From assembly GCA_900114885.1 (NCBI GenBank), contig FOUN01000002.1:248001-312000 (forward strand): a DNA stretch of 64,000 bases, in the 5' to 3' direction. Origin of the DNA: Psychrobacillus psychrodurans. Lineage in GTDB: Bacteria; Bacillota; Bacilli; Bacillales_A; Planococcaceae. Below the pieces are notes generated by a model. That model saw nothing but the letters and a program-made list of their open reading frames with translations, was not told the DNA's origin and ran no database searches. Shown here one piece after another: positions 1-64,000 of this stretch. Both the position numbers and the translations under genes were made by a program. Numbering within the stretch: position 1 is the first letter of the stretch; every line of letters begins with the position of its first letter.

Positions 1-146
1 ATAGAAAGTACATTATCTCCAACGAACTCTCGAAATGCAGGGTCCATCCCTTTCCCTTTTTTATGCCCAGGAATGTGAAACTGGATTGGATGACGATTTC
101 GATGCTTTAGTAATGCATCGAATAATGGAGTTTCTAATTGTGACAA
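1..146 (-). CDS. speA: Orn/Lys/Arg decarboxylase (SpeA-like), N-terminal fragment
   Basis: Only the first 48 or so codons are inside the window; the gene runs off the left edge. The translation contains FHIPGHKKGKGMDP followed by FREFVGDN, the N-terminal signature of PLP-dependent ornithine/lysine/arginine decarboxylases of the SpeA/YaaO type, which make polyamine precursors. The chosen start is the TTG at 146-144, 8 nt after an AGGTGG ribosome binding site. The nearby ATG at 153 is in a frame that stops early. In B. subtilis, speA lies next to yktA, and yktA follows here, which favours SpeA (arginine decarboxylase). The substrate cannot be read from the fragment. Confidence 0.75.
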   Translation of the reverse strand, partial: MSQLETPLFDALLKHRNRHPIQFHIPGHKKGKGMDPAFREFVGDNVLS

Positions 147-283
147 CGTTCATACCACCTCTAGTTAGAATTTATAAAACAAAAGAAATTATAGCACTTC
201 AATAGCTGTAATACTATCAAAATCATTGTAATTTGTATCAATAGAGTAATTTCATTAGACTATTAATATAAGGAGGGGGAAGA

Positions 284-1240
284 ATGGCTTTTCAAACAAG
301 GGTTACAGAATTATTAAGTACAAAGCTTCCAATCGTTCAAGGAGGACTTGCTTATCTAGCGTATTCTGATTTGTGTGCAGCTGTTTCAAACGCTGGAGGA
401 TTAGGACAAGTAACTGCCATGAGTTTAAAAACGCCACAAGAGTTGCGAGAAGAAATACTAAAAGTACGAAAGCTGACTGAAAAACCATTTGGTGTGAATT
501 TTGCAATTGGCCAAACTGGGAGACCTTATGAGCATATGTTGCAAGTAGCTATTGAGGAAGAGGTTCCAGTAATATCGATGACAGGAGGAAATCCAGCTCC
601 TATTTTAGAAAAACTCGCTAATACTTCGATTAAAAAACTAGTCTTAGTTGCTGCTAAACGACAAGCTCAAAAAGCCGAGCAACTTGGTGCGGATGCAGTT
701 ATGGTAGTAGGGCATGAAGGTGGAGGGCATCTTGGAAGAGATGATATCGGATCTATGGTATTAATCCCTCAAGTGGTGGATGCTGTGTCGATACCCGTCA
801 TCGCTTCTGGTGGTATCGCAGATGGCAGAGGATGGATGGCTGCTCATGCACTTGGAGCCGAAGGTATTGAAATGGGTACTAGATTCATCGCCACAAAAGA
901 ATGTGTGCATGCTTCATCTGCTTATAAAAATTCATTAATAAAGAGCGAAGAAATGGATACTGTAATTATTAAGAAATCGCTTGGTGCACCTGCAAGGGCC
1001 ATAAAAAGTAGTTGGACAGATTCTATTTTAAGTATTGAAAGTGAAAATGTAACATATGATGCTCTTAAGGATTACATTAGTGGAGAAGCGAATAAGCGAT
1101 TCATTTACGAAGGTGATGAAGAGAAGGGATTCGGTTGGGCTGGCCAGTCGGTAGGGTTCATCAAAGATATACCTTCCGTACAAGAATTATTCGATCGTAT
1201 GGAAATACAAGCAATGGACATTCGAAATAAGTGGAAATAG
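284..1240 (+). CDS. Nitronate monooxygenase / FabK-like FMN enzyme
   Basis: A 318-residue TIM-barrel flavoprotein of the 2-nitropropane dioxygenase family. Visible motifs are PIVQGGLAYLAY at the N-terminus, GHEGGGHLGR around residue 145 (the conserved His-bearing FMN loop), ASGGIADGRG near 175 and GAEGIEMGTRF near 190, the phosphate-binding segment. Members oxidise alkyl nitronates; some relatives (FabK) are enoyl-ACP reductases, and sequence alone does not separate them fully. An AGGAGGGGG ribosome binding site lies 5 nt before the ATG. The gene sits between speA and yktA, where B. subtilis has no such gene, so it looks like a lineage-specific insertion. It is probably co-transcribed with yktA, 16 nt downstream. 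Confidence 0.85.
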   Translation: MAFQTRVTELLSTKLPIVQGGLAYLAYSDLCAAVSNAGGLGQVTAMSLKTPQELREEILKVRKLTEKPFGVNFAIGQTGRPYEHMLQVAIEEEVPVISMTGGNPAPILEKLANTSIKKLVLVAAKRQAQKAEQLGADAVMVVGHEGGGHLGRDDIGSMVLIPQVVDAVSIPVIASGGIADGRGWMAAHALGAEGIEMGTRFIATKECVHASSAYKNSLIKSEEMDTVIIKKSLGAPARAIKSSWTDSILSIESENVTYDALKDYISGEANKRFIYEGDEEKGFGWAGQSVGFIKDIPSVQELFDRMEIQAMDIRNKWK

Positions 1241-1256
1241 AAGGAGGTAGTAATAC

Positions 1257-1526
1257 ATGGAATACACATACCCTTTTTCATTGGATTGGTCGACAGAAGA
1301 AATCGTGGATGTAGTACAATTTTTTGAATCAATAGAAAAAGCATATGAAAATGGAATCAAACGCGAAGAACTAATGAAAAGATACCGAAGATTTAAAGAA
1401 ATAGTACCTTCTATTGCGGAAGAAAAAACGTATTTTCGTGAATTTGAAAAAGAAAGTGGTTATGTAAGCTTTCCTATTATTAAAAAGATGAAGGAGCAAT
1501 CAGACGGCACCATCATCAAGGGTTAA
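1257..1526 (+). CDS. yktA: YktA, UPF0223 family protein
   Basis: An 89-residue acidic and basic mixed soluble protein. Its start, YPFSLDWSTEEI, and the internal RYRRFKEIVPSIAEEK segment are typical of the UPF0223/YktA family, which is about 85-90 residues long. No catalytic motif is visible and the function is unknown. An AAGGAGG site lies 9 nt upstream of the ATG. It follows the nitronate monooxygenase gene closely and ends at a bidirectional hairpin terminator, facing convergent yktB, as in B. subtilis. Confidence 0.85.
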   Translation: MEYTYPFSLDWSTEEIVDVVQFFESIEKAYENGIKREELMKRYRRFKEIVPSIAEEKTYFREFEKESGYVSFPIIKKMKEQSDGTIIKG

Positions 1527-1531
1527 AAAAT

Positions 1532-1559
1532 ACCTCCTATACTGAAAAGTATAGGAGGT
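1532..1559. terminator. Bidirectional hairpin terminator between yktA and yktB
   Basis: A perfect 12-bp stem (ACCTCCTATACT with its complement) closes a GAAA tetraloop. A run of A on the left gives a T-run for the minus-strand gene yktB. It serves convergent genes on both sides. Confidence 0.85.
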
Positions 1560-1564
1560 GCATA

Positions 1565-2194
1565 TTATTTCATGTGGACCATCGTTTTATATATTGGCAA
1601 TAAATGATCAAATGTTTCTTCTGCAAGTTCCAAGAAATCTTCTTCAGTAAGTTTTACAGCTTCTTCTCTACTAATATGACGGCCAACTAAAAATTCTGCC
1701 TTTTTTACATCTTTTAAACGAACCAGTAGTTGTTCAAGGCCATCTTTCTTTTCTTTTTTTAGCAAAGAGGCTTCAGGCTTCATATGATCTCCAGAAACAA
1801 TAAAATCTGCGGGCAATTTGTTAAATAATCCTTTTTTCTTTAATAACCGTTCAGCAATAGCTACTTTATCGGGTGCCTCATAAATAACAGCTAATATGAT
1901 GAAAGCGTGGCTACCCCACAGTCCTATTTGGAAGTGTGGTAGAGCTTTATATCCTCTCTTATAAGGTGCAAATGCGACCCAACTATCTTTTGGAGGATTA
2001 ACCGAACGTCTTGCATGCTTAGCTACATGGGGATAATATTCTTGTCCAAGTATTGTAGAAAAATAATGACTATAATGACCGCCTAACTCCTCAAATTTCG
2101 GTCTAATTTTTTCGATTAATCCAGCCATTCTGTTTTCAAGTCCATCTATTTGAAAGACATCAAAATCTTCAACTGTCCAAAAAGTTTTGCTCAT
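1565..2194 (-). CDS. yktB: YktB, UPF0637/DUF1054 family protein
   Basis: A 209-residue protein matching the usual length of the YktB family. Recognisable segments are FWTVEDFDVFQIDGLENRM at the start, PKDSWVAFAPYKRGYKALPHFQIGLW near residue 70 and FIVSGDHMKPEA near 130. The family has structures but no settled biochemical role. The start follows a GAAAGGAG site. The gene converges on yktA and is flanked by ykzI in the opposite orientation, the same arrangement as in B. subtilis. Confidence 0.88.
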   Translation of the reverse strand: MSKTFWTVEDFDVFQIDGLENRMAGLIEKIRPKFEELGGHYSHYFSTILGQEYYPHVAKHARRSVNPPKDSWVAFAPYKRGYKALPHFQIGLWGSHAFIILAVIYEAPDKVAIAERLLKKKGLFNKLPADFIVSGDHMKPEASLLKKEKKDGLEQLLVRLKDVKKAEFLVGRHISREEAVKLTEEDFLELAEETFDHLLPIYKTMVHMK

Positions 2195-2351
2195 ATGTAA
2201 ACTCCTTTCAACTTCTATGTTTATTTTATAGGAAATTTGGGTAAAAATCTTGTAAGTAGTATTTTTCAGTAGACATTATTTATATGGTAGCATATTTTAT
2301 TGTAAAGAATCTTCTGAATATTACGATATAAAATAAGAAGGGGTGGTTGTG

Positions 2352-2549
2352 ATGAGACAGGTAGTGCATATTATTCGTAAGGAAGACATGGAAAAAGAGA
2401 AAATTCAAACACTAAAAATGGAGTTAGATTATGAGTTAGCGACCTTATTTGACGCAATGACAAATAAAAATGAAAAAGAGATAAGTGCTTCTAAAAATCG
2501 ATTAGCTGAAATTCACCAGCTTTTGGAGGAACTAAATGCTCTCGATTAA
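2352..2549 (+). CDS. ykzI: YkzI-like small protein
   Basis: A 65-residue, highly charged, probably helical protein with no membrane segment. It was assigned mainly by position, because ykzI (64 residues) occupies the same slot between yktB and suhB in B. subtilis. The ATG at 2352 was chosen because AAGGGGTGG ends 5 nt upstream; the GTG codons further upstream overlap that site. Two short helices joined at about residue 40 resemble the Spo0E-like fold in composition, but the diagnostic SQELD motif is not present. The function is unknown. Confidence 0.7.
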   Translation: MRQVVHIIRKEDMEKEKIQTLKMELDYELATLFDAMTNKNEKEISASKNRLAEIHQLLEELNALD

Positions 2550-2573
2550 TGTTTCCATCATAGGAGTACCTTA

Positions 2574-2610
2574 AAAAACACCTGCTAATGAAAAGACAGC
2601 CGGTGTTTTT
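2574..2610 (+). terminator. Rho-independent terminator of ykzI
   Basis: AAAAACACC pairs with GGTGTTTTT around an internal GCT/AGC pairing, and a T-rich tract follows. It separates ykzI from suhB. Confidence 0.8.
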
Positions 2611-2653
2611 TTCTTTATACTAAAAGTATAGGTGTTAAGAAGGGGTGGAACGA

Positions 2654-3460
2654 TTGGATATATACAAGCTTGATACATATGCAAAGTCGTTAATAAAGGA
2701 AGCGGCATATAACATTAAAACTTCTCTGACTTCCGAACTCATCATTGAATCGAAGTCAGAGGCAAATGATCTAGTCACTAATATAGATAAAGAGACAGAA
2801 AAATTTTTTATAAAGCATATTAAAGCAGATTTTGCAGAGCACCGAATATTTGGAGAAGAAGGATTTGGAGATGACATAAAGGATTTAAGTGGTTTTGTAT
2901 GGTTACTTGATCCAATAGATGGAACAACAAATTTCATTCATCAAAAACAAAATTTTGCTATATCATTGGGAATATATAAGGATGGAGTAGGAATCCTAGG
3001 ATATATATATAATGTTATGGAAGATACATTACTTAGTGGGTCCTTAAACGGTGGCGCATATTTGGATGATTTGCGTTTGCCAAAGTTAGGTGCTTCTTCG
3101 GTTGAGGAGGCAGTTGTTGGTATAAATGCAAGATGGGCAGTGCCAAATAGATATGTACATCATGAAGGGATGGTGAACTTACTTAAAACCGTCAGAGGTA
3201 CTAGGTCACTTGGATCAGCAGCAATCGAAATATCTTATGTAGCGACTGGAAAGTTAGATGCTTATATATCTATGCGATTATCACCTTGGGATATAGCCGG
3301 AGGAATGGTCATAGCAAAAGAAGTAGGGGCAATTGCTACTAATTTAGCATTTGAGCATCTAGATTTACTAGATGCTGATAGCTTTATCGTATCCAAACCA
3401 GGATTACATGAACAATTATTGACAGATTATATTCAAATAAAACAAAATCCAGCAGATTAA
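2654..3460 (+). CDS. suhB: Inositol monophosphatase family protein (SuhB/YktC)
   Basis: A 268-residue Mg2+-dependent phosphatase of the inositol monophosphatase family. It carries all three metal-site motifs: GEEG (about residue 67), DPIDGTTNF (about 88) and the C-terminal WDIAGGMVIAKEVG (about 210). It hydrolyses inositol-1-phosphate or related phosphomonoesters in the cytoplasm. The start is placed at TTG 2654 because AGGGGTGG ends 5 nt before it. A GTG at 2645 is inside that ribosome binding site and so is unlikely. The position downstream of ykzI matches yktC of B. subtilis. Confidence 0.9.
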   Translation: MDIYKLDTYAKSLIKEAAYNIKTSLTSELIIESKSEANDLVTNIDKETEKFFIKHIKADFAEHRIFGEEGFGDDIKDLSGFVWLLDPIDGTTNFIHQKQNFAISLGIYKDGVGILGYIYNVMEDTLLSGSLNGGAYLDDLRLPKLGASSVEEAVVGINARWAVPNRYVHHEGMVNLLKTVRGTRSLGSAAIEISYVATGKLDAYISMRLSPWDIAGGMVIAKEVGAIATNLAFEHLDLLDADSFIVSKPGLHEQLLTDYIQIKQNPAD

Positions 3461-3470
3461 ATCCTGCTGG
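3449..3470. terminator. Short hairpin between convergent suhB and ylaF
   Basis: CCAGCAG pairs with CTGCTGG across an 8-nt loop, overlapping the suhB stop codon. It lacks a long T-run, so its efficiency is uncertain. Confidence 0.45.
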
Positions 3471-3484
3471 AAAGGAATAGGCAT

Positions 3485-3670
3485 TTAAAGTAAGCCTGCG
3501 TCGCGCATTTTTTTCTTTGTTTTGAAACCAAATCCCATAATGACGAACAATAAAATAAGGAATACAAAAATAAGTGGAATATTCCGCAGTGCAATAGCAA
3601 TTCCGACAAGTGCCATTGATAAAATTGCACCTAAAGAATATAGTACGAAAATCCATTTAATATGACCCAA
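3485..3670 (-). CDS. ylaF: YlaF, DUF5325 small membrane protein
   Basis: A 61-residue protein with two hydrophobic helices (roughly residues 5-24 and 31-50) and a basic KTKKKMRD tail, as in YlaF of B. subtilis (62 residues). The start is TTG 3670, 8 nt after a GGAGG site. A longer reading would begin inside that site. It lies directly upstream of and divergent from typA. The function is unknown; it is probably an integral membrane protein. Confidence 0.8.
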   Translation of the reverse strand: MGHIKWIFVLYSLGAILSMALVGIAIALRNIPLIFVFLILLFVIMGFGFKTKKKMRDAGLL

Positions 3671-3724
3671 AATAATTACCTCCAAAATAAATGATAAAAA
3701 ATAATATTACTTTAGTTTCACTTG

Positions 3725-3733
3725 TGATATAAT
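3725..3733 (+). promoter_or_regulatory. Extended minus-10 promoter of typA
   Basis: TGATATAAT is a perfect extended minus-10 (TGn plus TATAAT) 42 nt before the typA start. No good minus-35 is seen, as is common for extended minus-10 promoters. Confidence 0.6.
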
Positions 3734-3774
3734 AACACAGTTATGGACTCGAAAAAAGAATATGGAGTGGAAAT

Positions 3775-5622
3775 ATGACAAATATACGTCAAGATTTAAG
3801 AAACATTGCAATTATAGCACACGTTGACCATGGGAAAACGACATTAGTCGACCAATTATTAAAACAGTCAGGTACTTTTCGTACAAATGAACATGTTGAT
3901 GAAAGAGCCATGGACTCGAATGATATAGAGCGTGAACGCGGTATTACAATTTTAGCAAAAAACACTGCGGTCAATTATAATGGAACGCGTATTAACATCC
4001 TTGATACGCCTGGACATGCTGACTTCGGTGGAGAAGTAGAACGTATTTTAAAAATGGTAGATGGCGTTTTACTTGTTGTCGATGCATATGAAGGGTGTAT
4101 GCCTCAAACACGTTTTGTATTGAAAAAAGCGTTAGAACAAAAATTAACACCAATCGTAGTAGTAAACAAAGTAGATAAAGATTCAGCTCGTCCACTAGAG
4201 GTAGTAGATGAAGTTCTAGAATTGTTTATTGAATTAGGTGCAGATGAAGATCAACTAGAATTCCCAGTTGTTTATGCTTCAGGTGTAAACGGGACTGCTT
4301 CTTTAAATGATGATCCTTCTAAACAAGAAGAAGATATGAAATGTCTATTCGAAATGATTATCTCAGCGATTCCAGCACCAATTGATAACTCTGATGAGCC
4401 ATTACAATTCCAAGTAGCACTATTGGACTACAATGACTATGTTGGACGTATTGGTATTGGTCGTGTATTCCGTGGGACAATCGAGGTTGGGCAACAAATT
4501 TCATTAATGAAATTAGACGGTTCCGTTAAGAACTATCGTGTTACAAAATTATTCGGTTTCTTCGGTTTAAAACGTGAAGAAATTCAGTCAGCTAAAGCAG
4601 GAGATTTGATCGCGGTGTCAGGTATGGAACAAATCAATGTTGGTGAAACAGTATGCCCTACAGATCACCCTGATGCGTTAACTCCGTTACGTATTGATGA
4701 GCCAACTTTACAAATGACATTCTTAGTAAATAACTCACCTTTTGCTGGTCGCGAAGGTAAATGGGTTACTTCACGTAAAATTGAAGAGCGCCTACGTTCT
4801 CAACTAGAAACAGACGTTTCTCTACGTGTTGAAGATACAGAATCTCCAGATGCATGGACTGTTTCTGGTCGTGGAGAGCTTCATTTGTCGATTTTAATCG
4901 AAAACATGCGTCGTGAAGGTTACGAGCTACAGGTTTCTAAACCAAAAGTTATTATACGTGAAATTGACGGTAAAAAATGTGAGCCAATCGAAAGAGTACA
5001 AATTGATGTGCCAGAAGACGCTGTAGGCTCTATTATTGAATCGATGGGTACACGTAAAGGTGAAATGATTGACATGGTCAACAATGGTAATGGCCAAGTT
5101 CGTCTAATTTTTATGGTGCCAGCTCGTGGATTAATTGGATATACAACAGAATTCATGTCCTTAACTAAAGGTTTCGGTATCATTAACCATACGTTTGATA
5201 GCTATCAACCAGTAGTTTCCGGTCGTGTTGGAGGACGTCACCAAGGTGTTCTTGTATCAATGGAAACTGGTAAAGCAACAACTTATGGTATGATGCAAGT
5301 GGAAGATCGCGGGACATTATTCCTTGAACCAGGTACTGAGATTTATGAAGGTATGATCGTTGGGGAAAATACTCGTGATGCTGATATCACTGTAAATATA
5401 ACGAAAATGAAACAAAAAACTAACATTCGTTCAGCTAATAAAGACCAAACTAATGTTATTAAAAGACCTCGTATTTTGACACTTGAGGAAGCTATTGAGT
5501 ATTTAGGTGATGATGAGTATCTAGAAATTACACCTGAGTCTATTCGTCTACGTAAACAAATTCTAGAGAAGAATGAACGTGAACGTGTTACGAAGAAAAA
5601 GAAAAATGCAGAACTTGAATAG
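3775..5622 (+). CDS. typA: Ribosome-associated GTPase TypA/BipA
   Basis: A 615-residue translational GTPase. The G domain has the P-loop [10 protein letters not shown] (residues 15-24), the switch region ERGITI, the G3 motif [11 protein letters not shown] and the G4 motif NKVDKD. EF-G-like domains II, III and V and the TypA-specific C-terminal domain follow. The length equals the family norm (about 610). It binds the 70S ribosome and supports 50S assembly and growth at low temperature. A GGAG site precedes the ATG. ylaH follows by 21 nt, suggesting a typA-ylaH operon. Confidence 0.97.
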
Positions 5623-5643
5623 AAACTGAAAGGGTGAATAACC

Positions 5644-5970
5644 TTGGAGGAAAAGCAATTCGTATTTGGTAGAATGTCTAGTATAGCGAGATATATTTAT
5701 GAGGTTATGCCAAATTTCGATATAGCTGGTTATGTGCTATTTGTTTTAATTTTCTTGCTTTCTGTGCTTGTGTACAAGCTTGGATTTGCAAAGAAATTGC
5801 GTTTTAGTCAAAATGTTGTAATTTACGTATTCTTGTTATTAGGATGCTTAATGTTGACGTTCCTCGCGTTTTTCCTTCCTGTTGTGGAAGGGTTAATCGT
5901 GGCAGCATTGATTTTAATTATTTACAAAATACGCTTACGACTTGAGAAAAAACAAAGCTCGACTACTTAA
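5644..5970 (+). CDS. ylaH: YlaH-like membrane protein
   Basis: A 108-residue protein with three hydrophobic segments (about residues 27-43, 56-74 and 78-96) and a basic C-terminus, matching the YlaH family in length and position behind typA. The start is the TTG at 5644, 7 nt after an AAGGGTG site. The ATG at 5674 has no site at a workable distance. The function is unknown. It ends at a strong terminator. Confidence 0.8.
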
Positions 5971-5985
5971 ATGTAGTTGAGCTTT
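5954..5985 (+). terminator. Terminator of typA-ylaH
   Basis: AAAGCTCGACTAC pairs with GTAGTTGAGCTTT (one G-T pair) around a 6-nt loop, followed by a T-rich tract. The stem overlaps the end of ylaH. Confidence 0.85.
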
Positions 5986-6064
5986 TTCTTTTTTTTAAAA
6001 ATGAGCAAAATATGTGAAAGCACTGATTAAGGGGAAATACTTAACAAAAATTCAGTCATATACC

Positions 6065-6254
6065 GCTGATTTTCGTTTCAGGCGGACGTTTTCTGCAGGC
6101 GAGGCCAAGCTCCCTCGGTGCAGAAGGACACTATAATCGAATTTTCGACACAAAAATTTGAGTTACTTGCCTTTGTTCAAATAAAAGCTTCCGCTGGGTC
6201 TCGACTTTTTCGCTAATCCCTCTGGAGTTCCTGGCTTACACTACAATCAATTAA
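6065..6254 (+). repeat. Dispersed GC-rich element, module R1, degenerate copy
   Basis: Starts with GCTGATTTTCGTTTCAGGCG and ends near CACTACAATCAA, like the copies at 12811, 27507 and 44495. It is richer in G and C than the flanking DNA. This copy has diverged and has an AT-rich middle. It is the first block of the gene-free interval between ylaH and ylaI. There is no open reading frame with coding character in it. Confidence 0.75.
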
Positions 6255-6399
6255 GTAAGTAGCTATTATTTATGGGATGCAGGATAATCTAAAGGAACTA
6301 TCCATTGCAGTCGACCCCGGAGTAGAAAACAACTAAGTATTTCAATTCTACACATTAAGGTTTTGAAGGAAAAAATAATTTGGATATATTATCCACTTC

Positions 6400-6516
6400 A
6401 CAAGTAAAAGGTATTAGATGGCAAGTAAACATAGACTAAGAGCAAGTAAATAATACATGACCGCAAGTAAGCCAGTGATGGAAGCAAGCAAGTAAACAAT
6501 CGATGAGAGAAAGTAA
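6400..6516 (+). repeat. 21-bp periodic GCAAGTAA array, module R2 (copy 1)
   Basis: GCAAGTAA or a one-base variant begins at 6400 (ACAAGTAA), 6421, 6442, 6463, 6488 and 6509 (GAAAGTAA). The spacing is 21 bp throughout except at 6484-6488, where GCAA is duplicated and adds 4 bp. The 13 bases between units differ from one another but match the same-numbered unit of the arrays at 41111 and 60361. This makes it a dispersed array rather than independent motifs. Confidence 0.9.
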
Positions 6517-6556
6517 AGATAAAATAGGCTCAAATCATTCGTAAATGATAAGAAAA

Positions 6557-6836
6557 TAGTTGGTATCTATTGTATAGAGTTTGTGATAGTGCTCCCGAAA
6601 TTGTATCTTCGAGAGCTTCATCTATGAATAAGAAAGCATCTTTTCTCTAGTTGTCAAATAAGATTACCGAAAAAAGGATGCTGGTTGATTGTGACTGACA
6701 TCACAACCAACCAGCATCCCTAAAAATTAATTCGGTAATAATATAACAAAACAGCTACCTAAAGCACTTCCGAAATAATAAAAACAGGTTTTGGCCTGAA
6801 AAGACTGAGTGTTTAAAGCCAGCTTTTCGTATAATT
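6557..6836 (+). repeat. Structured intergenic element, module R3 (copy 1)
   Basis: Contains a GCTCCCGAA / TTCGAGAGC hairpin (6591-6617), the shared segment AAGATTACCGAAAAA, then a 19-bp stem with one mismatch (6676-6694 with 6701-6719, 6-nt loop). ATTACCGAA before the stem can pair with TTCGGTAAT after it. The tail segment CTAAAGCACTTCCGAA and the AACAGGTTTTG core recur in other copies. It ends 5 bases before the ylaI stop codon. It may be a transcribed structured RNA or a non-coding mobile repeat. Confidence 0.7.
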
Positions 6837-6840
6837 AATA

Positions 6841-7044
6841 TTAAAACTCGTTTTCAATTAGTCGTGAACTCTTGTAAAAAATGAACTTTCCGGTTGCAAG
6901 ACGACGGTTAGTTCTTTCTTCAATACGGTCATGACAATCTGGACACATATACGTGTGAATTGGGCGATTTCTCAGCTTCTTAGCCAGTGGTAAATCATTT
7001 GGAAGTTCATCAATTCGATCGCAAATGGCACATTGTACTTTCAT
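6841..7044 (-). CDS. ylaI: YlaI, DUF2197 zinc-ribbon protein
   Basis: A 67-residue protein with two CxxC pairs, CAIC near residue 5 and CPDC near 34, forming a zinc ribbon, followed by HDRIEERTNRR. The length and motif match YlaI of B. subtilis. The role is unknown; zinc-ribbon proteins of this size often bind nucleic acid or protein. The ATG at 7044 follows AGGAGATGT. It is transcribed with the unknown gene upstream (7056-7556), separated by only 11 nt. Confidence 0.85.
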   Translation of the reverse strand: MKVQCAICDRIDELPNDLPLAKKLRNRPIHTYMCPDCHDRIEERTNRRLATGKFIFYKSSRLIENEF

Positions 7045-7055
7045 CTATACATCTC

Positions 7056-7556
7056 CTATTCTACACGAAACGCTGTGACAGATTTTATCGGAGTATTAAT
7101 ATTTGATCCATCTTTTTTTAATATATGGACAGGGCCGTCCTCACGAAGTGGTTTCCCCTTATGGCTAAATTTTAATAATAACGTATCTAAATCTTCAAAA
7201 GAAAATATATGTTCATCCTCTGTCGTTTCGACCACAACTTTTGTTGCATTTGGCAATGGCTCAGAATTTAGGATAAATGGTTTCATATCAATTCCGAAAG
7301 TACTTGTTAGTGCTTTCGTACGGTCAAATTTTTTCTCAGTTTGTAAAGTTGGTGGATTTGTAGATCCTTCAATGATTTCACGGGACCAATGAGCTGATGT
7401 GACCTTAGTATACTCTTCTAGTTCATCTTTGTACTCATACTCACCAGAAAAAAACTCATCCAAATCGATTTTACGATCATCGAAAATCCAAACGGTAGGG
7501 TCTAACGTAATATTAAATTTAACTGCACCTTTAACTGGTATGATAAGTTCCAACAA
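7056..7556 (-). CDS. Conserved protein of unknown function
   Basis: A 166-residue soluble protein, not recognised with confidence. It opens with LIIPVKGAVKFNITLDPTVWIFDDRKID. The C-terminal stretch KGKPLREDGPVHILKKDGS, near residues 132-150, resembles the small beta-rich end of molybdopterin-binding oxidoreductase domains, but only loosely. There are no signal peptide, membrane helix or Cys motifs. The start is TTG 7556, with GAGGAGG 5 nt upstream; the next codon is also TTG. It forms a two-gene unit with ylaI and fills the place where B. subtilis has ylaJ-ylaM. Confidence 0.7.
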   Translation of the reverse strand: MLELIIPVKGAVKFNITLDPTVWIFDDRKIDLDEFFSGEYEYKDELEEYTKVTSAHWSREIIEGSTNPPTLQTEKKFDRTKALTSTFGIDMKPFILNSEPLPNATKVVVETTEDEHIFSFEDLDTLLLKFSHKGKPLREDGPVHILKKDGSNINTPIKSVTAFRVE

Positions 7557-7656
7557 AATTGCCTCCTCTAAACTATCTAATCATAATTAGTATACCTTTA
7601 AATTGAAAAGTTCTAAAGAATATTTAACTATTTCTATAAGTTAAATGAGAGAACAC

Positions 7657-7685
7657 TTGCAATTTTTCTGTTCAAAAGATACACT
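7657..7685 (+). promoter_or_regulatory. Candidate sigma-A promoter of ylaN
   Basis: TTGCAA and TACACT are separated by 17 bp, 45 nt upstream of the ylaN start. The matches are 4 of 6 in each hexamer. Confidence 0.45.
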
Positions 7686-7729
7686 TTAGGAGATAAATAA
7701 TTAGAAATTATAAAAATGGGGGCGTCCTC

Positions 7730-8011
7730 ATGGATACTAATATACAAATTTCGTATCAAGATAAGGCTTTAGAGCTTTTGAAAAAAGATGCAGAAAAGAT
7801 TGCACAGCTTATAAAAGTGCAGATGGATAACTTAACGATGCCTCAATGCCCTCTTTATGAAGAGGTTTTAGACACACAAATGTTTGGATTATCACGTGAA
7901 ATAGATTTTGCGGTAAAACTTGGCCTTTTAGAGAAAAGCGAAGGGAAAGAGATTATCGCTTCTCTTGAAAAAGAATTGTCTGTTTTACATGAGATTCATA
8001 CAGAAAGATAA
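7730..8011 (+). CDS. ylaN: YlaN, UPF0358 iron-homeostasis protein
   Basis: A 93-residue protein with the family's [19 protein letters not shown] start and the [30 protein letters not shown] core. In B. subtilis and Staphylococcus aureus, YlaN is needed under iron limitation, binds Fe(II) and acts with the Fur regulator; that role is taken from the family. A GGGGG site precedes the ATG. A terminator separates it from ftsW, so it appears to be monocistronic. Confidence 0.93.
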
Positions 8012-8016
8012 TTATA

Positions 8017-8045
8017 AAACTCAAACAAACTAACTGTTTGAGTTT
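8017..8045 (+). terminator. Terminator of ylaN
   Basis: AAACTCAAACA pairs with TGTTTGAGTTT around a 7-nt loop, followed by eight T. Confidence 0.9.
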
Positions 8046-8077
8046 TTTTTCTATATAAAGAAATAGAGGTATAATAC

Positions 8078-9241
8078 ATGATTTCATATTTAAAACGTTA
8101 TGCAAGAAATTTCGACTACCCATTATTTTTTGTCTACTTAGCTTTATGCTTATTTGGGTTGGTAATGATTTATAGCGCTAGTATGGGCTGGGCAGTACTC
8201 AATTACGGTTGGGATCCTGACCATTTTTTCAATAAGCAAAAATCAAATTTACTGCTTTGTATACCAGTATTTTTTATAACTGCTTTTTTTCCTTATAAGC
8301 ATTATAAAAATAAAGTAATGATGCAACTAATGCTTCTTGTTATGTTTACTCTTTTATTTTTAGTGCATATTATCGGAGTTGGTGGAGAAAGTGGTTCTCA
8401 GAGCTGGATCGACTTAGGTTTTAATATCCAACCCTCCGAAATTGCAAAACTAGTAATAGTTTTATATTTTGCTGGAATATTTGCAAAAAAATCAGAAAAT
8501 GGTACATTAGATAAATTAAATGAATCCGTGGGACCACCATTAATCGTGTTATTTTTTGTTTTCGTGTCAATTATGATGGAGACAGACGTTGGGAATACAA
8601 TGATTATTAGTTTCGTAGCTATTTCAGTAATTGCAGCTAGTGGAATTAAATTTAAATCATTTTCCAAAATAATCGGATTAATTGGTATAGTTATCGTAGC
8701 GGGTCTATTTGCCATCTATATGATGAAAGATGCATTGTTGACAGATCGTCGTAGAGGAAGATTAGAAGCATTTTTCAATCCCTTTGATTACGAGCAAGGG
8801 TTTGGCTATCAAATTGTAAATGGTTATATTGCCATTGGATCAGGTGGTTTAACCGGCTTAGGTTTAGGGAATTCCAATCAGAAATATGGATATTTACCGG
8901 AACCACATACTGATTTTATCATGGCTATCATAGCAGAAGAACTTGGACTAATTGGGGTATTAATTGTTTTATGTGGTCTGTTCTTTATTGTATTCAAAGC
9001 GATTAGCATTGCCTTATCTACAAAGGATTCTCAAGCTCGTATGATCGCTGCGGGTATTGGTAGTATTATAGGTTTTCAAACTTTTATAAACTTAGGAGGA
9101 ATGCTTGGAATTATCCCGCTGACCGGGGTACCACTTCCATTTATAAGTTATGGGGGTACTTCTATTATTATTTTATCGGCAGCACTTGGGATATTGATGA
9201 ACGTATCTATGTTCGTGAAGCATGAAAAAAATAGACAATAA
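8078..9241 (+). CDS. ftsW: FtsW peptidoglycan glycosyltransferase (SEDS)
   Basis: A 387-residue polytopic SEDS-family protein that polymerises lipid II at the septum with a class B PBP. Around ten membrane segments are visible. Signature segments include GGESGSQSWIDLGFNIQPSEIAKL (in the middle third), GYLPEPHTDFIMAIIAEELG and the C-terminal PLTGVPLPFISYGGTS. SpoVE at 53.9 kb is a paralogue. The location upstream of pycA is that of ftsW (ylaO) in B. subtilis. The start follows AGAGGT, and pycA begins 12 nt after the stop. Confidence 0.92.
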   Translation: MISYLKRYARNFDYPLFFVYLALCLFGLVMIYSASMGWAVLNYGWDPDHFFNKQKSNLLLCIPVFFITAFFPYKHYKNKVMMQLMLLVMFTLLFLVHIIGVGGESGSQSWIDLGFNIQPSEIAKLVIVLYFAGIFAKKSENGTLDKLNESVGPPLIVLFFVFVSIMMETDVGNTMIISFVAISVIAASGIKFKSFSKIIGLIGIVIVAGLFAIYMMKDALLTDRRRGRLEAFFNPFDYEQGFGYQIVNGYIAIGSGGLTGLGLGNSNQKYGYLPEPHTDFIMAIIAEELGLIGVLIVLCGLFFIVFKAISIALSTKDSQARMIAAGIGSIIGFQTFINLGGMLGIIPLTGVPLPFISYGGTSIIILSAALGILMNVSMFVKHEKNRQ

Positions 9242-9253
9242 GGGGTGTATGGG

Positions 9254-12200
9254 ATGAAAAAGATTAAAAAGATTGTAGTTGCAAATAGAGGGGAAATTGC
9301 AATACGTATTTTTCGAGCATGTACAGAGTTAAATCTTCGAACAGTAGCTATCTACTCAAGAGAGGATAGTGGTTCGTTTCACCGATTTAAATCTGATGAG
9401 TCCTATTTAGTCGGGGAAGGTAAAAAACCAATCGATGCATATTTAGACATTGAAGATATAATTCGTATTACAAAAGAAAGTAAAGCTGATGCAATCCATC
9501 CAGGGTATGGCTTTCTTTCGGAAAATGTAGATTTTGCGAAAAGATGTGAAGAGGAAGGGATTATCTTTATCGGACCTACCTCTAGACATTTAGATATGTT
9601 TGGAGATAAAGTGAAAGCTCGGGAACAAGCAGTATTAGCAGGTATACCCGTTATTCCAGGAAGTGATGGACCTTTAGATACTGTTGAAGAGGTACGGGCA
9701 TTCGGTAAAGCTCACGGATATCCTTTAATGATTAAAGCATCTTTAGGTGGCGGCGGTCGTGGAATGCGCGTAGTTCAATCTGAAGATGAGCTTGAAAGTG
9801 CATATGAACGTGCTAAATCAGAGGCTAAAGCTGCTTTTGGCTCTGATGAAGTCTATGTTGAACGCTGTATTTTCCAGCCTAAACATATTGAAGTACAAAT
9901 TCTCGGTGATACTCAGGGTAATTTAATTCATTTATATGAACGCGATTGTTCAATTCAAAGAAGACATCAAAAAGTTGTGGAAATAGCACCTTCAAATTCT
10001 TTGAATTCAGAATTGCGCGACAAAATTTGTAAAGCGGCTGTTCAATTAATGACAAATGTTTCTTACATAAATGCTGGAACAGTAGAATTTTTAGTGACGG
10101 AAGATGAATTCTTTTTTATAGAAGTAAATCCAAGAATTCAAGTGGAGCATACGATTACAGAAATGATCACCGGTGTGGATATTGTCCATGCACAGATTAA
10201 AATTGCGGATGGCACAGCGCTTAATAGTGAGGAAATGGGAATTCCAAGCCAGGAAAACATGCCGTTATTTGGATTTGCTATTCAATCGCGTGTAACAACA
10301 GAGGATCCATTAAATAACTTTATGCCAGACACAGGTAAGTTAATGGTTTATCGCTCAGGTGGTGGATTTGGAGTACGCTTAGATGCAGGAAATGGGTTCC
10401 AAGGTGCTGTAATATCACCATATTACGACTCATTATTAGTGAAGGTTTCTACTTGGGGAATGTCATTTAAAGAAGCAGCAGCTAAAATGGACAGAAATTT
10501 GCAGGAGTTCCGAATTCGAGGGATTAAAACAAATATTCCTTTTTTGGAAAATGTCGTAAAACACCCAAGCTTTATTTCTGGTCAGTTTAATACAAGTTTC
10601 ATCGATTCAACTCCTGAATTATTTTTATTCCCAAATCGCAAAGACCGTGGAACTAAATTATTAAATTATATAGGGAATGTTACGATTAATGGTTTCCCAG
10701 GTATCGAGAAAAAGTCTAAACCTATTTTTGGTGCTATCAGAACACCAAGTTTTGATCTGAGTACTGCTCCTCCAATCGGCACAAAGCAAATTTTAGATGA
10801 ACATGGTGCCGATGGTGTGATTAATTGGGTTAAGCAACAACAAGGTGTATTGTTAACGGATACTACTTTCCGTGATGCTCATCAATCACTATTAGCAACA
10901 CGAGTTCGATCTCACGATATGTTTGGAATAGCAAAGGAATCTGCACAAGGGATGCATGATTTATTCTCCTACGAAATGTGGGGAGGGGCAACTTTTGACG
11001 TTGCATATCGTTTCCTAAAAGAAAATCCTTGGGATCGTTTGATAAAAATGAGACAAATGATTCCAAACGTATTATTCCAAATGTTATTCCGTGGAGCAAA
11101 TGCAGTAGGTTACAAAAATTATCCGGATAATGTGATAAAAGAGTTTATACAAAAGTCTGCAGAAGCTGGTATCGATGTATTCCGTATCTTTGATAGCCTA
11201 AACTGGATAAAAGGGATGGAAGTTGCTATAGATGCAACTAGACAATCAGGGAAAATTGCAGAAGCGGCACTATGTTACACTGGAGACATTTTAGATGATT
11301 CTAGAGACAAATATACGGTGCAATACTACAAAGACATGGCAAAAGAATTAGAAAACGCAGGGGCACATATTTTAGCGATTAAAGATATGGCTGGACTTTT
11401 AAAACCAGAAGCTGCTTATCGTTTAGTAAGTGAGTTAAAAAGCACAGTTGATATCCCTATTCATCTTCATACACATGATACTAGTGGTAACGGAGTATAT
11501 ACGTATGCAAAAGCTATAGAAGCAGGAGTGGACATAGTGGATACGGCATTAGGTGCAATGGCTGGTCTAACTTCACAACCGAGTGCAAGCAGTTTAAGTT
11601 ATGCGCTAAAAGGCTCTAATAGAGAGGTTATTGGAAATATTGAGGCATTTGAAAAAATCTCTTATTATTGGGAAGATGTTCGCAAATACTATCAAGATTT
11701 TGAGAGCGGTATGATGAGTCCTCATACTGAAATCTATGTACATGAGATGCCAGGGGGACAATATAGTAATCTTCAACAACAAGCTAAAGCAGTTGGACTA
11801 GGAGAGCGCTGGGAAGAAGTAAAGGAAATGTATTCTCGTGTAAATCTATTATTTGGTGATGTGGTGAAAGTTACCCCATCCTCTAAAGTGGTAGGGGATA
11901 TGGCTTTATTCATGGTACAAAATAATTTAGATGAAGTTTCTGTCATTACGAGAGGGAAGACAATCGATTTTCCGGATTCTGTTATAGAGTTTTTTGAAGG
12001 CTATATCGGACAGCCTTACGGAGGTTTCCCACAAGAATTACAAAAAGTGATTCTAAAGAGTCGCCAACCGATAACAGTTCGTCCAGGTGAATTACTCGAG
12101 CCGGTGGACTTTGAAGAAATAAAAGAAATATTATTCCATAAATTAGAACGACCTGTTACGAGTCAAGAGATTCTTGCTTACACTCTATATCCTAAGGTTT

Positions 12201-12694
12201 TTGAAGAATATAGTGAAATGGATAAAAACTTTGGTGATGTTTCGGTATTAGATACACCAACATTTTTATACGGATTGAGATTAGGGGAAGAAATTGAAGT
12301 GGAAATCGAGGTAGGAAAAACTTTAATTATCAAGCTTGTTTCTATAAGCGAGCCAACCCATGATGGAAACCGTATTATTTATTTCGAATTAAACGGTCAA
12401 CCACGTGAAATCTCTATTCAGGATTTGAATGTAGAAGTGAGCCATCTATCTAAACCAAAGGCAGATTTGACAAAAGAAGGTCATATTGGGGCAACTATGC
12501 CAGGTACTGTTCTAAAGGTGGCAATTTCTACAGGCAGCAAAGTGAAAAGAGGTCAACATCTCCTTATTACGGAAGCTATGAAAATGGAAACTACCGTACA
12601 AGCCCCGTTTAATGGAGTTGTAAAAGAGATTCATGTTATTGCTGGAGAGGCAATTGCAACTGGTGATTTGCTAATCGTGATGGATAAAGAATAA
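9254..12694 (+). CDS. pycA: Pyruvate carboxylase
   Basis: A 1146-residue biotin enzyme making oxaloacetate from pyruvate, bicarbonate and ATP. The domain order is biotin carboxylase (residues 1-450; ATP-grasp loop SLGGGGRGMR, EVNPRIQVEHTITE), carboxyltransferase (about 530-830; LLTDTTFRDAHQSLLATR and HLHTHDTSGNG), the PYC/allosteric domain, and a C-terminal biotinyl domain with EAMKMET carrying the biotinylated lysine. The length is typical. The ATG at 9254 is preceded by AGGGGTG at 6 nt; a GTG further upstream lies inside that site. It follows ftsW, as in B. subtilis. Confidence 0.97.
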   Translation: MKKIKKIVVANRGEIAIRIFRACTELNLRTVAIYSREDSGSFHRFKSDESYLVGEGKKPIDAYLDIEDIIRITKESKADAIHPGYGFLSENVDFAKRCEEEGIIFIGPTSRHLDMFGDKVKAREQAVLAGIPVIPGSDGPLDTVEEVRAFGKAHGYPLMIKASLGGGGRGMRVVQSEDELESAYERAKSEAKAAFGSDEVYVERCIFQPKHIEVQILGDTQGNLIHLYERDCSIQRRHQKVVEIAPSNSLNSELRDKICKAAVQLMTNVSYINAGTVEFLVTEDEFFFIEVNPRIQVEHTITEMITGVDIVHAQIKIADGTALNSEEMGIPSQENMPLFGFAIQSRVTTEDPLNNFMPDTGKLMVYRSGGGFGVRLDAGNGFQGAVISPYYDSLLVKVSTWGMSFKEAAAKMDRNLQEFRIRGIKTNIPFLENVVKHPSFISGQFNTSFIDSTPELFLFPNRKDRGTKLLNYIGNVTINGFPGIEKKSKPIFGAIRTPSFDLSTAPPIGTKQILDEHGADGVINWVKQQQGVLLTDTTFRDAHQSLLATRVRSHDMFGIAKESAQGMHDLFSYEMWGGATFDVAYRFLKENPWDRLIKMRQMIPNVLFQMLFRGANAVGYKNYPDNVIKEFIQKSAEAGIDVFRIFDSLNWIKGMEVAIDATRQSGKIAEAALCYTGDILDDSRDKYTVQYYKDMAKELENAGAHILAIKDMAGLLKPEAAYRLVSELKSTVDIPIHLHTHDTSGNGVYTYAKAIEAGVDIVDTALGAMAGLTSQPSASSLSYALKGSNREVIGNIEAFEKISYYWEDVRKYYQDFESGMMSPHTEIYVHEMPGGQYSNLQQQAKAVGLGERWEEVKEMYSRVNLLFGDVVKVTPSSKVVGDMALFMVQNNLDEVSVITRGKTIDFPDSVIEFFEGYIGQPYGGFPQELQKVILKSRQPITVRPGELLEPVDFEEIKEILFHKLERPVTSQEILAYTLYPKVFEEYSEMDKNFGDVSVLDTPTFLYGLRLGEEIEVEIEVGKTLIIKLVSISEPTHDGNRIIYFELNGQPREISIQDLNVEVSHLSKPKADLTKEGHIGATMPGTVLKVAISTGSKVKRGQHLLITEAMKMETTVQAPFNGVVKEIHVIAGEAIATGDLLIVMDKE

Positions 12695-12703
12695 CCAATA
12701 AAC

Positions 12704-12737
12704 AAAGGCTGTTAGACATTCCTGTCTGACAGCCTTT
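12704..12737 (+). terminator. Terminator of ftsW-pycA
   Basis: AAAGGCTGTTAGACA pairs with TGTCTGACAGCCTTT (14 of 15 positions) around a 4-nt loop. A T-rich tract follows. Confidence 0.88.
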
Positions 12738-12810
12738 TATTTTAGAATAAGTATATAAAAATATCCGGTGAACACGGGGTTCATGTGACTTTAAAGCAAG
12801 TAAAATACTA

Positions 12811-12934
12811 CAGTTTTCCGTTTCAGTTGGATGCTTTCCGCGGGCGCGGCTTCAATCTCTTCGTCACTGCATTCCTCCGGGGCTTTCAGCTAGTGGTGGT
12901 CCCACTGGAGTCGCACCTTTCACTACAATCAAAA
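12811..12934 (+). repeat. Dispersed GC-rich element, module R1 (copy 2)
   Basis: Starts CAGTTTTCCGTTTCAGTTGG, contains GCTTTCCGCGGGCG and ends CACTACAATCAA, matching the copy at 44495 at both ends. A single GCAAGTAA sits just upstream at 12796, a possible remnant of the R2 array. The stretch 12935-13128 between this element and the next holds nothing I can assign. Confidence 0.8.
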
Positions 12935-13128
12935 TAATGTGTAGTAATCAATCTAAATTTAGCGCAGCTTTTTGCTAGGGATAATAAGATTAATCAGTTA
13001 ATGTAAGAAGAAAAGCTATCTGAAATTGCAGTTGAATTAGTGATACTATTACTTGATGATGAATGAAGTAGATTTTCTTTAATACTAGTGAAAATTAGGG
13101 GGAATAGTAAGTTTTCACCAAATAATGA

Positions 13129-13436
13129 AGTGAGACAGCGAACGAAATTCTATCTCCGAGAGCTTCCTCTATGAATATGAAAATGTCTTTTCTCTTGTTA
13201 TCATACCGCACTTACCTGTTTCTAAGAGTTGCAGGAGGGCAACGGATAGCTAATCGCCATAAGATTACCGGAAAAAGGGATATGCTTGGTTGTGACGTCA
13301 GTCTCATCCAAGCATATCCCCAAATATTCACTAGATAATCAGAAGCAAGACGTCTGTCTAAAGACCTTCGGAAACGATAGGAAAAGGTTTTGTTCTTAAA
13401 GGACTTGGCGTTTGTTTACCCTGCTTTTCTTTTGTT
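13129..13436 (+). repeat. Structured intergenic element, module R3 (copy 2, longest)
   Basis: Holds the shared blocks CCGAGAGCTTCCTCTATGAA, TTTCTCTTGTTATC, CTGTTTCTAAGAGTTGCAGG and GCCATAAGATTACCGG. A 20-bp hairpin follows (13277-13296 with 13301-13320, two mismatches, 4-nt loop GTCA), then CTAAAGACCTTCGGAAACGA and AAAGGTTTTG. Compared with copy 1, the stem gained bases on both arms together. It stops two bases before the ctaA stop codon. Confidence 0.72.
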
Positions 13437-13437
13437 C

Positions 13438-14349
13438 TTAGTCATTCATTTTACTTCTTGATAATAGTAGAATCATATAGCATAACAGACCGAATAATAA
13501 GGATATAAATAAAGAATGCAATAAAGCTATGTAAAGATTTAGTTTAGTCAACACGACTAACATACCGGTAATTACTTGGCAGGAGACTAGTATTAAAGAG
13601 ATGACCCATCCCCAGTAAATTGCCCGTTGATCTTTATAATTTCGCATTACGTGAATCGCTATGATTAAAATCCAAATAAATATTAATCCTGCAGCAGCTC
13701 GATGCCCCATTTGTACCCACTCATATAAATTAGAAGGAAGTGCAAACTGGTCGTTATTACATAATGGCCAGTCATTACATATAAGACTAGATTCTGTATG
13801 TCTCACTAATGCACCGGTGTATACGACAATATAAGAATAAAGTGTAACACCAATTGTATGGAACTTTAATGTTTTGCCGATTCTGATTTTATCTGTATCG
13901 AACTTACGGTCAATCTCGAAAACTAATAAGGTTAATAATAAAACTGAAGCGAAGGAGATGAGAGAAATACCAAAATGAAGAGCCAATATAAAATCGCCTT
14001 GTCCCCATTTTACCTGTGCTGCTCCAATTAATGCTTGAGCGACTAAGAAAAATACCGCCATTGCTGATAAGAATTTTGTTTCTCGAACATGTCCAAGTGC
14101 CTTCCATGACCAAACTGCTAGGGCGACGATTAATATACCAACAGCCCCTGTAACTAGACGGTGTGAGAATTCAATCAATACCTCAGCAGTTATTACATCA
14201 GGTATAAGTTGTCCGTTACAACCAGGCCAGTGTCTACCGCAACCCATACCACTATCGGTTTTAGTAACTAATGCTCCTCCTAAAAGAATGAGCAGCATAC
14301 CAACTGTAGATGCAACAGCTAACAATTTTAAATTTTTATGAATGTGCAA
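13438..14349 (-). CDS. ctaA: Heme A synthase CtaA
   Basis: A 303-residue, eight-helix membrane protein that oxidises heme O to heme A for cytochrome oxidase. Each four-helix half keeps its signature: CGRHWPGC and EFSHR in the first, CNDWPLC and MGHRAAAG in the second. The histidines are heme ligands and the cysteine pair is the family's redox pair. The start is set at TTG 14349, 5 nt after AGGTG. A longer reading adds a basic, non-homologous extension of about 33 residues. The length matches B. subtilis CtaA (306). It diverges from ctaB across a 324-nt region. Confidence 0.93.
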   Translation of the reverse strand: MHIHKNLKLLAVASTVGMLLILLGGALVTKTDSGMGCGRHWPGCNGQLIPDVITAEVLIEFSHRLVTGAVGILIVALAVWSWKALGHVRETKFLSAMAVFFLVAQALIGAAQVKWGQGDFILALHFGISLISFASVLLLTLLVFEIDRKFDTDKIRIGKTLKFHTIGVTLYSYIVVYTGALVRHTESSLICNDWPLCNNDQFALPSNLYEWVQMGHRAAAGLIFIWILIIAIHVMRNYKDQRAIYWGWVISLILVSCQVITGMLVVLTKLNLYIALLHSLFISLLFGLLCYMILLLSRSKMND

Positions 14350-14673
14350 TTCGTCACCTACTTTATGTATCTTGCTCGTCTTAAAAAGACGGTATCTGCT
14401 TTTTGATGATATCGAATCACGGAGGAAAATACAATGTATAACCTTCAAACTAATAGGTAGAGTAATTGCATTTCACAAATTGTTCATAAATTCGTACTCG
14501 AACATTCACAAACAATGCACGAAAATGCATTACTATTGATATGTCCTAAGTATATAAAAGAGTATCTCAACTATATTTATGCGAAAATTATCATTAACTG
14601 TAGAAATTACTTAAGATTTTCGTTATAGTAAAAGGTAGCGGAATATGCTTACAACTTTGAAAGGAGGGACAGC
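14350..14673. other. ctaA-ctaB divergent control region
   Basis: A 324-nt gene-free region. It contains two TTTGTGAAW-like boxes, listed separately. It also has an 8-residue minigene (ATG 14434 to TAG 14460) behind a good GGAGG site at 14421, too short to call a gene but possibly a leader peptide. I find no convincing sigma-A promoter for ctaB. Confidence 0.5.
14471..14512 (-). promoter_or_regulatory. Candidate ResD boxes upstream of ctaA
   Basis: TTTCACAAA (14471-14479) and ATTCACAAA (14504-14512) read as TTTGTGAAA and TTTGTGAAT on the ctaA strand. They resemble sites bound by the response regulator ResD, which activates ctaA in B. subtilis under oxygen limitation. Assignment is by motif and family knowledge only. 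Confidence 0.4.
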
Positions 14674-15597
14674 ATGTCAAATGGTCATTCAATAACCGCA
14701 ACTAATGAGACTGAAACTGAACGAGTAAACACTTCATTTTTTCAAGATTTTTTATCGCTCATTAAAATAGGTATAGTCAATTCTAACTTATTTACAACTT
14801 TTACTGGTATGTGGCTAGCATTTCAATTTACCGATCGTAACTTTCTTCGAGAGTTGGATATATTATTTTATACGTTAATAGGGTCCGGAATGATTATCGC
14901 GGGTTCTGCAGCAATGAATAATTTTATCGATCGTGATATAGATCCTGTCATGAAGAGCAAAAAAGGAAGACCAACAGTTACTGGAAGGTTTAGTCCATTA
15001 GCCGTGCTAATAACTTCTTTTTCACTATTGATTGTAGGTGAAATTTTATTGTTTTTGGCCTCTACTTCAGCGGGAGTGTGGGGACTAGCAGGAATCGTCA
15101 GCTATGTTGTGTTATACTCGATGTGGTCTAAACGAAAATATGTGAGTAACACAATAGTTGGTAGTATATCTGGTGCAATACCACCTTTAATCGGGTGGGC
15201 AGCTGTTGAACCTAAATTAGGTTTTGGGGCACTTGCTTTATTTTTAATCATGTTTGCATGGCAACCTCCACATTTCTATGCGCTTGCGATGAAGCGTACA
15301 GAAGAATATCGAGCTGCCAATATCCCAATGCTACCAGTAGTAAAAGGTTTTAAACGTACAAAAGTGTCAATACTTTTATGGATTCTACTATTATTCCCAT
15401 TACCATTTTTATTAATGGAATTAGGTATAATATTTGTTGTTTTGGCAACTGCACTAAATCTTGGTTGGTTATACTTCTCCATCAAAGGTTTCCGTGTGAA
15501 GGATGATATAAAATGGGCAACAGGTATGTTTATATATTCCTTAAACTATATGACGATATTATTCGTAGCGATAATTATTTTTTCTATTTTTATTTAA
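14674..15597 (+). CDS. ctaB: Heme O synthase (protoheme IX farnesyltransferase) CtaB
   Basis: A 307-residue UbiA-superfamily prenyltransferase that adds a farnesyl group to heme B. The first aspartate-rich site is NNFIDRDIDPVM (about residue 88); the second is the YALAMKRTEEYRAANIPMLP loop (about 205). About nine membrane helices are visible. AAAGGAGGG lies 6 nt before the ATG. It heads the ctaBCDEF run, with ctaC beginning 102 nt downstream, and works with CtaA on the same heme pathway. Confidence 0.95.
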   Translation: MSNGHSITATNETETERVNTSFFQDFLSLIKIGIVNSNLFTTFTGMWLAFQFTDRNFLRELDILFYTLIGSGMIIAGSAAMNNFIDRDIDPVMKSKKGRPTVTGRFSPLAVLITSFSLLIVGEILLFLASTSAGVWGLAGIVSYVVLYSMWSKRKYVSNTIVGSISGAIPPLIGWAAVEPKLGFGALALFLIMFAWQPPHFYALAMKRTEEYRAANIPMLPVVKGFKRTKVSILLWILLLFPLPFLLMELGIIFVVLATALNLGWLYFSIKGFRVKDDIKWATGMFIYSLNYMTILFVAIIIFSIFI

Positions 15598-15699
15598 TCC
15601 TTGGAATTCTTTCTTTAGTCAACAAGAATTCATATAAACAGAACCACCACAGTCCAAAGAAACATGAAAACAACTATGAAAGAGGGGTTTGATTTAGCT

Positions 15700-16782
15700 A
15701 TGATGAAAGGGCTTAAAAAATGGCGACTTTTTTCACTGTTAGCAGCTCTAACGATTTTCTTATCGGGTTGTGGCGAGGAATACTTATCAACGCTTACACC
15801 TGCAGGACAAGTCGGTAGAGATCAATTTAACTTGTTATTACTATCTTCTGCTATTATGGCTTTAGTTATTATTGTAGTAGTAATTATTTATGTGGTTGCT
15901 CTAGTGAAATTCCGTCGCAAAAAAGTTGGGGAAGATGTTATTCCTAAACAAGTAGAGGGAAGTCATACGCTTGAGATAGTATGGACAGTTATTCCAATAT
16001 TACTGTTAATCGTACTTGCTATACCGACTGTTTACTATACTTATAAACATGCGGATGTAGCTGCAATGGATCAAGTCGATGAAGAAGGAAACAAAACAAA
16101 TGTAACTGTAAATGTTAAAGCAAGTCTTTATTGGTGGGAATTTGAGTATCCGGATTTAGGAATTGTTACAGCTCAAGAGTTAGTAGTTCCTACGGATCAA
16201 AAAGTTTATTTCAATTTAAAAGCTGCTGATGTGAAACACTCCTTCTGGATTCCTACAGCTGGCGGTAAAATGGATACAAACGTAGAAAATGTTAACCAAT
16301 TCTATTTAGAATTTGATGATGCATCTGCTAGTCTAGAACAAGGTGTTTTCTACGGTAAATGTGCGGAACTATGTGGACCGTCACATGCCCTTATGGATTT
16401 CAAAGTGAAAACTTTAGAACCAGAAGATTTTAATGCTTGGGTTGAAACAATGAAAACTAACGAGCATGTTGCAGAAGGTGAACTTGCTTCTCAAGGTGAA
16501 GAAATTTTCAATACTAGCTGTATTGCTTGTCACGCAACTTCAGGTGCTGGTACTACCGGCGGAATGGGTCCAAACTTAGCAACTTTTGGTGATCGTAATC
16601 GTGTTGCTGGATTTATGTCCCATGATGAAGAAAGCTTAAAAGAATGGATTAATAATCCTCAATTATACAAACCAGGTAACTTAATGCCTCAGCCAGAAAC
16701 TATTAACGACGGCGAAAAATTTAGTGAAGACCAATTAGATGCTCTTGCAGCATATCTAATGGGACTATCTGTAGAAAAATAA
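15700..16782 (+). CDS. ctaC: Cytochrome caa3 oxidase subunit II CtaC
   Basis: A lipoprotein with signal peptide and lipobox LSGC (Cys about residue 24), two membrane helices and a periplasm-side cupredoxin domain with the CuA ligands CAELCGPSHALM. A C-terminal cytochrome c domain follows, with heme site CIACH and axial Met in GNLMPQP. The fused cytochrome c defines the caa3 type, as in B. subtilis. The start is placed at ATG 15700 or 15703, behind an AGAGGGG site about 12 nt upstream. The ATG at 15664 has no site and would spoil the signal peptide. Confidence 0.93.
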   Translation: MMKGLKKWRLFSLLAALTIFLSGCGEEYLSTLTPAGQVGRDQFNLLLLSSAIMALVIIVVVIIYVVALVKFRRKKVGEDVIPKQVEGSHTLEIVWTVIPILLLIVLAIPTVYYTYKHADVAAMDQVDEEGNKTNVTVNVKASLYWWEFEYPDLGIVTAQELVVPTDQKVYFNLKAADVKHSFWIPTAGGKMDTNVENVNQFYLEFDDASASLEQGVFYGKCAELCGPSHALMDFKVKTLEPEDFNAWVETMKTNEHVAEGELASQGEEIFNTSCIACHATSGAGTTGGMGPNLATFGDRNRVAGFMSHDEESLKEWINNPQLYKPGNLMPQPETINDGEKFSEDQLDALAAYLMGLSVEK

Positions 16783-16816
16783 GTTCCGCAGATAATTTAT
16801 GAGGGAGGTTAAAGTT

Positions 16817-18679
16817 GTGAGTTCTATCGCAAAGAAAAAGGGCTTTGGCGCAACTTTATGGGACTATTTAACAACGGTAGACCATAAAAAAATCGCAATC
16901 CTTTACCTTGCTGCCGGCAGTTTGTTCTTCGTAATCGGTGGTATCGAGGCAATGCTTATTCGTATTCAATTAGCACAACCAGATAATGATTTTGTAAGTG
17001 CTGGTCTTTTTAACGAAATTATTACAATGCATGGTACAACCATGATATTCCTTGCAGCCATGCCTATATTATTTGGATTTATGAACGCAGTCATGCCTCT
17101 TCAAATTGGCGCACGTGACGTAGCGTTTCCATTTCTAAATGCGCTTGGTTTTTGGTTATTCTTGTTTGGTGGTATTTTCCTTAACCTATCTTGGTTTATG
17201 GGTGGAGCACCTGATGCAGGATGGACTTCTTATGCATCATTATCATTAGCATCACCTGGTCATGGTATTGACTTTTATGCACTTGGGCTACAAATATCCG
17301 GTGCTGGTACTTATATAGGGGGTATTAACTTCCTAGTAACAATTATTAATATGCGCGCTCCAGGTATGACGTACATGCGTATGCCATTGTTTACTTGGAC
17401 TACATTTGTAGCTAGTGCATTAATATTATTTGCATTCCCACCACTTACTATTGGATTATTCTTCTTAATCTTTGACCGTATGTTTGGTGGTAACTTCTTT
17501 GATCATACAATGGGTGGTAATACAATTATCTGGGAGCATTTATTCTGGATTTTCGGGCATCCTGAAGTGTATATCTTAATACTACCTGCTTTTGGTATAT
17601 TCTCAGAAATATTCGCTTTGTTCTCGCGTAAACGTTTATTTGGCTACTCATCTATGGTCTTTGCAACCGTATTAATCGGTTTCCTAGGATTCATGGTTTG
17701 GGCTCACCATATGTTTACAGTTGGTTTAGGACCAACAGCTAATGCGATTTTCGCAGTTGCTACTATGGCAATCGCTGTTCCAACAGGTATGAAAATCTTT
17801 AACTGGCTGCTTACAATTTGGGGTGGTAGCATTAAAGTCACAACTCCAATGCTATATGCATTAGGTTTCATCCCTTCATTCGTAGCAGGTGGGGTAACTG
17901 GTATTATGCAAGCAGCAGCACCGCTTGATTACCAATTACATGATTCGTACTTTATCGTTGCCCATTTCCATTATGTAATCGTTGGAGGGGTAGTGCTAGC
18001 AATTCTAGCAGCGGTACATTTATATTGGCCGTTAATGTTCAATCAAATGTTAAATGAAACGTTAGGTAAATGGACATTCTGGTTCTTCTTTATTGGTTTC
18101 CATTGTACGTTCTTTATACAGCATTTCTTAGGACTTATGGGTATGCCTCGTCGCGTATTTACTTTCGGAGCAAACCAAGGTTGGGATACTTTCAACTTAA
18201 TCAGTTCTGCAGGTGCTGCACTCATGGCAATTGGTGTAATTATACTAGTAATTAACATCATAATTACAGTTGTTAAAAACGTTCCTGTTGGTAATGACCC
18301 TTGGGAAGACGGACGTACTTTGGAGTGGGCTATTCCACAACCAGTTCCGTTTTATAACTTTAAACAAACTCCACTTGTTCGTGGTTTAGACACTTTCTGG
18401 ATTGAAAAACAAGAAGGTAACAAAGAAGGTATGACATATGCAGAACCAGTTTCTGATATCCATATGCCTAACAATTCTTTCATTCCTTTTGTTATGACGA
18501 TTGGTTTGTTCATCGCAGCTTTTGGAGCACTATACAATGGTGAAAAAGATTGGGCAATTCCAGTATTAGTACTAGGTTTAGCAATTACACTTGGTTCTAT
18601 GGCTGTTCGTTCGATTAAAGACGATCATGGTTTTCATATTCACAAAGAAGATTTAATGAATGATGAAGGGGGTAAATAA
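16817..18679 (+). CDS. ctaD: Cytochrome caa3 oxidase subunit I CtaD
   Basis: A 620-residue heme-copper oxidase subunit with about 14 helices. Metal ligands are visible: the first heme a His in ITMHGTTM, the CuB/Tyr cross-link region [14 protein letters not shown], the CuB pair in WAHHMFTVG and the heme a3/a pair in [10 protein letters not shown]. The start is GTG 16817, 8 nt after GGGAGG; an upstream in-frame ATG overlaps that site. It is followed by ctaE after 2 nt, so the two are translationally close. Confidence 0.95.
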
Positions 18680-18681
18680 TT

Positions 18682-19308
18682 ATGGACTTTAATAAAAAGT
18701 ACACCCCACAAACTTGGCCAGATCATCCTGAGCAAGTTACTTTAGAAGGTAAGAATAAATTTTTAGGCTTTTGGTTATTCCTAGGTGGAGAGACTGTACT
18801 ATTTGCAAGTTTGTTTGCTACTTATTTAGCGTTAAAAAACAAAGGTCCAAGTGGTATGACTTTCTCAACTGAAACACTTTTTGAATTACCGTTAGTATTT
18901 GTTATGACGATGTTACTATTAACTTCTTCATTAACAAGTGTGTACGCAATGTATCACATGAAAAATCACAATTTTAGAGGTATGCAAACTTGGTTGGCTA
19001 TAACTGTTCTTTTAGGATTAGCTTTCTTAGGCTTAGAGATTTATGAGTTTAACCACTATGTGCATTTAGGTTTTACTTATGGTCAAAGTGCTTTTTCATC
19101 TTCATTCTTTACGCTTGTAGGTACTCATGGATTGCACGTAGTAATTGGATTGGGATGGATTATTCTATTAATGTTACGTAATGCAAAACGTGGATTTAGT
19201 TTGTATAATGCACCAAAATATTATACTGCTTCTCTATACTGGCATTTTATTGATGTAGTGTGGGTATTCATCTTTACAGTAGTATACTTGATGGGAGTTG
19301 TTGGTTAA
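18682..19308 (+). CDS. ctaE: Cytochrome caa3 oxidase subunit III CtaE
   Basis: A 208-residue subunit with five membrane helices. The first begins with KFLGFWLFLGGETVLFASLFATY, and GTHGLHVVIGLGW and YWHFIDVVWVFIF form the conserved C-terminal helices. It binds subunit I in the caa3 complex. GAAGGGGG precedes the ATG inside the end of ctaD. ctaF starts one base after the ctaE stop. Confidence 0.95.
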   Translation: MDFNKKYTPQTWPDHPEQVTLEGKNKFLGFWLFLGGETVLFASLFATYLALKNKGPSGMTFSTETLFELPLVFVMTMLLLTSSLTSVYAMYHMKNHNFRGMQTWLAITVLLGLAFLGLEIYEFNHYVHLGFTYGQSAFSSSFFTLVGTHGLHVVIGLGWIILLMLRNAKRGFSLYNAPKYYTASLYWHFIDVVWVFIFTVVYLMGVVG

Positions 19309-19309
19309 T

Positions 19310-19645
19310 ATGTCACACGACGCTCAAGTTTATGTGAGATCACAAACAGAATTTGAATATATTAAGCAAAAACGTAAAAAAGATATGCGTAACCAAGTTA
19401 CAACTTTTGCGATTATGATATTCTTAACATTAATTGCTTTTACTACTGTAGCTGCTGGTTTTTCCGTATATTTAATAGTTCCAGTTATTTTATTGCTTGC
19501 AGCAATTCAAGTAGTTTTACAACTGTACTACTTCATGCATATGAGTGAAAAAAATCATCAGGTAGCTGCATTTTTCTTGTACAGTGCTTGTTTGATAGCT
19601 TTCACTTTCATCTTAACTTTCCTTACAATTATTTGGTGGGGTTAA
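19310..19645 (+). CDS. ctaF: Cytochrome caa3 oxidase subunit IV CtaF
   Basis: A 111-residue protein with three membrane helices and the YYFMHMSEKNH segment of small type IVB subunits. The ATG at 19310 is preferred over an upstream TTG that overlaps the ctaE end. It closes the ctaBCDEF transcription unit, and a strong terminator begins 8 nt after the stop. Confidence 0.9.
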   Translation: MSHDAQVYVRSQTEFEYIKQKRKKDMRNQVTTFAIMIFLTLIAFTTVAAGFSVYLIVPVILLLAAIQVVLQLYYFMHMSEKNHQVAAFFLYSACLIAFTFILTFLTIIWWG

Positions 19646-19652
19646 ACAATTT

Positions 19653-19689
19653 AAAGCCGAGACAAAGTTAAACACTTTGTCTCGGCTTT
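19653..19689 (+). terminator. Terminator of ctaBCDEF
   Basis: A perfect 15-bp stem (AAAGCCGAGACAAAG with its complement) with a 7-nt loop and a T-run. One of the strongest terminators in the window. Confidence 0.93.
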
Positions 19690-19837
19690 TTTTATAGAAT
19701 AAGGAAGTTTATAATCTTTTGACATACAAAATAGATTGGAAAAACTCGGAGGAAGAAATTATTAGTAATTGTGTTGTTTGGAAATTTTTTAAAGTTGAAG
19801 GATGTATCTTTAAATTCTAAATGTCATAGTTCGTTCA

Positions 19838-19866
19838 TTGAAGTTATTGGGCTCGACCTATATAAT
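19838..19866 (+). promoter_or_regulatory. Candidate sigma-A promoter of ctaG
   Basis: TTGAAG and TATAAT are separated by exactly 17 bp and lie 26 nt before the ctaG start, after the ctaF terminator. Confidence 0.7.
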
Positions 19867-19891
19867 AAAGGAAGTTACCTAAAAAGGAGCG

Positions 19892-20812
19892 ATGATTTCT
19901 ATGCCTTTAAGTATATTTGGATTCCAAGCAATGTGGAGCCCAGTGATGATTGGAGTAATAGTATTTCTAACTATTTTATATTTTTTAATAACAGTCAAAT
20001 GGAGAAATGACTTTAAAGTATCCGAGCCGTTGAAAATGAAAGAGGCTGTTTACTTTTTAGTAGGTATTGTACTTTTATATATTGTAAAAGGTTCTCCAGT
20101 GGATTTAATGGCACATATTATGTTCTCATTTCATATGGTCCAGATGGCACTTTTACTATTATTAATTCCGCCGCTTTTAATGAAAGGGATACCATGGTGG
20201 GTATGGAAAGTTGTCATAGAATTACCTGTGGTACGTAAGGTTTTTCCAGTTTTAACAAAGCCATTACTTTCACTAATTGTCTTCTCAGGGTTGTTCTCGT
20301 TTTACCATATTCCTTTGTTTTTCGATTATATCAAATTGGATGAAGGATTACATGGAACGTACACGTTTATTCTATTCCTGTCAGCACTTTTCATGTGGTG
20401 GTCGATCATAGAGATAAAAGGAATTACTGGACGTTTACACGGTTTGAAAAAGATAGGATTCATTATAGGAAGTGCAGTTTTAATAACTCCAGCATGTGCG
20501 CTGATTATATTCACTGGAACACCATTGTACGATACGTACACAAATTCGGAATCTTGGTTAAAAGCGATGGAGCTATGTGTTCCAGCAAGTACATTAGCGG
20601 GACTATCATTAAGTGGACCTGAATTATTTTCCAATATGACACCTATCGCAGATCAGCAATTGGGTGGAATACTGATGAAAATTGTACAAGAGATTATATA
20701 TGCAGTATTCTTAATGTCCATTTTCTTCAAATGGTATAAAAATGAGCAGGACAACGCAGAAGAAATTACGCAAAAAGCTCTAGATGATTTAAAAGTACAG
20801 GCTAGACTATAG
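19892..20812 (+). CDS. ctaG: Cytochrome c oxidase assembly factor CtaG
   Basis: A 306-residue membrane protein with about seven helices that belongs to the Gram-positive CtaG family, needed for active caa3 oxidase (copper-centre maturation). Typical segments are HIMFSFHMVQMALLLLLIPPLL and the C-terminal DQQLGGILMKIVQEI. The start is uncertain: ATG 19892 is 2 nt and ATG 19901 is 11 nt from an AAGGAG site. It has its own promoter and is followed by the DUF420 gene. Confidence 0.9.
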   Translation: MISMPLSIFGFQAMWSPVMIGVIVFLTILYFLITVKWRNDFKVSEPLKMKEAVYFLVGIVLLYIVKGSPVDLMAHIMFSFHMVQMALLLLLIPPLLMKGIPWWVWKVVIELPVVRKVFPVLTKPLLSLIVFSGLFSFYHIPLFFDYIKLDEGLHGTYTFILFLSALFMWWSIIEIKGITGRLHGLKKIGFIIGSAVLITPACALIIFTGTPLYDTYTNSESWLKAMELCVPASTLAGLSLSGPELFSNMTPIADQQLGGILMKIVQEIIYAVFLMSIFFKWYKNEQDNAEEITQKALDDLKVQARL

Positions 20813-20843
20813 TCTTAATATAGTGATTTGAGGAGAATGATTG

Positions 20844-21305
20844 ATGAATTTACCAGTTCTACCAACAATAAGTACATTTTTTATCGTGTTAAGTGCTATC
20901 TTAGTAGCAATTGGTTGGGCATTCATAAAACAAAAGAAAATTGAAGCCCACAAAAAAACGATGACTGCAGCCGCAATTTCAGCTTTAATATTTTTCATCA
21001 TCTATGCATCACGAACTATTTTCATTGGTAATACAGCTTTTGGTGGACCAGCCGATATTAAAATTTACTATACAATCTTTTTAATATTTCATATTACATT
21101 AGCAACGACAGGTGCATTTTTTGGTTTGGTAACTCTATATCTAGGATATAAAAATAATATCCAAAAGCATCGTAAAATTGGACCAATCACAAGTGTGATA
21201 TGGTTTTTAGTTGCAATAACAGGAGTTGCTGTCTACTTATTGCTATATGTATTTTATACAGGTGGAGAAACTACATCGGTTATCAAAGCAATAATAGGTG
21301 GATAA
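20844..21305 (+). CDS. ctaM: DUF420 protein, CtaM/YozB-like oxidase assembly factor
   Basis: A 153-residue protein with four membrane helices and conserved histidines in KKIEAHKKTMTAA, FLIFHITLATTGAFFG and IQKHRKIGPITS. This is the DUF420 family: YozB in B. subtilis, and CtaM in S. aureus, which is needed for aa3 oxidase. Its place directly behind ctaG supports that role. GAGGAG precedes it; ATG 20844 or TTG 20841 are both possible starts. Confidence 0.85.
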   Translation: MNLPVLPTISTFFIVLSAILVAIGWAFIKQKKIEAHKKTMTAAAISALIFFIIYASRTIFIGNTAFGGPADIKIYYTIFLIFHITLATTGAFFGLVTLYLGYKNNIQKHRKIGPITSVIWFLVAITGVAVYLLLYVFYTGGETTSVIKAIIGG

Positions 21306-21310
21306 AAAGA

Positions 21311-21355
21311 AAAGCCAATACTCTATTGGAATCATTCCAAAAGAGTATAGGCTTT
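21311..21355. terminator. Terminator between ctaG-ctaM and the convergent AI-2E gene
   Basis: AAAGCC-AATACTCT pairs with AGAGTAT-AGGCTTT, with a TTGGAATCATTCCAA inverted repeat at the tip and T-run beyond. Likely bidirectional. Confidence 0.85.
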
Positions 21356-21365
21356 TTATAATCGT

Positions 21366-22430
21366 TTAAATTTTAAAATTTAGTTTAAGCATTCCAGATT
21401 CTTTAGCAGTAATAAAAATAATAACTACAAGAGGGCCTATCATAAACCCAATGAAACCAAATAGCTTTGCTCCTATAAACATGGCTATTAAAATTGCAAG
21501 GGGGGATATTCCCATCTGAGAACCCATTAACTTAGGTTCTATAGCTCTGCGTATCACTAGAAGCACAACTGCCAATATAGTTAACTTAGTTCCCAATACC
21601 ATGTCACCTGTTAGATAATGATAAATAGCCCAAGGTGCTAATACAGCAATGGAACCCAATATCGGGATAATATCGATTATCCAAATAACAATAGCCATTA
21701 TTAAAGCATATTTTGGCGTGATAATAAGTAATAGGCCAATGAATGATACCCCCAAAATAATAAAACTAGCTATAATTTGGGCTTTCATAAAACCAATAGC
21801 TACTTTCTTTATGTTAGAAAACATAAAACGTACTTTACCAGCTGTGTTATCTGATAAATAATGAAAAAATTTAAGCTGTAAATTCTGTAAATCTAACATA
21901 AATAAAAAAAGGGCAATAATAAACACTATAAAACTAACTAAAAAGTTCGGTATATTCGTTAAAAGTGTAGAAATATTATTGTAACTAAGTATATCTAGTA
22001 GGGCATCTCTCATACTTTCTAATGTAGCATCAAATTTACTTTGAATCGATACGACAACTTCCGTAGGGAGACCTTCTGTGTATTTAAATATGTTGTTTTG
22101 CATGTTAATCCATAATCCGGTCCAGTTATTAATATATGTAGGAATGGTCTGAGAGATGTGAATAAGCTGGCTAATTAGTTTGGTAATTACCAAGTATAAT
22201 AGTCCGGAAATGACGATAATAAAAAGAACAAAGTTAGTTATGACAGCAGGTTTACGCTTCCATTTAAATGTTTTTTGAGTGAACTTTACGACAGGTTCCA
22301 TAATGATAGCTGTAAGTAAAGCGAGTATAATTGGAATGGAAACAGGAAGGATAAATATTGTTAATAATAAGAGTATAAAGACAAGAACAATATATTTTAT
22401 ATATTCTTTTTTAAAAAAATTTAAGACCAT
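21366..22430 (-). CDS. AI-2E family transporter
   Basis: A 354-residue protein with about eight hydrophobic segments and the PF01594-type architecture: two N-terminal helices, a soluble loop of about 90 residues (about 70-160) and a C-terminal bundle with VIWIIDIIPILGS and GAKLFGFIGFMIGPL. Members include TqsA (AI-2 export), YtvI and Na+/H+ antiporter-like proteins. The substrate cannot be inferred. GGAGCG precedes the ATG. It lies downstream of yugN on the same strand, with a terminator between them. It is not part of the B. subtilis cta-ylb junction. Confidence 0.85.
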   Translation of the reverse strand: MVLNFFKKEYIKYIVLVFILLLLTIFILPVSIPIILALLTAIIMEPVVKFTQKTFKWKRKPAVITNFVLFIIVISGLLYLVITKLISQLIHISQTIPTYINNWTGLWINMQNNIFKYTEGLPTEVVVSIQSKFDATLESMRDALLDILSYNNISTLLTNIPNFLVSFIVFIIALFLFMLDLQNLQLKFFHYLSDNTAGKVRFMFSNIKKVAIGFMKAQIIASFIILGVSFIGLLLIITPKYALIMAIVIWIIDIIPILGSIAVLAPWAIYHYLTGDMVLGTKLTILAVVLLVIRRAIEPKLMGSQMGISPLAILIAMFIGAKLFGFIGFMIGPLVVIIFITAKESGMLKLNFKI

Positions 22431-22491
22431 TATACGCTCCTTTCTTGTCGTTTATTAACAGTATAGACAAGTTCCTAATTTTTGAACAGAA

Positions 22492-22522
22492 AAAACGCAA
22501 GAGAATTAAACTCTTGCGTTTT
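22492..22522 (-). terminator. Terminator of yugN
   Basis: A perfect 12-bp stem (AAAACGCAAGAG with its complement) with a 7-nt loop. The A-run at 22489-22495 gives a T-run on the minus strand, matching yugN transcription. Confidence 0.88.
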
Positions 22523-22533
22523 AGGATTTCCTA

Positions 22534-22899
22534 TTAAGCATGAATTTCAAAAGCAGCTAACTCTGCTCTTACAGCAGCTAATGTTTGATCACAAGATTTT
22601 AGGAGATGCTTTGGGAAAACTTCATTTTCGCCATATTCAACACCATGTGGATAATAATGTTTTCCTATAACCGGTTTTAAAAGTGTAATATTTGCATCGT
22701 GTGCCCCTACATCACCATCTTTTGTGAAACCAAATACTCGAAGATAAAATGTACCTTCTTTTATAACATACTTTTTATCATAAGTAACACGTTCGTAATC
22801 CCATTGACCTGCACGAACTAAACCTTGCTTTTTCATAAGGTCATCTAATATATTTAGATCAATGACAGTGTTTTCTATACCAGTGTTTTCGAAATACAT
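22534..22899 (-). CDS. yugN: YugN-like family protein
   Basis: A 121-residue protein with the YugN-like pattern: an N-terminal TVIDLNILDDLMKKQGLVRAGQWDYERVTYD, then KEGTFYLRVFGF, and HYYPHGVEYGENEVFP near residue 85. The function is unknown. The start is ATG 22899, with GAAGGAGG 7 nt upstream. An open frame continues upstream to 23340, but this extension lies opposite ylbC and has no homology, so it was rejected. Confidence 0.85.
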   Translation of the reverse strand: MYFENTGIENTVIDLNILDDLMKKQGLVRAGQWDYERVTYDKKYVIKEGTFYLRVFGFTKDGDVGAHDANITLLKPVIGKHYYPHGVEYGENEVFPKHLLKSCDQTLAAVRAELAAFEIHA

Positions 22900-22986
22900 T
22901 GAATTGTCCTCCTTCACGTTCATATTCCAAATAGAATCTGTTCCTATTAATATTAATTCAAATTTGATAATGTTGCAATGGTAACA

Positions 22987-23016
22987 TTGTGTCTTTCTAG
23001 TTAACCTTGGTATACT
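22987..23016 (+). promoter_or_regulatory. Candidate promoter of ylbC
   Basis: TTGTGT and TATACT are 18 bp apart, 34 nt before the ylbC start. The minus-10 is good and the minus-35 weak. Confidence 0.4.
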
Positions 23017-23050
23017 AGGAGAAATGGTGGAAGAGTTAGGAGAAGAAGTT

Positions 23051-24139
23051 ATGATGAATAATCTAATACGTATTGTTATTGCTATAGCTATAGTACTAGT
23101 GATATTTATATATTTTGATAATCCTGTACATGAAAATGAGCTCATTACTGGCTCAAATAATACAGGGCAGGTAATTCCAAACTCTTCAACAGAAATGGTG
23201 GAAGTTGAGACCGCATTTACACGTCCCAAGGAAGGAGTTTCAACATTAGTAGGAGGTTCGACCCAAGCGGTTATTGAGTTATTAGGGAAACCTACTCGGA
23301 CCGAACCATCAGCATTTGGATATGAGTGGTGGGTATACAATCAGTCTCTTAAAACTTATTTGTTAATTGGAGTAGAAGGAGATAAAGTAACCCAAGCCTT
23401 TGCTGCTGGAGATAACGTAGAGGTCGCACCTTATAAAATTGGGCAAGACGTAGATGAAATTTATCGTTTTACGTTAGTGCAATCTGAAATTTCATTTTCT
23501 ATAGATTCAAATACTTATACTTTTTCTCTTACGGAAGATGATATAGACAATAGAATATTAGTTCAGTTTGATAATTTATTTGCTATGCTATATATAGATT
23601 CGGAAAGTCGGCAGCTAGAAGCAGTTAGGTTTACAGACCCCAAAACTATTTTGCTGCATAAGCCTTATGATATTTTATATAACGGAATAATGGTAGAAAC
23701 AAAAACTCCTGATTCCCTCTTTCAAGCTGCGATAGACCGCGCAAATGAGCGTCAGGTATTTGAACTTACAAATGTATATCGTTATCGTAATAACCTTCGA
23801 TTACTAGTGTCTGATAATGAATTGCAAAATATTGCGATGGATAATAGTGAGGAAATGGCGAAAAATAATATTGTTGTCAATGAAAAGTTTGAAGTATCCA
23901 AGTTTAGTGATCAATTAAAAGAGTCATCAATTGAATTTTCTAGTGCCGCTGGAAATACAGCCGCTTTTTATTTTGATGCAGGAGAAGCCGTAAATGGTTG
24001 GATGAATTCTAATGATCATCGCGAGATCTTATTAGGTCAGGATTATACACATACTGGTATTGGGGTTTACGGTAGCTACTATACGCAAAACTTTATTGAA
24101 CGAACTGCTGTAAATAATTCCAAGGATATTCTTCAATAA
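23051..24139 (+). CDS. ylbC: YlbC, CAP-domain (SCP/PR1) protein with N-terminal CAP-associated domain
   Basis: A 362-residue protein with an uncleaved signal or anchor helix (about residues 4-22). A beta-rich CAP-associated domain follows (about 60-200; LVGGSTQAVIELLGKPTRTEPSAFG...WWVYN). The C-terminal CAP domain (about 235-360) contains LTNVYRYRNNLRLLVSDNELQNIAMDNSEEM and the NDHREILLGQDYTHTGIGV ending. It is probably exported and membrane-attached; the biochemical role is unknown. The start is ATG 23051, 8 nt after AGGAG; the ATG at 23024 lacks a site. It ends one base before the convergent aspartokinase stop. Confidence 0.85.
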   Translation: MMNNLIRIVIAIAIVLVIFIYFDNPVHENELITGSNNTGQVIPNSSTEMVEVETAFTRPKEGVSTLVGGSTQAVIELLGKPTRTEPSAFGYEWWVYNQSLKTYLLIGVEGDKVTQAFAAGDNVEVAPYKIGQDVDEIYRFTLVQSEISFSIDSNTYTFSLTEDDIDNRILVQFDNLFAMLYIDSESRQLEAVRFTDPKTILLHKPYDILYNGIMVETKTPDSLFQAAIDRANERQVFELTNVYRYRNNLRLLVSDNELQNIAMDNSEEMAKNNIVVNEKFEVSKFSDQLKESSIEFSSAAGNTAAFYFDAGEAVNGWMNSNDHREILLGQDYTHTGIGVYGSYYTQNFIERTAVNNSKDILQ

Positions 24140-24871
24140 TTAGTTAGAGATAAACGTTCCCTCGCTTTCCTGATACAAAGAGCGAATGTGCAAAGGGACT
24201 TGATGAAGAGCAGCAAATGTAGCTGCTCTTTTTTGTATGACTTCGACAGGTTCATCTATCTTCTCCTGAAGTTCCTCATAGGTCATAAAAGGTATCAGCT
24301 CCACATTTTTGCTTGTAGAAGGATCTGACGTCATGATACCAGGGACATCCTTGTAAAATTCAACTACGTCAGCACTTAAATAATATCCATAAACGACGGC
24401 GGTTAGATCACTCCCACCTCTTCCTAATGTAGTAAAATTGTGTGTACTTTCTGAGACACCTTGAAAACCTGGGACGATGACGCATTGGAAATTTTCAAAT
24501 GCTTGATGTACAGAGCTCATGTCTACTTTCTTAATAAGGGCATTTCCATACGTTTCGTTCGTTATGATGCCGGCATTTTTGCCATAAAGAAGGGTAGAAG
24601 ATACTCCTTCAGTTTTTAGTTCTGTTGATAATACAGAACTTGAGATCAACTCACCACATGCAGAGAGCAAATCTGTTTCAATGCTATTGTCGTTGATAGG
24701 AAGCAAATCTAAAAGAGTATCAGTTGCATAGGGTTTCCCCCTTCTTCCCATTGCCGAAACAACGACAAGCACGTTTTGATGGGTATTGATAGCTTGCTGG
24801 ATTCGTTGTATTACTAATTGTCTGTTCTGATGATTTTGCATGGCAATACCGCCAAATTTTTGAACAATCAT
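24140..24871 (-). CDS. Stand-alone aspartokinase catalytic domain (no ACT domain)
   Basis: A 243-residue amino acid kinase. KFGG at residues 5-8, VVVSAMGRRGKP (about 40), SACGELISS (about 75), the TTLGRGGSDLTA motif (about 160) and FYKDVPGIMTSDP (about 183) place it with aspartokinases, which phosphorylate aspartate at the head of the DAP, lysine, threonine and methionine pathways. Standard enzymes have 400 or more residues with two C-terminal ACT domains for feedback control. Here the protein ends after the kinase domain, so control by lysine or DAP is likely lost. ATG 24871 was chosen; a GTG at 24883 is possible. It diverges from the MurE-type ligase gene and abuts ylbC. Confidence 0.8.
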   Translation of the reverse strand: MIVQKFGGIAMQNHQNRQLVIQRIQQAINTHQNVLVVVSAMGRRGKPYATDTLLDLLPINDNSIETDLLSACGELISSSVLSTELKTEGVSSTLLYGKNAGIITNETYGNALIKKVDMSSVHQAFENFQCVIVPGFQGVSESTHNFTTLGRGGSDLTAVVYGYYLSADVVEFYKDVPGIMTSDPSTSKNVELIPFMTYEELQEKIDEPVEVIQKRAATFAALHQVPLHIRSLYQESEGTFISN

Positions 24872-24891
24872 AATCTCAACCACTCTATTCG

Positions 24892-24944
24892 TGACATTTC
24901 AAACACTCCGTTCATACGATACAGGGAATTCATTTTACTGTATG
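24892..24944. promoter_or_regulatory. Overlapping candidate mother-cell sigma promoters, aspartokinase / murE-like
   Basis: On the plus strand, TGACATT (24892-24898), a 14-bp spacer and CATACGAT (24913-24920) fit sigma-E (kmATATT, N14, CATACAHT) at 5 of 7 and 7 of 8 positions; CATACGATA also fits the sigma-K minus-10 CATAnnnTA. On the minus strand, CATACAGTA (24944-24936) fits the same minus-10 classes; its minus-35 is unclear (CACC 15 bp upstream would suit sigma-K). The two start sites would lie only a few bases apart, so the promoters should exclude one another. Confidence 0.45.
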
Positions 24945-24979
24945 CGATTTTACAAGAATGGTGTAGGGAGTGTGTTACT

Positions 24980-26440
24980 ATTTATCCGTTAAATGAACTT
25001 TTAAAAGGATTAACATATAGTGTAATTGGTGACTTTTCAATATGTCGGATGAGCAAGATTGTTAATTTCTCAAAGCAGATTAAAGAAGGCGATATATTTA
25101 TTTGTGAACGAAATAGTCGTCGTATTATAGATGAAGCGATTCATCTGGGCGCAGTTGCAGTAATATCAGAAGTTTTTCTAGCAGACTGCTGCGTTCCTCA
25201 GATTATTATTCCTTCTGATATGGAACGATTTAAGCAGAGAATTTGCGAAAAAACCTATGAACTGTATGGGAAAAAAGTGAAGACAGTAGCGATTACAGGA
25301 ACAAATGGTAAAACGACAGTCGCTTTTTTCATAGGTCAATTACTTATGCAACAAAGGAAATCGGTTTGTGTAATCGGGACATTAGGTGTGTTTATCAACG
25401 GAAAGCAGTTGAAACAAAATTTCCGCAATAATACAACACTACCATTCTATGATTTTATACAAATTGTACATTATTGCTATGAGCATTCTGTCGAATTCAT
25501 CATTTTAGAAGCATCTTCGCAAGGATTATTGGACAATCGCTTAGGGAGGTATCCGATAGACGTAGGAGTATTTTTGAATATTGGTAAAGATCATCTTGAA
25601 TTCCATGGGGGAATGGTTCCGTATAAAAAGTCAAAAGAATTACTCGTACCACTATGTACCACATTAGTAGTAAATGCAGATGATGACTGGTGTAGAACAG
25701 TTGCTCAAAATTCTTTTTTACCTATAATAAGCTTCGGTGTCGATGCTCGTAATACTGTTACTTTTCAACAAAAAAACGACAATGAAGATGAAATAACGTA
25801 TCAATTTTATGTGAAAAATGAAGAAATAGAAGTGAAAATGAAGAACAGTGGATTTTATAATGGGATGAATCTCGCCGCTGCACTTGCTTCTTTATGGGCT
25901 TTGAAGGTTCCACTTCATAATGTAAAACCTCTTATGCTTCCAAACGGAAGATTTCAGCATGTAGATAATAATAAAGGGATTAAAGTGCTAATCGACTACG
26001 CGCATACACCAGATGCTTTGGAAGCTTGCCTTTCAACTATTAATGCTTTTGCTAAAAATAATATATACGTTGTATTTGGATGTGGAGGAAATAGAGATAA
26101 GAAAAAACGAAACGAGATGGGAAAAGTAGCAACAACTTTTGCAACACAATCAATAATAACCTCCGATAATCCACGAGATGAAAACCCAACAGATATTATA
26201 AAAGAAATTGTAAGGGGATTGGATAAAAAGAAATATCATATAGAACCTGACCGAAAGCAGGCCATTATTTATGCACTACAAATAGCAAAAGAAGGAGATG
26301 TTGTATTAATAGCAGGAAAGGGACATGAACAAGAGCAAATTTTACATGACCTCGTAGTCCCTTTTTCTGATCGTGATGTAGTTAGTTCTTATTTTGAAGA
26401 AGTAGGAGGATTAATTACAAAAAATGATCCTGTCGCATAA
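24980..26440 (+). CDS. murE: MurE-type UDP-MurNAc-tripeptide synthetase, meso-DAP signature
   Basis: About 486 residues, close to B. subtilis MurE (494). Mur ligase motifs are present: ATP loop VAITGTNGKTTVAFF, LEASSQGL, NIGKDHLEFHG, the YKKSKELL region of the carbamylated lysine and DYAHTPDALEACL. The amino acid pocket has DNPR (26165-26176, about residue 396) and GKGHE, the residues typical of enzymes that add meso-DAP; lysine-adding MurE enzymes usually lack that Arg. No ATG, GTG or TTG exists where the N-terminus should be. ATT 24980, 9 nt after AGGGAG, is the best guess. The gene is away from the dcw cluster, which lacks murE. Confidence 0.82.
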   Translation: MYPLNELLKGLTYSVIGDFSICRMSKIVNFSKQIKEGDIFICERNSRRIIDEAIHLGAVAVISEVFLADCCVPQIIIPSDMERFKQRICEKTYELYGKKVKTVAITGTNGKTTVAFFIGQLLMQQRKSVCVIGTLGVFINGKQLKQNFRNNTTLPFYDFIQIVHYCYEHSVEFIILEASSQGLLDNRLGRYPIDVGVFLNIGKDHLEFHGGMVPYKKSKELLVPLCTTLVVNADDDWCRTVAQNSFLPIISFGVDARNTVTFQQKNDNEDEITYQFYVKNEEIEVKMKNSGFYNGMNLAAALASLWALKVPLHNVKPLMLPNGRFQHVDNNKGIKVLIDYAHTPDALEACLSTINAFAKNNIYVVFGCGGNRDKKKRNEMGKVATTFATQSIITSDNPRDENPTDIIKEIVRGLDKKKYHIEPDRKQAIIYALQIAKEGDVVLIAGKGHEQEQILHDLVVPFSDRDVVSSYFEEVGGLITKNDPVA

Positions 26441-26886
26441 GCAATTTTTCTTCCGTCAGGCTGTGTTACGGTGCATTCCATCACTATTGTTTGACGACCT
26501 TTATGTAAGTATTTAGCGGTTGCTATTAAGGTTTTTTCCGTTGAAGATTTAACATAGTGAATTGTCATATTCGTTGTAACTGCACCTTTTCCTTCTGGGT
26601 GTAAATCCTTGTTAATTAAAAATCCCATTGCATTATCAGAAAGTGTAGCGATAATACCGCCATGAGGCATATTAAAACTATTATATGTGATTGGAGTTAT
26701 TGGCATTGTGACAATACATTGATCTTGCTCATACTGAGTATCCATTTGAAATACGGCATTTAAGTATGTAGGGGCATGGTTTTGCTGCTTTTGTTGAATC
26801 GCATTTAGAAAATCATTTATTAAGCTTAGTTCTTGTTCAGATGACTGTTCTGCTACTTTTTCAAATAAATTTTGTAGTTTGTTCAT
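26389..26886 (-). CDS. PaaI/hotdog-fold acyl-CoA thioesterase
   Basis: A 165-residue hotdog protein. YNSFNMPHGGIIATLSDNAMGFL (about residues 72-94) carries the HGG(I/V) helix motif of the PaaI family, with GAVTTNMTIHYVKSS as the following strand. Such enzymes hydrolyse acyl-CoA thioesters; the substrate is unknown. AGGAG precedes the ATG. The gene converges on the murE-like gene and their 3' ends overlap by 52 bp. Confidence 0.87.
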   Translation of the reverse strand: MNKLQNLFEKVAEQSSEQELSLINDFLNAIQQKQQNHAPTYLNAVFQMDTQYEQDQCIVTMPITPITYNSFNMPHGGIIATLSDNAMGFLINKDLHPEGKGAVTTNMTIHYVKSSTEKTLIATAKYLHKGRQTIVMECTVTQPDGRKIAYATGSFFVINPPTSSK

Positions 26887-26936
26887 TATTTTCTCCTAAC
26901 AAAAAGTTAATAGTTTGGCATTTGTTTTTACTTTTC

Positions 26937-26945
26937 TGGTATGAT
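26937..26945 (+). promoter_or_regulatory. Extended minus-10 promoter of ylbF
   Basis: TGGTATGAT is an extended minus-10 (TGn plus TATGAT), 25 nt upstream of the ylbF start. TTGGCA lies 19 bp upstream as a weak minus-35. Confidence 0.4.
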
Positions 26946-26969
26946 TAACTCAGATTGGAGGTTAATCAA

Positions 26970-27419
26970 ATGATTATGACTAACGAATGGGTCGATATAA
27001 TGGACCAGTCGGATATATTATGTACTATGATTCTTTCCTCTGAGCAATTTTACCAATACTTAGATGCACATCGTGCTGTATATACAGATATATCTTTAGT
27101 AAGTGAGGTTAATAGCTTCACTAGACTAAAAGAGCAATACGAAGAGGTTCAACGTTTCGGGAAATACCATCCTGATTATTCGAAGGTTATGAAAGATATT
27201 CGTGTAACTAAACGAAAATTGGATATGGTAGATGCAGTGGCGCACTTGAAAGTCGCTGAGAACGAATTGCAGGACTTACTGGACGAAGTGAGTTTGTTAA
27301 TTGGTAAATCTGTTTCAGAAGGCGTTAAGGTTCCTGTAAGTAATCCATTTTTCGCTTCCTCGGGCTCTAGCTGCGGAAGTGGATGCGGAACAGGCGGATC
27401 TTGTTCTTGTTCTGCCTAA
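26970..27419 (+). CDS. ylbF: YlbF/RicF, subunit of the RicAFT (Y-) complex
   Basis: A 149-residue protein with a helical YlbF/YmcA-type core (residues 10-115), followed by a Gly/Ser/Cys-rich tail with five cysteines in CGSGCGTGGSCSCS. In B. subtilis, RicF with RicA (YmcA) and RicT (YaaT) carries Fe-S clusters and promotes mRNA maturation by RNase Y, competence, biofilm formation and sporulation. The tail cysteines are the likely cluster ligands. ATG 26970 lies 8 nt after GGAGG; the TTG upstream is within that site. A terminator follows. Confidence 0.92.
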   Translation: MIMTNEWVDIMDQSDILCTMILSSEQFYQYLDAHRAVYTDISLVSEVNSFTRLKEQYEEVQRFGKYHPDYSKVMKDIRVTKRKLDMVDAVAHLKVAENELQDLLDEVSLLIGKSVSEGVKVPVSNPFFASSGSSCGSGCGTGGSCSCSA

Positions 27420-27437
27420 CGTTATTAGTAAAATGTA

Positions 27438-27462
27438 GATGTGTGCAGAAAATGCACACATC
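27438..27462 (+). terminator. Terminator of ylbF
   Basis: GATGTGTGCA pairs perfectly with TGCACACATC around a GAAAA loop, then eight T. Confidence 0.93.
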
Positions 27463-27506
27463 TTTTTTTTGAAATATACAGAACTTTTATGAATGAATAA
27501 TACTAC

Positions 27507-27642
27507 TGATTTCCGTTTCAGGTGGACGCTTTCCGCGGGCGAGGCCGAGCCTCCTCGTTCTCTTTGCGACGAGCTTTGCGCAGAAGCAAGCGAAGCGGCT
27601 GAAGCCGTGCCCAAGGAAAGCGTCCGCTCGGAGCGGAAATCA
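27507..27642. repeat. Palindromic GC-rich element, module R1 (copy 3, intact palindrome)
   Basis: Two 28-nt terminal arms (27507-27534 and 27615-27642) are inverted repeats matching at 23 of 28 positions, both starting TGATTTCCG and ending CGGACGCTTTCC or the near variant GTGGACGCTTTCC. The interior is GC-rich with smaller inverted repeats such as CGGCTGAAGCCG. The left arm recurs in the copies at 6065, 12811 and 44495. There is no coding capacity beyond shadow frames. Confidence 0.85.
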
Positions 27643-27695
27643 ACGTTGCCTGTATTCTACTTATAATGCTGCTCTCGCTTCTTCTCATTTAGTTA

Positions 27696-28598
27696 CTAAT
27701 CTAGCTTCAGCACTTCCATCGCTAAATCTGGTCTGTCGGTAATTATTCCCTTTGCACCATTGCTGATTAGTTTTTTCATCATTTCTGGATCATCAATTGT
27801 CCAATAGTGAACTGGGATATTTAATGAATTTAAAAATTTTATAAAACCTGGATTATCCAGTGGGAATAAATTTGATCTTACTGGAATTTGAAAGACATCG
27901 GCCTTTGGATGATATAAATGTTTAAATTGACTCGTGTATGCTGTATACGCTTTTTTTACTTCCTTTTCGCTTGCACCTAGTGCAACCGAATTTTGTGCAT
28001 ATAAGTTAAAACGATCTAGTTGGTCATCATAAAAACTAGCGACCACGACACGATCTAATGCTTGATGCTCCTCTAAAAGTCTCCAAAGTTTGGAAGGCAT
28101 TAAACTTCCTTCATAAGTTTGAGGAGCATCCTTCATATCCATGTTGATCAGCATCTGTGGATATGAATTTAGTAATTCCCCTAAGGTTATAATCTGTTCG
28201 CCACAGTTTTTAAAGGAAGGGGCTCCTTCAACATCCAAAAAGTGATGTCCAAGATCTGCTTCTTTTAATTCAGCTAATGTATAGTCGGATACTTTTCCAG
28301 CAAAGTTAGTTACTCTGTTTAGTTCTTCATCATGAAATACAATTATCTCTTCATCTTTTGTTAGTCTTATATCTATTTCAAAACCATGGACCCCAAGTTT
28401 TGCAGCTTGTTCGAATGCAGAAGGAGAACATTCTGGGGCAAGTGCTGATCCTCCGCGATGTGCCAATATAATAGGTTGTTCATATTCCAATGCTTTTTTA
28501 GGTGGTCGACTTTGCGGTTTGGAAAGTGCTTTAGTACTAGCCCAAGCTGCACCTGCTGCGGCTGCAAGTGCGAAAGCAACATTTGACTTTTTACCCAT
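27696..28598 (-). CDS. Glycerophosphodiester phosphodiesterase
   Basis: A 300-residue GDPD-family TIM barrel. It has catalytic HR in ILAHRGGSALAPECS (about residue 47), the metal ligands GFEIDIRLTKDEEIIVFHDEELNR (about 72-95), MDMKDA (about 153) and the C-terminal IPVHYWTIDDPEMMKKLISNGAKGIITDRP. An N-terminal alanine-rich hydrophobic stretch (residues 7-24) suggests a membrane anchor or export signal. It hydrolyses glycerophosphodiesters to glycerol-3-phosphate and an alcohol, recycling phospholipid or teichoic acid material. AAGGAGG precedes the ATG. It is inserted between ylbF and ylbG. Confidence 0.92.
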   Translation of the reverse strand: MGKKSNVAFALAAAAGAAWASTKALSKPQSRPPKKALEYEQPIILAHRGGSALAPECSPSAFEQAAKLGVHGFEIDIRLTKDEEIIVFHDEELNRVTNFAGKVSDYTLAELKEADLGHHFLDVEGAPSFKNCGEQIITLGELLNSYPQMLINMDMKDAPQTYEGSLMPSKLWRLLEEHQALDRVVVASFYDDQLDRFNLYAQNSVALGASEKEVKKAYTAYTSQFKHLYHPKADVFQIPVRSNLFPLDNPGFIKFLNSLNIPVHYWTIDDPEMMKKLISNGAKGIITDRPDLAMEVLKLD

Positions 28599-28791
28599 AA
28601 ATCAATTCCTCCTTAGAGTGAAATGTATTTAATAAAAATATTACTTGTTTCTATGAATTATCCAGTATGAATTTCATTTACCAAGGGCATTTTCTTATTA
28701 TATCCAAAGTACATAAAACTGTCAGCTAGTTGTTGTTGCTATCAAATTCCTCCATATGTTATTCTTGAGAGGAAGAAATGAGGGGAAAAGT

Positions 28792-29064
28792 ATGACAGAA
28801 AGACAAGGACTAATTGTCTATGTGCATCATTTAAAACAAGCTAAATCCTTGCGGAAGTTTGGTCACGTTCATTATATTTCAAAAAGACAAAAATATGTCG
28901 TATTATATTGCGATCAAGATCAAATTGATGCTGCTAAGCAAAAGATGAACAAATTGCCTTATGTTAAGGAAATTTTAGAGTCATATAGACCATTTTTGAA
29001 AACTGAATTTGAAAATAGTAAACCAGATAAAGCGAAAGAATACGATTATAAAATCGGACTATAA
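28792..29064 (+). CDS. ylbG: YlbG, DUF2129/UPF0298 family protein
   Basis: A 90-residue protein with [37 protein letters not shown], typical of the YlbG family, which has a small ferredoxin-like fold. The function is unknown. ATG 28792 lies 6 nt after AGGGG; a longer frame to 28756 has no supporting site. It sits between ylbF and rsmD, as in B. subtilis. Confidence 0.88.
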
Positions 29065-29070
29065 CTAAGC

Positions 29071-29457
29071 CTACTGTAACGGTGGTATTAAATGATTTAA
29101 ACGTAAAATACCAATTATATACTGATAATATAAATTTACATCCACATAGATGGAAGAGTGTTTGATGTCGACTTTAATGGGTTCGATTGATAACTCAGCC
29201 AAAGCTTCCTTAAATGTAGTGAGTCTTTTTGATTCTTGTTGCGTTTCAACTATACCCTCTCGACATATATATATGGGAAAAAAGTTTGCAGTATTTACTG
29301 GTTTTAGAGCGATTGCGATAGAAAAGTATCTTATATTGTCTTTAGTTGAAGAAAAAATAAATGCTTGGTGTATACGATCTTTGTTTACTCTTGCAAGTTC
29401 ACAGAGTTCGTAAATATCTCCATAACCTTCGCCTAGTTCTATAAAACGTTGAATCAA
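29071..29457 (-). CDS. Conserved small protein (DUF7147-like), function unknown
   Basis: A 128-residue protein beginning MIQRFIELGEGYGDIYELCELARVN, a start I associate with a conserved Bacillales family sometimes mislabelled methylthioribose kinase. No kinase motifs are visible. YICREGI (about residue 65) and the terminal YYQYIIGILRLNHLIPP are the other likely conserved segments. GGAAGTG precedes the ATG. It converges on ylbG with a 6-nt gap. Confidence 0.7.
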   Translation of the reverse strand: MIQRFIELGEGYGDIYELCELARVNKDRIHQAFIFSSTKDNIRYFSIAIALKPVNTANFFPIYICREGIVETQQESKRLTTFKEALAELSIEPIKVDIKHSSIYVDVNLYYQYIIGILRLNHLIPPLQ

Positions 29458-29510
29458 TTGATAACACTTCCTTTCTTATATATCTTACCACTTTGTTGGA
29501 GGACAATTCT

Positions 29511-30929
29511 ATGAAATTTGTTTTAAGTTTTTTATGTCTATTCCTTATTGTTTCTAATAGTGTTCTACTTTTGTTTCAATACGATGCATACTCATCCGAG
29601 TTAGAAGAGAATGGACAAGTATTTTTTTATGAGCAGGATGTGGAGATGAAAGTAAAGAATGACAAGATTGTTATTAAACAACATTTTAACAATATCCCAA
29701 AGGAAGAAGTTGCTTTATCGTGGCCGATTATAAGCGAGAATAGAAGCTGTGATTTAGATACAAGTGATAGTTGTAACCGTTTGTCCGAAGATATGACTAC
29801 ATTTAAAGTAGGGGAAAACTCTAAGCAGAGTATTTCTTATGAAATTCCCTTAGTGGAAGGGTTAAAGGATGGACAAATGATCCAAAACTTCCTAGTTAAA
29901 CTAGAAACAGGGGATGTCTCGCTCACATCACTTGATATTACCGATGAGTTGAAAAGAGGTGGTATGTGGGTATCTGGATTGCCTTTAATCGGTACAACCT
30001 CATTGGAACTGATTGATTATACACTTTCTTTTGGTGCGGGTGATGTGCAAGAATTATATTGGCAGCAGGAGGTATTACCTGTTCAATATGAAGATGATTA
30101 CTTCACAGTTTATGCTTCCAACACTTTACCGGATGAAGTCACTGACATAATAGGGGAGTTAGATTCAACTAATGATGAGCATTTAGCAATATTATTTGAG
30201 GAAAATAAAAATAATATTGATGCCACTCGAATTGCATTTATACAACAAGGGGATATAGCTTCTATACAACAAGAGCTTATCATCAAGAATATACAAGCTC
30301 AATACGGTTTAGCTCAAGATAATCAGATGATTGCAGAGGTTTTAAGTAACTTTTTGCTTGAAATACCTGTCGGTTCAGCGAAGTCCATTTGGATGTATGA
30401 AACGATAAATAACTATCTAACATCCGATCAACGAGCAGAATTTCAAACAGCTTTGTTAAATAATAAAAATACAACAGCAGCAGAATTTGATAAAATATTG
30501 ACAGATATTATCGATTTAAAGACTTCTTTTTTTGTAATGAATGAACAATCAGGGGCAGAAAATTTCCCATTACTATTTGAAGATCCTAGACCTGTATATA
30601 TAAATGAGCAACAGCAAGAAGAGATGAAAGTTCTATTCAAGGATGGCAAGGTTTTATACGCTGCAGAACAATTATTAACTTCTTTGGGTTATACTCTTAA
30701 AGACACGGACAAAGGCTTATATGTTCAAAATGCAACTAGAGCATTTCGTTTTCCGATTAAAGAACCATTCTATGTATTAAATAATAAAAGATATGATGCG
30801 TTATCGGAACCATTTGAGGTTATTGCATCACAATTATATATTGAAGAAGCGTGGATGATACGTTTGTTTTTATTGAATATTGAAAAACAAGATAAACGTA
30901 TTAATATTACACAATCCGCACTATTTTAG
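29511..30929 (+). CDS. Secreted protein of unknown function with a stalk-like C-terminal domain
   Basis: 472 residues, beginning with a signal peptide (hydrophobic core about residues 4-22). A beta-rich region (about 30-215) contains the pair CDLDTSDSCN, which may form a disulfide. A helical, Gln/Asn-rich middle follows (about 220-340). The last 110 residues repeat a pattern of the copper amine oxidase N-terminal-like stalk domain: VYINEQQQEEMKVLFKDGK, AAEQLLTSLGYTLK and KRYDALSEPFEVIASQLYIEEAWM. That domain call is an inference by eye. ATG 29511 follows TTGGAGG. rsmD starts 15 nt after the stop. I recognise no B. subtilis counterpart. Confidence 0.75.
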   Translation: MKFVLSFLCLFLIVSNSVLLLFQYDAYSSELEENGQVFFYEQDVEMKVKNDKIVIKQHFNNIPKEEVALSWPIISENRSCDLDTSDSCNRLSEDMTTFKVGENSKQSISYEIPLVEGLKDGQMIQNFLVKLETGDVSLTSLDITDELKRGGMWVSGLPLIGTTSLELIDYTLSFGAGDVQELYWQQEVLPVQYEDDYFTVYASNTLPDEVTDIIGELDSTNDEHLAILFEENKNNIDATRIAFIQQGDIASIQQELIIKNIQAQYGLAQDNQMIAEVLSNFLLEIPVGSAKSIWMYETINNYLTSDQRAEFQTALLNNKNTTAAEFDKILTDIIDLKTSFFVMNEQSGAENFPLLFEDPRPVYINEQQQEEMKVLFKDGKVLYAAEQLLTSLGYTLKDTDKGLYVQNATRAFRFPIKEPFYVLNNKRYDALSEPFEVIASQLYIEEAWMIRLFLLNIEKQDKRINITQSALF

Positions 30930-30944
30930 GATTGGAGTTTAGAG

Positions 30945-31998
<1,054 letters not shown>

Positions 31999-32005
31999 AA
32001 ACTAG

Positions 32006-32031
32006 AGAACCTTGCTATTATGCAAGGTTCT
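32006..32031 (+). terminator. Terminator of rsmD-coaD
   Basis: AGAACCTTGC pairs with GCAAGGTTCT around a 6-nt loop, followed by a T-run. Confidence 0.9.
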
Positions 32032-32107
32032 TTTTTGAAGATAAGTATAAAAAAATGTAGCATAATCATGGGGTTCTTGATATTTAAACAAATGAATAAC
32101 CGCTATT

Positions 32108-32295
32108 ATTTCTGCTTCAGACGGACGCTAAAAGCCTTAAGATTACCGAAAGAAAGAGAGTCTAGTAGTGACATAAATCATGATCAGAATTTCCAAAAAA
32201 TCATCAGTAATAATATAGCGAGGAGTCTGTTCAAAGCACTTCGGAAACGTTAGCAACTAAAGTTAGGACATCAATTTTGCCCGGTTATATTATTT
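32108..32295 (+). repeat. Fused remnants of modules R1 and R3
   Basis: TTTCTGCTTCAGACGGACGC recalls the left end of R1. It runs into TTAAGATTACCGAAAGAAAG and later AAGCACTTCGGAAACGTTAG, which are R3 blocks. A TGCCCGG end follows. The central hairpin is lost. It lies between the coaD terminator and the ylbJ stop, so the whole 314-nt gap is repeat-derived. Confidence 0.6.
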
Positions 32296-32312
32296 TTGTA
32301 ACAAAGGAAGAA

Positions 32313-33191
32313 TCACAAAAAGAAAAACAATATCGGAATGATAAGAATATGTAGAAAGCGGAACAGAACATATTTGCGAATCGGGATACTTGCTTTTTGT
32401 GCAAGCACAATTATTTGCATATGAATACTAATTCCGCTAAATGCAATAATAATAGCGACTACAAATGGTAAAAACGTGGAGCCCGATAACATTTCCCCTG
32501 CTAAGCTAATCCCGCCGGTCATTTCAAAGAGAGAAGCAATAAAAACAAGTAGAATAGGTGAAATATTAGGTAGAATTTCTTTGACGGATTCAAACACTAT
32601 AAAACTTACTGTAGTAAAAAATATAACAGTAGTTCCGATGAGCAATAATATTTGATAGGTCTCTTTAATACTCTCCTGGAATGGCGACTCAGAAGACTTT
32701 TGAACATGTGAATTTTCATGGATAGGAGGAGATAAAAAGATAAATACTAGTAAAAAGATTAAGTTCACCGCATGAATTATAAGTAAGAGTTTAATTCCCG
32801 CAATTTCAGCATGGAAGATTTCAATCCCTACAAAGCCTATTACAAACATTGGACTAGGAGCATGGGATATTGCGATTAACCAACTAGCATTACTCTTATT
32901 AAGCGTACCCAGTTCCTTCAATGAAGTAATAACTGCAGCACCACTCGGAAAACCGCCTATAGCACTTAATAAATAGATATTAAAATACAATTTAAATTTA
33001 TTTGTCGTGTTTAAAAATGAGTTTTGAGAACGTATAAATAGCTGTGTTATTACTAAATAAGGCAGTAAGTAAGGTAGTAGAGCAGTTGTGAAAATTCTCA
33101 TACCTTCAACTGCACCTTTGTGTGCAACACCAGGCTGCAAAAATAAAAGGATTATAAGTGCCCAGCTTCCAATTGTAATCAGTCTATGCAT
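32313..33191 (-). CDS. ylbJ: YlbJ-like / nucleoside recognition (Gate) domain membrane protein
   Basis: A 292-residue protein with about eight membrane helices. IYLLSAIGGFPSGAAVITSL (about residues 72-91) matches the G-x-P-x-GA motif of the Gate/nucleoside recognition domain found in YlbJ, SpoIIIAE-neighbour SpmA/SpmB and related proteins. B. subtilis YlbJ is about 408 residues and is made in the mother cell for spore cortex. This one is shorter but in the same genomic slot, before ylbL and ylbM. A CATTTTTT minus-10 preceded 13 bp upstream by a perfect GAATATT is only a weak sigma-E candidate. ylbK is absent. Confidence 0.7.
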   Translation of the reverse strand: MHRLITIGSWALIILLFLQPGVAHKGAVEGMRIFTTALLPYLLPYLVITQLFIRSQNSFLNTTNKFKLYFNIYLLSAIGGFPSGAAVITSLKELGTLNKSNASWLIAISHAPSPMFVIGFVGIEIFHAEIAGIKLLLIIHAVNLIFLLVFIFLSPPIHENSHVQKSSESPFQESIKETYQILLLIGTTVIFFTTVSFIVFESVKEILPNISPILLVFIASLFEMTGGISLAGEMLSGSTFLPFVVAIIIAFSGISIHMQIIVLAQKASIPIRKYVLFRFLHILIIPILFFFL

Positions 33192-33287
33192 GTATAATTC
33201 ATCCTTTGTTCACATATATTTTGTCAGAAAAAAATGGAAGTGATAAACTAATATTCAAATGTGTTTTAGAAAGAGAGGGATATTTTG

Positions 33288-34337
33288 ATGAAGAAGAGAA
33301 ATCCTATAATCCTTCTTTTCATAGTAGTGATAGTTTTAGCATTAGGTTTCTATCCATTAGAATCTTATATTTCTAGACCGGGTGGTGCATACGAATTAGA
33401 TCCGTTTGTAGAAGTTGATGGTGGTGATCAAGATGACGAAGGTACATTGAGTCTCCTAACGATTGCTCTAGCAAAAGCTACACCGCTAACATACGCATAT
33501 GCTAAAATTACAGATAGTCAAAAAATATACAAAGCAAATGAAATTCGTCAAGAAGATGAAGACGAAAAAGAATATAATGTTCGTCAATTAAAGCTTATGT
33601 CAAATTCTCAATTTAATGCTATTTCAGTTGCATTTGACCGTGCGAATAAGCCTTATACTGTATCAAATAACGGAATATTTATTTTTAATGTAGTGGATGA
33701 AGGTGCAGCTGATGGAGTATTAGAGGCTGGTGATAAAATTTTGCAAATGGATGATATCGATGATTTAACAGAAGAGTCTATAAGAGCCTATCTAGCTGAG
33801 AAAGCAGAAGGGGATGTTATTCGTTTAAAGGTTGAGCGTGATGGGGAACAGGTGGATAAAGAAGTTTCTCTCAAATCAATTCCCGGAGTGCTTGAAAAGC
33901 CAGGTATCGGAATTAGTTACACTGCGGACAAAAAAGTTGAAACGACTCCAGGTGTACATATTAACTCTGAAGATATTGGAGGACCATCAGCTGGTCTCAT
34001 GTTTACTTTAGAGATCCTGAATCAGTTATTACCAGAAGATATTACAAAGGGATATAAGATAGCAGGAACAGGAGAAATGGGACCAGATGGAACAGTTGGT
34101 AGAATCGGAGGGATAGACTTAAAAGTAATAGCTGCGGACAATAAAGACATTGAAATAATGTTTGCTCCTGATGATGATATTAATCCTATTGTTTTGGAAA
34201 ATAATCCTGGTCTAACATCTAATTATGAGGAAGCACTAAAATCTGCAAGAAAAATAGGTACGAATATGAAAATCGTACCTGTGAAAACTATTGATGATGC
34301 TCTTGCTTACTTAGAACAATTAGAGCCCAAAAAATAA
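33288..34337 (+). CDS. ylbL: YlbL/SepM-type PDZ and Lon-like serine protease
   Basis: A 349-residue membrane-anchored protease. It has an N-terminal anchor helix (residues 6-26) and a PDZ domain (about 125-205; GIFIFNVVDEGAADGVLEAGDKILQMD). A Lon-type protease domain follows, with catalytic Ser in SEDIGGPSAGLMF (about 233) and Lys in IGGIDLKVIAA (about 276). SepM of streptococci processes a competence pheromone; the substrate in Bacillales is not settled. ATG 33288 lies 8 nt after GAGGG. Confidence 0.93.
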   Translation: MKKRNPIILLFIVVIVLALGFYPLESYISRPGGAYELDPFVEVDGGDQDDEGTLSLLTIALAKATPLTYAYAKITDSQKIYKANEIRQEDEDEKEYNVRQLKLMSNSQFNAISVAFDRANKPYTVSNNGIFIFNVVDEGAADGVLEAGDKILQMDDIDDLTEESIRAYLAEKAEGDVIRLKVERDGEQVDKEVSLKSIPGVLEKPGIGISYTADKKVETTPGVHINSEDIGGPSAGLMFTLEILNQLLPEDITKGYKIAGTGEMGPDGTVGRIGGIDLKVIAADNKDIEIMFAPDDDINPIVLENNPGLTSNYEEALKSARKIGTNMKIVPVKTIDDALAYLEQLEPKK

Positions 34338-34338
34338 T

Positions 34339-35556
34339 CTATTCTTGAATAATAGGGGCATTTCGAAAATCACTGCCAACCATGCTTTGACCAAACGAAG
34401 ACTGTAATCCTAAGTAATAAAGGTCTGCAGCTTTAATATCTAATTGCAACTGTTTATCATTTTTACTTGCGGCTACTCTACTAATTAGAGGGAGCTGCAA
34501 TTCTTTTTTTATGCTTTGTAAATACGCTTGCCCCTTTTTATTCATTGCTAGAGGTCTTATATATGTGGGTAAATCAATGTCACGTAATTGGTCCCAGGTA
34601 AAGTCGGTATAAATATGTGTTAACATTCGTTGAATCCTTGTCCATGTAAAGCGCTTTGATTTTATTTGTTGCATAAAAGATTCAAAGTTAGTGTTTGTCT
34701 TAGCAGCTTTCCAAATAGCGTTTTCCATACCCTCGGTAATCTCTGCAATTTGTGCCAACTTTTCCTTCGATGAGCGAAGTATAAGTATTCGTAGTGTCGG
34801 ATAAAATATTTCCCAGCTACCAAAAGAAAAGTAGGTACTTTCCCAATCCTTCAGTCCTTCTAAGCTAGGACTAGGCATGAAAGCATTTACCTCTGAGATT
34901 TTCTGCCCTTCGAATAGTAATTTGCGAATACCAGTTGCACTGGCTATAGTTTCGTTATTATTAGCATCATCATGAAAATTTGCGACAACACGTTGAATAG
35001 TCTCAGGTTTAATATTACTGTTTAAAAGGTTTGCAGCCTGGACGTAATGGTATCCTAAAATATTATTTGGTTTAGATAGATCTACTAAACGGTCCGTAGA
35101 GGCTTTAGAAATGTCATTGTACGCTTCATTTAATGCTTTAGGATAACTGATACCTTTTTTTATATAATTTGCAATGGCTGTATTATATTCGTCTTTTTTG
35201 GTTGATAATAGACTGTAGGTTTGTTGAAATGCTTCTAATGAACCTTCTTCACTACCGAAACAAAAGGAACTACACTTTAAAGCATCTAATAAGAAAATAG
35301 AACCTTTCGCAAAATCACTCGCCTGCGCTGTAGCAAATGCATAAGGAAGTTCAATTACTAAGTCAACACCTGAAGCAATGGCCATTTTTGAACGAGTCCA
35401 TTTGTCAACTAGGGCTGGTTCCCCGCGCTGAAGAAAGTTACCAGACATGACGGCAATGACGATATCGTTATTCGTTTTTATACGAGTTTGCTGTAGGTGA
35501 TGCAAATGACCGTTATGAAATGGATTATATTCTACAATAATTCCAGTTGCTTTCAT
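34339..35556 (-). CDS. tmcAL: tRNA(Met) cytidine acetate ligase TmcAL (YlbM)
   Basis: A 405-residue nucleotidyltransferase-fold enzyme with GIIVEYNPFHNGHLHHLQQTR (HxGH-type site, residues 5-25), IAVMSGNFLQRGEPALVDKW (about 34-53) and FCFGSEEGS (about 98). It makes N4-acetylcytidine at the wobble position of elongator tRNA(Met), using acetate and ATP. The length matches the family (about 400). The start follows AAGGAAAGGA. It converges on ylbL with one base between the stops. Confidence 0.93.
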   Translation of the reverse strand: MKATGIIVEYNPFHNGHLHHLQQTRIKTNNDIVIAVMSGNFLQRGEPALVDKWTRSKMAIASGVDLVIELPYAFATAQASDFAKGSIFLLDALKCSSFCFGSEEGSLEAFQQTYSLLSTKKDEYNTAIANYIKKGISYPKALNEAYNDISKASTDRLVDLSKPNNILGYHYVQAANLLNSNIKPETIQRVVANFHDDANNNETIASATGIRKLLFEGQKISEVNAFMPSPSLEGLKDWESTYFSFGSWEIFYPTLRILILRSSKEKLAQIAEITEGMENAIWKAAKTNTNFESFMQQIKSKRFTWTRIQRMLTHIYTDFTWDQLRDIDLPTYIRPLAMNKKGQAYLQSIKKELQLPLISRVAASKNDKQLQLDIKAADLYYLGLQSSFGQSMVGSDFRNAPIIQE

Positions 35557-35622
35557 CTTTAAATCAAATCCTTTCCTTAATGCCAGTATAATGTTAAACT
35601 AATGTAGTGACAAGAAATTATC

Positions 35623-35651
35623 TTGACATCTAAAATCAGTCATTATATAAT
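35623..35651 (+). promoter_or_regulatory. Consensus sigma-A promoter of ylbN-rpmF
   Basis: TTGACA, 17-bp spacer and TATAAT: a perfect match in both hexamers with ideal spacing, 29 nt before ylbN. This is expected for a ribosomal protein operon. Confidence 0.9.
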
Positions 35652-35680
35652 CAACTTTGTTGTCTTGAGGTGATAATCGT

Positions 35681-36220
35681 ATGAAATGGGCAATTCATCA
35701 GCTATCTAAATATCGTGAGAACGGACTAACTTTAGATGAATTCGTGGAACTCGAAAACGTGAAGAAGCGGAACCAGGACGTTCGAAGGATTTCACCCGTT
35801 CACGTAAAAGGGCACTGTACATTTGGTGCAGCGCAAATGACTTGTCACTTTCAGCTTTCAGGGACTCTAATTTTACCATGTGCACGCACTTGGGAAGATG
35901 TAGAATATCCATTTGAGATTGAATCTGATGAAATCTTCAACTGGTCTGAGACAGCACTCGCTTCTGCAAGAGCATATGATAACTTTCATGTTGTAGAAGG
36001 CGATGTTATTGATGTAGATCCAGTTCTAGAAGAATTAATTCTTTTAGAAATTCCAATGCAAGTGTATAAAGAAGGTGCAGACCAATTTAGACATGAGGGT
36101 GGAAATGGTTGGAGTTATGCAACAGACGAAGAACTCAAAGAAGTGCAGGAAGATGAACAACCAAAAGTAGATCCAAGACTTGCTGATTTAGCTAAGTATT
36201 TTGATCAAACAGACGAATAA
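35681..36220 (+). CDS. ylbN: YlbN, YceD/DUF177 family protein
   Basis: A 179-residue protein with the DUF177 signature in the C-terminal half (DPVLEELILLEIPMQVYKEG) and an acidic tail ending in DPRLADLAKYFDQ. The conserved cysteine pair is changed; one Cys remains in LILPCARTWED (about residue 67). YceD in E. coli affects 23S rRNA accumulation, and the gene is almost always next to rpmF, as here, 24 nt upstream. GAGGTGA precedes the ATG. Confidence 0.9.
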   Translation: MKWAIHQLSKYRENGLTLDEFVELENVKKRNQDVRRISPVHVKGHCTFGAAQMTCHFQLSGTLILPCARTWEDVEYPFEIESDEIFNWSETALASARAYDNFHVVEGDVIDVDPVLEELILLEIPMQVYKEGADQFRHEGGNGWSYATDEELKEVQEDEQPKVDPRLADLAKYFDQTDE

Positions 36221-36244
36221 TAGATCTGTAAGGAGGTGCCACCT

Positions 36245-36418
36245 ATGGCAGTACCAGCTAGAAGAACTTCTAAAACTGTAAAAAGAAAGCGTCGTACACA
36301 TTTTAAATTATCCGTACCTGGTATGGTTGCTTGTTCAAATTGTGGTGAAATGAAATTGGCTCACCGTATTTGTAAATCTTGCGGTCAATACAAAGGGAAA
36401 GAAGTATTGAGCAAATAA
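36245..36418 (+). CDS. rpmF: 50S ribosomal protein L32
   Basis: A 57-residue basic protein, [21 protein letters not shown] at the N-terminus, with a zinc ribbon of two CxxC pairs (CSNC and CKSC). It therefore belongs to the zinc-containing form of L32. ATG 36245 follows a full AAGGAGGTG site at 6 nt. A strong terminator follows. Confidence 0.97.
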
Positions 36419-36436
36419 TTCAGTATTTGTTCCTTA

Positions 36437-36475
36437 AAAGACTACCAAAGAGACCATGGCTCTTCGGTAGTCTTT
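36437..36475 (+). terminator. Terminator of ylbN-rpmF
   Basis: AAAGACTACC pairs with GGTAGTCTTT, extended by AAGAG/CTCTT inside. A T-rich run follows. Confidence 0.9.
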
Positions 36476-36511
36476 TTCTCTATTCACATTTTTTAAAAGG
36501 GGTGCGAGTAA

Positions 36512-37273
36512 ATGGCTTATACGTTAGTAAAAAGAGAAGGAATAATTATTTTAGAAATAAATAGACCTGCTATACATAATGCGATAAACATGGAAGTCTT
36601 AGAGGGGTTTAAAGAGTTAGTACTTACAGTGAAAAATGAAAGTTCTATTAAATTAGCAGTAATAACAGGAGCAGGGGATAAGTCTTTTTGTTCCGGTGGC
36701 GATTTAACTGTTCTACATAAGTTGAAAACAGAGCGAGAGTCGTATGAAATGTTAAGTGACGCAGCGACTATTTTATATGATGTTGCTACGCTACCAATCC
36801 CTACTTTAGCGTTAGTTAACGGTACCGCAGTAGGTGGAGGTTGTGAGATTGCAACTTTATGCGATTATCGTTTAGTAAAGAAAGGCGCAAAATGTGGGTT
36901 CATTCAAGGTCAATTGGCGATTACTTCTGGTTGGGGCGGAGGAACCTATTTATGGGAAAAAGGGTTGCGACTAGATCATACACTCCAAATGCTAACAGAA
37001 TCGATTCCTTATGTATCTGACCAACTCCAAGCGATTGGCTGGGCAACGGAAGTTTTCGAAGGAAATAAATACGATGCCCTAGAAACATTTATACAAAAAA
37101 TGATTGTGCCACATGAATCTGTATTAAAAGCATACAAAATGCAATTAATTCGAAAATGGCAACAGACTAAATTATTCGAACGAATTATAGAAGAGGTTAG
37201 AACTTGTTCCGTTCTATGGGAGCAAGAAGCGCATCATCAAGCAGTCGATTCATTTTTATCTAAAAAGAAATAA
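36512..37273 (+). CDS. Enoyl-CoA hydratase/isomerase family protein
   Basis: A 253-residue crotonase-fold protein. Oxyanion-hole segments are KSFCSGGDLTVL (about residues 58-69) and NGTAVGGGCEIATLCDYRL (about 101-119). The catalytic-face segment FIQGQLAITSGWGGGTYL has no standard hydratase Glu pair, and it is closer to hydrolase or atypical members than to classical enoyl-CoA hydratase. The reaction is therefore open. AAAAGGGG lies upstream of the ATG. It stands alone between the rpmF terminator and gerR. Confidence 0.85.
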   Translation: MAYTLVKREGIIILEINRPAIHNAINMEVLEGFKELVLTVKNESSIKLAVITGAGDKSFCSGGDLTVLHKLKTERESYEMLSDAATILYDVATLPIPTLALVNGTAVGGGCEIATLCDYRLVKKGAKCGFIQGQLAITSGWGGGTYLWEKGLRLDHTLQMLTESIPYVSDQLQAIGWATEVFEGNKYDALETFIQKMIVPHESVLKAYKMQLIRKWQQTKLFERIIEEVRTCSVLWEQEAHHQAVDSFLSKKK

Positions 37274-37280
37274 TATGAGA

Positions 37281-37308
37281 GTCTATTTGTACCCACTTTG
37301 CATATATT
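37281..37308 (+). promoter_or_regulatory. Candidate sigma-E promoter of gerR
   Basis: GTCTATT, 13-bp spacer, CATATATT: 5 of 7 and 7 of 8 matches to the sigma-E consensus, 25 nt before the gerR start. B. subtilis gerR is transcribed by sigma-E. Confidence 0.4.
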
Positions 37309-37333
37309 AATAAAAAAGCAAAGGGTGATCTAG

Positions 37334-37735
37334 ATGAATGTAAAATTGAGAAAAGATAGTTGGACTGAAGAAGAAGATAATCTTCTAAAAGAAATAATTT
37401 TGAACAAAATTAATCAAGGCCACACGCAAATTTCTGGTTTTCAGGAAGCCAGTGTATTACTAGGAAGATCAAAGCAGGCGTGTGCATTCCGATGGAACAA
37501 GAATCTACGCCCTCAAATTATTAAAAAAGAACATAAAACAACAACCTCGTATTCTACTAGAGAAATAGCAGATTCCTCATCGCTTCAAAACCATTTGCAA
37601 TTGGCAATGGAAAGTTATGATGAAATGAAGCATTCTTACGATGAAATTTCAAGTGCATATAATTTGTTGAAAAATGATTATGAACAGTTATTAAACTGGG
37701 TTAAACAAGGTATTACTCATATCGAACGCAAGTAA
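37334..37735 (+). CDS. gerR: GerR/RsfA family Myb-like sporulation regulator (YlbO)
   Basis: A 133-residue protein with an N-terminal Myb/SANT-like domain, SWTEEEDNLLKEIIL and LLGRSKQACAFRWNKNLRP (residues 8-57). A linker and a C-terminal coiled coil (about 82-125; MESYDEMKHSYDEISSAYNLLKNDYEQL) follow. The architecture is that of RsfA and GerR (YlbO). GerR acts in the B. subtilis mother cell; RsfA acts in the forespore. The position after rpmF argues for GerR. AAAGGGTGA precedes the ATG. Confidence 0.87.
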   Translation: MNVKLRKDSWTEEEDNLLKEIILNKINQGHTQISGFQEASVLLGRSKQACAFRWNKNLRPQIIKKEHKTTTSYSTREIADSSSLQNHLQLAMESYDEMKHSYDEISSAYNLLKNDYEQLLNWVKQGITHIERK

Positions 37736-37762
37736 AAGAAGCCTTTTTATAAGGCTTCTTTT
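37734..37762 (+). terminator. Terminator of gerR
   Basis: AAAAGAAGCC pairs with GGCTTCTTTT around a 9-nt loop. The stem begins at the gerR stop codon. Confidence 0.85.
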
Positions 37763-37862
37763 ATTGTATAAAATACAATACTGAAGAATATAGTTGAAAT
37801 CGCTTTCACCATTCGTATAGACTAATATAGATGGGGAAATGTCAAACGAAGGGGGAAATAAG

Positions 37863-39224
37863 ATGAAGAAAGTGTTAATTGCAAATAGGGGAGAAATAGC
37901 TAGACGAATTATTAAAACATGTAAAAGATTAAATATTGAAACTGTGGCAATCTATTCGGAAGCTGACAAAGATTTACCTTACGCAAAAGAGGCTGATTTT
38001 GCTTTTTTAATAGGTCCAAATCAAGTTCAACAATCATACTTAAAAGTAGATGATATTATTGCGCTTGCAAAAAGGGAAAAGGTTGATGCGATTCATCCGG
38101 GATACGGGTTTTTATCGGAGAATGCTGAGTTTGCCCGTAAAGCAGAAGCTGAAGGTATTATTTTTATTGGTCCAAAACCAGAAACAATGGAAAAAATGGG
38201 AGATAAAATTGGTTCAAGAATTACGATGATTGATGCGAACGTTCCAGTTGTTCCGGGAACGGAAGAAGGACTTGCTTCTGTAGAAGATGCAATAGTAGCG
38301 GCTGCTTCGATTGGGTATCCGATTATGCTTAAAGCGAGTGCTGGCGGTGGCGGTATAGGAATGATTCGATGTGATGATGAAGCGACGCTTGTTAAAAATT
38401 TTGAATCTATTAAAACACGTGCAAAATCTTATTTTGGCAGCGATGTAGTTTTTCTTGAAAAATTTATTGATTCATCTAGACATATTGAAGTACAAATTTT
38501 TGGGGACACTCACGGAAATATTGTTCATTTATTTGAACGAAATTGTTCTGTTCAACGTAGAAACCAAAAAGTTATGGAAGAGGCACCTTCTCCCAATTTC
38601 CCTCAGGAAGCTAGGGAGAAATTATGGGAGGCAGCTGTGAATGCAGCGAAAGCTGTAAACTATATTAATGCTGGGACTGTTGAATTTATAGTAGATCATA
38701 ATCATCAGTTCTATTTCTTAGAGATGAATACTAGATTACAGGTAGAGCATCCGATTACGGAAGCTATCACGGGGTTCGATTTAGTAGAATGGCAGCTAAA
38801 GGTTGCTGCTGGAGAAGAACTACCTGTGAAAGATCAATCTTCGATAAAATCTAATGGACATGCAATAGAATTTAGAATATATGCGGAGGACCCAAAAACA
38901 TTTTTCCCATCACCTGGAACTATCACTGCACAAAGTTTTGAAACAGATGAGAAAATTCGAATAGATGCAGGTTACGCAGAAGGTGATAAAGTCACGCCGT
39001 TCTACGATCCGATGATTTCTAAAATAATTGTTCATGCAGAAAATAGAAAATTAGCGATAGAGTCTGCACAAAAAGTATTTTCTTCTGCTAAAATAGAAGG
39101 TGTGAAAACAAATATTCCACTATTCCATCAGTTTTTGGAAGATGAGAGTTTTATAAGTGGTGAGTATTCAACATCTGTTTTAGGGGAATGGATGAACAAA
39201 CAAAGGGAGGAAGTTTCAAAATGA
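37863..39224 (+). CDS. Biotin carboxylase subunit of acyl-CoA carboxylase
   Basis: A 453-residue biotin carboxylase: KVLIANRGEIARRI at the start, ATP-grasp glycine loop LKASAGGGGIGM (about residues 160-171), EVQIFGDTHGNIVHLFERNCSVQRRNQK (about 208-235), and EMNTRLQVEHPITEAITG (about 286-303). It carboxylates biotin using ATP and bicarbonate. ATG 37863 lies behind GAAGGGGG; the ATG at 37839 has no site. Its stop overlaps the next start as ATGA. It is a paralogue of the first domain of PycA. B. subtilis has no such operon at this position. Confidence 0.93.
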   Translation: MKKVLIANRGEIARRIIKTCKRLNIETVAIYSEADKDLPYAKEADFAFLIGPNQVQQSYLKVDDIIALAKREKVDAIHPGYGFLSENAEFARKAEAEGIIFIGPKPETMEKMGDKIGSRITMIDANVPVVPGTEEGLASVEDAIVAAASIGYPIMLKASAGGGGIGMIRCDDEATLVKNFESIKTRAKSYFGSDVVFLEKFIDSSRHIEVQIFGDTHGNIVHLFERNCSVQRRNQKVMEEAPSPNFPQEAREKLWEAAVNAAKAVNYINAGTVEFIVDHNHQFYFLEMNTRLQVEHPITEAITGFDLVEWQLKVAAGEELPVKDQSSIKSNGHAIEFRIYAEDPKTFFPSPGTITAQSFETDEKIRIDAGYAEGDKVTPFYDPMISKIIVHAENRKLAIESAQKVFSSAKIEGVKTNIPLFHQFLEDESFISGEYSTSVLGEWMNKQREEVSK

Positions 39225-39433
39225 AAAATTTAGAATCGACAATGGCAGGAACAGTATTTACAGTAAATGTAGCAGTTGGGGAAGAAGTATCAGCTGGACA
39301 GGTAGTAATGGTGTTGGAATCGATGAAAATGGAGATTCCAATAGAAGCGGAAACAGCGGGTAAAATTGCAACAATCAATGCCGGAGAAGGCGACTTCGTA
39401 AATGAAGGCGATGTTTTAGTAACGTTTGAATAA
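39221..39433 (+). CDS. Biotinyl carrier protein of acyl-CoA carboxylase
   Basis: A 70-residue single biotinyl/lipoyl domain with VLESMKMEIPIEAE; the Lys of SMKM (about residue 35) is the biotin site. It passes carboxybiotin between the carboxylase and the carboxyltransferase. It is much shorter than AccB, lacking the thumb and the N-terminal linker, as is usual for YngHB-type partners. GGGAGG precedes the start, which overlaps the carboxylase stop by 4 nt. Confidence 0.93.
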   Translation: MKNLESTMAGTVFTVNVAVGEEVSAGQVVMVLESMKMEIPIEAETAGKIATINAGEGDFVNEGDVLVTFE

Positions 39434-39448
39434 AGGGGGCTTTAAACC

Positions 39449-40990
39449 GTGGGAGAATCAAAGGGGTATAATGATAGATTAGAAGAAAAACTAGCATCAG
39501 TCTATTCTGGTGGACATGAAAAGTATCATGAAAAAATGAAAGAGCAAAATAAATTATTTGTACGTGATCGTTTAGCATTACTTTTCGATAATGGGGAATA
39601 TATCGAAGATGGCCGCTTTGCGAATGTAGAGGCAGGGGATTTGCCAGCAGATGGGGTTGTAACTGCAACTGGTAAAGTGAATGGACAAACTGTTTGCGTT
39701 ATGGCAAATGATTCCACTGTAAAAGCTGGATCATGGGGATCACGTACAGTTGAAAAAATTATTCGCATCCAAGAAATAGCAGAAAAAAATAGAGTGCCAA
39801 TGCTGTACCTAGTAGACTCAGCTGGTGCTCGTATTACGGATCAGCTGGATATGTTTCCAAATCGCCGGGGAGCAGGGAGGATATTTCATAACCAAGTAAG
39901 ACTTTCTGGCTTTATACCACAAATTTGTCTATTGTTTGGTCCTTCTGCTGCTGGAGGAGCATATATACCCGCTTTTTGTGATATTGTCTTTATGGTTGAA
40001 GGTAATGCTTCCATGTATTTAGGTTCACCTCGAATGGCCGAAAAGGTTATTGGTGAAAAGGTAACACTGGAAGAAATGGGCGGAGCTCGTATGCACTGTA
40101 CAGTCAGTGGTGTAGGGGATGTACTTGTTTCTACAGAGGAAGAGGCAATTATAGAGGCTAAACGCTACTTAAGCTTCTTCCCGTCGAACTATACAGAAAA
40201 ACCTAAACAAGTGGAAGCAAAGGCTATTAAAGAAGGAAGAACACTAGAAGAAATCATTCCAGAAAATCAAAATGCACCATTTGATATGTATGAAGCAATA
40301 GATGCGATTATTGATGATGGAACTTTCTTTGATGTGAAAAAGCTGTTCGCTCCTGAGCTAATTACTGGATTAGCACGAATAGATGGTAGAGCAGTAGGTA
40401 TTATTGCCAATCAACCAAAAGCTAAAGGTGGAGTACTCTTTGTTGATTCTGCCGATAAAGCAACGAAATTTATCTCACTTTGTGATGCATTTTCCATTCC
40501 ACTATTATTCCTAGCTGACGTTCCTGGATTTATGATTGGAACGAAAGTAGAACGTGCAGGTATTATTAGACATGGGGCGAAGCTGATTGCAGCAATGAGT
40601 TCTGCAACAGTTCCGAAAATATCTGTTATTGTGCGTAAAGCATATGGAGCGGGTTTATATGCAATGGCTGGTCCGGCATTTGAGCCAGATGTGTGTATTG
40701 CTTTACCTACAGCGCAAATTGCTGTAATGGGTCCAGAAGCGGCAGTAAATGCTGTATATTCAAACAAAATTGAAGCAATCGAAGATCCAAAGGAACGTTT
40801 AAAATTTGTTCAAGAAAAGCATGCGGAATATAAAGAGGAAATTGATATTTATAAGCTTGCCTCTGAAATGATTATCGATGAGATTGTTGCACCAAGTGCT
40901 TTACGTTCGGAACTTGCAAATCGTTTGCGCTTCTATGAAGGCAAACAAATAGTAAATGCACCTCGAAAACATCCGGTGCTTCCTGTATAA
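39449..40990 (+). CDS. Acyl-CoA carboxylase carboxyltransferase subunit
   Basis: A 513-residue carboxyltransferase with N- and C-terminal crotonase-like halves. Typical segments are LVDSAGARITDQLDMFPNRRGAG (about 122-144), FGPSAAGGAYIPAFCD (about 165-180), FLADVPGFMIGTKVERAGIIRHGAK and AYGAGLYAMAGPAFEPD. The family includes propionyl-, methylcrotonyl- and acetyl-CoA carboxylases; the substrate is not decided by sequence reading. In B. subtilis, yngE (with yngHB) acts in leucine degradation. The start is GTG 39449 behind AAAGGGGG. It closes a three-gene operon. Confidence 0.92.
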   Translation: MGESKGYNDRLEEKLASVYSGGHEKYHEKMKEQNKLFVRDRLALLFDNGEYIEDGRFANVEAGDLPADGVVTATGKVNGQTVCVMANDSTVKAGSWGSRTVEKIIRIQEIAEKNRVPMLYLVDSAGARITDQLDMFPNRRGAGRIFHNQVRLSGFIPQICLLFGPSAAGGAYIPAFCDIVFMVEGNASMYLGSPRMAEKVIGEKVTLEEMGGARMHCTVSGVGDVLVSTEEEAIIEAKRYLSFFPSNYTEKPKQVEAKAIKEGRTLEEIIPENQNAPFDMYEAIDAIIDDGTFFDVKKLFAPELITGLARIDGRAVGIIANQPKAKGGVLFVDSADKATKFISLCDAFSIPLLFLADVPGFMIGTKVERAGIIRHGAKLIAAMSSATVPKISVIVRKAYGAGLYAMAGPAFEPDVCIALPTAQIAVMGPEAAVNAVYSNKIEAIEDPKERLKFVQEKHAEYKEEIDIYKLASEMIIDEIVAPSALRSELANRLRFYEGKQIVNAPRKHPVLPV

Positions 40991-41003
40991 TATTATTAAT
41001 GCT

Positions 41004-41028
41004 AAGGTCTACCTCAGAGGTAGACCTT
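41004..41028 (+). terminator. Terminator of the acyl-CoA carboxylase operon
   Basis: AAGGTCTACC pairs with GGTAGACCTT around TCAGA, then six T. Confidence 0.92.
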
Positions 41029-41110
41029 TTTTGAAAGACTTGAAAGTATATAAAAATGGTAATTGAAAAAATTTGAATAAATAAAGAGCTTTGGAAAAAT
41101 TATCCGTTTC

Positions 41111-41202
41111 GCAAGTAAAAGGCAATAGACCGCAAGTAATTTTAGCCTTAGAGCAAGTAAATCACACATGACCGCAAGTAAGTCGTAGGTGAGAGCAAGT
41201 AA
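41111..41202 (+). repeat. 21-bp periodic GCAAGTAA array, module R2 (copy 2)
   Basis: Perfect GCAAGTAA octamers begin at 41111, 41132, 41153, 41174 and 41195: five units at exactly 21 bp. Bases before the octamer alternate between CC and GA, as in the array at 60361. It has one unit fewer than that array because the fourth and fifth units are merged. No reading frame stays open through it. Confidence 0.95.
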
Positions 41203-41288
41203 AGAAAAATTAGAATCGGATTATTCATAATAAATAAGATATGCTTCTTGCGGGCACAAAGTAAGTGTATTTGGTACTCACAATGTAA

Positions 41289-41392
41289 TCACATAGGAAA
41301 ACGTATGTCTAAAGCCCTTCGAAAACAATAGAAACTGATTTTGAACTCAAAGGGCTGGGAATGTCTTTTCCCGGTTTTTATTAGGATACAGG
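41289..41392 (+). repeat. Structured intergenic element, module R3 (copy 4, 3' part only)
   Basis: Contains CTAAAGCCCTTCGAAAACAA, TAGAAACTGATTTTGAACTC and AAAGGGCTGGGAA, ending in a GGGAA/TTCCC hairpin and five T. AGCCCTT can pair with AAGGGCT across the element. It ends 10 nt before the panE start, so it could also be the 5' leader of panE. The stretch 41203-41288 between the array and this module shows nothing I can assign. Confidence 0.65.
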
Positions 41393-41401
41393 GGTGAATT
41401 T

Positions 41402-42292
41402 ATGAATATTGGAATTGTTGGTGCAGGAGCGATAGGGCTACTATTTGGTGCTTATTTTTCGGAGGTAGGACATCGTATTACTTTCTTAGTCCGAGAAACT
41501 AATGTAGACAAGCATTTATACATAGAGAAAAGTAATGAAAATCGGGAACGAATTGTTTGTGAGATTGTTTCGGACATAGCTGATCTACAACGAATGGATC
41601 TTATTATTATTGCAGTGAAATATCATCATCTTAAACCATTAAAAAACCAGTTAAACTCTTTACCACTACATATCCCCCTATTATTTATACAAAATGGACT
41701 ATCACATATAGATTTCCTGGAGCAATTACAACAAGATACAATTATGATCGGATCTGTGTTACATGGTGCTACAAAAAAAAATAACCATACGGTTCAACAC
41801 TTGGGGGTAGGTCCAACTTATATTGGGTTTTATAAGGGTGAATGGCATTTCATTAATAATATTGTAGAGAAGAATAACGACAAGTTTCCGCTGATTTTAA
41901 CACCGAACATCGAGCAAATGCTTGTTAAAAAAGCGATGCTAAATTGTTTAATCAATCCATTGACTACCATTGCTTGCGTGACTAATGGTGAACTTATTAA
42001 CAATGATTCATATAAAGTTATATTGAGAAGTATGTACAACGAAATGATGGAAGCATTTGAAGAATGGAAAGAAAAACTTACTTGGGATGAAGTTGTGGCG
42101 CTTTGTGAGAATACTGGATCCAATCGTTCTTCCATGCTTAAGGATTTTGAGAATGGTCGAATGATGGAGTTAGATACAATAGTTGGAGCTTTATTAGAGA
42201 GGGCCACTCTAAGAAAGAAAACATTGCCTATTTTACAGGCGTTTTATTTATTATTAAGTGAAATGAATAAAGAAGGTGATTATAATCGTTAA
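41402..42292 (+). CDS. panE: 2-dehydropantoate 2-reductase (ketopantoate reductase)
   Basis: A 296-residue NADPH-dependent enzyme of pantothenate synthesis. The N-terminal GIVGAGAIGLLFGAYFSEVGH is the Rossmann motif. IIIAVKYHHL (about 75) and KKAMLNCLINPLTTI (about 176), with the catalytic Lys, follow. Its C-terminal helical domain is present at full length. It corresponds to B. subtilis ylbQ (panE) in position. AGGGGTGA precedes the ATG. Its end overlaps the DUF3397 gene. Confidence 0.9.
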   Translation: MNIGIVGAGAIGLLFGAYFSEVGHRITFLVRETNVDKHLYIEKSNENRERIVCEIVSDIADLQRMDLIIIAVKYHHLKPLKNQLNSLPLHIPLLFIQNGLSHIDFLEQLQQDTIMIGSVLHGATKKNNHTVQHLGVGPTYIGFYKGEWHFINNIVEKNNDKFPLILTPNIEQMLVKKAMLNCLINPLTTIACVTNGELINNDSYKVILRSMYNEMMEAFEEWKEKLTWDEVVALCENTGSNRSSMLKDFENGRMMELDTIVGALLERATLRKKTLPILQAFYLLLSEMNKEGDYNR

Positions 42293-42662
42293 TGTGCTTT
42301 CAGTTTTCGTTATATATCCGGTAGTTGTTTTTTTGATTACTTTTCTTTTTAGTAAATACATTTTACGTAAAAGAAAAAAGTCAATTGGAATAGCATCTGA
42401 TATATCGACTTTATGTTTATATTTTTCTATTACTAATTTGTTTTCTTTTATCTTCTTAAAAGAGATTGGTTGGCATCTAGTTATTTTTTCCATTATTTTT
42501 GCTACAATTATGTCGTATCTAGAATGGCGCTCTATAAAAGAAATCGAAGTAATTGCGTTATTAAGGAAAATTTGGAGAATATTATTTCTGATATTATGCT
42601 GTATGTATGCAATTTTATGGTTATTCGGAGTTATCCGATATGTTTTAACTTATATAAGCTAA
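42276..42662 (+). CDS. DUF3397 family membrane protein
   Basis: A 128-residue protein with four predicted membrane helices (about residues 5-25, 41-60, 66-80 and 97-125) and the basic loop KYILRKRKKSIG. The pattern and position before bshC fit the DUF3397 family. The function is unknown. The start is uncertain: GTG 42276 overlaps panE by 17 nt and has a weak site; GTG 42294 is the alternative. Confidence 0.75.
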   Translation: MIIIVNVLSVFVIYPVVVFLITFLFSKYILRKRKKSIGIASDISTLCLYFSITNLFSFIFLKEIGWHLVIFSIIFATIMSYLEWRSIKEIEVIALLRKIWRILFLILCCMYAILWLFGVIRYVLTYIS

Positions 42663-42686
42663 TAATTTTCACACATAAATAGTAAG

Positions 42687-42695
42687 TGATATACT
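42687..42695 (+). promoter_or_regulatory. Extended minus-10 promoter of bshC
   Basis: TGATATACT (TGn plus TATACT) lies 75 nt upstream of bshC. TTTGGTGAATTTTCACCAAA, a perfect inverted repeat at 42719-42738, follows in the leader and could be an operator or small hairpin. Confidence 0.45.
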
Positions 42696-42770
42696 CTTAA
42701 AGTATTTAAGATGATAGCTTTGGTGAATTTTCACCAAAATGAATATGAAAACAACCGAGGTGGAAAAAAC

Positions 42771-44387
42771 GTGCGATTAGAGCAGTACACACAACCATTC
42801 GCTTCCTCATTTTACAAGAAATATTTGGAAGATATTACTGGCTTATCTTCTTTCTTTCATTATGAATGGAATCAAAAGGCATTTAATAAAAGGATTCAAG
42901 AAGCTGATTTTAGTAAACATAAAAGAACTGAACTTGCTGAAGTGATGACTTCATTTATGAGTAAATATGGTATATCGGCGAAGAGTAAGCAGCATATAGA
43001 TGAACTTAAAAACAATGGGATTGTAGTTATTGGAGGGCAGCAAGCCGGGATTCTATCTGGACCGTTGTATTCAATCCATAAAGCAATTTCTGTTATTGCA
43101 TTGGCAAAACAACAAAGGGAAATACTAGGAGTGCCTGTTATACCTGTTTTTTGGATTGCAGGAGAGGATCATGATATTGATGAAATAAATCATGTCTACA
43201 TAGAAAGAAGTCGAACACTTCAAAAGCTTGTTTATCCGGAAAAGTCTAGAATCAAAAAAATTGCTTCCGAATCTACTTTCAATCTACAATTAATGGATGG
43301 CTATTTGGATGAAATTTTCAAAAGTTTACCAGAGACCTTTTACACGAAAAGCCTTAAATTTAAAGTCATGGAGCTTTTAGAAAATAACTTAACGTATACA
43401 AGTTTTTTTACAGCTTTGATGAATGAACTTTTTCAAGAAGAAGGGTTACTTTTATTAGATGCTGCATATGAACCTTTAAGAAAACTGGAAAGTGATTTTT
43501 TCCAATTACAAATATTACATTCTGCAGAAATAGCTAAGGTTGTATTTGAATATGAAGGAGAAATGGAGCGAGAAGGGTTTGGTACTCCAATACAAGCAAA
43601 AGAATCAGCGGCTCATTTATTTTATATTGAAGAGGGAGAACGTTTTTTGCTTGAAAGAGTCAACGATCGATTTATCCATGAGGCAAAGGGAATATCGTTT
43701 ACACTAGATGAGATGATGGTAATTGCTAGAGAGCATCCTGAGAGGTTAAGTAATAATGTAGTGACTAGACCAATTATGCAGGAAATGGTCTTCCCGGTGT
43801 TAAGTTTCATTGCTGGACCTGGTGAAATTGCTTATTGGGGTACACTTAAAACAGCATTTGAGCTTTTTGATATGAAAATGCCAGTTCTTATGCCACGAAT
43901 TAGTATTTCTATTGTCAATGCCAAAACGCAATCATTATTAGAGAAGTTATCCTTTACTATAGAAGATGTGTGGGATGGATCACTGCAAGATGCTAAGTTG
44001 AATTACATTAATAATAATCGTAATGAAGAAATCCCTCGTTTGGTTGAAGAAATAAAAGAGGATCTTATAGAAAAGTATGAAAAGCTTGAGAAACTTTTAA
44101 TGAACGATGGGTTAAAGTTGTCTCCTTTAGTACAAAAGAATTTACTTAACCATGAAAAGCAGCTGAAATTCATCCATAATGCAATTGAAGATACATTCCT
44201 AAGTAAGTTAGATGCGACTATTAATCGCTATGATCGTATTAGTATGAATCTAGTGCCAAACGGTGGACTACAAGAACGAACATTTACACCTATTCAATTG
44301 TTGAATGAGTATGGTCCATCTCTAATTCAAAAATTATTAGAGGTTCCTTATGAATTTAATGGTAAACATCATGTGATTTATTTATAA
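42771..44387 (+). CDS. bshC: Bacillithiol biosynthesis cysteine-adding enzyme BshC
   Basis: 538 residues, equal to the B. subtilis length (539). Family segments include GIVVIGGQQAGILSGPLYSIHKAISVIALAKQQ (about 78-110) and VPVIPVFWIAGEDHDIDEINHVYI (about 118-141), which form a nucleotidyltransferase-like Rossmann core, followed by a coiled-coil region (about 430-480). It adds cysteine to glucosaminyl-malate in the last step of bacillithiol synthesis. The start is GTG 42771, 7 nt after GAGGTGG. Confidence 0.95.
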   Translation: MRLEQYTQPFASSFYKKYLEDITGLSSFFHYEWNQKAFNKRIQEADFSKHKRTELAEVMTSFMSKYGISAKSKQHIDELKNNGIVVIGGQQAGILSGPLYSIHKAISVIALAKQQREILGVPVIPVFWIAGEDHDIDEINHVYIERSRTLQKLVYPEKSRIKKIASESTFNLQLMDGYLDEIFKSLPETFYTKSLKFKVMELLENNLTYTSFFTALMNELFQEEGLLLLDAAYEPLRKLESDFFQLQILHSAEIAKVVFEYEGEMEREGFGTPIQAKESAAHLFYIEEGERFLLERVNDRFIHEAKGISFTLDEMMVIAREHPERLSNNVVTRPIMQEMVFPVLSFIAGPGEIAYWGTLKTAFELFDMKMPVLMPRISISIVNAKTQSLLEKLSFTIEDVWDGSLQDAKLNYINNNRNEEIPRLVEEIKEDLIEKYEKLEKLLMNDGLKLSPLVQKNLLNHEKQLKFIHNAIEDTFLSKLDATINRYDRISMNLVPNGGLQERTFTPIQLLNEYGPSLIQKLLEVPYEFNGKHHVIYL

Positions 44388-44394
44388 TTCTTTG

Positions 44395-44416
44395 CCCCCA
44401 CTTTCCTAAGTGGGGG
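44395..44416 (+). terminator. Terminator of bshC
   Basis: CCCCCACTT pairs with AAGTGGGGG around a TCCT loop, then A and six or more T. Confidence 0.93.
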
Positions 44417-44494
44417 ATTTTTTATGAGATAGGGAAGTAAATAAAAATTTCCTGTGAACACTGAGTTCCAGGCACTTTCAAGAATGTGTAATCC

Positions 44495-44614
44495 TGCTGA
44501 TTCCCGTTTCAGGTGGACGCTTTACTCGGGCGTTGCCTTAGCGTCCCCGCTTTGCGCAAGGTCTTCGCCTGACACTATTCCCGTCGGAGTCGTTACCTTG
44601 CACTACAATCAATC
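44495..44614 (+). repeat. Dispersed GC-rich element, module R1 (copy 4)
   Basis: Begins GCTGATTCCCGTTTCAGGTG and ends CACTACAATCAATCAA, with GC-rich middle CGTCCCCGCTTTGCGCAAGG. It matches the copy at 12811 at both ends. Confidence 0.8.
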
Positions 44615-44667
44615 AAGTTTTAGAGGGTGATCAAATTATTTGTAATCGCTTTTATACGAGGGTAAGT

Positions 44668-44912
44668 GTTTGCACTATTAAGAAGTGAACTGCCAAAGAA
44701 ATTATATTTTTCATGAGCTTACTCTAGGAATAGTTAGTAGCTTTCTCTAGTGATCCAAAAATGTACTAACCTGTTTCTAAAAGTTGTAGAATGGCGACGG
44801 ACAGACAAATGCCATAAGATTACCAGTTGCTTTAAAAAACAATTGGACAAAGTTAGAAACAGGTTTTGAACTATAAGGACCAGGCGTCTATTTGCCTGGT
44901 TTTTCTTATAGC
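44668..44912 (+). repeat. Structured intergenic element, module R3 (copy 5)
   Basis: Shares ACTAACCTGTTTCTAAAAGT, GGCGACGGACAGACAAATGC and CATAAGATTACC with the copies at 13129 and 60665. The long variable hairpin is missing here, but the 3' part is clear: GTTAGAAACAGGTTTTGAAC, then CCAGGC/GCCTGG with a T-run at 44880-44906, a complete intrinsic terminator. Confidence 0.7.
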
Positions 44913-44984
44913 GAAAGGATTAAATTTTATGTTTATTACTTAGTGGTTTTGTATTTAGAAGATTAATATCTATCTAATAATACT

Positions 44985-45125
44985 GGTGATTTCCGTTTTA
45001 CACGGAAGCTTTTGACTCTAATGTATATCCCTAAAATTGCTATGTAATAATATTGCAGAACGACTGACCTAAGAGCTCATAAAACGATAGAAACAGGATT
45101 AGATCTGAACGATTCTGATTTTTGT
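44985..45125 (+). repeat. Second, truncated R1-R3 remnant
   Basis: TGGTGATTTCCGTTTTACACG is an R1 left end. AACGATAGAAACAGGATTAG further on is an R3 3' block. It lies in tandem behind the larger copy. The rest of the gap up to the mraZ boxes (45126-45402) shows nothing I can assign. Confidence 0.5.
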
Positions 45126-45402
45126 ATGAGACGAACTTTTTTCCAACTACCATGCCAATTATCCAATTAAGCACCTTATTTTTGATTCGGTGGTTTATTT
45201 TAATGGAATCTCCCCCACATTCTGAGGAATTTCATCTGCAATTTTTGAAAAGGTTGTAATCATTATATAAAAACCGGCCAAAATTCTAACTTTTATAAGT
45301 CTTAAAGTTCTAGGAATACTTTGTTGAAATTGCAAGAAATCCTGTCTCAACAAGTACTATTTACACATTTTAAAGAAATATTGTCCTGTTTTAAAAAAAA
45401 CG

Positions 45403-45447
45403 GTGGAGGAAAGTGGGGCGATGTGGTATGTTAATGACATAAAGTGG
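45403..45447 (+). promoter_or_regulatory. Candidate MraZ operator: phased GTGG boxes
   Basis: GTGG starts at 45403, 45413 and 45423, exactly 10 bp apart, with GTGGAG, GTGGGG and GTGGTA as the boxes. A fourth, GTGGGG at 45444, overlaps the mraZ ribosome binding site two turns further. MraZ proteins bind short, phased TGGG-type direct repeats in front of their own gene, so autoregulation is likely. Confidence 0.6.
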
Positions 45448-45457
45448 GGTGAGTAGC

Positions 45458-45889
45458 ATGTTCATGGGCGAATATCAACATAACGTTGATGCGAAGGGAC
45501 GGTTAATAATTCCTTCAAAATTCCGAGAGCATTTAGATGACAGTTTTGTCTTAACGCGTGGTCTCGATAATTGCTTATTTGGTTATCCTATGAATGAATG
45601 GCGAAAACTCGAAGAAAAATTAAAAGAACTCCCAGTTACTAAGAAAGATGCTCGTGCATTTACTCGTTTTTTCTTCTCAGGTGCAACCGAAGTAGAAATA
45701 GACAAACAAGGTCGTATCAATATTCCGATCAACCTCCGTAGCTATGCAAAAATGGACAAGGAATGTATCGTACTTGGAGTATCGAATCGTCTTGAAATAT
45801 GGGCAAAAGATGCTTGGGAAAATTATTTTGTGGAATCTGAGGATTCTTTCAATGATATTGCAGAAAATATGATTGGCTTTGACATATAA
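45458..45889 (+). CDS. mraZ: Transcriptional regulator MraZ
   Basis: 143 residues, the standard length, made of two AbrB-like SpoVT/MraZ half domains: [23 protein letters not shown] (residues 2-24) and [20 protein letters not shown] (about 78-97). It forms a ring and represses or tunes the dcw operon. ATG 45458 is preferred because the GTG at 45449 overlaps the GGGGTGAG site. It heads the cluster, 131 nt before rsmH. Confidence 0.93.
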
Positions 45890-46020
45890 CTTTTAACTAG
45901 TAGGGGTTTTCTCCCCCACTGAATTAGGTTAAAGTATCTGGTGGATTTAATATCGAGTTAAATGATATAAATCTGAACAGAACTACGCCAAGGTTAATTT
46001 AATAAAGAGGAGGGGACAGC

Positions 46021-46971
46021 TTGTTTCATCACACAACCGTATTATTAAAAGAGACAGTAGATGGACTAGCTATTCGTCCTGATGGGATCTATGTGGATTG
46101 CACACTAGGCGGAGCTGGCCACAGTGAGTATTTAGTACAACAATTAAATGAAAAAGGTAGACTTATTTGCTTTGACCAAGATATGACGGCTATTGAAAAT
46201 GCCAAGACAAAACTTGCACCGTTTTTAGATAAAGTTACTTTTGTACATGCTAACTTTCGTTATTTAAAAGATGAACTTTACCAAATTGGTGTTGAAAAAG
46301 TCGATGGAATTTTGTATGACTTAGGAGTATCATCTCCACAATTAGATACTCCTGAGCGTGGATTCAGCTACAACTATGATGCACCCTTAGATATGCGTAT
46401 GGATCAATCAAGTGAGTTAACTGCTTATCATATAGTCAACGAATGGTCCTATGAAAAACTACTCAAAATATTTTTCCGTTACGGAGAAGAGAAGTTTTCC
46501 AAACAGATAGCGCGTAAAATTGAAAAAGCTAGAGAAATAGAGCCAATTGCTACCACATTCCAACTCGTAGAATTAATAAAAGAAGGCATACCGGCAGCTG
46601 CTAGAAGAACTGGAGGTCATCCTGCGAAGCGTATTTTCCAGGCAATCCGAATCGCAGTAAATGATGAATTAGGAGCGGCAGAAGACTCCCTTGAAGATGC
46701 TATTAAGCTTATCAAAGTAGGGGGAAGAGTAAGTGTTATTACTTTCCACTCTTTGGAAGACAGACTAACTAAAACACTTTTTAAGGAAGCATCTTCTATA
46801 CCTGATTTACCTCCAAATTTACCAATGATTCCTGCAGGAATGGAGCCAATGCTAAAGCTGGTTACAAGGAAACCGATTGTCCCGTCGGAGGACGAATTAG
46901 CGGTAAATAATCGTTCCCGTTCAGCAAAGTTACGCATTGTGGAAAAATTAATCGAAAAGGGGAGTGTCTAA
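46021..46971 (+). CDS. rsmH: 16S rRNA (cytosine(1402)-N4)-methyltransferase RsmH
   Basis: A 316-residue SAM enzyme: [21 protein letters not shown] at the start, [14 protein letters not shown] (about residues 23-36) as SAM motif, [23 protein letters not shown] (about 98-120), [20 protein letters not shown] and the terminal [14 protein letters not shown]. The start is TTG 46021 behind GAGGAGGGG. ftsL starts directly after the stop. Confidence 0.95.
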
Positions 46972-47340
46972 ATGGCTATTCGTAAACATCAGTCACAAAC
47001 ATACATAACTCGGCCTTCTTACCCTGAACAACCACTTGTAAAGAAGCCGGCAAAACAACGTAATAAACTGATTTCTCGAGGAGAAAAAATCCTTTTTATT
47101 GGGTTATTAGCTATAGTTACCATTTTGTCTTTAATGATTATTCAAACTCAAACCGCTGTACGGGCAACAACTACCGATATTTCTCTACTTGAAAAGGAAA
47201 TTGACTCTACTGTGAAAAAGAATACCGACTTGTCTATACAAGTAAATGAATTATCTACCTATGATCGCATTTGGAAAAAGGCGGAAGAGCTCGGTTTGAA
47301 ACTGAATGAGCAAAACGTAAAGGTAGTGCCAGGACAATGA
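46972..47340 (+). CDS. ftsL: Cell division protein FtsL
   Basis: 122 residues: basic cytoplasmic N-terminus, one membrane helix (about 40-58) and an extracytoplasmic coiled coil (about 65-100) with the typical DRIWKKAEELGLKLNEQNVKVV ending. It bridges DivIC and the septal PBP. The gene is read after GGGGAGTG, and its ATGA stop overlap with pbpB indicates translational coupling. Confidence 0.9.
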   Translation: MAIRKHQSQTYITRPSYPEQPLVKKPAKQRNKLISRGEKILFIGLLAIVTILSLMIIQTQTAVRATTTDISLLEKEIDSTVKKNTDLSIQVNELSTYDRIWKKAEELGLKLNEQNVKVVPGQ

Positions 47341-49541
47341 ATAAGAAATTTCGTTTTCAATGGGGAGCCTTTCTAATGTTTTTACTATATGGAGGGCTCT
47401 TTTTTTTATTACTTAGTCGTTTTGTATTTATACAGTATACAGGCACAGCCGAAGGACAAGAATTATCAACAAAAGCAGAGAATAAATATAGTAGAGAACA
47501 AACTCTTCAAGCTAGTAGAGGTAAAATAATTGATCGTAATGGTGAAATTATTGCGCAGGATACACTTAGTTATAAAATGATTGCTGTGATTAGTCCAAGT
47601 GCCTCTAATAATAGTAGTGTACAAAGACATGTTACTGATACAGCAAAGACTGCTAAAGTATTATCGAATTATATAGATATGACAGAACAAGAGATTATTA
47701 GTTTACTAGATAAAAATATAAAAGCTGAGAAATATCAAGTGGAATTCGGAAAAGCTGGTAGAGATATTAACAATCAAATAATGGAAGAGATAAAAAGTAA
47801 CGAACTACCTGGAATAATTTTTATCGAAGATTTGAAAAGATTATATCCTAATGGCCAATTTGCCTCCCATTTAATAGGTTTCGCTCTAAAAGAAGAGAAA
47901 GAAGATGGGACAGCTGAACCTGTCGGGAAAATGGGGCTTGAATATATTTATGATGAAGAGTTAACAGGCACTCCTGGTAAAGTCGAATTCAAAAGCGATA
48001 CTAAAGGTTTTTTACTTCCGAATGCTGAGAAAATGGTAACAAAGGCACAGGATGGTTTGGATATCCAGCTCACACTAGATAAGACCATTCAGAACTTTTT
48101 AGAAGAATCTATGAATAAAGTGCAAGAAAAATATGAACCAGAAAAGATTACGGCAGTTGTTGCAGATCCGAAAACTGGGAAGATATTAGCAATGTCCCAG
48201 CGACCTACCTTTGAACCGAATACAAGAGAAGGATTATCCACTAACTGGTTAAATGAAGTAACAGAGCAGACAATTGAACCAGGATCTACCTTCAAAGTAT
48301 TCACACTAGCCTCTGCAATTGAGGAGGGGGTATGGGCACCTAATGCTACATTTAAATCTGGTTCTTATACGATTTATGATAGAACGATTCGTGATCATAA
48401 CGTAGTAGGGTGGGGGAATATAACGTATTTAGAAGGTTTCCAACGTTCATCCAACGTATCAATGGCTTACTTACTGAACCAAATAGGAGAGGAAACATTC
48501 AATGAATACATTAAACTCTTCGGATTTGGACAGAAGACGGGAATTGACCTCCCCAATGAAGCTTCTGGAATCATAGCAGATTCTGGACCAGTTGAACGAA
48601 TTACTACAACATTTGGTCAGGGTACAACTGTTACACCTATACAAATGGTCCAGGGTATGACTGCTATAGCAAATGAAGGTAAAATGATGCAACCCTATAT
48701 TATTGAGCAAATTGTCAATCCTAATACAAATGAAGTAGTGGAGAATCATAAACCGACTGAAAAAAAATCTCCAATTTCTAAAGAGACTGCACAGCAGGTA
48801 AAAGAAATACTGGAAAGCACTATAACATCAGAAATAGGTACTGCTAAGAAATTCAAGTTAAATGGATATACATCAGCTGGAAAAACTGGAACTGCTCAAA
48901 TAGCAAAACCTGGTGGTGGTTACTATTGGGGAAGAAATGATTTCCTATATTCTTTCATAGGGATGGCTCCAGTTGAGGACCCGGAGTTAATCGTATATAT
49001 CATGGTTCATCGACCTAATTTGGAGCCAACTGAATCAGGTTCCGAAACGACATCAGAAATTTTCAACTCGGTAACAGAAAGAAGTTTGAAATATTTAAAT
49101 ATCGAGCCGGAGAACACGGAACTTGCAAAACCAATTAAAATGCCTAATGTAATTGGAGAAAATATAATTGAGAGTCAAAGTAAACTTGAAGCAGAGGGTT
49201 TAAAAACAGTAGTTATCGGTCAGTCGGATAAGGTGGAAGAACAGTATCCTATGGCTAATGCATCCACTATTTCAAATAGCACAGTCTTTATAAAGGGACA
49301 GGGAGACATTCAATTACCAAACTTTAAGGGCTGGTCAAAAAGAAATATAATGTTATATAAATCATTATCAAAATTACCTATTGAAATTGTTGGAGAAGGG
49401 TTTGTAACAGAACAGAGTTTGACTGGAGGATCGATCGTAACGGCTGACACTCCCATAGTCGTAAAACTTGCCACTCCTGATGAAGTAACGAATATGGAAA
49501 CAAGCAAAGAAGAATCACTTACAGATTTACCTCAGGACTAA
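47337..49541 (+). CDS. pbpB: Septal class B penicillin-binding protein 2B
   Basis: A 734-residue transpeptidase with an N-terminal anchor (about 10-30), PBP dimer domain (ASRGKIIDRNGEIIAQDT) and transpeptidase motifs SxxK (GSTFKVF, about 320), SxN (RSSNVSM, about 370) and KTG (SAGKTGTAQ, about 512). Two C-terminal PASTA domains start at MPNVIGENIIESQSKLEAEGL and QLPNFKGWSKRNIM. It is the essential partner of FtsW at the septum. It overlaps ftsL by 4 nt; spoVD follows after 62 nt. Confidence 0.95.
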   Translation: MNKKFRFQWGAFLMFLLYGGLFFLLLSRFVFIQYTGTAEGQELSTKAENKYSREQTLQASRGKIIDRNGEIIAQDTLSYKMIAVISPSASNNSSVQRHVTDTAKTAKVLSNYIDMTEQEIISLLDKNIKAEKYQVEFGKAGRDINNQIMEEIKSNELPGIIFIEDLKRLYPNGQFASHLIGFALKEEKEDGTAEPVGKMGLEYIYDEELTGTPGKVEFKSDTKGFLLPNAEKMVTKAQDGLDIQLTLDKTIQNFLEESMNKVQEKYEPEKITAVVADPKTGKILAMSQRPTFEPNTREGLSTNWLNEVTEQTIEPGSTFKVFTLASAIEEGVWAPNATFKSGSYTIYDRTIRDHNVVGWGNITYLEGFQRSSNVSMAYLLNQIGEETFNEYIKLFGFGQKTGIDLPNEASGIIADSGPVERITTTFGQGTTVTPIQMVQGMTAIANEGKMMQPYIIEQIVNPNTNEVVENHKPTEKKSPISKETAQQVKEILESTITSEIGTAKKFKLNGYTSAGKTGTAQIAKPGGGYYWGRNDFLYSFIGMAPVEDPELIVYIMVHRPNLEPTESGSETTSEIFNSVTERSLKYLNIEPENTELAKPIKMPNVIGENIIESQSKLEAEGLKTVVIGQSDKVEEQYPMANASTISNSTVFIKGQGDIQLPNFKGWSKRNIMLYKSLSKLPIEIVGEGFVTEQSLTGGSIVTADTPIVVKLATPDEVTNMETSKEESLTDLPQD

Positions 49542-49603
49542 AAGAGGGATAGAATAGTTAGAGTCATTTTCTCATAAGTTATCTAAAACGGACTAAAGGG
49601 GAA

Positions 49604-51511
49604 TTGGCAATTTCAAAATTAAAACAAATTGTACGTCTACGCATGATTTGGATTATGATTATTTTTTTATTCTTATTGGTACTGTTCAAGTTAGTTCAAC
49701 TTCAATTTTTTCAGTTTGATGAACTTACGACGAAAGCGAAAGAAAGCTGGGATAGAGAACTACCTTACGCATCGCTGCGTGGGAATATTTTGGATCGTAA
49801 TGGTGAAGTAATTGTTGGCAATAAGCTTTCACCTACCTTGTTTTATATGCCATCTCAAAATGATGATCCAGAACAAGTAGCTGATGAAATTGGTCCTTTA
49901 ATTGGCATGGACAAAGGTGAGCTTTTAGAGCAAATAAACAAAAGAAGCTACTTGGTAAAGATTGCACCAAAAGGAAAAAATATTTCAAGTGAACTTGCAA
50001 TGGACATACAAGATAAGAATATTAAAGGATTGTATGCAGGAGTAGATTATATAAGAGACTATCCATATGGTAATATGTTATCTAGATTAGTAGGATTCAC
50101 TGGATATGATGCACAAGGGCTTGCTGGAATCGAATATCAATATGATTCTATTTTAAAAGGCGAGTCTTCTGCTGTGCGAATGTTTACCGACGCCAAGGGA
50201 GTACCGCTTCCTCATGTGGATGATGGTTGGAAAAATGGAGTAAAAGGTAATCATGTTCAGCTTACCGTGGATTTGGATATTCAGAAAGTAGTTGAACGTG
50301 AACTTACTCAAGCTATGCAAAAGTATGAGGCGACTCAAGCGATTGCAATCGTCATGAATCCGAAAAACGGTGAAATATTAGCCCTTGCTTCTGCTCCTAA
50401 TTTCGATCCATCTTCATATCAAGAGGTGGACTCAACTATTTATAACAGAAACTTACCAGTCTGGATGACTTTTGAACCTGGTTCAACTTTTAAGATTATT
50501 ACATTAAGTGCCGCGTTAGAAGAGAAAGTAGTAGACTTAGAGGAAGATCATTTCCATGATATCGGGTATACAATGGTCGAGGGAGCGAGACTCCGTTGTT
50601 GGAAACGTGAAGGACATGGAGATCAAACATTCCTAGAGGTTGTTGAAAATTCTTGCAACCCTGGTTTTATTGAACTAGGGAATAGAGTTGGTGCAGAGAA
50701 ACTGTCGGAGTACATACGCAACTTTGGCTTTGGTGAATCTACAGGATCAGGGATGGCTGGGGAATCAACGGGTATTCTATTTAGTAAAGAGAACTTTGGA
50801 CCTGTAGAACATGCTACAACATCCTTTGGTCAAGGGATATCTGTTACACCTATCCAACAAGTTCAAGCTGTAGCCGCAGCAGTTAATGGTGGATATCTGT
50901 ATAAGCCATTTATTGTGAAAAATACAATTGATGGTGAAACAAACGAAATATTATCGAGTAGTGAGCCAGAGATGAAGCGTCAAGTTATTAGTGAGGAAAC
51001 TTCCGCCATTGTACGAGATGCTTTGGAACATGTTGTTGCGGAAGGATCAGGTAGAAACGCGTATCGCGACCAACTTCGTATTGGTGGTAAAACAGGAACA
51101 GCACAAAAAGTTCAAGACGGGCGGTATATGGAAGGGGAATACATTGTTTCCTTTATAGGATTTGCACCTGCTGATAATCCTGAGCTTATCGTATATGTGG
51201 CAATTGATAACCCAAAACATAGCACTCAATTTGGTGGAGTCATTGCAGCACCAATTGTAGGTCAAATTTTGGAAGATTCAATGAAGACTAAAGGTAGTGG
51301 CACCCAATTGGAAAAAGAGTATAGATGGGGAGATGTGGAACAAGTCCGTACACCAAACCTAGTAGGAACGAAAAGGAAAGAAATTACGTCCTATATGTAT
51401 CCATTTACTATTGTTTGGCATGGTGAGGGAGACGAAATAATATCTCAGCTACCAAAAGAAAATGGGCTCATCCCATTAGATGGAACAATACATGTCTACA
51501 CAAATAAATAA
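49604..51511 (+). CDS. spoVD: Sporulation-specific PBP SpoVD
   Basis: A 635-residue class B PBP paralogous to PBP2B, with one anchor helix (about 14-34), YASLRGNILDRNGEVIVGNKLS, SxxK in GSTFKIIT (about 295), SxN in ENSCNPG (about 350), KTG in GGKTGTAQK (about 492) and one C-terminal PASTA domain. SpoVD makes spore cortex with SpoVE. The start is TTG 49604; AAAGGGG ends only 2 nt before it, so initiation may be modest. In B. subtilis, murE follows; here mraY does. Confidence 0.9.
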   Translation: MAISKLKQIVRLRMIWIMIIFLFLLVLFKLVQLQFFQFDELTTKAKESWDRELPYASLRGNILDRNGEVIVGNKLSPTLFYMPSQNDDPEQVADEIGPLIGMDKGELLEQINKRSYLVKIAPKGKNISSELAMDIQDKNIKGLYAGVDYIRDYPYGNMLSRLVGFTGYDAQGLAGIEYQYDSILKGESSAVRMFTDAKGVPLPHVDDGWKNGVKGNHVQLTVDLDIQKVVERELTQAMQKYEATQAIAIVMNPKNGEILALASAPNFDPSSYQEVDSTIYNRNLPVWMTFEPGSTFKIITLSAALEEKVVDLEEDHFHDIGYTMVEGARLRCWKREGHGDQTFLEVVENSCNPGFIELGNRVGAEKLSEYIRNFGFGESTGSGMAGESTGILFSKENFGPVEHATTSFGQGISVTPIQQVQAVAAAVNGGYLYKPFIVKNTIDGETNEILSSSEPEMKRQVISEETSAIVRDALEHVVAEGSGRNAYRDQLRIGGKTGTAQKVQDGRYMEGEYIVSFIGFAPADNPELIVYVAIDNPKHSTQFGGVIAAPIVGQILEDSMKTKGSGTQLEKEYRWGDVEQVRTPNLVGTKRKEITSYMYPFTIVWHGEGDEIISQLPKENGLIPLDGTIHVYTNK

Positions 51512-51557
51512 AACAGTACATTCATTATTAGTTGATCGTATTTAAGGAGATTTTTTC

Positions 51558-52529
51558 ATGACATTGTCTACAACGGTTATTACACTTATTGTTAGTTTTT
51601 TAATCACTATTATTCTTGCTCCAATAGTTATTCCGTATTTAAGAAGAATGAAATTTGGTCAAAGTATTAGAGAAGAAGGCCCACAGTCGCATCATAAAAA
51701 GGCGGGTACTCCTACAATGGGAGGACTTATCTTCTTAGCATCTATTATTATTTCTACACTTGCTCTTTCATTTTATTTTGATCAGTTAACTACTCAGTCA
51801 ATTGTTTTATTAGTTATCCTGGTAGGATTCGGTGTAATTGGGTTTTTAGATGACTTTATAAAAGTAGTATTGAAGAGAAATCTTGGTTTAACTTCTATTC
51901 AGAAACTAATTGGTCAGATTCTTATTGCGGTAATTGCGTATTTCTTACTAAAGCAAGGTCCATTCGATACAACCATTGAAATACCATTTACACAAATGGA
52001 ACTAGCTTTAGGACAATTGTATATTGCTTTCCTAATATTTTGGTTAGTAGGGTTTTCAAATGCTGTCAATTTAACAGATGGCTTAGATGGTTTAGTAGCA
52101 GGAACTGCAACGGTTGCCTTTGCGACATTTGGTGTTCTAGCACTTGCTTATGAACAAACAGATATAGCTATATTCACTTTCAGTGTTTCGGGTTCACTTT
52201 TAGGGTTTTTATTATTCAACAAAAATCCAGCAAAAGTGTTTATGGGAGATACGGGATCTCTAGCATTAGGTGGCGCACTAGCAATGGTATCCATTCTAGT
52301 TAAACATGAATTGTTATTACTACTAGTCGGGATTATTTTTGTAATTGAAACATTGTCGGTAATTTTGCAGGTAATTAGCTTTAAAACAACCGGAAAACGT
52401 ATATTTAAAATGAGCCCAATTCATCATCATTTTGAATTATCAGGTTGGAATGAACGTAAAATAGTTACCGTTTTTTGGGCAATAGGTTTTATAGCTGCAA
52501 TGATTGTAGTCTGCTTGGAGGTTTTGTAA
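51558..52529 (+). CDS. mraY: Phospho-MurNAc-pentapeptide transferase MraY
   Basis: A 323-residue integral membrane enzyme with ten helices that makes lipid I. It has [15 protein letters not shown] (about 36-50), [16 protein letters not shown] (about 96-111) with the DDxxK motif, [17 protein letters not shown] (about 170-186), [10 protein letters not shown] and [14 protein letters not shown] (about 292-305). AAGGAG precedes the ATG. It directly follows spoVD after 46 nt. Confidence 0.96.
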
Positions 52530-52530
52530 T

Positions 52531-53886
52531 ATGAAGAAATTACCAATTGTATTTCATAAAAAAATACTCGTTTTAGGATTGGCGAAAAGTGGTACTGCTG
52601 CTGCAGAAATTCTTCATGATTTAGGAGCTTTTGTTACCGTAAATGATTCAAAGCCATTTGAGCAAAATGAAAACGCTCAGTATTTGTTGTCCAAAGGACT
52701 TACAGTTATTTGCGGAAGTCATCCGGAAGATCTTTTAGACGAAGGGTTTAGTCTTATCGTCAAGAACCCTGGGATACCTTATACAAATCCAGTCGTTGCA
52801 GAGGCAAATAAAAGAGGTATTCCAGTATGGACGGAGGTTGAACTAGCGTATCGTATTAGTGAAGCTCCTATGATAGGAATTACAGGATCAAATGGTAAGA
52901 CAACAACAACTACATTAATATTTGAAATGCTTGCAACTGCCAATAAAAAGCCGAAAATAGCTGGAAATATTGGGACGGTGGCAACTAGTGTTGCAAAAGA
53001 AGCAACAGAAGACAATATTATCGTCACTGAATTATCTTCGTTCCAACTCATGGGTACAGAAGACTTAAAGCCAAAAGTTTCTGTATTGCTTAACTTGTAT
53101 GAGGCACATCTAGATTATCATAGGGATTTTCAAGAATACACAGATGCTAAATTTAAAATTACCCAAAAACAAGATGCTAGCGATTGGCTAGTTTTTAATG
53201 GGGAACAGCAAATTGTAAAAGACTATGCCCAAAAAAGTAATGCATCCAAAATACCTTTCTATGTAAGTGGTAAAACAAAGGATGGTATTAGTGCGGATGA
53301 TTTATATGTTTACTGGAACGGTGAACAATTATTTAATAGATCAATCATCGCTCTACGAGGTAAACATAATTTAGAAAATGCATTAGCAGCTACTGCTACT
53401 GCACTAATGATGAATTGCTCTGTGGAAGCTATTATGCAAGTATTGTCGACGTTCCATGGAGTTAAGCATCGCACACAGTTTATCAGGGAGTGGAAGGGAC
53501 GTAAATTCTATAATGACTCAAAAGCTACCAATGCACTTGCTACTAAAAGTGCATTGGAAGGATTTACGGAGCCAGTTATATTAATAGCAGGTGGTGTGGA
53601 CCGTGGACATTCATTTGATGAATTAATACCATACTTAAATCGTGTGAAAGCATTAGTTCATTACGGAGCAACTAAAGACAGACTACAAAAGTTTGGAGAA
53701 GCACAGGGAATACCATCTGTAGTTAGTGTTCAAACATTAGGTGAAGCATTTGAAATGGCAACTGAGGTGTCATCTGAAGGGGATATCATATTATTATCTC
53801 CCTCTTGTGCAAGTTGGGACCAATATGAAAGCTTTGAGATACGTGGCGAAGAATTTATCAATCGAGTTATTTCTTTAGAAGAGTAA
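52531..53886 (+). CDS. murD: UDP-MurNAc-L-alanine:D-glutamate ligase MurD
   Basis: A 451-residue Mur ligase: Rossmann start ILVLGLAKSGTAAAEIL, ATP loop GITGSNGKTTTTTLIF (about 112-127), ELSSFQLM, LNLYEAHLDYH, HNLENALAATA and the C-terminal DSKATNALATKSALEG and LSPSCASWDQYESFEIRGEEF. It adds D-Glu to the stem peptide. It starts 2 nt after mraY, and spoVE follows by 16 nt. Confidence 0.96.
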   Translation: MKKLPIVFHKKILVLGLAKSGTAAAEILHDLGAFVTVNDSKPFEQNENAQYLLSKGLTVICGSHPEDLLDEGFSLIVKNPGIPYTNPVVAEANKRGIPVWTEVELAYRISEAPMIGITGSNGKTTTTTLIFEMLATANKKPKIAGNIGTVATSVAKEATEDNIIVTELSSFQLMGTEDLKPKVSVLLNLYEAHLDYHRDFQEYTDAKFKITQKQDASDWLVFNGEQQIVKDYAQKSNASKIPFYVSGKTKDGISADDLYVYWNGEQLFNRSIIALRGKHNLENALAATATALMMNCSVEAIMQVLSTFHGVKHRTQFIREWKGRKFYNDSKATNALATKSALEGFTEPVILIAGGVDRGHSFDELIPYLNRVKALVHYGATKDRLQKFGEAQGIPSVVSVQTLGEAFEMATEVSSEGDIILLSPSCASWDQYESFEIRGEEFINRVISLEE

Positions 53887-53902
53887 TGAAAGGATGACCT
53901 AA

Positions 53903-54997
53903 ACGAAAGATACAAGAAAATTTATTTTCCTATCTTCTGTACTGTTTTTATCCATCATAGGTATATTATTTGTTCATTCAGCCGGTTCCTATTGGAGCGA
54001 AGTCCATTATAAAGGACAAATGCCTTTTGCGTTAAAACAAGCTGCATATTTAGTTGTAGGGATCTTTGGTGCTTTTATTATTCAAAAATCGAGTTTCATA
54101 CGGTCAGATGGATTTTGGAAAGGTTTATATATAGTTGCAATTGTTATGCTAATCGGCGTTTTGATTCCAGGCATTGGAGTTGTTCGAAATGGATCTCAAA
54201 GCTGGATTTCACTTGGTTTTATGAACTTTCAACCAGCTGAGTTAGCTAAAATAGCTGTTTTAGGAGTTTTGGCAAGCACTCTTGCAAATGAAAAAAATTC
54301 TAGGATGAAAATGTATATTCAAAGTGCGGTTCTATTATTATTACCAATTGGCTTTATCATGGTACAACCAGATTTTGGTTCAGCATTTGTATTGGTTGTT
54401 GCTGTATTCTTTTTATTGTTCGCAGCAGGTCTTCCGTTTAAGTTCTTCCTCTGGATAGGCTTGAGTGGAATTATTGCTTTTGTGTTATTAATCGTTTCAG
54501 CACCATACAGACTTGTACGAATTCAAGCTTTTTTAGACCCTTGGAACGATCCTTTGGGCTCTGGGTTTCAAGCTATACAATCATTGCTTGCAATAGGTCC
54601 AGCCGGATTATTCGGGTTTGGTTATGGAAATAGCCGCCAGAAGTTTTTATATTTGCCGGAACCTCAAAATGATTTTATCTTTTCTATTCTATTAGAAGAG
54701 GCTGGTTTCATCGGAGGATTCATCATCGTACTTGCCTTTGTGACTTTCTTTACGACTAGTTTCACAATGGCTGCACGTGCAAAAACACGTGAACGCCAGC
54801 TGATGATTATCGGATTTACTTCCCTGTTGGCAGTACAGACATTTTTAAATATGGGGGTTGTTACTGGCCTGTTACCAGTAACAGGAGTGACTTTACCATT
54901 CATCAGTTATGGGGGATCTTCATTAGTGATGACATGGGGGATTATTGGAATTATTTTAAACTTAGCCAAAGAAACTGATAAAGAAGGGGGGCGGTAG
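53903..54997 (+). CDS. spoVE: SpoVE, SEDS glycosyltransferase (probable ACG start)
   Basis: A SEDS protein of 364 residues if read from ACG 53903 (B. subtilis SpoVE has 366). It has IPGIGVVRNGSQSWISLGFMNFQPAELAKI, PWNDPLGSGFQAIQSLLAIGP, YLPEPQNDFIFSILLEEAG and PVTGVTLPFISYGGSS. The frame upstream of the first ATG (54020) is open and encodes the missing first helix, FIFLSSVLFLSIIGILFVHSA. It contains no ATG, GTG or TTG. ACG lies 7 nt after AAAGGATG. Starting at 54020 would delete helix 1. SpoVE works with SpoVD in cortex synthesis. murG and murB, which follow in B. subtilis, are absent. Confidence 0.85.
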   Translation, partial: TKDTRKFIFLSSVLFLSIIGILFVHSAGSYWSEVHYKGQMPFALKQAAYLVVGIFGAFIIQKSSFIRSDGFWKGLYIVAIVMLIGVLIPGIGVVRNGSQSWISLGFMNFQPAELAKIAVLGVLASTLANEKNSRMKMYIQSAVLLLLPIGFIMVQPDFGSAFVLVVAVFFLLFAAGLPFKFFLWIGLSGIIAFVLLIVSAPYRLVRIQAFLDPWNDPLGSGFQAIQSLLAIGPAGLFGFGYGNSRQKFLYLPEPQNDFIFSILLEEAGFIGGFIIVLAFVTFFTTSFTMAARAKTRERQLMIIGFTSLLAVQTFLNMGVVTGLLPVTGVTLPFISYGGSSLVMTWGIIGIILNLAKETDKEGGR

Positions 54998-54998
54998 A

Positions 54999-55796
54999 AT
55001 GGAAAAAATTATTGATATTGAAGATCGTATACCTACACTAAAAGAGCGAAGAAGACGTAGAACAAACAAAAAATTTTCCATTCTACTTTTTCTCTTTGTA
55101 ACTACTTTGTTGATTGTTTTATATTTCCAATCATCTTATAGTCAAATTCAAACAATCTCATTAGATGGTGCAAAACTAGTTCCAGAGCAATTGTACATAG
55201 AAGAAAGTACATTGGTTACTGGTGAATCGATGTGGAGTTTTAATGAAAGTAAAATAGAAAATCTATTGGCAGCGAATGCTTGGGTAGAATCTGTGCATGT
55301 CCAGCGAAAGTGGTTAACATCCGTTCATATACAGGTTAATGAGTTTAATCAAATAGGATACCTTGAGGATGGCGATTTTCTTCATATTATTTTAGAAAAT
55401 GGGCAGATTATTAAAACAGATGGACAAGTTATTCCTAAGGATGGTCCCATATTTACTGGGTTTGAAGATGAGAAAATTCGTCAAAGAATGATTAAAGAGT
55501 TAAAGCTCTTAGACAGTGAAGTGTTAACGGGTATTTCACAGATTAAATATACACCAACCGAAAACGATGCCTATTCTATTCAAGTGTATATGAATGATGG
55601 CAATGAAGTTCAAGCAATCATTCCATCATTTGGAGAGAAAATGAATTACTACCCGTCTATTGTTTCTCAACTAAATCCAGAAGTGAAAGGGATTGTAGAT
55701 TTAGAAGTAGGAACATTTTTTCAACCATATGTAGATGTGTACAATGTACCAGAAAAGGAGGAGGTTGTGGAAAATGAAGAAGACCAAACTCCTTAA
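54999..55796 (+). CDS. divIB: Cell division protein DivIB/FtsQ
   Basis: 265 residues: basic cytoplasmic tail KERRRRRTNKKF, one membrane helix (about 27-45), a POTRA domain (IQTISLDGAKLVPEQLYIEESTLV, about 49-72) and a beta domain ending with IVDLEVGTFFQPYVD. An acidic C-terminal tail of about 20 residues follows. It belongs to the FtsL-DivIC-DivIB divisome subcomplex. GAAGGGGGG precedes the ATG, one base after the spoVE stop. Confidence 0.92.
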   Translation: MEKIIDIEDRIPTLKERRRRRTNKKFSILLFLFVTTLLIVLYFQSSYSQIQTISLDGAKLVPEQLYIEESTLVTGESMWSFNESKIENLLAANAWVESVHVQRKWLTSVHIQVNEFNQIGYLEDGDFLHIILENGQIIKTDGQVIPKDGPIFTGFEDEKIRQRMIKELKLLDSEVLTGISQIKYTPTENDAYSIQVYMNDGNEVQAIIPSFGEKMNYYPSIVSQLNPEVKGIVDLEVGTFFQPYVDVYNVPEKEEVVENEEDQTP

Positions 55797-56499
55797 AGTA
55801 CCGTCTAGGGGACTTATTACTATATCGATGGTAAGTTTAGTGTTAGGATTTATACTTGCATATTCGTATAGCATCTCCTCAGATGACACAGATGAAAACG
55901 CTTCAGATGTCTCGGGGTTCCAACAGCAAGAAAAATATAGAGAAAAGTTAGTAGAACAAAAAGAACGAAATAAAGAACTAACGGAAGAAATTATCGTAAA
56001 GCAGCAAAAAGTTCGGGATTATGAACAATCTTTTGTAGAGAGTGAAGAAAGTGTGGAAGAGCTTGTTGAGGAAGCAGAATTACTTCGATTATTAATTGGT
56101 GATATTCCATCACAAGGAAAAGGAATTACTGTTTCGTTGGAAGATGGGGCATATAATCCTTCTCAAGAAAACCCAAATGATTACATTGTACATGAGAGTC
56201 ATGTTTTTAAAGTGATCAATGAATTAAAAATATCAGGTGCAGAGGCTATATCGATTAATGGTCAGCGGCTTCACGCAAACTCCTATATACGATGTACTGG
56301 ACCTGTAATTGTGGTTGATGGGAAAACCTTTCCTGCCCCATTTACAATAGAAGCAGTAGGAGATCCCAAAGTTTTATTCGCCTCCGTAAACTTAGGTGGA
56401 GGCGTTGTAGATCAACTTACTAGTGATAATATAGTGGTAACCGTCGGAGAAAAAGATTTAATAACTATGCCTGCTTTAAGGGATGATGATTATAGCTAA
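55774..56499 (+). CDS. ylxW: YlxW, DUF881 family protein
   Basis: 241 residues: N-terminal membrane anchor (about 14-31), coiled coil (about 50-105) and the DUF881 domain (about 110-235; GKGITVSLEDGAYNPSQENPNDYIVHESH and GAEAISINGQRL). The function is unknown; it is conserved between divIB and sbp. ATG 55774 follows GGAGGAGG and overlaps the divIB end by 23 nt. Confidence 0.88.
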   Translation: MKKTKLLKVPSRGLITISMVSLVLGFILAYSYSISSDDTDENASDVSGFQQQEKYREKLVEQKERNKELTEEIIVKQQKVRDYEQSFVESEESVEELVEEAELLRLLIGDIPSQGKGITVSLEDGAYNPSQENPNDYIVHESHVFKVINELKISGAEAISINGQRLHANSYIRCTGPVIVVDGKTFPAPFTIEAVGDPKVLFASVNLGGGVVDQLTSDNIVVTVGEKDLITMPALRDDDYS

Positions 56500-56517
56500 C
56501 CAAAAGGAGGCCGAATA

Positions 56518-57240
56518 ATGAAAAAAACCGTCTATATTCGGTTCACCATAATTTTGTTAATAGTGGGTTTTATGTTAGCAGTACAATATAACACCGTTCA
56601 AAATCCAGAAACTAGAGACACACGAGACATATGGGCTATTCGTCAAGAATTGTCCAAAGAAACTGAAACACACTCAGAGTTACTATCTGAAGTATATATG
56701 TTAGATCAGACAATCCTTAAATATGGGAATATGGTGAGTGAAAGTGCTGCGTTTGCTTTAGAGGATACAGTGGTGCAACTAAAGGAAGATATTGGTCTAG
56801 TAGATTATACTGGTCCAGGGCTTACTATTAAAGTAGAACCATCCTTAGAAAGCATTGCACTTGGACAACCTGTAGAAGGTATTTCACCAGACCTACTTAT
56901 TCGTCTAATCAATGAAATCAATCGTTTTAAAGCTAAAGATATTGAAGTTGACGGTAAACGTATAATATATTCTTCACCAATAAGAGATGTAAATGGTAAA
57001 ACTACAGTGAATAATATACCTGTAAGAAATGCTCCATTTATGATCAGAATTGGAACTTCTACCTATGATGAGGCACAAAAAATGTACAATCAGTTAGAGG
57101 CTTCTACAATCGGTGATGACTTCTATATTGATAATTTAAAACTTAAGATTGGTGAGCCAGAGCAGATTATCAGGATTTCAGCTTATGACCAACCAGTGAA
57201 CAATCATTTCTTAAAAGAAGTACCAGAAGGGGAGTCATGA
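56518..57240 (+). CDS. ylxX: YlxX, second DUF881 family protein
   Basis: 240 residues with the same plan as its upstream paralogue: anchor helix (about 5-22), coiled coil (about 35-85) and DUF881 domain with YTGPGLTIKVEPS and LLIRLINEINRFKAKDIEVDGKRI. It arose by tandem duplication in Bacillales. AAAGGAGG precedes the ATG. sbp starts one base after its stop. Confidence 0.88.
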   Translation: MKKTVYIRFTIILLIVGFMLAVQYNTVQNPETRDTRDIWAIRQELSKETETHSELLSEVYMLDQTILKYGNMVSESAAFALEDTVVQLKEDIGLVDYTGPGLTIKVEPSLESIALGQPVEGISPDLLIRLINEINRFKAKDIEVDGKRIIYSSPIRDVNGKTTVNNIPVRNAPFMIRIGTSTYDEAQKMYNQLEASTIGDDFYIDNLKLKIGEPEQIIRISAYDQPVNNHFLKEVPEGES

Positions 57241-57241
57241 A

Positions 57242-57592
57242 ATGTGGTTGCCATTATTAGGACTGATACTTGGGATTTCCCTCGGTTTATTAACTGAAAT
57301 GCAGGTTCCAGAAATATATGAAAGCTATTTATCAATAGCAGTATTGGCTGCACTTGATACTTTATTTGGTGGAATACGTGCCCATTTACAGCATGTTTAT
57401 GATGATAAAGTATTTGTTTCAGGATTTTTCTTCAACATTGCTCTTGCTGCAGCTCTAGCATTTTTAGGAGTCCATTTAGGGATAGATTTATACTTGGCTG
57501 CAATTTTTGCGTTTGGAGTACGATTATTTCAAAATATAGCAGTTATTCGTCGAATAATGTTAACCAAATGGTCAGAAAGAAAAAAACAATAG
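57242..57592 (+). CDS. sbp: Small basic protein Sbp (DUF1290)
   Basis: 116 residues with three or four membrane helices; LLGLILGISLGLLTEMQVPEIYESYLSIAVLAALDTLFGGIRA is the family signature. The tail RRIMLTKWSERKKQ is basic. The function is unknown, but the gene nearly always precedes ftsA. It has GGGGAG upstream. Confidence 0.9.
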   Translation: MWLPLLGLILGISLGLLTEMQVPEIYESYLSIAVLAALDTLFGGIRAHLQHVYDDKVFVSGFFFNIALAAALAFLGVHLGIDLYLAAIFAFGVRLFQNIAVIRRIMLTKWSERKKQ

Positions 57593-57606
57593 ATTTTATA
57601 TAGTAA

Positions 57607-57635
57607 TTGACTATTTCTTTAGAAAATTTTAGACT
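57607..57635 (+). promoter_or_regulatory. Candidate sigma-A promoter of ftsAZ
   Basis: TTGACT, 17-bp spacer, TAGACT (5 of 6 and 4 of 6), 57 nt before ftsA in the 99-nt sbp-ftsA gap. B. subtilis also has promoters in this gap. No clear sigma-H site was found. Confidence 0.55.
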
Positions 57636-57691
57636 TTATACTATTTTTACACTAGAATAATAAATAAAGAGTTTACAGGAGGTGCCACGGG

Positions 57692-58981
57692 TTGAATCAA
57701 TCAGAATTATACGTATCACTAGATATTGGGTCGTCATCAATCAAGGTCTTAATAGGCGAAATGAATGATGACTCGCTGCATGTAATAGGTGTAGGAAATG
57801 TTAAATCAAATGGAATAAGAAAAGGCACCATTGTGGATATAGATGCAACCGTACAATCTATAAAAAAAGCTGTTAATGAAGCCGAAAGAATGATTGGTAT
57901 GTCTATTAATGAAATAGTATTAGGCATCCCAGCAAATATGGCGAATATACAAAATGTTAAAGGAGTAGTCGCTGTTAATCGTGAGGATAGAGAAATTACG
58001 GATGGAGACTTAGAACGTGTGATTGAGTCTGCTCAAGTAATGTCTATTCCTCCTGAGAGAGAGCTTATTAATATAGCACCAAAACAGTTTATCGTCGATC
58101 ACTTAGAGGAAATTAAAGATCCAAGAGGGATGATTGGCACCCGCTTAGAATTAGACGGTATTATGATGACTACATCCAAAACAATTTTACATAACGTGTT
58201 AAGATGTGTGGAAAGAGCTGGTCTCCAAATAAGGGAGATTTATTTGCAACCTTTAGCTGGTGGTCATTTTGCATTAACTGAAGATGAAAAAAATCATGGC
58301 ACTGCTTATATTGATATAGGCGGGGGTTCCACAACGATTGCCATTTTTAATGAAGGTCATTTAATCAATACTTCTGTTATTCCGGTAGGTGGAGATCATA
58401 TTACAAAAGATTTATCTATTGTACTGAAAACACCAACCGAACAAGCAGAAATGATTAAACTAAAATATGGACATGCATTCTATGATGATGCTTCGGATGA
58501 TGAATTATTTGAAGTACCTGTAATAGGAGCTGATATGAAGGAACAATACTCGCAACGCTATATTGCTGAAATCATCGGAGTTCGACTTGAAGAGCTATTT
58601 GAACTAGTTCTGGAAGAATTCTATCGACTTGGTTTACAAGACTTACCAGGAGGAGTAGTGATTACTGGCGGAGTTTCTAAACTGGAAGGCTTAGGTCAGT
58701 TGGCAAGACATATACTCCAAACAAGAGTAAGACTATATACTCCAGATTATATTGGGGTTCGTGAGCCACAATATACGACTGCAGTTGGTCTTATAAGATA
58801 TGCCTATAAAGAAGATCTTTTCTATGGTAAAATTGGTAGTAGCCATGCATTAGCGCATTCGGTTCCAAATGAAACAGTTGCGGTGTCTAAAAAACAAAAA
58901 CAAACTGCGCAAACAACCAATGAACACAAAGATAGCCCAATGACAAAAGCAAAAAGATTTTTTGACAAGTTTTTCGAATAA
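57692..58981 (+). CDS. ftsA: Cell division protein FtsA
   Basis: A 429-residue actin-fold ATPase that tethers FtsZ to the membrane. It has LYVSLDIGSSSIKVLIGEM (phosphate 1, residues 5-23), the 1C domain, HGTAYIDIGGGSTTIAIF (phosphate 2, about 206), VITGGVSKLEGL (adenosine motif, about 327) and a C-terminal amphipathic helix, MTKAKRFFDKFF. The start is TTG 57692 behind AGGAGGTG. ftsZ follows by 42 nt. Confidence 0.96.
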   Translation: MNQSELYVSLDIGSSSIKVLIGEMNDDSLHVIGVGNVKSNGIRKGTIVDIDATVQSIKKAVNEAERMIGMSINEIVLGIPANMANIQNVKGVVAVNREDREITDGDLERVIESAQVMSIPPERELINIAPKQFIVDHLEEIKDPRGMIGTRLELDGIMMTTSKTILHNVLRCVERAGLQIREIYLQPLAGGHFALTEDEKNHGTAYIDIGGGSTTIAIFNEGHLINTSVIPVGGDHITKDLSIVLKTPTEQAEMIKLKYGHAFYDDASDDELFEVPVIGADMKEQYSQRYIAEIIGVRLEELFELVLEEFYRLGLQDLPGGVVITGGVSKLEGLGQLARHILQTRVRLYTPDYIGVREPQYTTAVGLIRYAYKEDLFYGKIGSSHALAHSVPNETVAVSKKQKQTAQTTNEHKDSPMTKAKRFFDKFFE

Positions 58982-59023
58982 CAAACCCTTTATCATAGCA
59001 GAGAGAGCATAGGAGGCAATAGC

Positions 59024-60178
59024 ATGTTAGAATTTGAAACAAATGAAGATCAATTAGCGATCATTAAAGTTATTGGAGTAGGTGGTGGCGGTAACAACGC
59101 TGTAAATCGAATGATTGAACACGGTGTTCAAGGAGTAGATTTTATTGCTGTTAATACAGATGCACAAGCTCTCAATATGTCAAAAGCCGAAGTAAAACTA
59201 CAAATTGGTGGAAAACTAACTCGCGGTCTTGGTGCAGGAGCGAATCCTGAGGTAGGGAAAAAAGCTGCGGAAGAAAGTAAAGAACTGATAGAAGAAGCTT
59301 TAAGAGGCGCAGATATGGTATTTGTCACAGCAGGTATGGGTGGCGGTACAGGTACTGGAGCAGCACCAGTCATTGCTCAAATTGCACGTGATTTAGGGGC
59401 ATTAACAGTTGGGGTAGTAACACGTCCATTTACTTTTGAAGGTCGTAAACGTTCTACACAAGCAGTTGGTGGTATTAGCATGATGAAAGAGTCAGTTGAT
59501 ACGTTAATCGTCATTCCAAATGACCGTTTGTTAGAAATCGTAGATAAAAACACACCAATGCTAGAAGCTTTCAGAGAAGCGGATAATGTACTACGTCAAG
59601 GGGTTCAAGGTATTTCTGATTTGATCGCAGTACCTGGTCTTATCAATCTTGACTTTGCAGATGTTAAAACAATTATGTCTAACAAAGGTGCAGCACTTAT
59701 GGGTATCGGTATTTCTGCAGGAGAAAATCGTGCTGCAGAAGCTGCGAAAAAGGCTATTTCAAGTCCACTTCTTGAAACATCAATTGATGGAGCAACTGGT
59801 GTCTTGATGAATATTACTGGTGGTTCAAACTTAAGTCTGTTTGAAGTTCAAGAAGCGGCTGATATTGTTGCCTCTGCTTCAGATGAAGAAGTTAATATGA
59901 TATTCGGTTCGGTTATCAATGATAACTTGAAAGATGAAATAGTTGTTACGGTAATTGCAACTGGATTCAACGAAGAACTTATCACACAAAAACAACCTCG
60001 AAGCACAGGTTTCGGTGGCAGCAGAACGCCACAACCATCTGTAGCACCAATCCGAGAACAGCGTAAAGAAGAAGTGCAACAACAAGCACCTCAACAAGAA
60101 CGACATGTATCTCATAACCAACAAGAGGATGCATTAGATATCCCAACTTTCTTAAGAAATCGTCAACGTAGAAACTAA
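59024..60178 (+). CDS. ftsZ: Cell division protein FtsZ
   Basis: A 384-residue tubulin homologue. The GTP-binding motif is [19 protein letters not shown] (about 101-119), with N-terminal [14 protein letters not shown] and the T7 loop [14 protein letters not shown] (about 202-215). A Gln-rich linker (about 318-365) leads to the C-terminal conserved peptide [13 protein letters not shown], which binds FtsA and other partners. AGGAGG lies upstream. A strong terminator closes the cluster. Confidence 0.98.
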
Positions 60179-60188
60179 TATAAAGATT

Positions 60189-60214
60189 AAAGCAATCACT
60201 TCGGTGGTTGCTTT
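60189..60214 (+). terminator. Terminator of ftsAZ
   Basis: AAAGCAATCAC pairs with GTGGTTGCTTT around a stable TTCG tetraloop, then a T-run. Confidence 0.93.
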
Positions 60215-60360
60215 TTTTGAATAAAGTATAATTTGTTAAAAGGACTCCTTATAAATTAGGAATATTCCAGTCGAAACAGTGAATAGAAACACCTATTAGT
60301 AGTATGGTTCTACATGTTTTGGCCATGAATCGATAAAAGTTTGTAAAAGTTTTCCACTAC

Positions 60361-60472
60361 GCAAGTAAAAGGTAATAGTCCGCAAGTAAATATAGACTTA
60401 GAGCAAGTAAAACTTTAAGACCGCAAGTAAGCCACTGATGGGAGCAAGTAAACAATAGGTGAGAGCAAGTAA
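60361..60472 (+). repeat. 21-bp periodic GCAAGTAA array, module R2 (copy 3)
   Basis: Perfect GCAAGTAA octamers begin at 60361, 60382, 60403, 60423, 60444 and 60465: steps of 21, 21, 20, 21 and 21 bp. The dinucleotide before the octamer alternates CC, GA, CC, GA, GA. Spacer sequences match unit by unit with the other two arrays. The minus-strand frame through it reads a pseudo-heptad with LLA repeats and is not considered coding. Confidence 0.95.
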
Positions 60473-60664
60473 GGAGATATTAAGATCAAATTCTGTATTA
60501 AATATAAGGATATTTTTTGATTGCTGAGATAAAATTAAATTTTTGGTAATTTGAGTGGTATAGAATACAAAGATTACATACAGAGAGGTTAGATTTGGGT
60601 TATCAAGCATCCAAAAAGGCATTTCTTATATATTTCTACACTAAGAAAAAAGTATACGACAAAA

Positions 60665-60880
60665 AATAGCTGGTATTTGCCTTATAGATTAACGGTAGAG
60701 CTCCCGAAATTTTATTTTCGGGAGCTCCCTCTTTGAATTGAAGAGTATCTTATCTTTTGTTATCCCAAAAAGCACTAACCTGTTATAAGGGTGACGGACA
60801 GAAAAATGCCATAAAACTACTGAGAAAACAGATGCTGGTGGTGACGTTCAGTCACCACCAGCCTAATTGGCATCTTTTTT
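60665..60880 (+). repeat. Structured intergenic element, module R3 (copy 7)
   Basis: Starts with a perfect 12-bp hairpin, GAGCTCCCGAAA (60698-60709) with its complement (60716-60727). GCACTAACCTGTTATAAGGG, GTGACGGACAG and AATGCCATAA follow. Then comes a 12-bp stem, GCTGGTGGTGAC (60834-60845) with 60851-60862, flanked by AGATGC / GCATCT, and a run of T. In this copy the variable hairpin itself looks like an intrinsic terminator. It lies between ftsZ and spoIIGA. Confidence 0.72.
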
Positions 60881-60902
60881 TGTATTTCTTAACTCTTATT
60901 AT

Positions 60903-60970
60903 TTGTCGTAAAAAAAGAACGTTTTTGAACGGTCTTTTGACAAATTTCTTAAACTTTAGATGCTAAGCTT
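60903..60970 (+). promoter_or_regulatory. Candidate Spo0A-controlled promoter of spoIIGA-sigE
   Basis: TTGTCGTA (60903-60910) matches the 0A box TTGTCGAA at 7 of 8. TTTGACAA (60936-60943) matches its reverse form TTCGACAA at 7 of 8 and overlaps a minus-35, TTGACA (60937-60942). B. subtilis spoIIG has the same overlap and an unusual spacing of about 22 bp. Here the best minus-10 at that distance, TAAGCT (60964-60969), is poor. Confidence 0.5.
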
Positions 60971-60990
60971 TAGTCAAAAGGAGGGAAACT

Positions 60991-61833
60991 ATGTATGCGG
61001 AAGTAATGATTGTAACTAATACTTTTTTCAATTATACCGTTTTGGCATTTGCCAATAAAATTGGGTGGATTGAAAATCAGAAAAGGTATTTATTCCTATC
61101 TGCTCTAACGGCTGGAGTAATCACAGTTGTTTTCTCTCATTCTATGAGTACAATATTTTTATCTTTTTTTGTAATGATTGCGATTGCTTTTTGGAAAAAA
61201 CGTTCGCAAATAGGAAAAGCAATTATTTTAACGTTACTGACTAGTGTTTTTGCTGGCGGTTTACTTACAGCTATTGCTCCTTTGTATGACAATAGTAGTA
61301 ATTTGTTTATGATTATGAACTTTGCGTTGATTGCAACAGGTGGTCTATATTTGCTGACCAAACATGTCCTTCATCTGAATATTACTCACGGAGAAAGAGA
61401 GCTTCTATATCCATCTAATGTTTCGTTATTTGGTATTTCTAAGGAGCTGACACTTTTTATAGACTCAGGAAATGTGTGTACGGAACCGTTGTCCAATGAT
61501 CCTGTCCACTTTGTGGCAGCTGAAATGTTGCGGGAGATTCTACCACATGCGTTATTTGAAGCTATTAGTAATTGGGAGTTTGATGGAAGAACCGGATTGG
61601 ACAAGATTTCAAAAGAATATGCAAGTAAATTAAGATTAATTCCAATTGCAACGATTCACAAACATAAAACATGGGTTGTTGGTATTAAGTATGATCAATG
61701 GATGATAGGAGATCAGGCATTACCAAAAGGTTATATTGTTATGACGAAAGCAAGAGAAAAGTTTCCACATGGGGCGGATGGGATATTACATAGTTCCTCA
61801 TATTTTCATTTGAAAAAAAGGAGTGTAGGATAA
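60991..61833 (+). CDS. spoIIGA: Sigma-E processing peptidase SpoIIGA
   Basis: 280 residues: five N-terminal membrane helices (residues 5-130) and a C-terminal aspartic-protease domain with the catalytic Asp in [19 protein letters not shown] (about 148-166). It cleaves pro-sigma-E at the septum after the SpoIIR signal from the forespore. B. subtilis SpoIIGA has 309 residues. AAAGGAGGG lies upstream. It overlaps sigE by one base at TAATG. Confidence 0.93.
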
Positions 61834-62540
61834 TGCTGATGAATTGGTTGCGTAAGATTTACTATTGGGTACTTTCCTTTAGAAGAAAAAGTGTACATTA
61901 TATTGGTGGCAATGAATCATTACCTAAACCATTATCGAGAGAAGAAGAACGAGAGATGCTACTGGCGTTTATGGATGGCGATGAACATGCTAGAGATATA
62001 TTAATTGAACGAAACTTAAGATTAGTTGTTTACATTGCGAGAAGATTTGATCAGACAAATACTAATATAGAAGACCTTATTAGTATAGGTTCAATCGGAC
62101 TTATTAAGGCTGTAGAGACGTTTAATCTAGAAAAAGGTATTAAGCTCGCAACTTACGCATCAAGATGTATAGAGAACGAAATTTTAATGCATTTACGTAA
62201 GACAAATCGTATGAAGTCAGAAGTCTCTTTTGATGAACCTTTAAATTCTGATTCTGACGGGAATGAACTATTACTATCAGATATTTTAGGTACTAGCGAG
62301 GATTTAATCATTGAAGATGTGGAGAAAAAACTAGAGCGTCAACATGTATTTGAAGCAATAAATTTACTAGGGAATAGGGAAAAGTACATTATGCAATGTC
62401 GGTTTGGTTTAAATGGTAAAGAAGAAATGACTCAAAAAGAAGTAGCTGATCATTTAGGTATTTCGCAATCATATATATCACGTTTAGAAAAAAAAATCAT
62501 TTTAGATTTAAAGGAGCTGTTAAACGAACCAATTGCCTAA
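61833..62540 (+). CDS. sigE: Mother-cell sporulation sigma factor SigE (pro-form)
   Basis: 235 residues. An N-terminal pro-sequence of about 20 residues ([19 protein letters not shown]) is hydrophobic-basic and shorter than in B. subtilis (27). [10 protein letters not shown] marks the mature start. Region 2 ([37 protein letters not shown]) and region 4 ([20 protein letters not shown]) are typical of SigE. It directs early mother-cell genes, possibly including the murE-like pair at 24.9 kb. It is co-transcribed with spoIIGA. Confidence 0.95.
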
Positions 62541-62629
62541 TGGGTGAAATTGGATAGAAACGTATAGAATAATCTTTTCTTTCCCGGACAAACTGACTTA
62601 GAACAATTAAAAAGTCCGGAGGAAGATCT

Positions 62630-63409
62630 ATGACGAGAACAAAAGTTGAATTATGCGGCATTGATACATCTAAGCTTCCTTTACTTAAGCATGAAGAAAT
62701 GAAAGAATTGTTTATCCGTTTACAATCTGGTGAAGAATCTGTTAAAGATGAACTGGTAATGTGTAATTTAAGGCTAGTTTTAAGTCTAGTTCAAAGGTTT
62801 GCTTACCGAGGAGAGCAAGCAGATGATTTGTTTCAAGTTGGTTGTATTGGGCTCATCAAATCAATTGAGAATTTCGATTTAAAGCATAACGTCCGTTTTT
62901 CTACGTATGCAGTTCCTATGATTATTGGAGAAATAAAAAGACACTTACGTGATCATCATTCAGTACGAGTATCAAGATCGTTAAGAGATATTGCATATAA
63001 AGCTATGAAAGCAAAGGAACAGTTTATCAACGAACATTTACAAGAACCAACCTTGGATGACTTGTCAAAAGAGCTAGATATTTCAGTGGAGGATATATTA
63101 ATTGCTTTAGATGCTATTCAAGATCCTGTATCTTTACAAGAGCCAATATTCAGTGATGGTGGAGACGCTATTTATATGATGGACCAATTATGCGATAATG
63201 ATGTATCCGAAGATCAATGGGTAACTTATTTTACTGTGAAGGATAGTTTTCAGAAGCTAGATACAAGACAAAAGAAAATATTAACGAAGAGAATTTACTA
63301 TGGAGCTACACAAACAGAAATAGCAATGGACTTAGGTTTATCGCAGGCACAAATTTCAAGATTAGAGAAAAGTGCCTTATCAACTATTCAAAGCCAATTG
63401 AATCCATAA
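62630..63409 (+). CDS. sigG: Forespore sporulation sigma factor SigG
   Basis: 259 residues, nearly identical in layout to B. subtilis SigG (260). TRTKVELCGIDTSKLPLL is the conserved N-terminus that carries the anti-sigma and gyrase-inhibitor contact region. Region 2 contains NLRLVLSLVQRFAYRGEQADDLFQVGCIGLIKSI; region 4 ends LGLSQAQISRLEKSALSTIQSQL. It is the late forespore sigma factor. GGAGGA precedes the ATG. The 89-nt gap after sigE has no promoter with correct sigma-F spacing. Confidence 0.96.
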   Translation: MTRTKVELCGIDTSKLPLLKHEEMKELFIRLQSGEESVKDELVMCNLRLVLSLVQRFAYRGEQADDLFQVGCIGLIKSIENFDLKHNVRFSTYAVPMIIGEIKRHLRDHHSVRVSRSLRDIAYKAMKAKEQFINEHLQEPTLDDLSKELDISVEDILIALDAIQDPVSLQEPIFSDGGDAIYMMDQLCDNDVSEDQWVTYFTVKDSFQKLDTRQKKILTKRIYYGATQTEIAMDLGLSQAQISRLEKSALSTIQSQLNP

Positions 63410-63419
63410 GTTATTTAGC

Positions 63420-63453
63420 AAAAACGCTTTTTCTTTTTAGAAGAAGCGTTTTT
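63420..63453 (+). terminator. Terminator of sigG
   Basis: AAAAACGCTTTTTCT pairs with AGAAGAAGCGTTTTT (one mismatch) around TTTT. A related sequence, CTTTTTAGAAAAAAAGCG, recurs at 63621-63638 as a degenerate second copy. Confidence 0.85.
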
Positions 63454-63681
63454 CTGTTGTTATAAATTTCTTAAGAACAACGAGTTAGCTCCTATGGTGG
63501 AGCATAATCGTAGTTACTTTTGGTCCGGCAGAAAACACTTTCTAAAAATCATATAGGTAGTTACAAGTAGGATTCCGTATTTATGCATTAGAACGAAGCG
63601 TTTAAGATCTGGATTTTTTTCTTTTTAGAAAAAAAGCGTTTTTTTCATTTTCATTCATATAATGAATAAAGGGGGTTAATG

Positions 63682-63915
63682 ATGAAATTTTCAGATGCGC
63701 AGCAAAAAGAAGTAATAGAAGCAAAGAGTGGGCAATTACTCGGCTATATTGTAGACGCAGAAATTGATAAAGAAACTGGTTATATTATTTCATTTTTAGT
63801 AGAAGAAAATGGAGCGTATCCAACTTTTTTTAATAAAAAAAGAGACACAAAGAAAATAGCCGTACAAAATATAGCGATAATTGGAAAAGATGTTATAATT
63901 GTATCAAAAACATAG
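63682..63915 (+). CDS. ylmC: YlmC/YmxH family PRC-barrel sporulation protein
   Basis: A 77-residue PRC-barrel protein: FSDAQQKEVIEAKSGQLLGYIVDAEIDKETGYIISFLVEE, with IAVQNIAIIGKDVIIV at the end. The family (YlmC, YmxH) is conserved in spore formers, and its role is unknown. The start is ATG 63682, 6 nt after GGGGG; an ATG at 63679 is in frame and also possible. It follows sigG, as in B. subtilis. Confidence 0.87.
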   Translation: MKFSDAQQKEVIEAKSGQLLGYIVDAEIDKETGYIISFLVEENGAYPTFFNKKRDTKKIAVQNIAIIGKDVIIVSKT

Positions 63916-64000
63916 ACTTACAATGTTCATCATTGATAAAACGGCTTTTCATTGATACAATAAACAAAAACAATTGATGAAAAGTTGGGTTTCGAATGAC

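Follow-up and report, generated by a model that had tools for sequence, protein, structure and literature searches.

A sporulation-specific enzyme activity that adds meso-diaminopimelate (meso-DAP) was reportedly described by Linnett and Tipper in the 1970s in Bacillus (Lysinibacillus) sphaericus. The forespore side of the same organism is reported to use lysine. No gene for the sporulation-specific DAP-adding activity was found in a literature search, which left subscription papers mostly uncovered and does not exclude prior publication. With respect to wall chemistry, Lysinibacillus has lysine and aspartic acid (PMC6971209). That species now placed in Psychrobacillus contain ornithine is taken from a title among the references of PMC11376405, and their reclassification into this genus from a title among the references of PMC9781867. 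Psychrobacillus is described as spore-forming, and one new species as being without visible spores (PMC13228071).

The closest described enzymes are the MurE ligases of known substrate. The Asn and Arg residues of the DNPR motif contact the free carboxyl group of DAP, and the lysine-type MurE of S. aureus (4c12) has DNPA at this position (PMC3829189). According to the same source, the A409R variant of S. aureus MurE, which mimics DNPR, gains no activity with DAP, and the motif of the DNPR region is not the sole determinant of the MurE substrate (PMC3829189).

The locus described here lies in a 64-kb stretch of Psychrobacillus psychrodurans DNA, referred to as the window, from a genome of 4.0 Mb in 47 contigs. 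In the ORF list of the window, a ligase on the plus strand, designated W, and an aspartokinase on the minus strand are divergent, at the coordinates first assigned to these ORFs (Table 1). The first-pass annotation had described a full-length MurE-type ligase with DNPR and GKGHE motifs lying divergent from an aspartokinase reduced to its kinase domain, a description that the ORFs, profiles, and motifs bear out. It had also noted a dcw cluster running from spoVD to mraY without an intervening murE, and this too is confirmed: spoVD (49604–51511) is followed by mraY (51558–52529) with no murE in between, the gene names being assigned by reading of the sequences. The kinase gene ends one base past the end of the ylbC-like ORF. 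The three named matches to the window murE are from Psychrobacillus (82–88% identity), and the arrangement is not due to chance, because it recurs in relatives. W of P. psychrotolerans DSM 11706 is found in locus L015.

Table 1. Features of the W locus and of the dcw junction (window coordinates)
Feature	Position	Strand	Basis or remark
W-type murE (UDP-MurNAc-tripeptide synthetase, DNPR and GKGHE)	24980..26440	+	ORF, profiles, motifs; AUU start likely
ACT-less aspartokinase, 243 aa, kinase domain only	24140..24871	-	closest NCBIfam model NF006068
Mother-cell sigma-type promoter-like site for murE, AC-N17-CATACGATA	24894..24921	+	19/19 Psychrobacillus
Divergent promoter-like site for kinase, AC-N16-CATACAGTA	24936..24962	-	19/19 Psychrobacillus
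Shine-Dalgarno-like GGGAG, 5' of the murE ATT start	24966..24970	+	sequence, Psychrobacillus alignment
ylbC-like CAP-domain gene, left flank of conserved site	23024..24139	+	name from reading and position
ylbF-like gene, right flank of conserved site	26955..27419	+	name from reading and position
spoVD-mraY junction of dcw cluster, murE missing between	49604..52529	+	gene names from reading of sequences

W is likely to be the ligase with which the mother cell adds meso-DAP to its cortex precursors, a reading in which the substrate, timing, and compartment, as well as the roles of the kinase and of two further ligases, O and V, are inferred. The reading rests on sequence family and motifs, on synteny, on the co-occurrence of W with SpoIVA and the vacant sites of SpoIVA-less genera, and on conserved promoter-like sites; the evidence for the role of W is comparative only, with no expression or enzyme data. 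In the proposed mechanism, W would act in the mother cell, adding meso-DAP as the third residue of the peptidoglycan stem, such that cortex precursors would carry DAP, and the growth wall would contain ornithine in Psychrobacillus or lysine in its relatives (wall type of the relatives inferred). A mother-cell sigma factor of the sigma-E or sigma-K type would drive W and, divergently, the kinase, which, without ACT domains, could keep aspartyl phosphate flowing to DAP free of end-product inhibition. Growth-phase MurE activity would come from another ligase, O in Psychrobacillus and in genus g2, and V, which carries a DDPR motif, elsewhere. Similar to B. sphaericus, the proposed system comprises a spore-former, another diamino acid in the growth wall, and a second, DAP-type ligase tied to sporulation. 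The difference is that an enzyme activity is described for B. sphaericus, whereas here a gene is put forward as a candidate, and its genomic position, promoter-like sites, and occurrence are described for a genus with an ornithine wall and for related genera.

W passes the MurE cut-offs at full length (TIGR01085, 391 versus 257.3 bits; NF001126, 406.9 versus 373 bits). As in the meso-DAP MurE of E. coli (1e8c and 7b53; NF001126), both meso-DAP-type pocket motifs, DNPR and GKGHE, are present in the window protein; unlike the E. coli enzyme, W is encoded outside the dcw cluster, is linked to sporulation, and in Psychrobacillus probably starts with AUU. All 38 aligned W sequences contain D-N-x-R together with GKGHE. 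The exact DNPR is found in 33 of these, and the remaining five read DNAR, DNSR, or DNCR, so that both Asn and Arg are kept in 38/38, whereas V has Asp replacing Asn. W differs from the lysine-type MurE proteins of T. maritima (4bub) and S. aureus in combining Asn as the second motif residue with Arg as the fourth; the V protein of the relatives shares DDPR with 4bub, a structure named as an LD-lysine ligase. Because A409R in S. aureus MurE did not lead to DAP activity, the motif alone does not fix the substrate of W.

Three MurE-like ligases, W, O, and X, with 21–31% identity to one another, are encoded in the genome of origin, which rules out that W is simply a displaced sole murE. The first-pass annotation had called for a search for a second murE with a lysine- or ornithine-type motif in place of DNPR, and neither O nor X has DNPR. 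O (L002:913–2457, G000:C28; 514 aa) has TLSR/LSRS in place of DNPR and GCQGM in place of GKGHE, and X (L003:1183–2628, G000:C23; 481 aa) has DDLN and GKGIE motifs. O is restricted to 24 of the 200 family genomes, comprising all 19 Psychrobacillus genomes, all four g2 genomes, and one g10 assembly of 640 contigs (G183), in which the O copy possibly sits on a foreign contig. With pocket motifs unlike DNPR and GKGHE, O is a candidate ornithine-adding ligase, its substrate being inferred. The distribution of X is patchy (39/200 family genomes); it is found in 10 of 19 Psychrobacillus genomes, truncated in two of the 10, and also in SpoIVA-less genera.

V-level MurE proteins, defined by a score of 459 bits or more, are found in all 17 genera other than Psychrobacillus (g1) and g2 in the family search of 19 genera, and DDPR and GKGHE are present in 32/32 V sequences read, from 12 genera. 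V is likewise encoded outside the dcw cluster, adjoining a gene read as prfC-like in four of the five V loci read. Four SpoIVA-less genera have a single MurE (E ≤ 1e-40, V-level score), as seen in 3/3 genomes of g6, 2/2 of g8, 4/4 of g9, and 3/3 of g16. A second, different MurE-like gene is thus present as anticipated, O in 19/19 Psychrobacillus and a V-level gene elsewhere, and its role in growth is inferred. In a tree of these proteins, 39 of 40 W sequences are joined, with a support of only 0.559, and the copy of genome G020 stands apart on a long branch; V (0.711 support), O, X, and Y are each recovered as a clade. The Y-type MurE-like sequences (L161:2920–4410, L162:2766–4265, and L163:2685–4205) were read in g7 and g11 and are perhaps also present in g12, judging by score. 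They have VDHPG in place of DNPR and are missing GKGHE, and Y may not be a standard MurE.

An alternative is that Psychrobacillus uses W as its normal MurE during growth and that the ligases O and X serve some other purpose, a reading to which the top score of W among the three on MurE models and the unusual nature of O, without DNPR and GKGHE, both lend support. The distribution of the genes makes this assignment quite unlikely, as W is missing in SpoIVA-less relatives, and the g2 genomes G001, G038, and G054 keep O, with no W found in them by the MurE search. O is also the one MurE-like ligase common to all 23 genomes (19 Psychrobacillus and four g2), since g2 has no intact W and only about half of the Psychrobacillus genomes carry X.

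Assignment of W to sporulation rests on its co-occurrence with SpoIVA, used as the marker of spore-formers, in a sample of 200 family genomes from 19 genera. The W and SpoIVA lists were compared by eye; related genomes are not independent, no species tree stands behind the counts, and an order-level search for outgroups yielded family members only. Of 15 leucine dehydrogenases retrieved, four were aligned to solved structures, and the two from g14 had the best scores against 1leh (668 and 683 bits, versus 652 for g13 and 630 for g10), which hints only weakly at Lysinibacillus. W is found in 142 genomes at a threshold of E ≤ 1e-70, and SpoIVA is present in 154; all 142 W genomes are SpoIVA-positive, and W is found at this threshold in none of the 46 SpoIVA-less genomes. 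Twelve SpoIVA-positive genomes have no W match at E ≤ 1e-70. Among these, G085, G122, and G152 have W beside the kinase and ylbC and were therefore missed by the threshold, and G100, G157, G170, G174, and G198 were outside the follow-up. In G020, a member of g2, a diverged W of 436 aa with a changed GKGHE is found together with a kinase at the usual site (L165:6297–8350), and this W is probably decaying, to judge from its sequence. SpoIVA matches are weak in the other g2 genomes, G001, G038, and G054 (E values of 1.9e-12, 2.0e-56, and 1.1e-40, respectively). The diverged W and kinase of G020, the absence of W from the other members, and the weak SpoIVA matches are possibly a snapshot of loss in g2.

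The position of W is fixed. In 20/20 loci retrieved from 12 genera, W is flanked by ylbC- and ylbF-like genes within the cta-ylb-coaD region, with further genes interposed in a few loci. The ylbC-ylbF interval contains neither W nor the kinase in 4/4 SpoIVA-less genera in which the region was found (G006, G045, G044, and G016), and in these four genomes the distance from the ylbC match to the ylbF match is 35 to 637 bases. Elsewhere in these stretches, outside the ylbC-ylbF interval, there are two weak MurE-like matches (21% and 24%).

On a family scale, it seems reasonably likely that most spore-formers have different amino acids at the third position of the peptidoglycan in growth and in the spore, and that the swap depends on a single ancestral murE, kept at a constant site under mother-cell control, with an aspartokinase freed from regulation as an optional supplier; in Psychrobacillus, the swap would be from ornithine to meso-DAP by an AUU-started ligase. 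A gene is thereby proposed for a ligase activity that has reportedly been known biochemically for decades, and the proposal is extended across the family. If correct, it would offer a natural system for studying the requirement of the cortex for DAP, a genomic marker associated with spore formation, and an example of wall chemistry being switched by one cell-type-specific ligase.

The intergenic region between W and the kinase contains two promoter-like sites. In 19/19 Psychrobacillus, an AC-N17-CATANNNTA site is found 5' of murE and an AC-N16-CATANNNTA site, on the opposite strand, 5' of the kinase, and the block around both sites is near-invariant in genomes whose proteins are down to 60% identity. 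For background, 435 ORFs of at least 120 aa from the window and 28 fetched loci, including W and the kinase and with starts set mechanically, were considered; the full site is present within 120 bases upstream of nine of these. The plain CATANNNT box is common (107/435 ORFs), and it is therefore its constant position that counts. In other genera, 18/19 loci have CATANNNT no more than 120 bases from the position that aligns with window residue 1. In eight of nine non-Psychrobacillus loci with the kinase, the box is at −68 to −71 (it is further upstream in L065), and in 10/10 loci without the kinase it is at −23 to −30. The full AC-spaced form is observed in seven of the 19 loci of other genera. 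A short leader ORF as an explanation for the conserved intergenic block was set aside, as it is interrupted in at least two of the 19 Psychrobacillus genomes and both sites are kept in all 19.

Linkage to sporulation alone leaves the compartment unfixed, such that W might be active in sporulation but serve the germ-cell wall on the forespore side, or both compartments. The conserved −10 element CATANNNTA, which we take to be of the mother-cell sigma type on the basis of the sigma-E/sigma-K consensus, argues against this placement, as does the reported use of lysine on the forespore side of B. sphaericus, and we regard it as very unlikely. The same kind of −10 is seen 5' of SpoIVA, a mother-cell gene in B. 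subtilis: a CATANNNT box lies 39–79 bases before the SpoIVA match in 10/10 genomes looked at, although the −35 side differs from that of the murE site. Expression in growth is not excluded, since the bases of the murE site overlap a stretch that can also be read as sigma-A-like (GTGACA-N18-TACGAT).

The divergent kinase has as its best family NF006068 (PRK08210), which is presumably the B. subtilis DapG type. Its score of 266 bits is under the full-length cut-off of 474, and it covers only profile positions 3–246 of 405. As the match ends at 246 and the stop codon is at 24140, there is no ACT part, and the kinase, in contrast to NF006068, does not qualify as having C-terminal ACT regulatory domains. 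GRGGSD, one of the conserved substrate-site stretches of aspartokinases, is kept in 22 of 23 aligned kinase loci and changed in G020; from this conservation, the ACT-less kinase domain is inferred to be probably active. The genome of origin also encodes two full-length aspartokinases (427 and 454 aa), which have GGTS where the kinase-only form has GG[IVMW]A. The window kinase is the sole kinase-only aspartokinase in this genome, and the other two short AA_kinase matches read as ArgB (beside argJ/argD) and PyrH (beside tsf), by sequence and neighbors.

Kinase-only forms are present in 23/61 genomes (E ≤ 2e-50, open frames of 240–318 aa), which rules out loss of the ACT part as a mere local accident. 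All 23 genomes are SpoIVA-positive; 22 have a W match, and the 23rd is G020, with its diverged W. A 288-aa open frame with a 35% match to the kinase (E of 6e-40, sequence unread) is found in the SpoIVA-less genome G028. At 10 of 20 loci (g1, g3, g4, g5, g11, and g17) the kinase is encoded divergently from W, and it is missing beside W in the other 10 (g10, g13, g14, g15, g18, and g19), and it is therefore an accessory part. The first-pass annotation had inferred that the pair could be the mother-cell module and had asked whether it is absent in non-sporulating members. This inference is largely supported on comparative grounds, with 142/142 W genomes SpoIVA-positive and W matched in 0/46 SpoIVA-less genomes; for expression in the mother cell, the indication consists of the conserved sigma-E/K-type sites only.

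The ACT-less aspartokinase probably supplies DAP, a role that is inferred, and any role in dipicolinate is speculation. An aspartokinase that is free of ACT domains and best matched by NF006068 would also suit a pair whose main purpose is precursor supply for dipicolinate, with W incidental. This assignment is highly improbable, as W occurs without the kinase in half of the loci and every one of the 22 genomes whose kinase-only form is intact has W. Furthermore, the DpaA_N (SpoVFA) model has no match in any of 61 family genomes, the genome of origin included, and matches the B. subtilis control.

The start of W is unusual. AUU start codons are very rare in bacteria, and the true start of murE is likely, although unproven, to be the ATT at 24980, as inferred from the Psychrobacillus alignment: this ATT is in frame in 19/19 Psychrobacillus, and no canonical start is common to all. 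An in-frame TGA begins nine bases 5' of the ATT in five Psychrobacillus genomes, and an in-frame GTG two codons 5' of the ATT occurs only in G023. Other genera have ATG, GTG, or TTG near the position of the Psychrobacillus ATT. The TTG at 24818 was rejected as the murE start because it falls within the kinase gene, the likely start of which, also judged from sequence, is the ATG at 24871, for a protein of 243 aa. At its 3' end, murE is overlapped by 52 bases by a thioesterase-like ORF on the minus strand (26389–26886), and L081, L082, and L083 show a convergent overlap of a similar kind.
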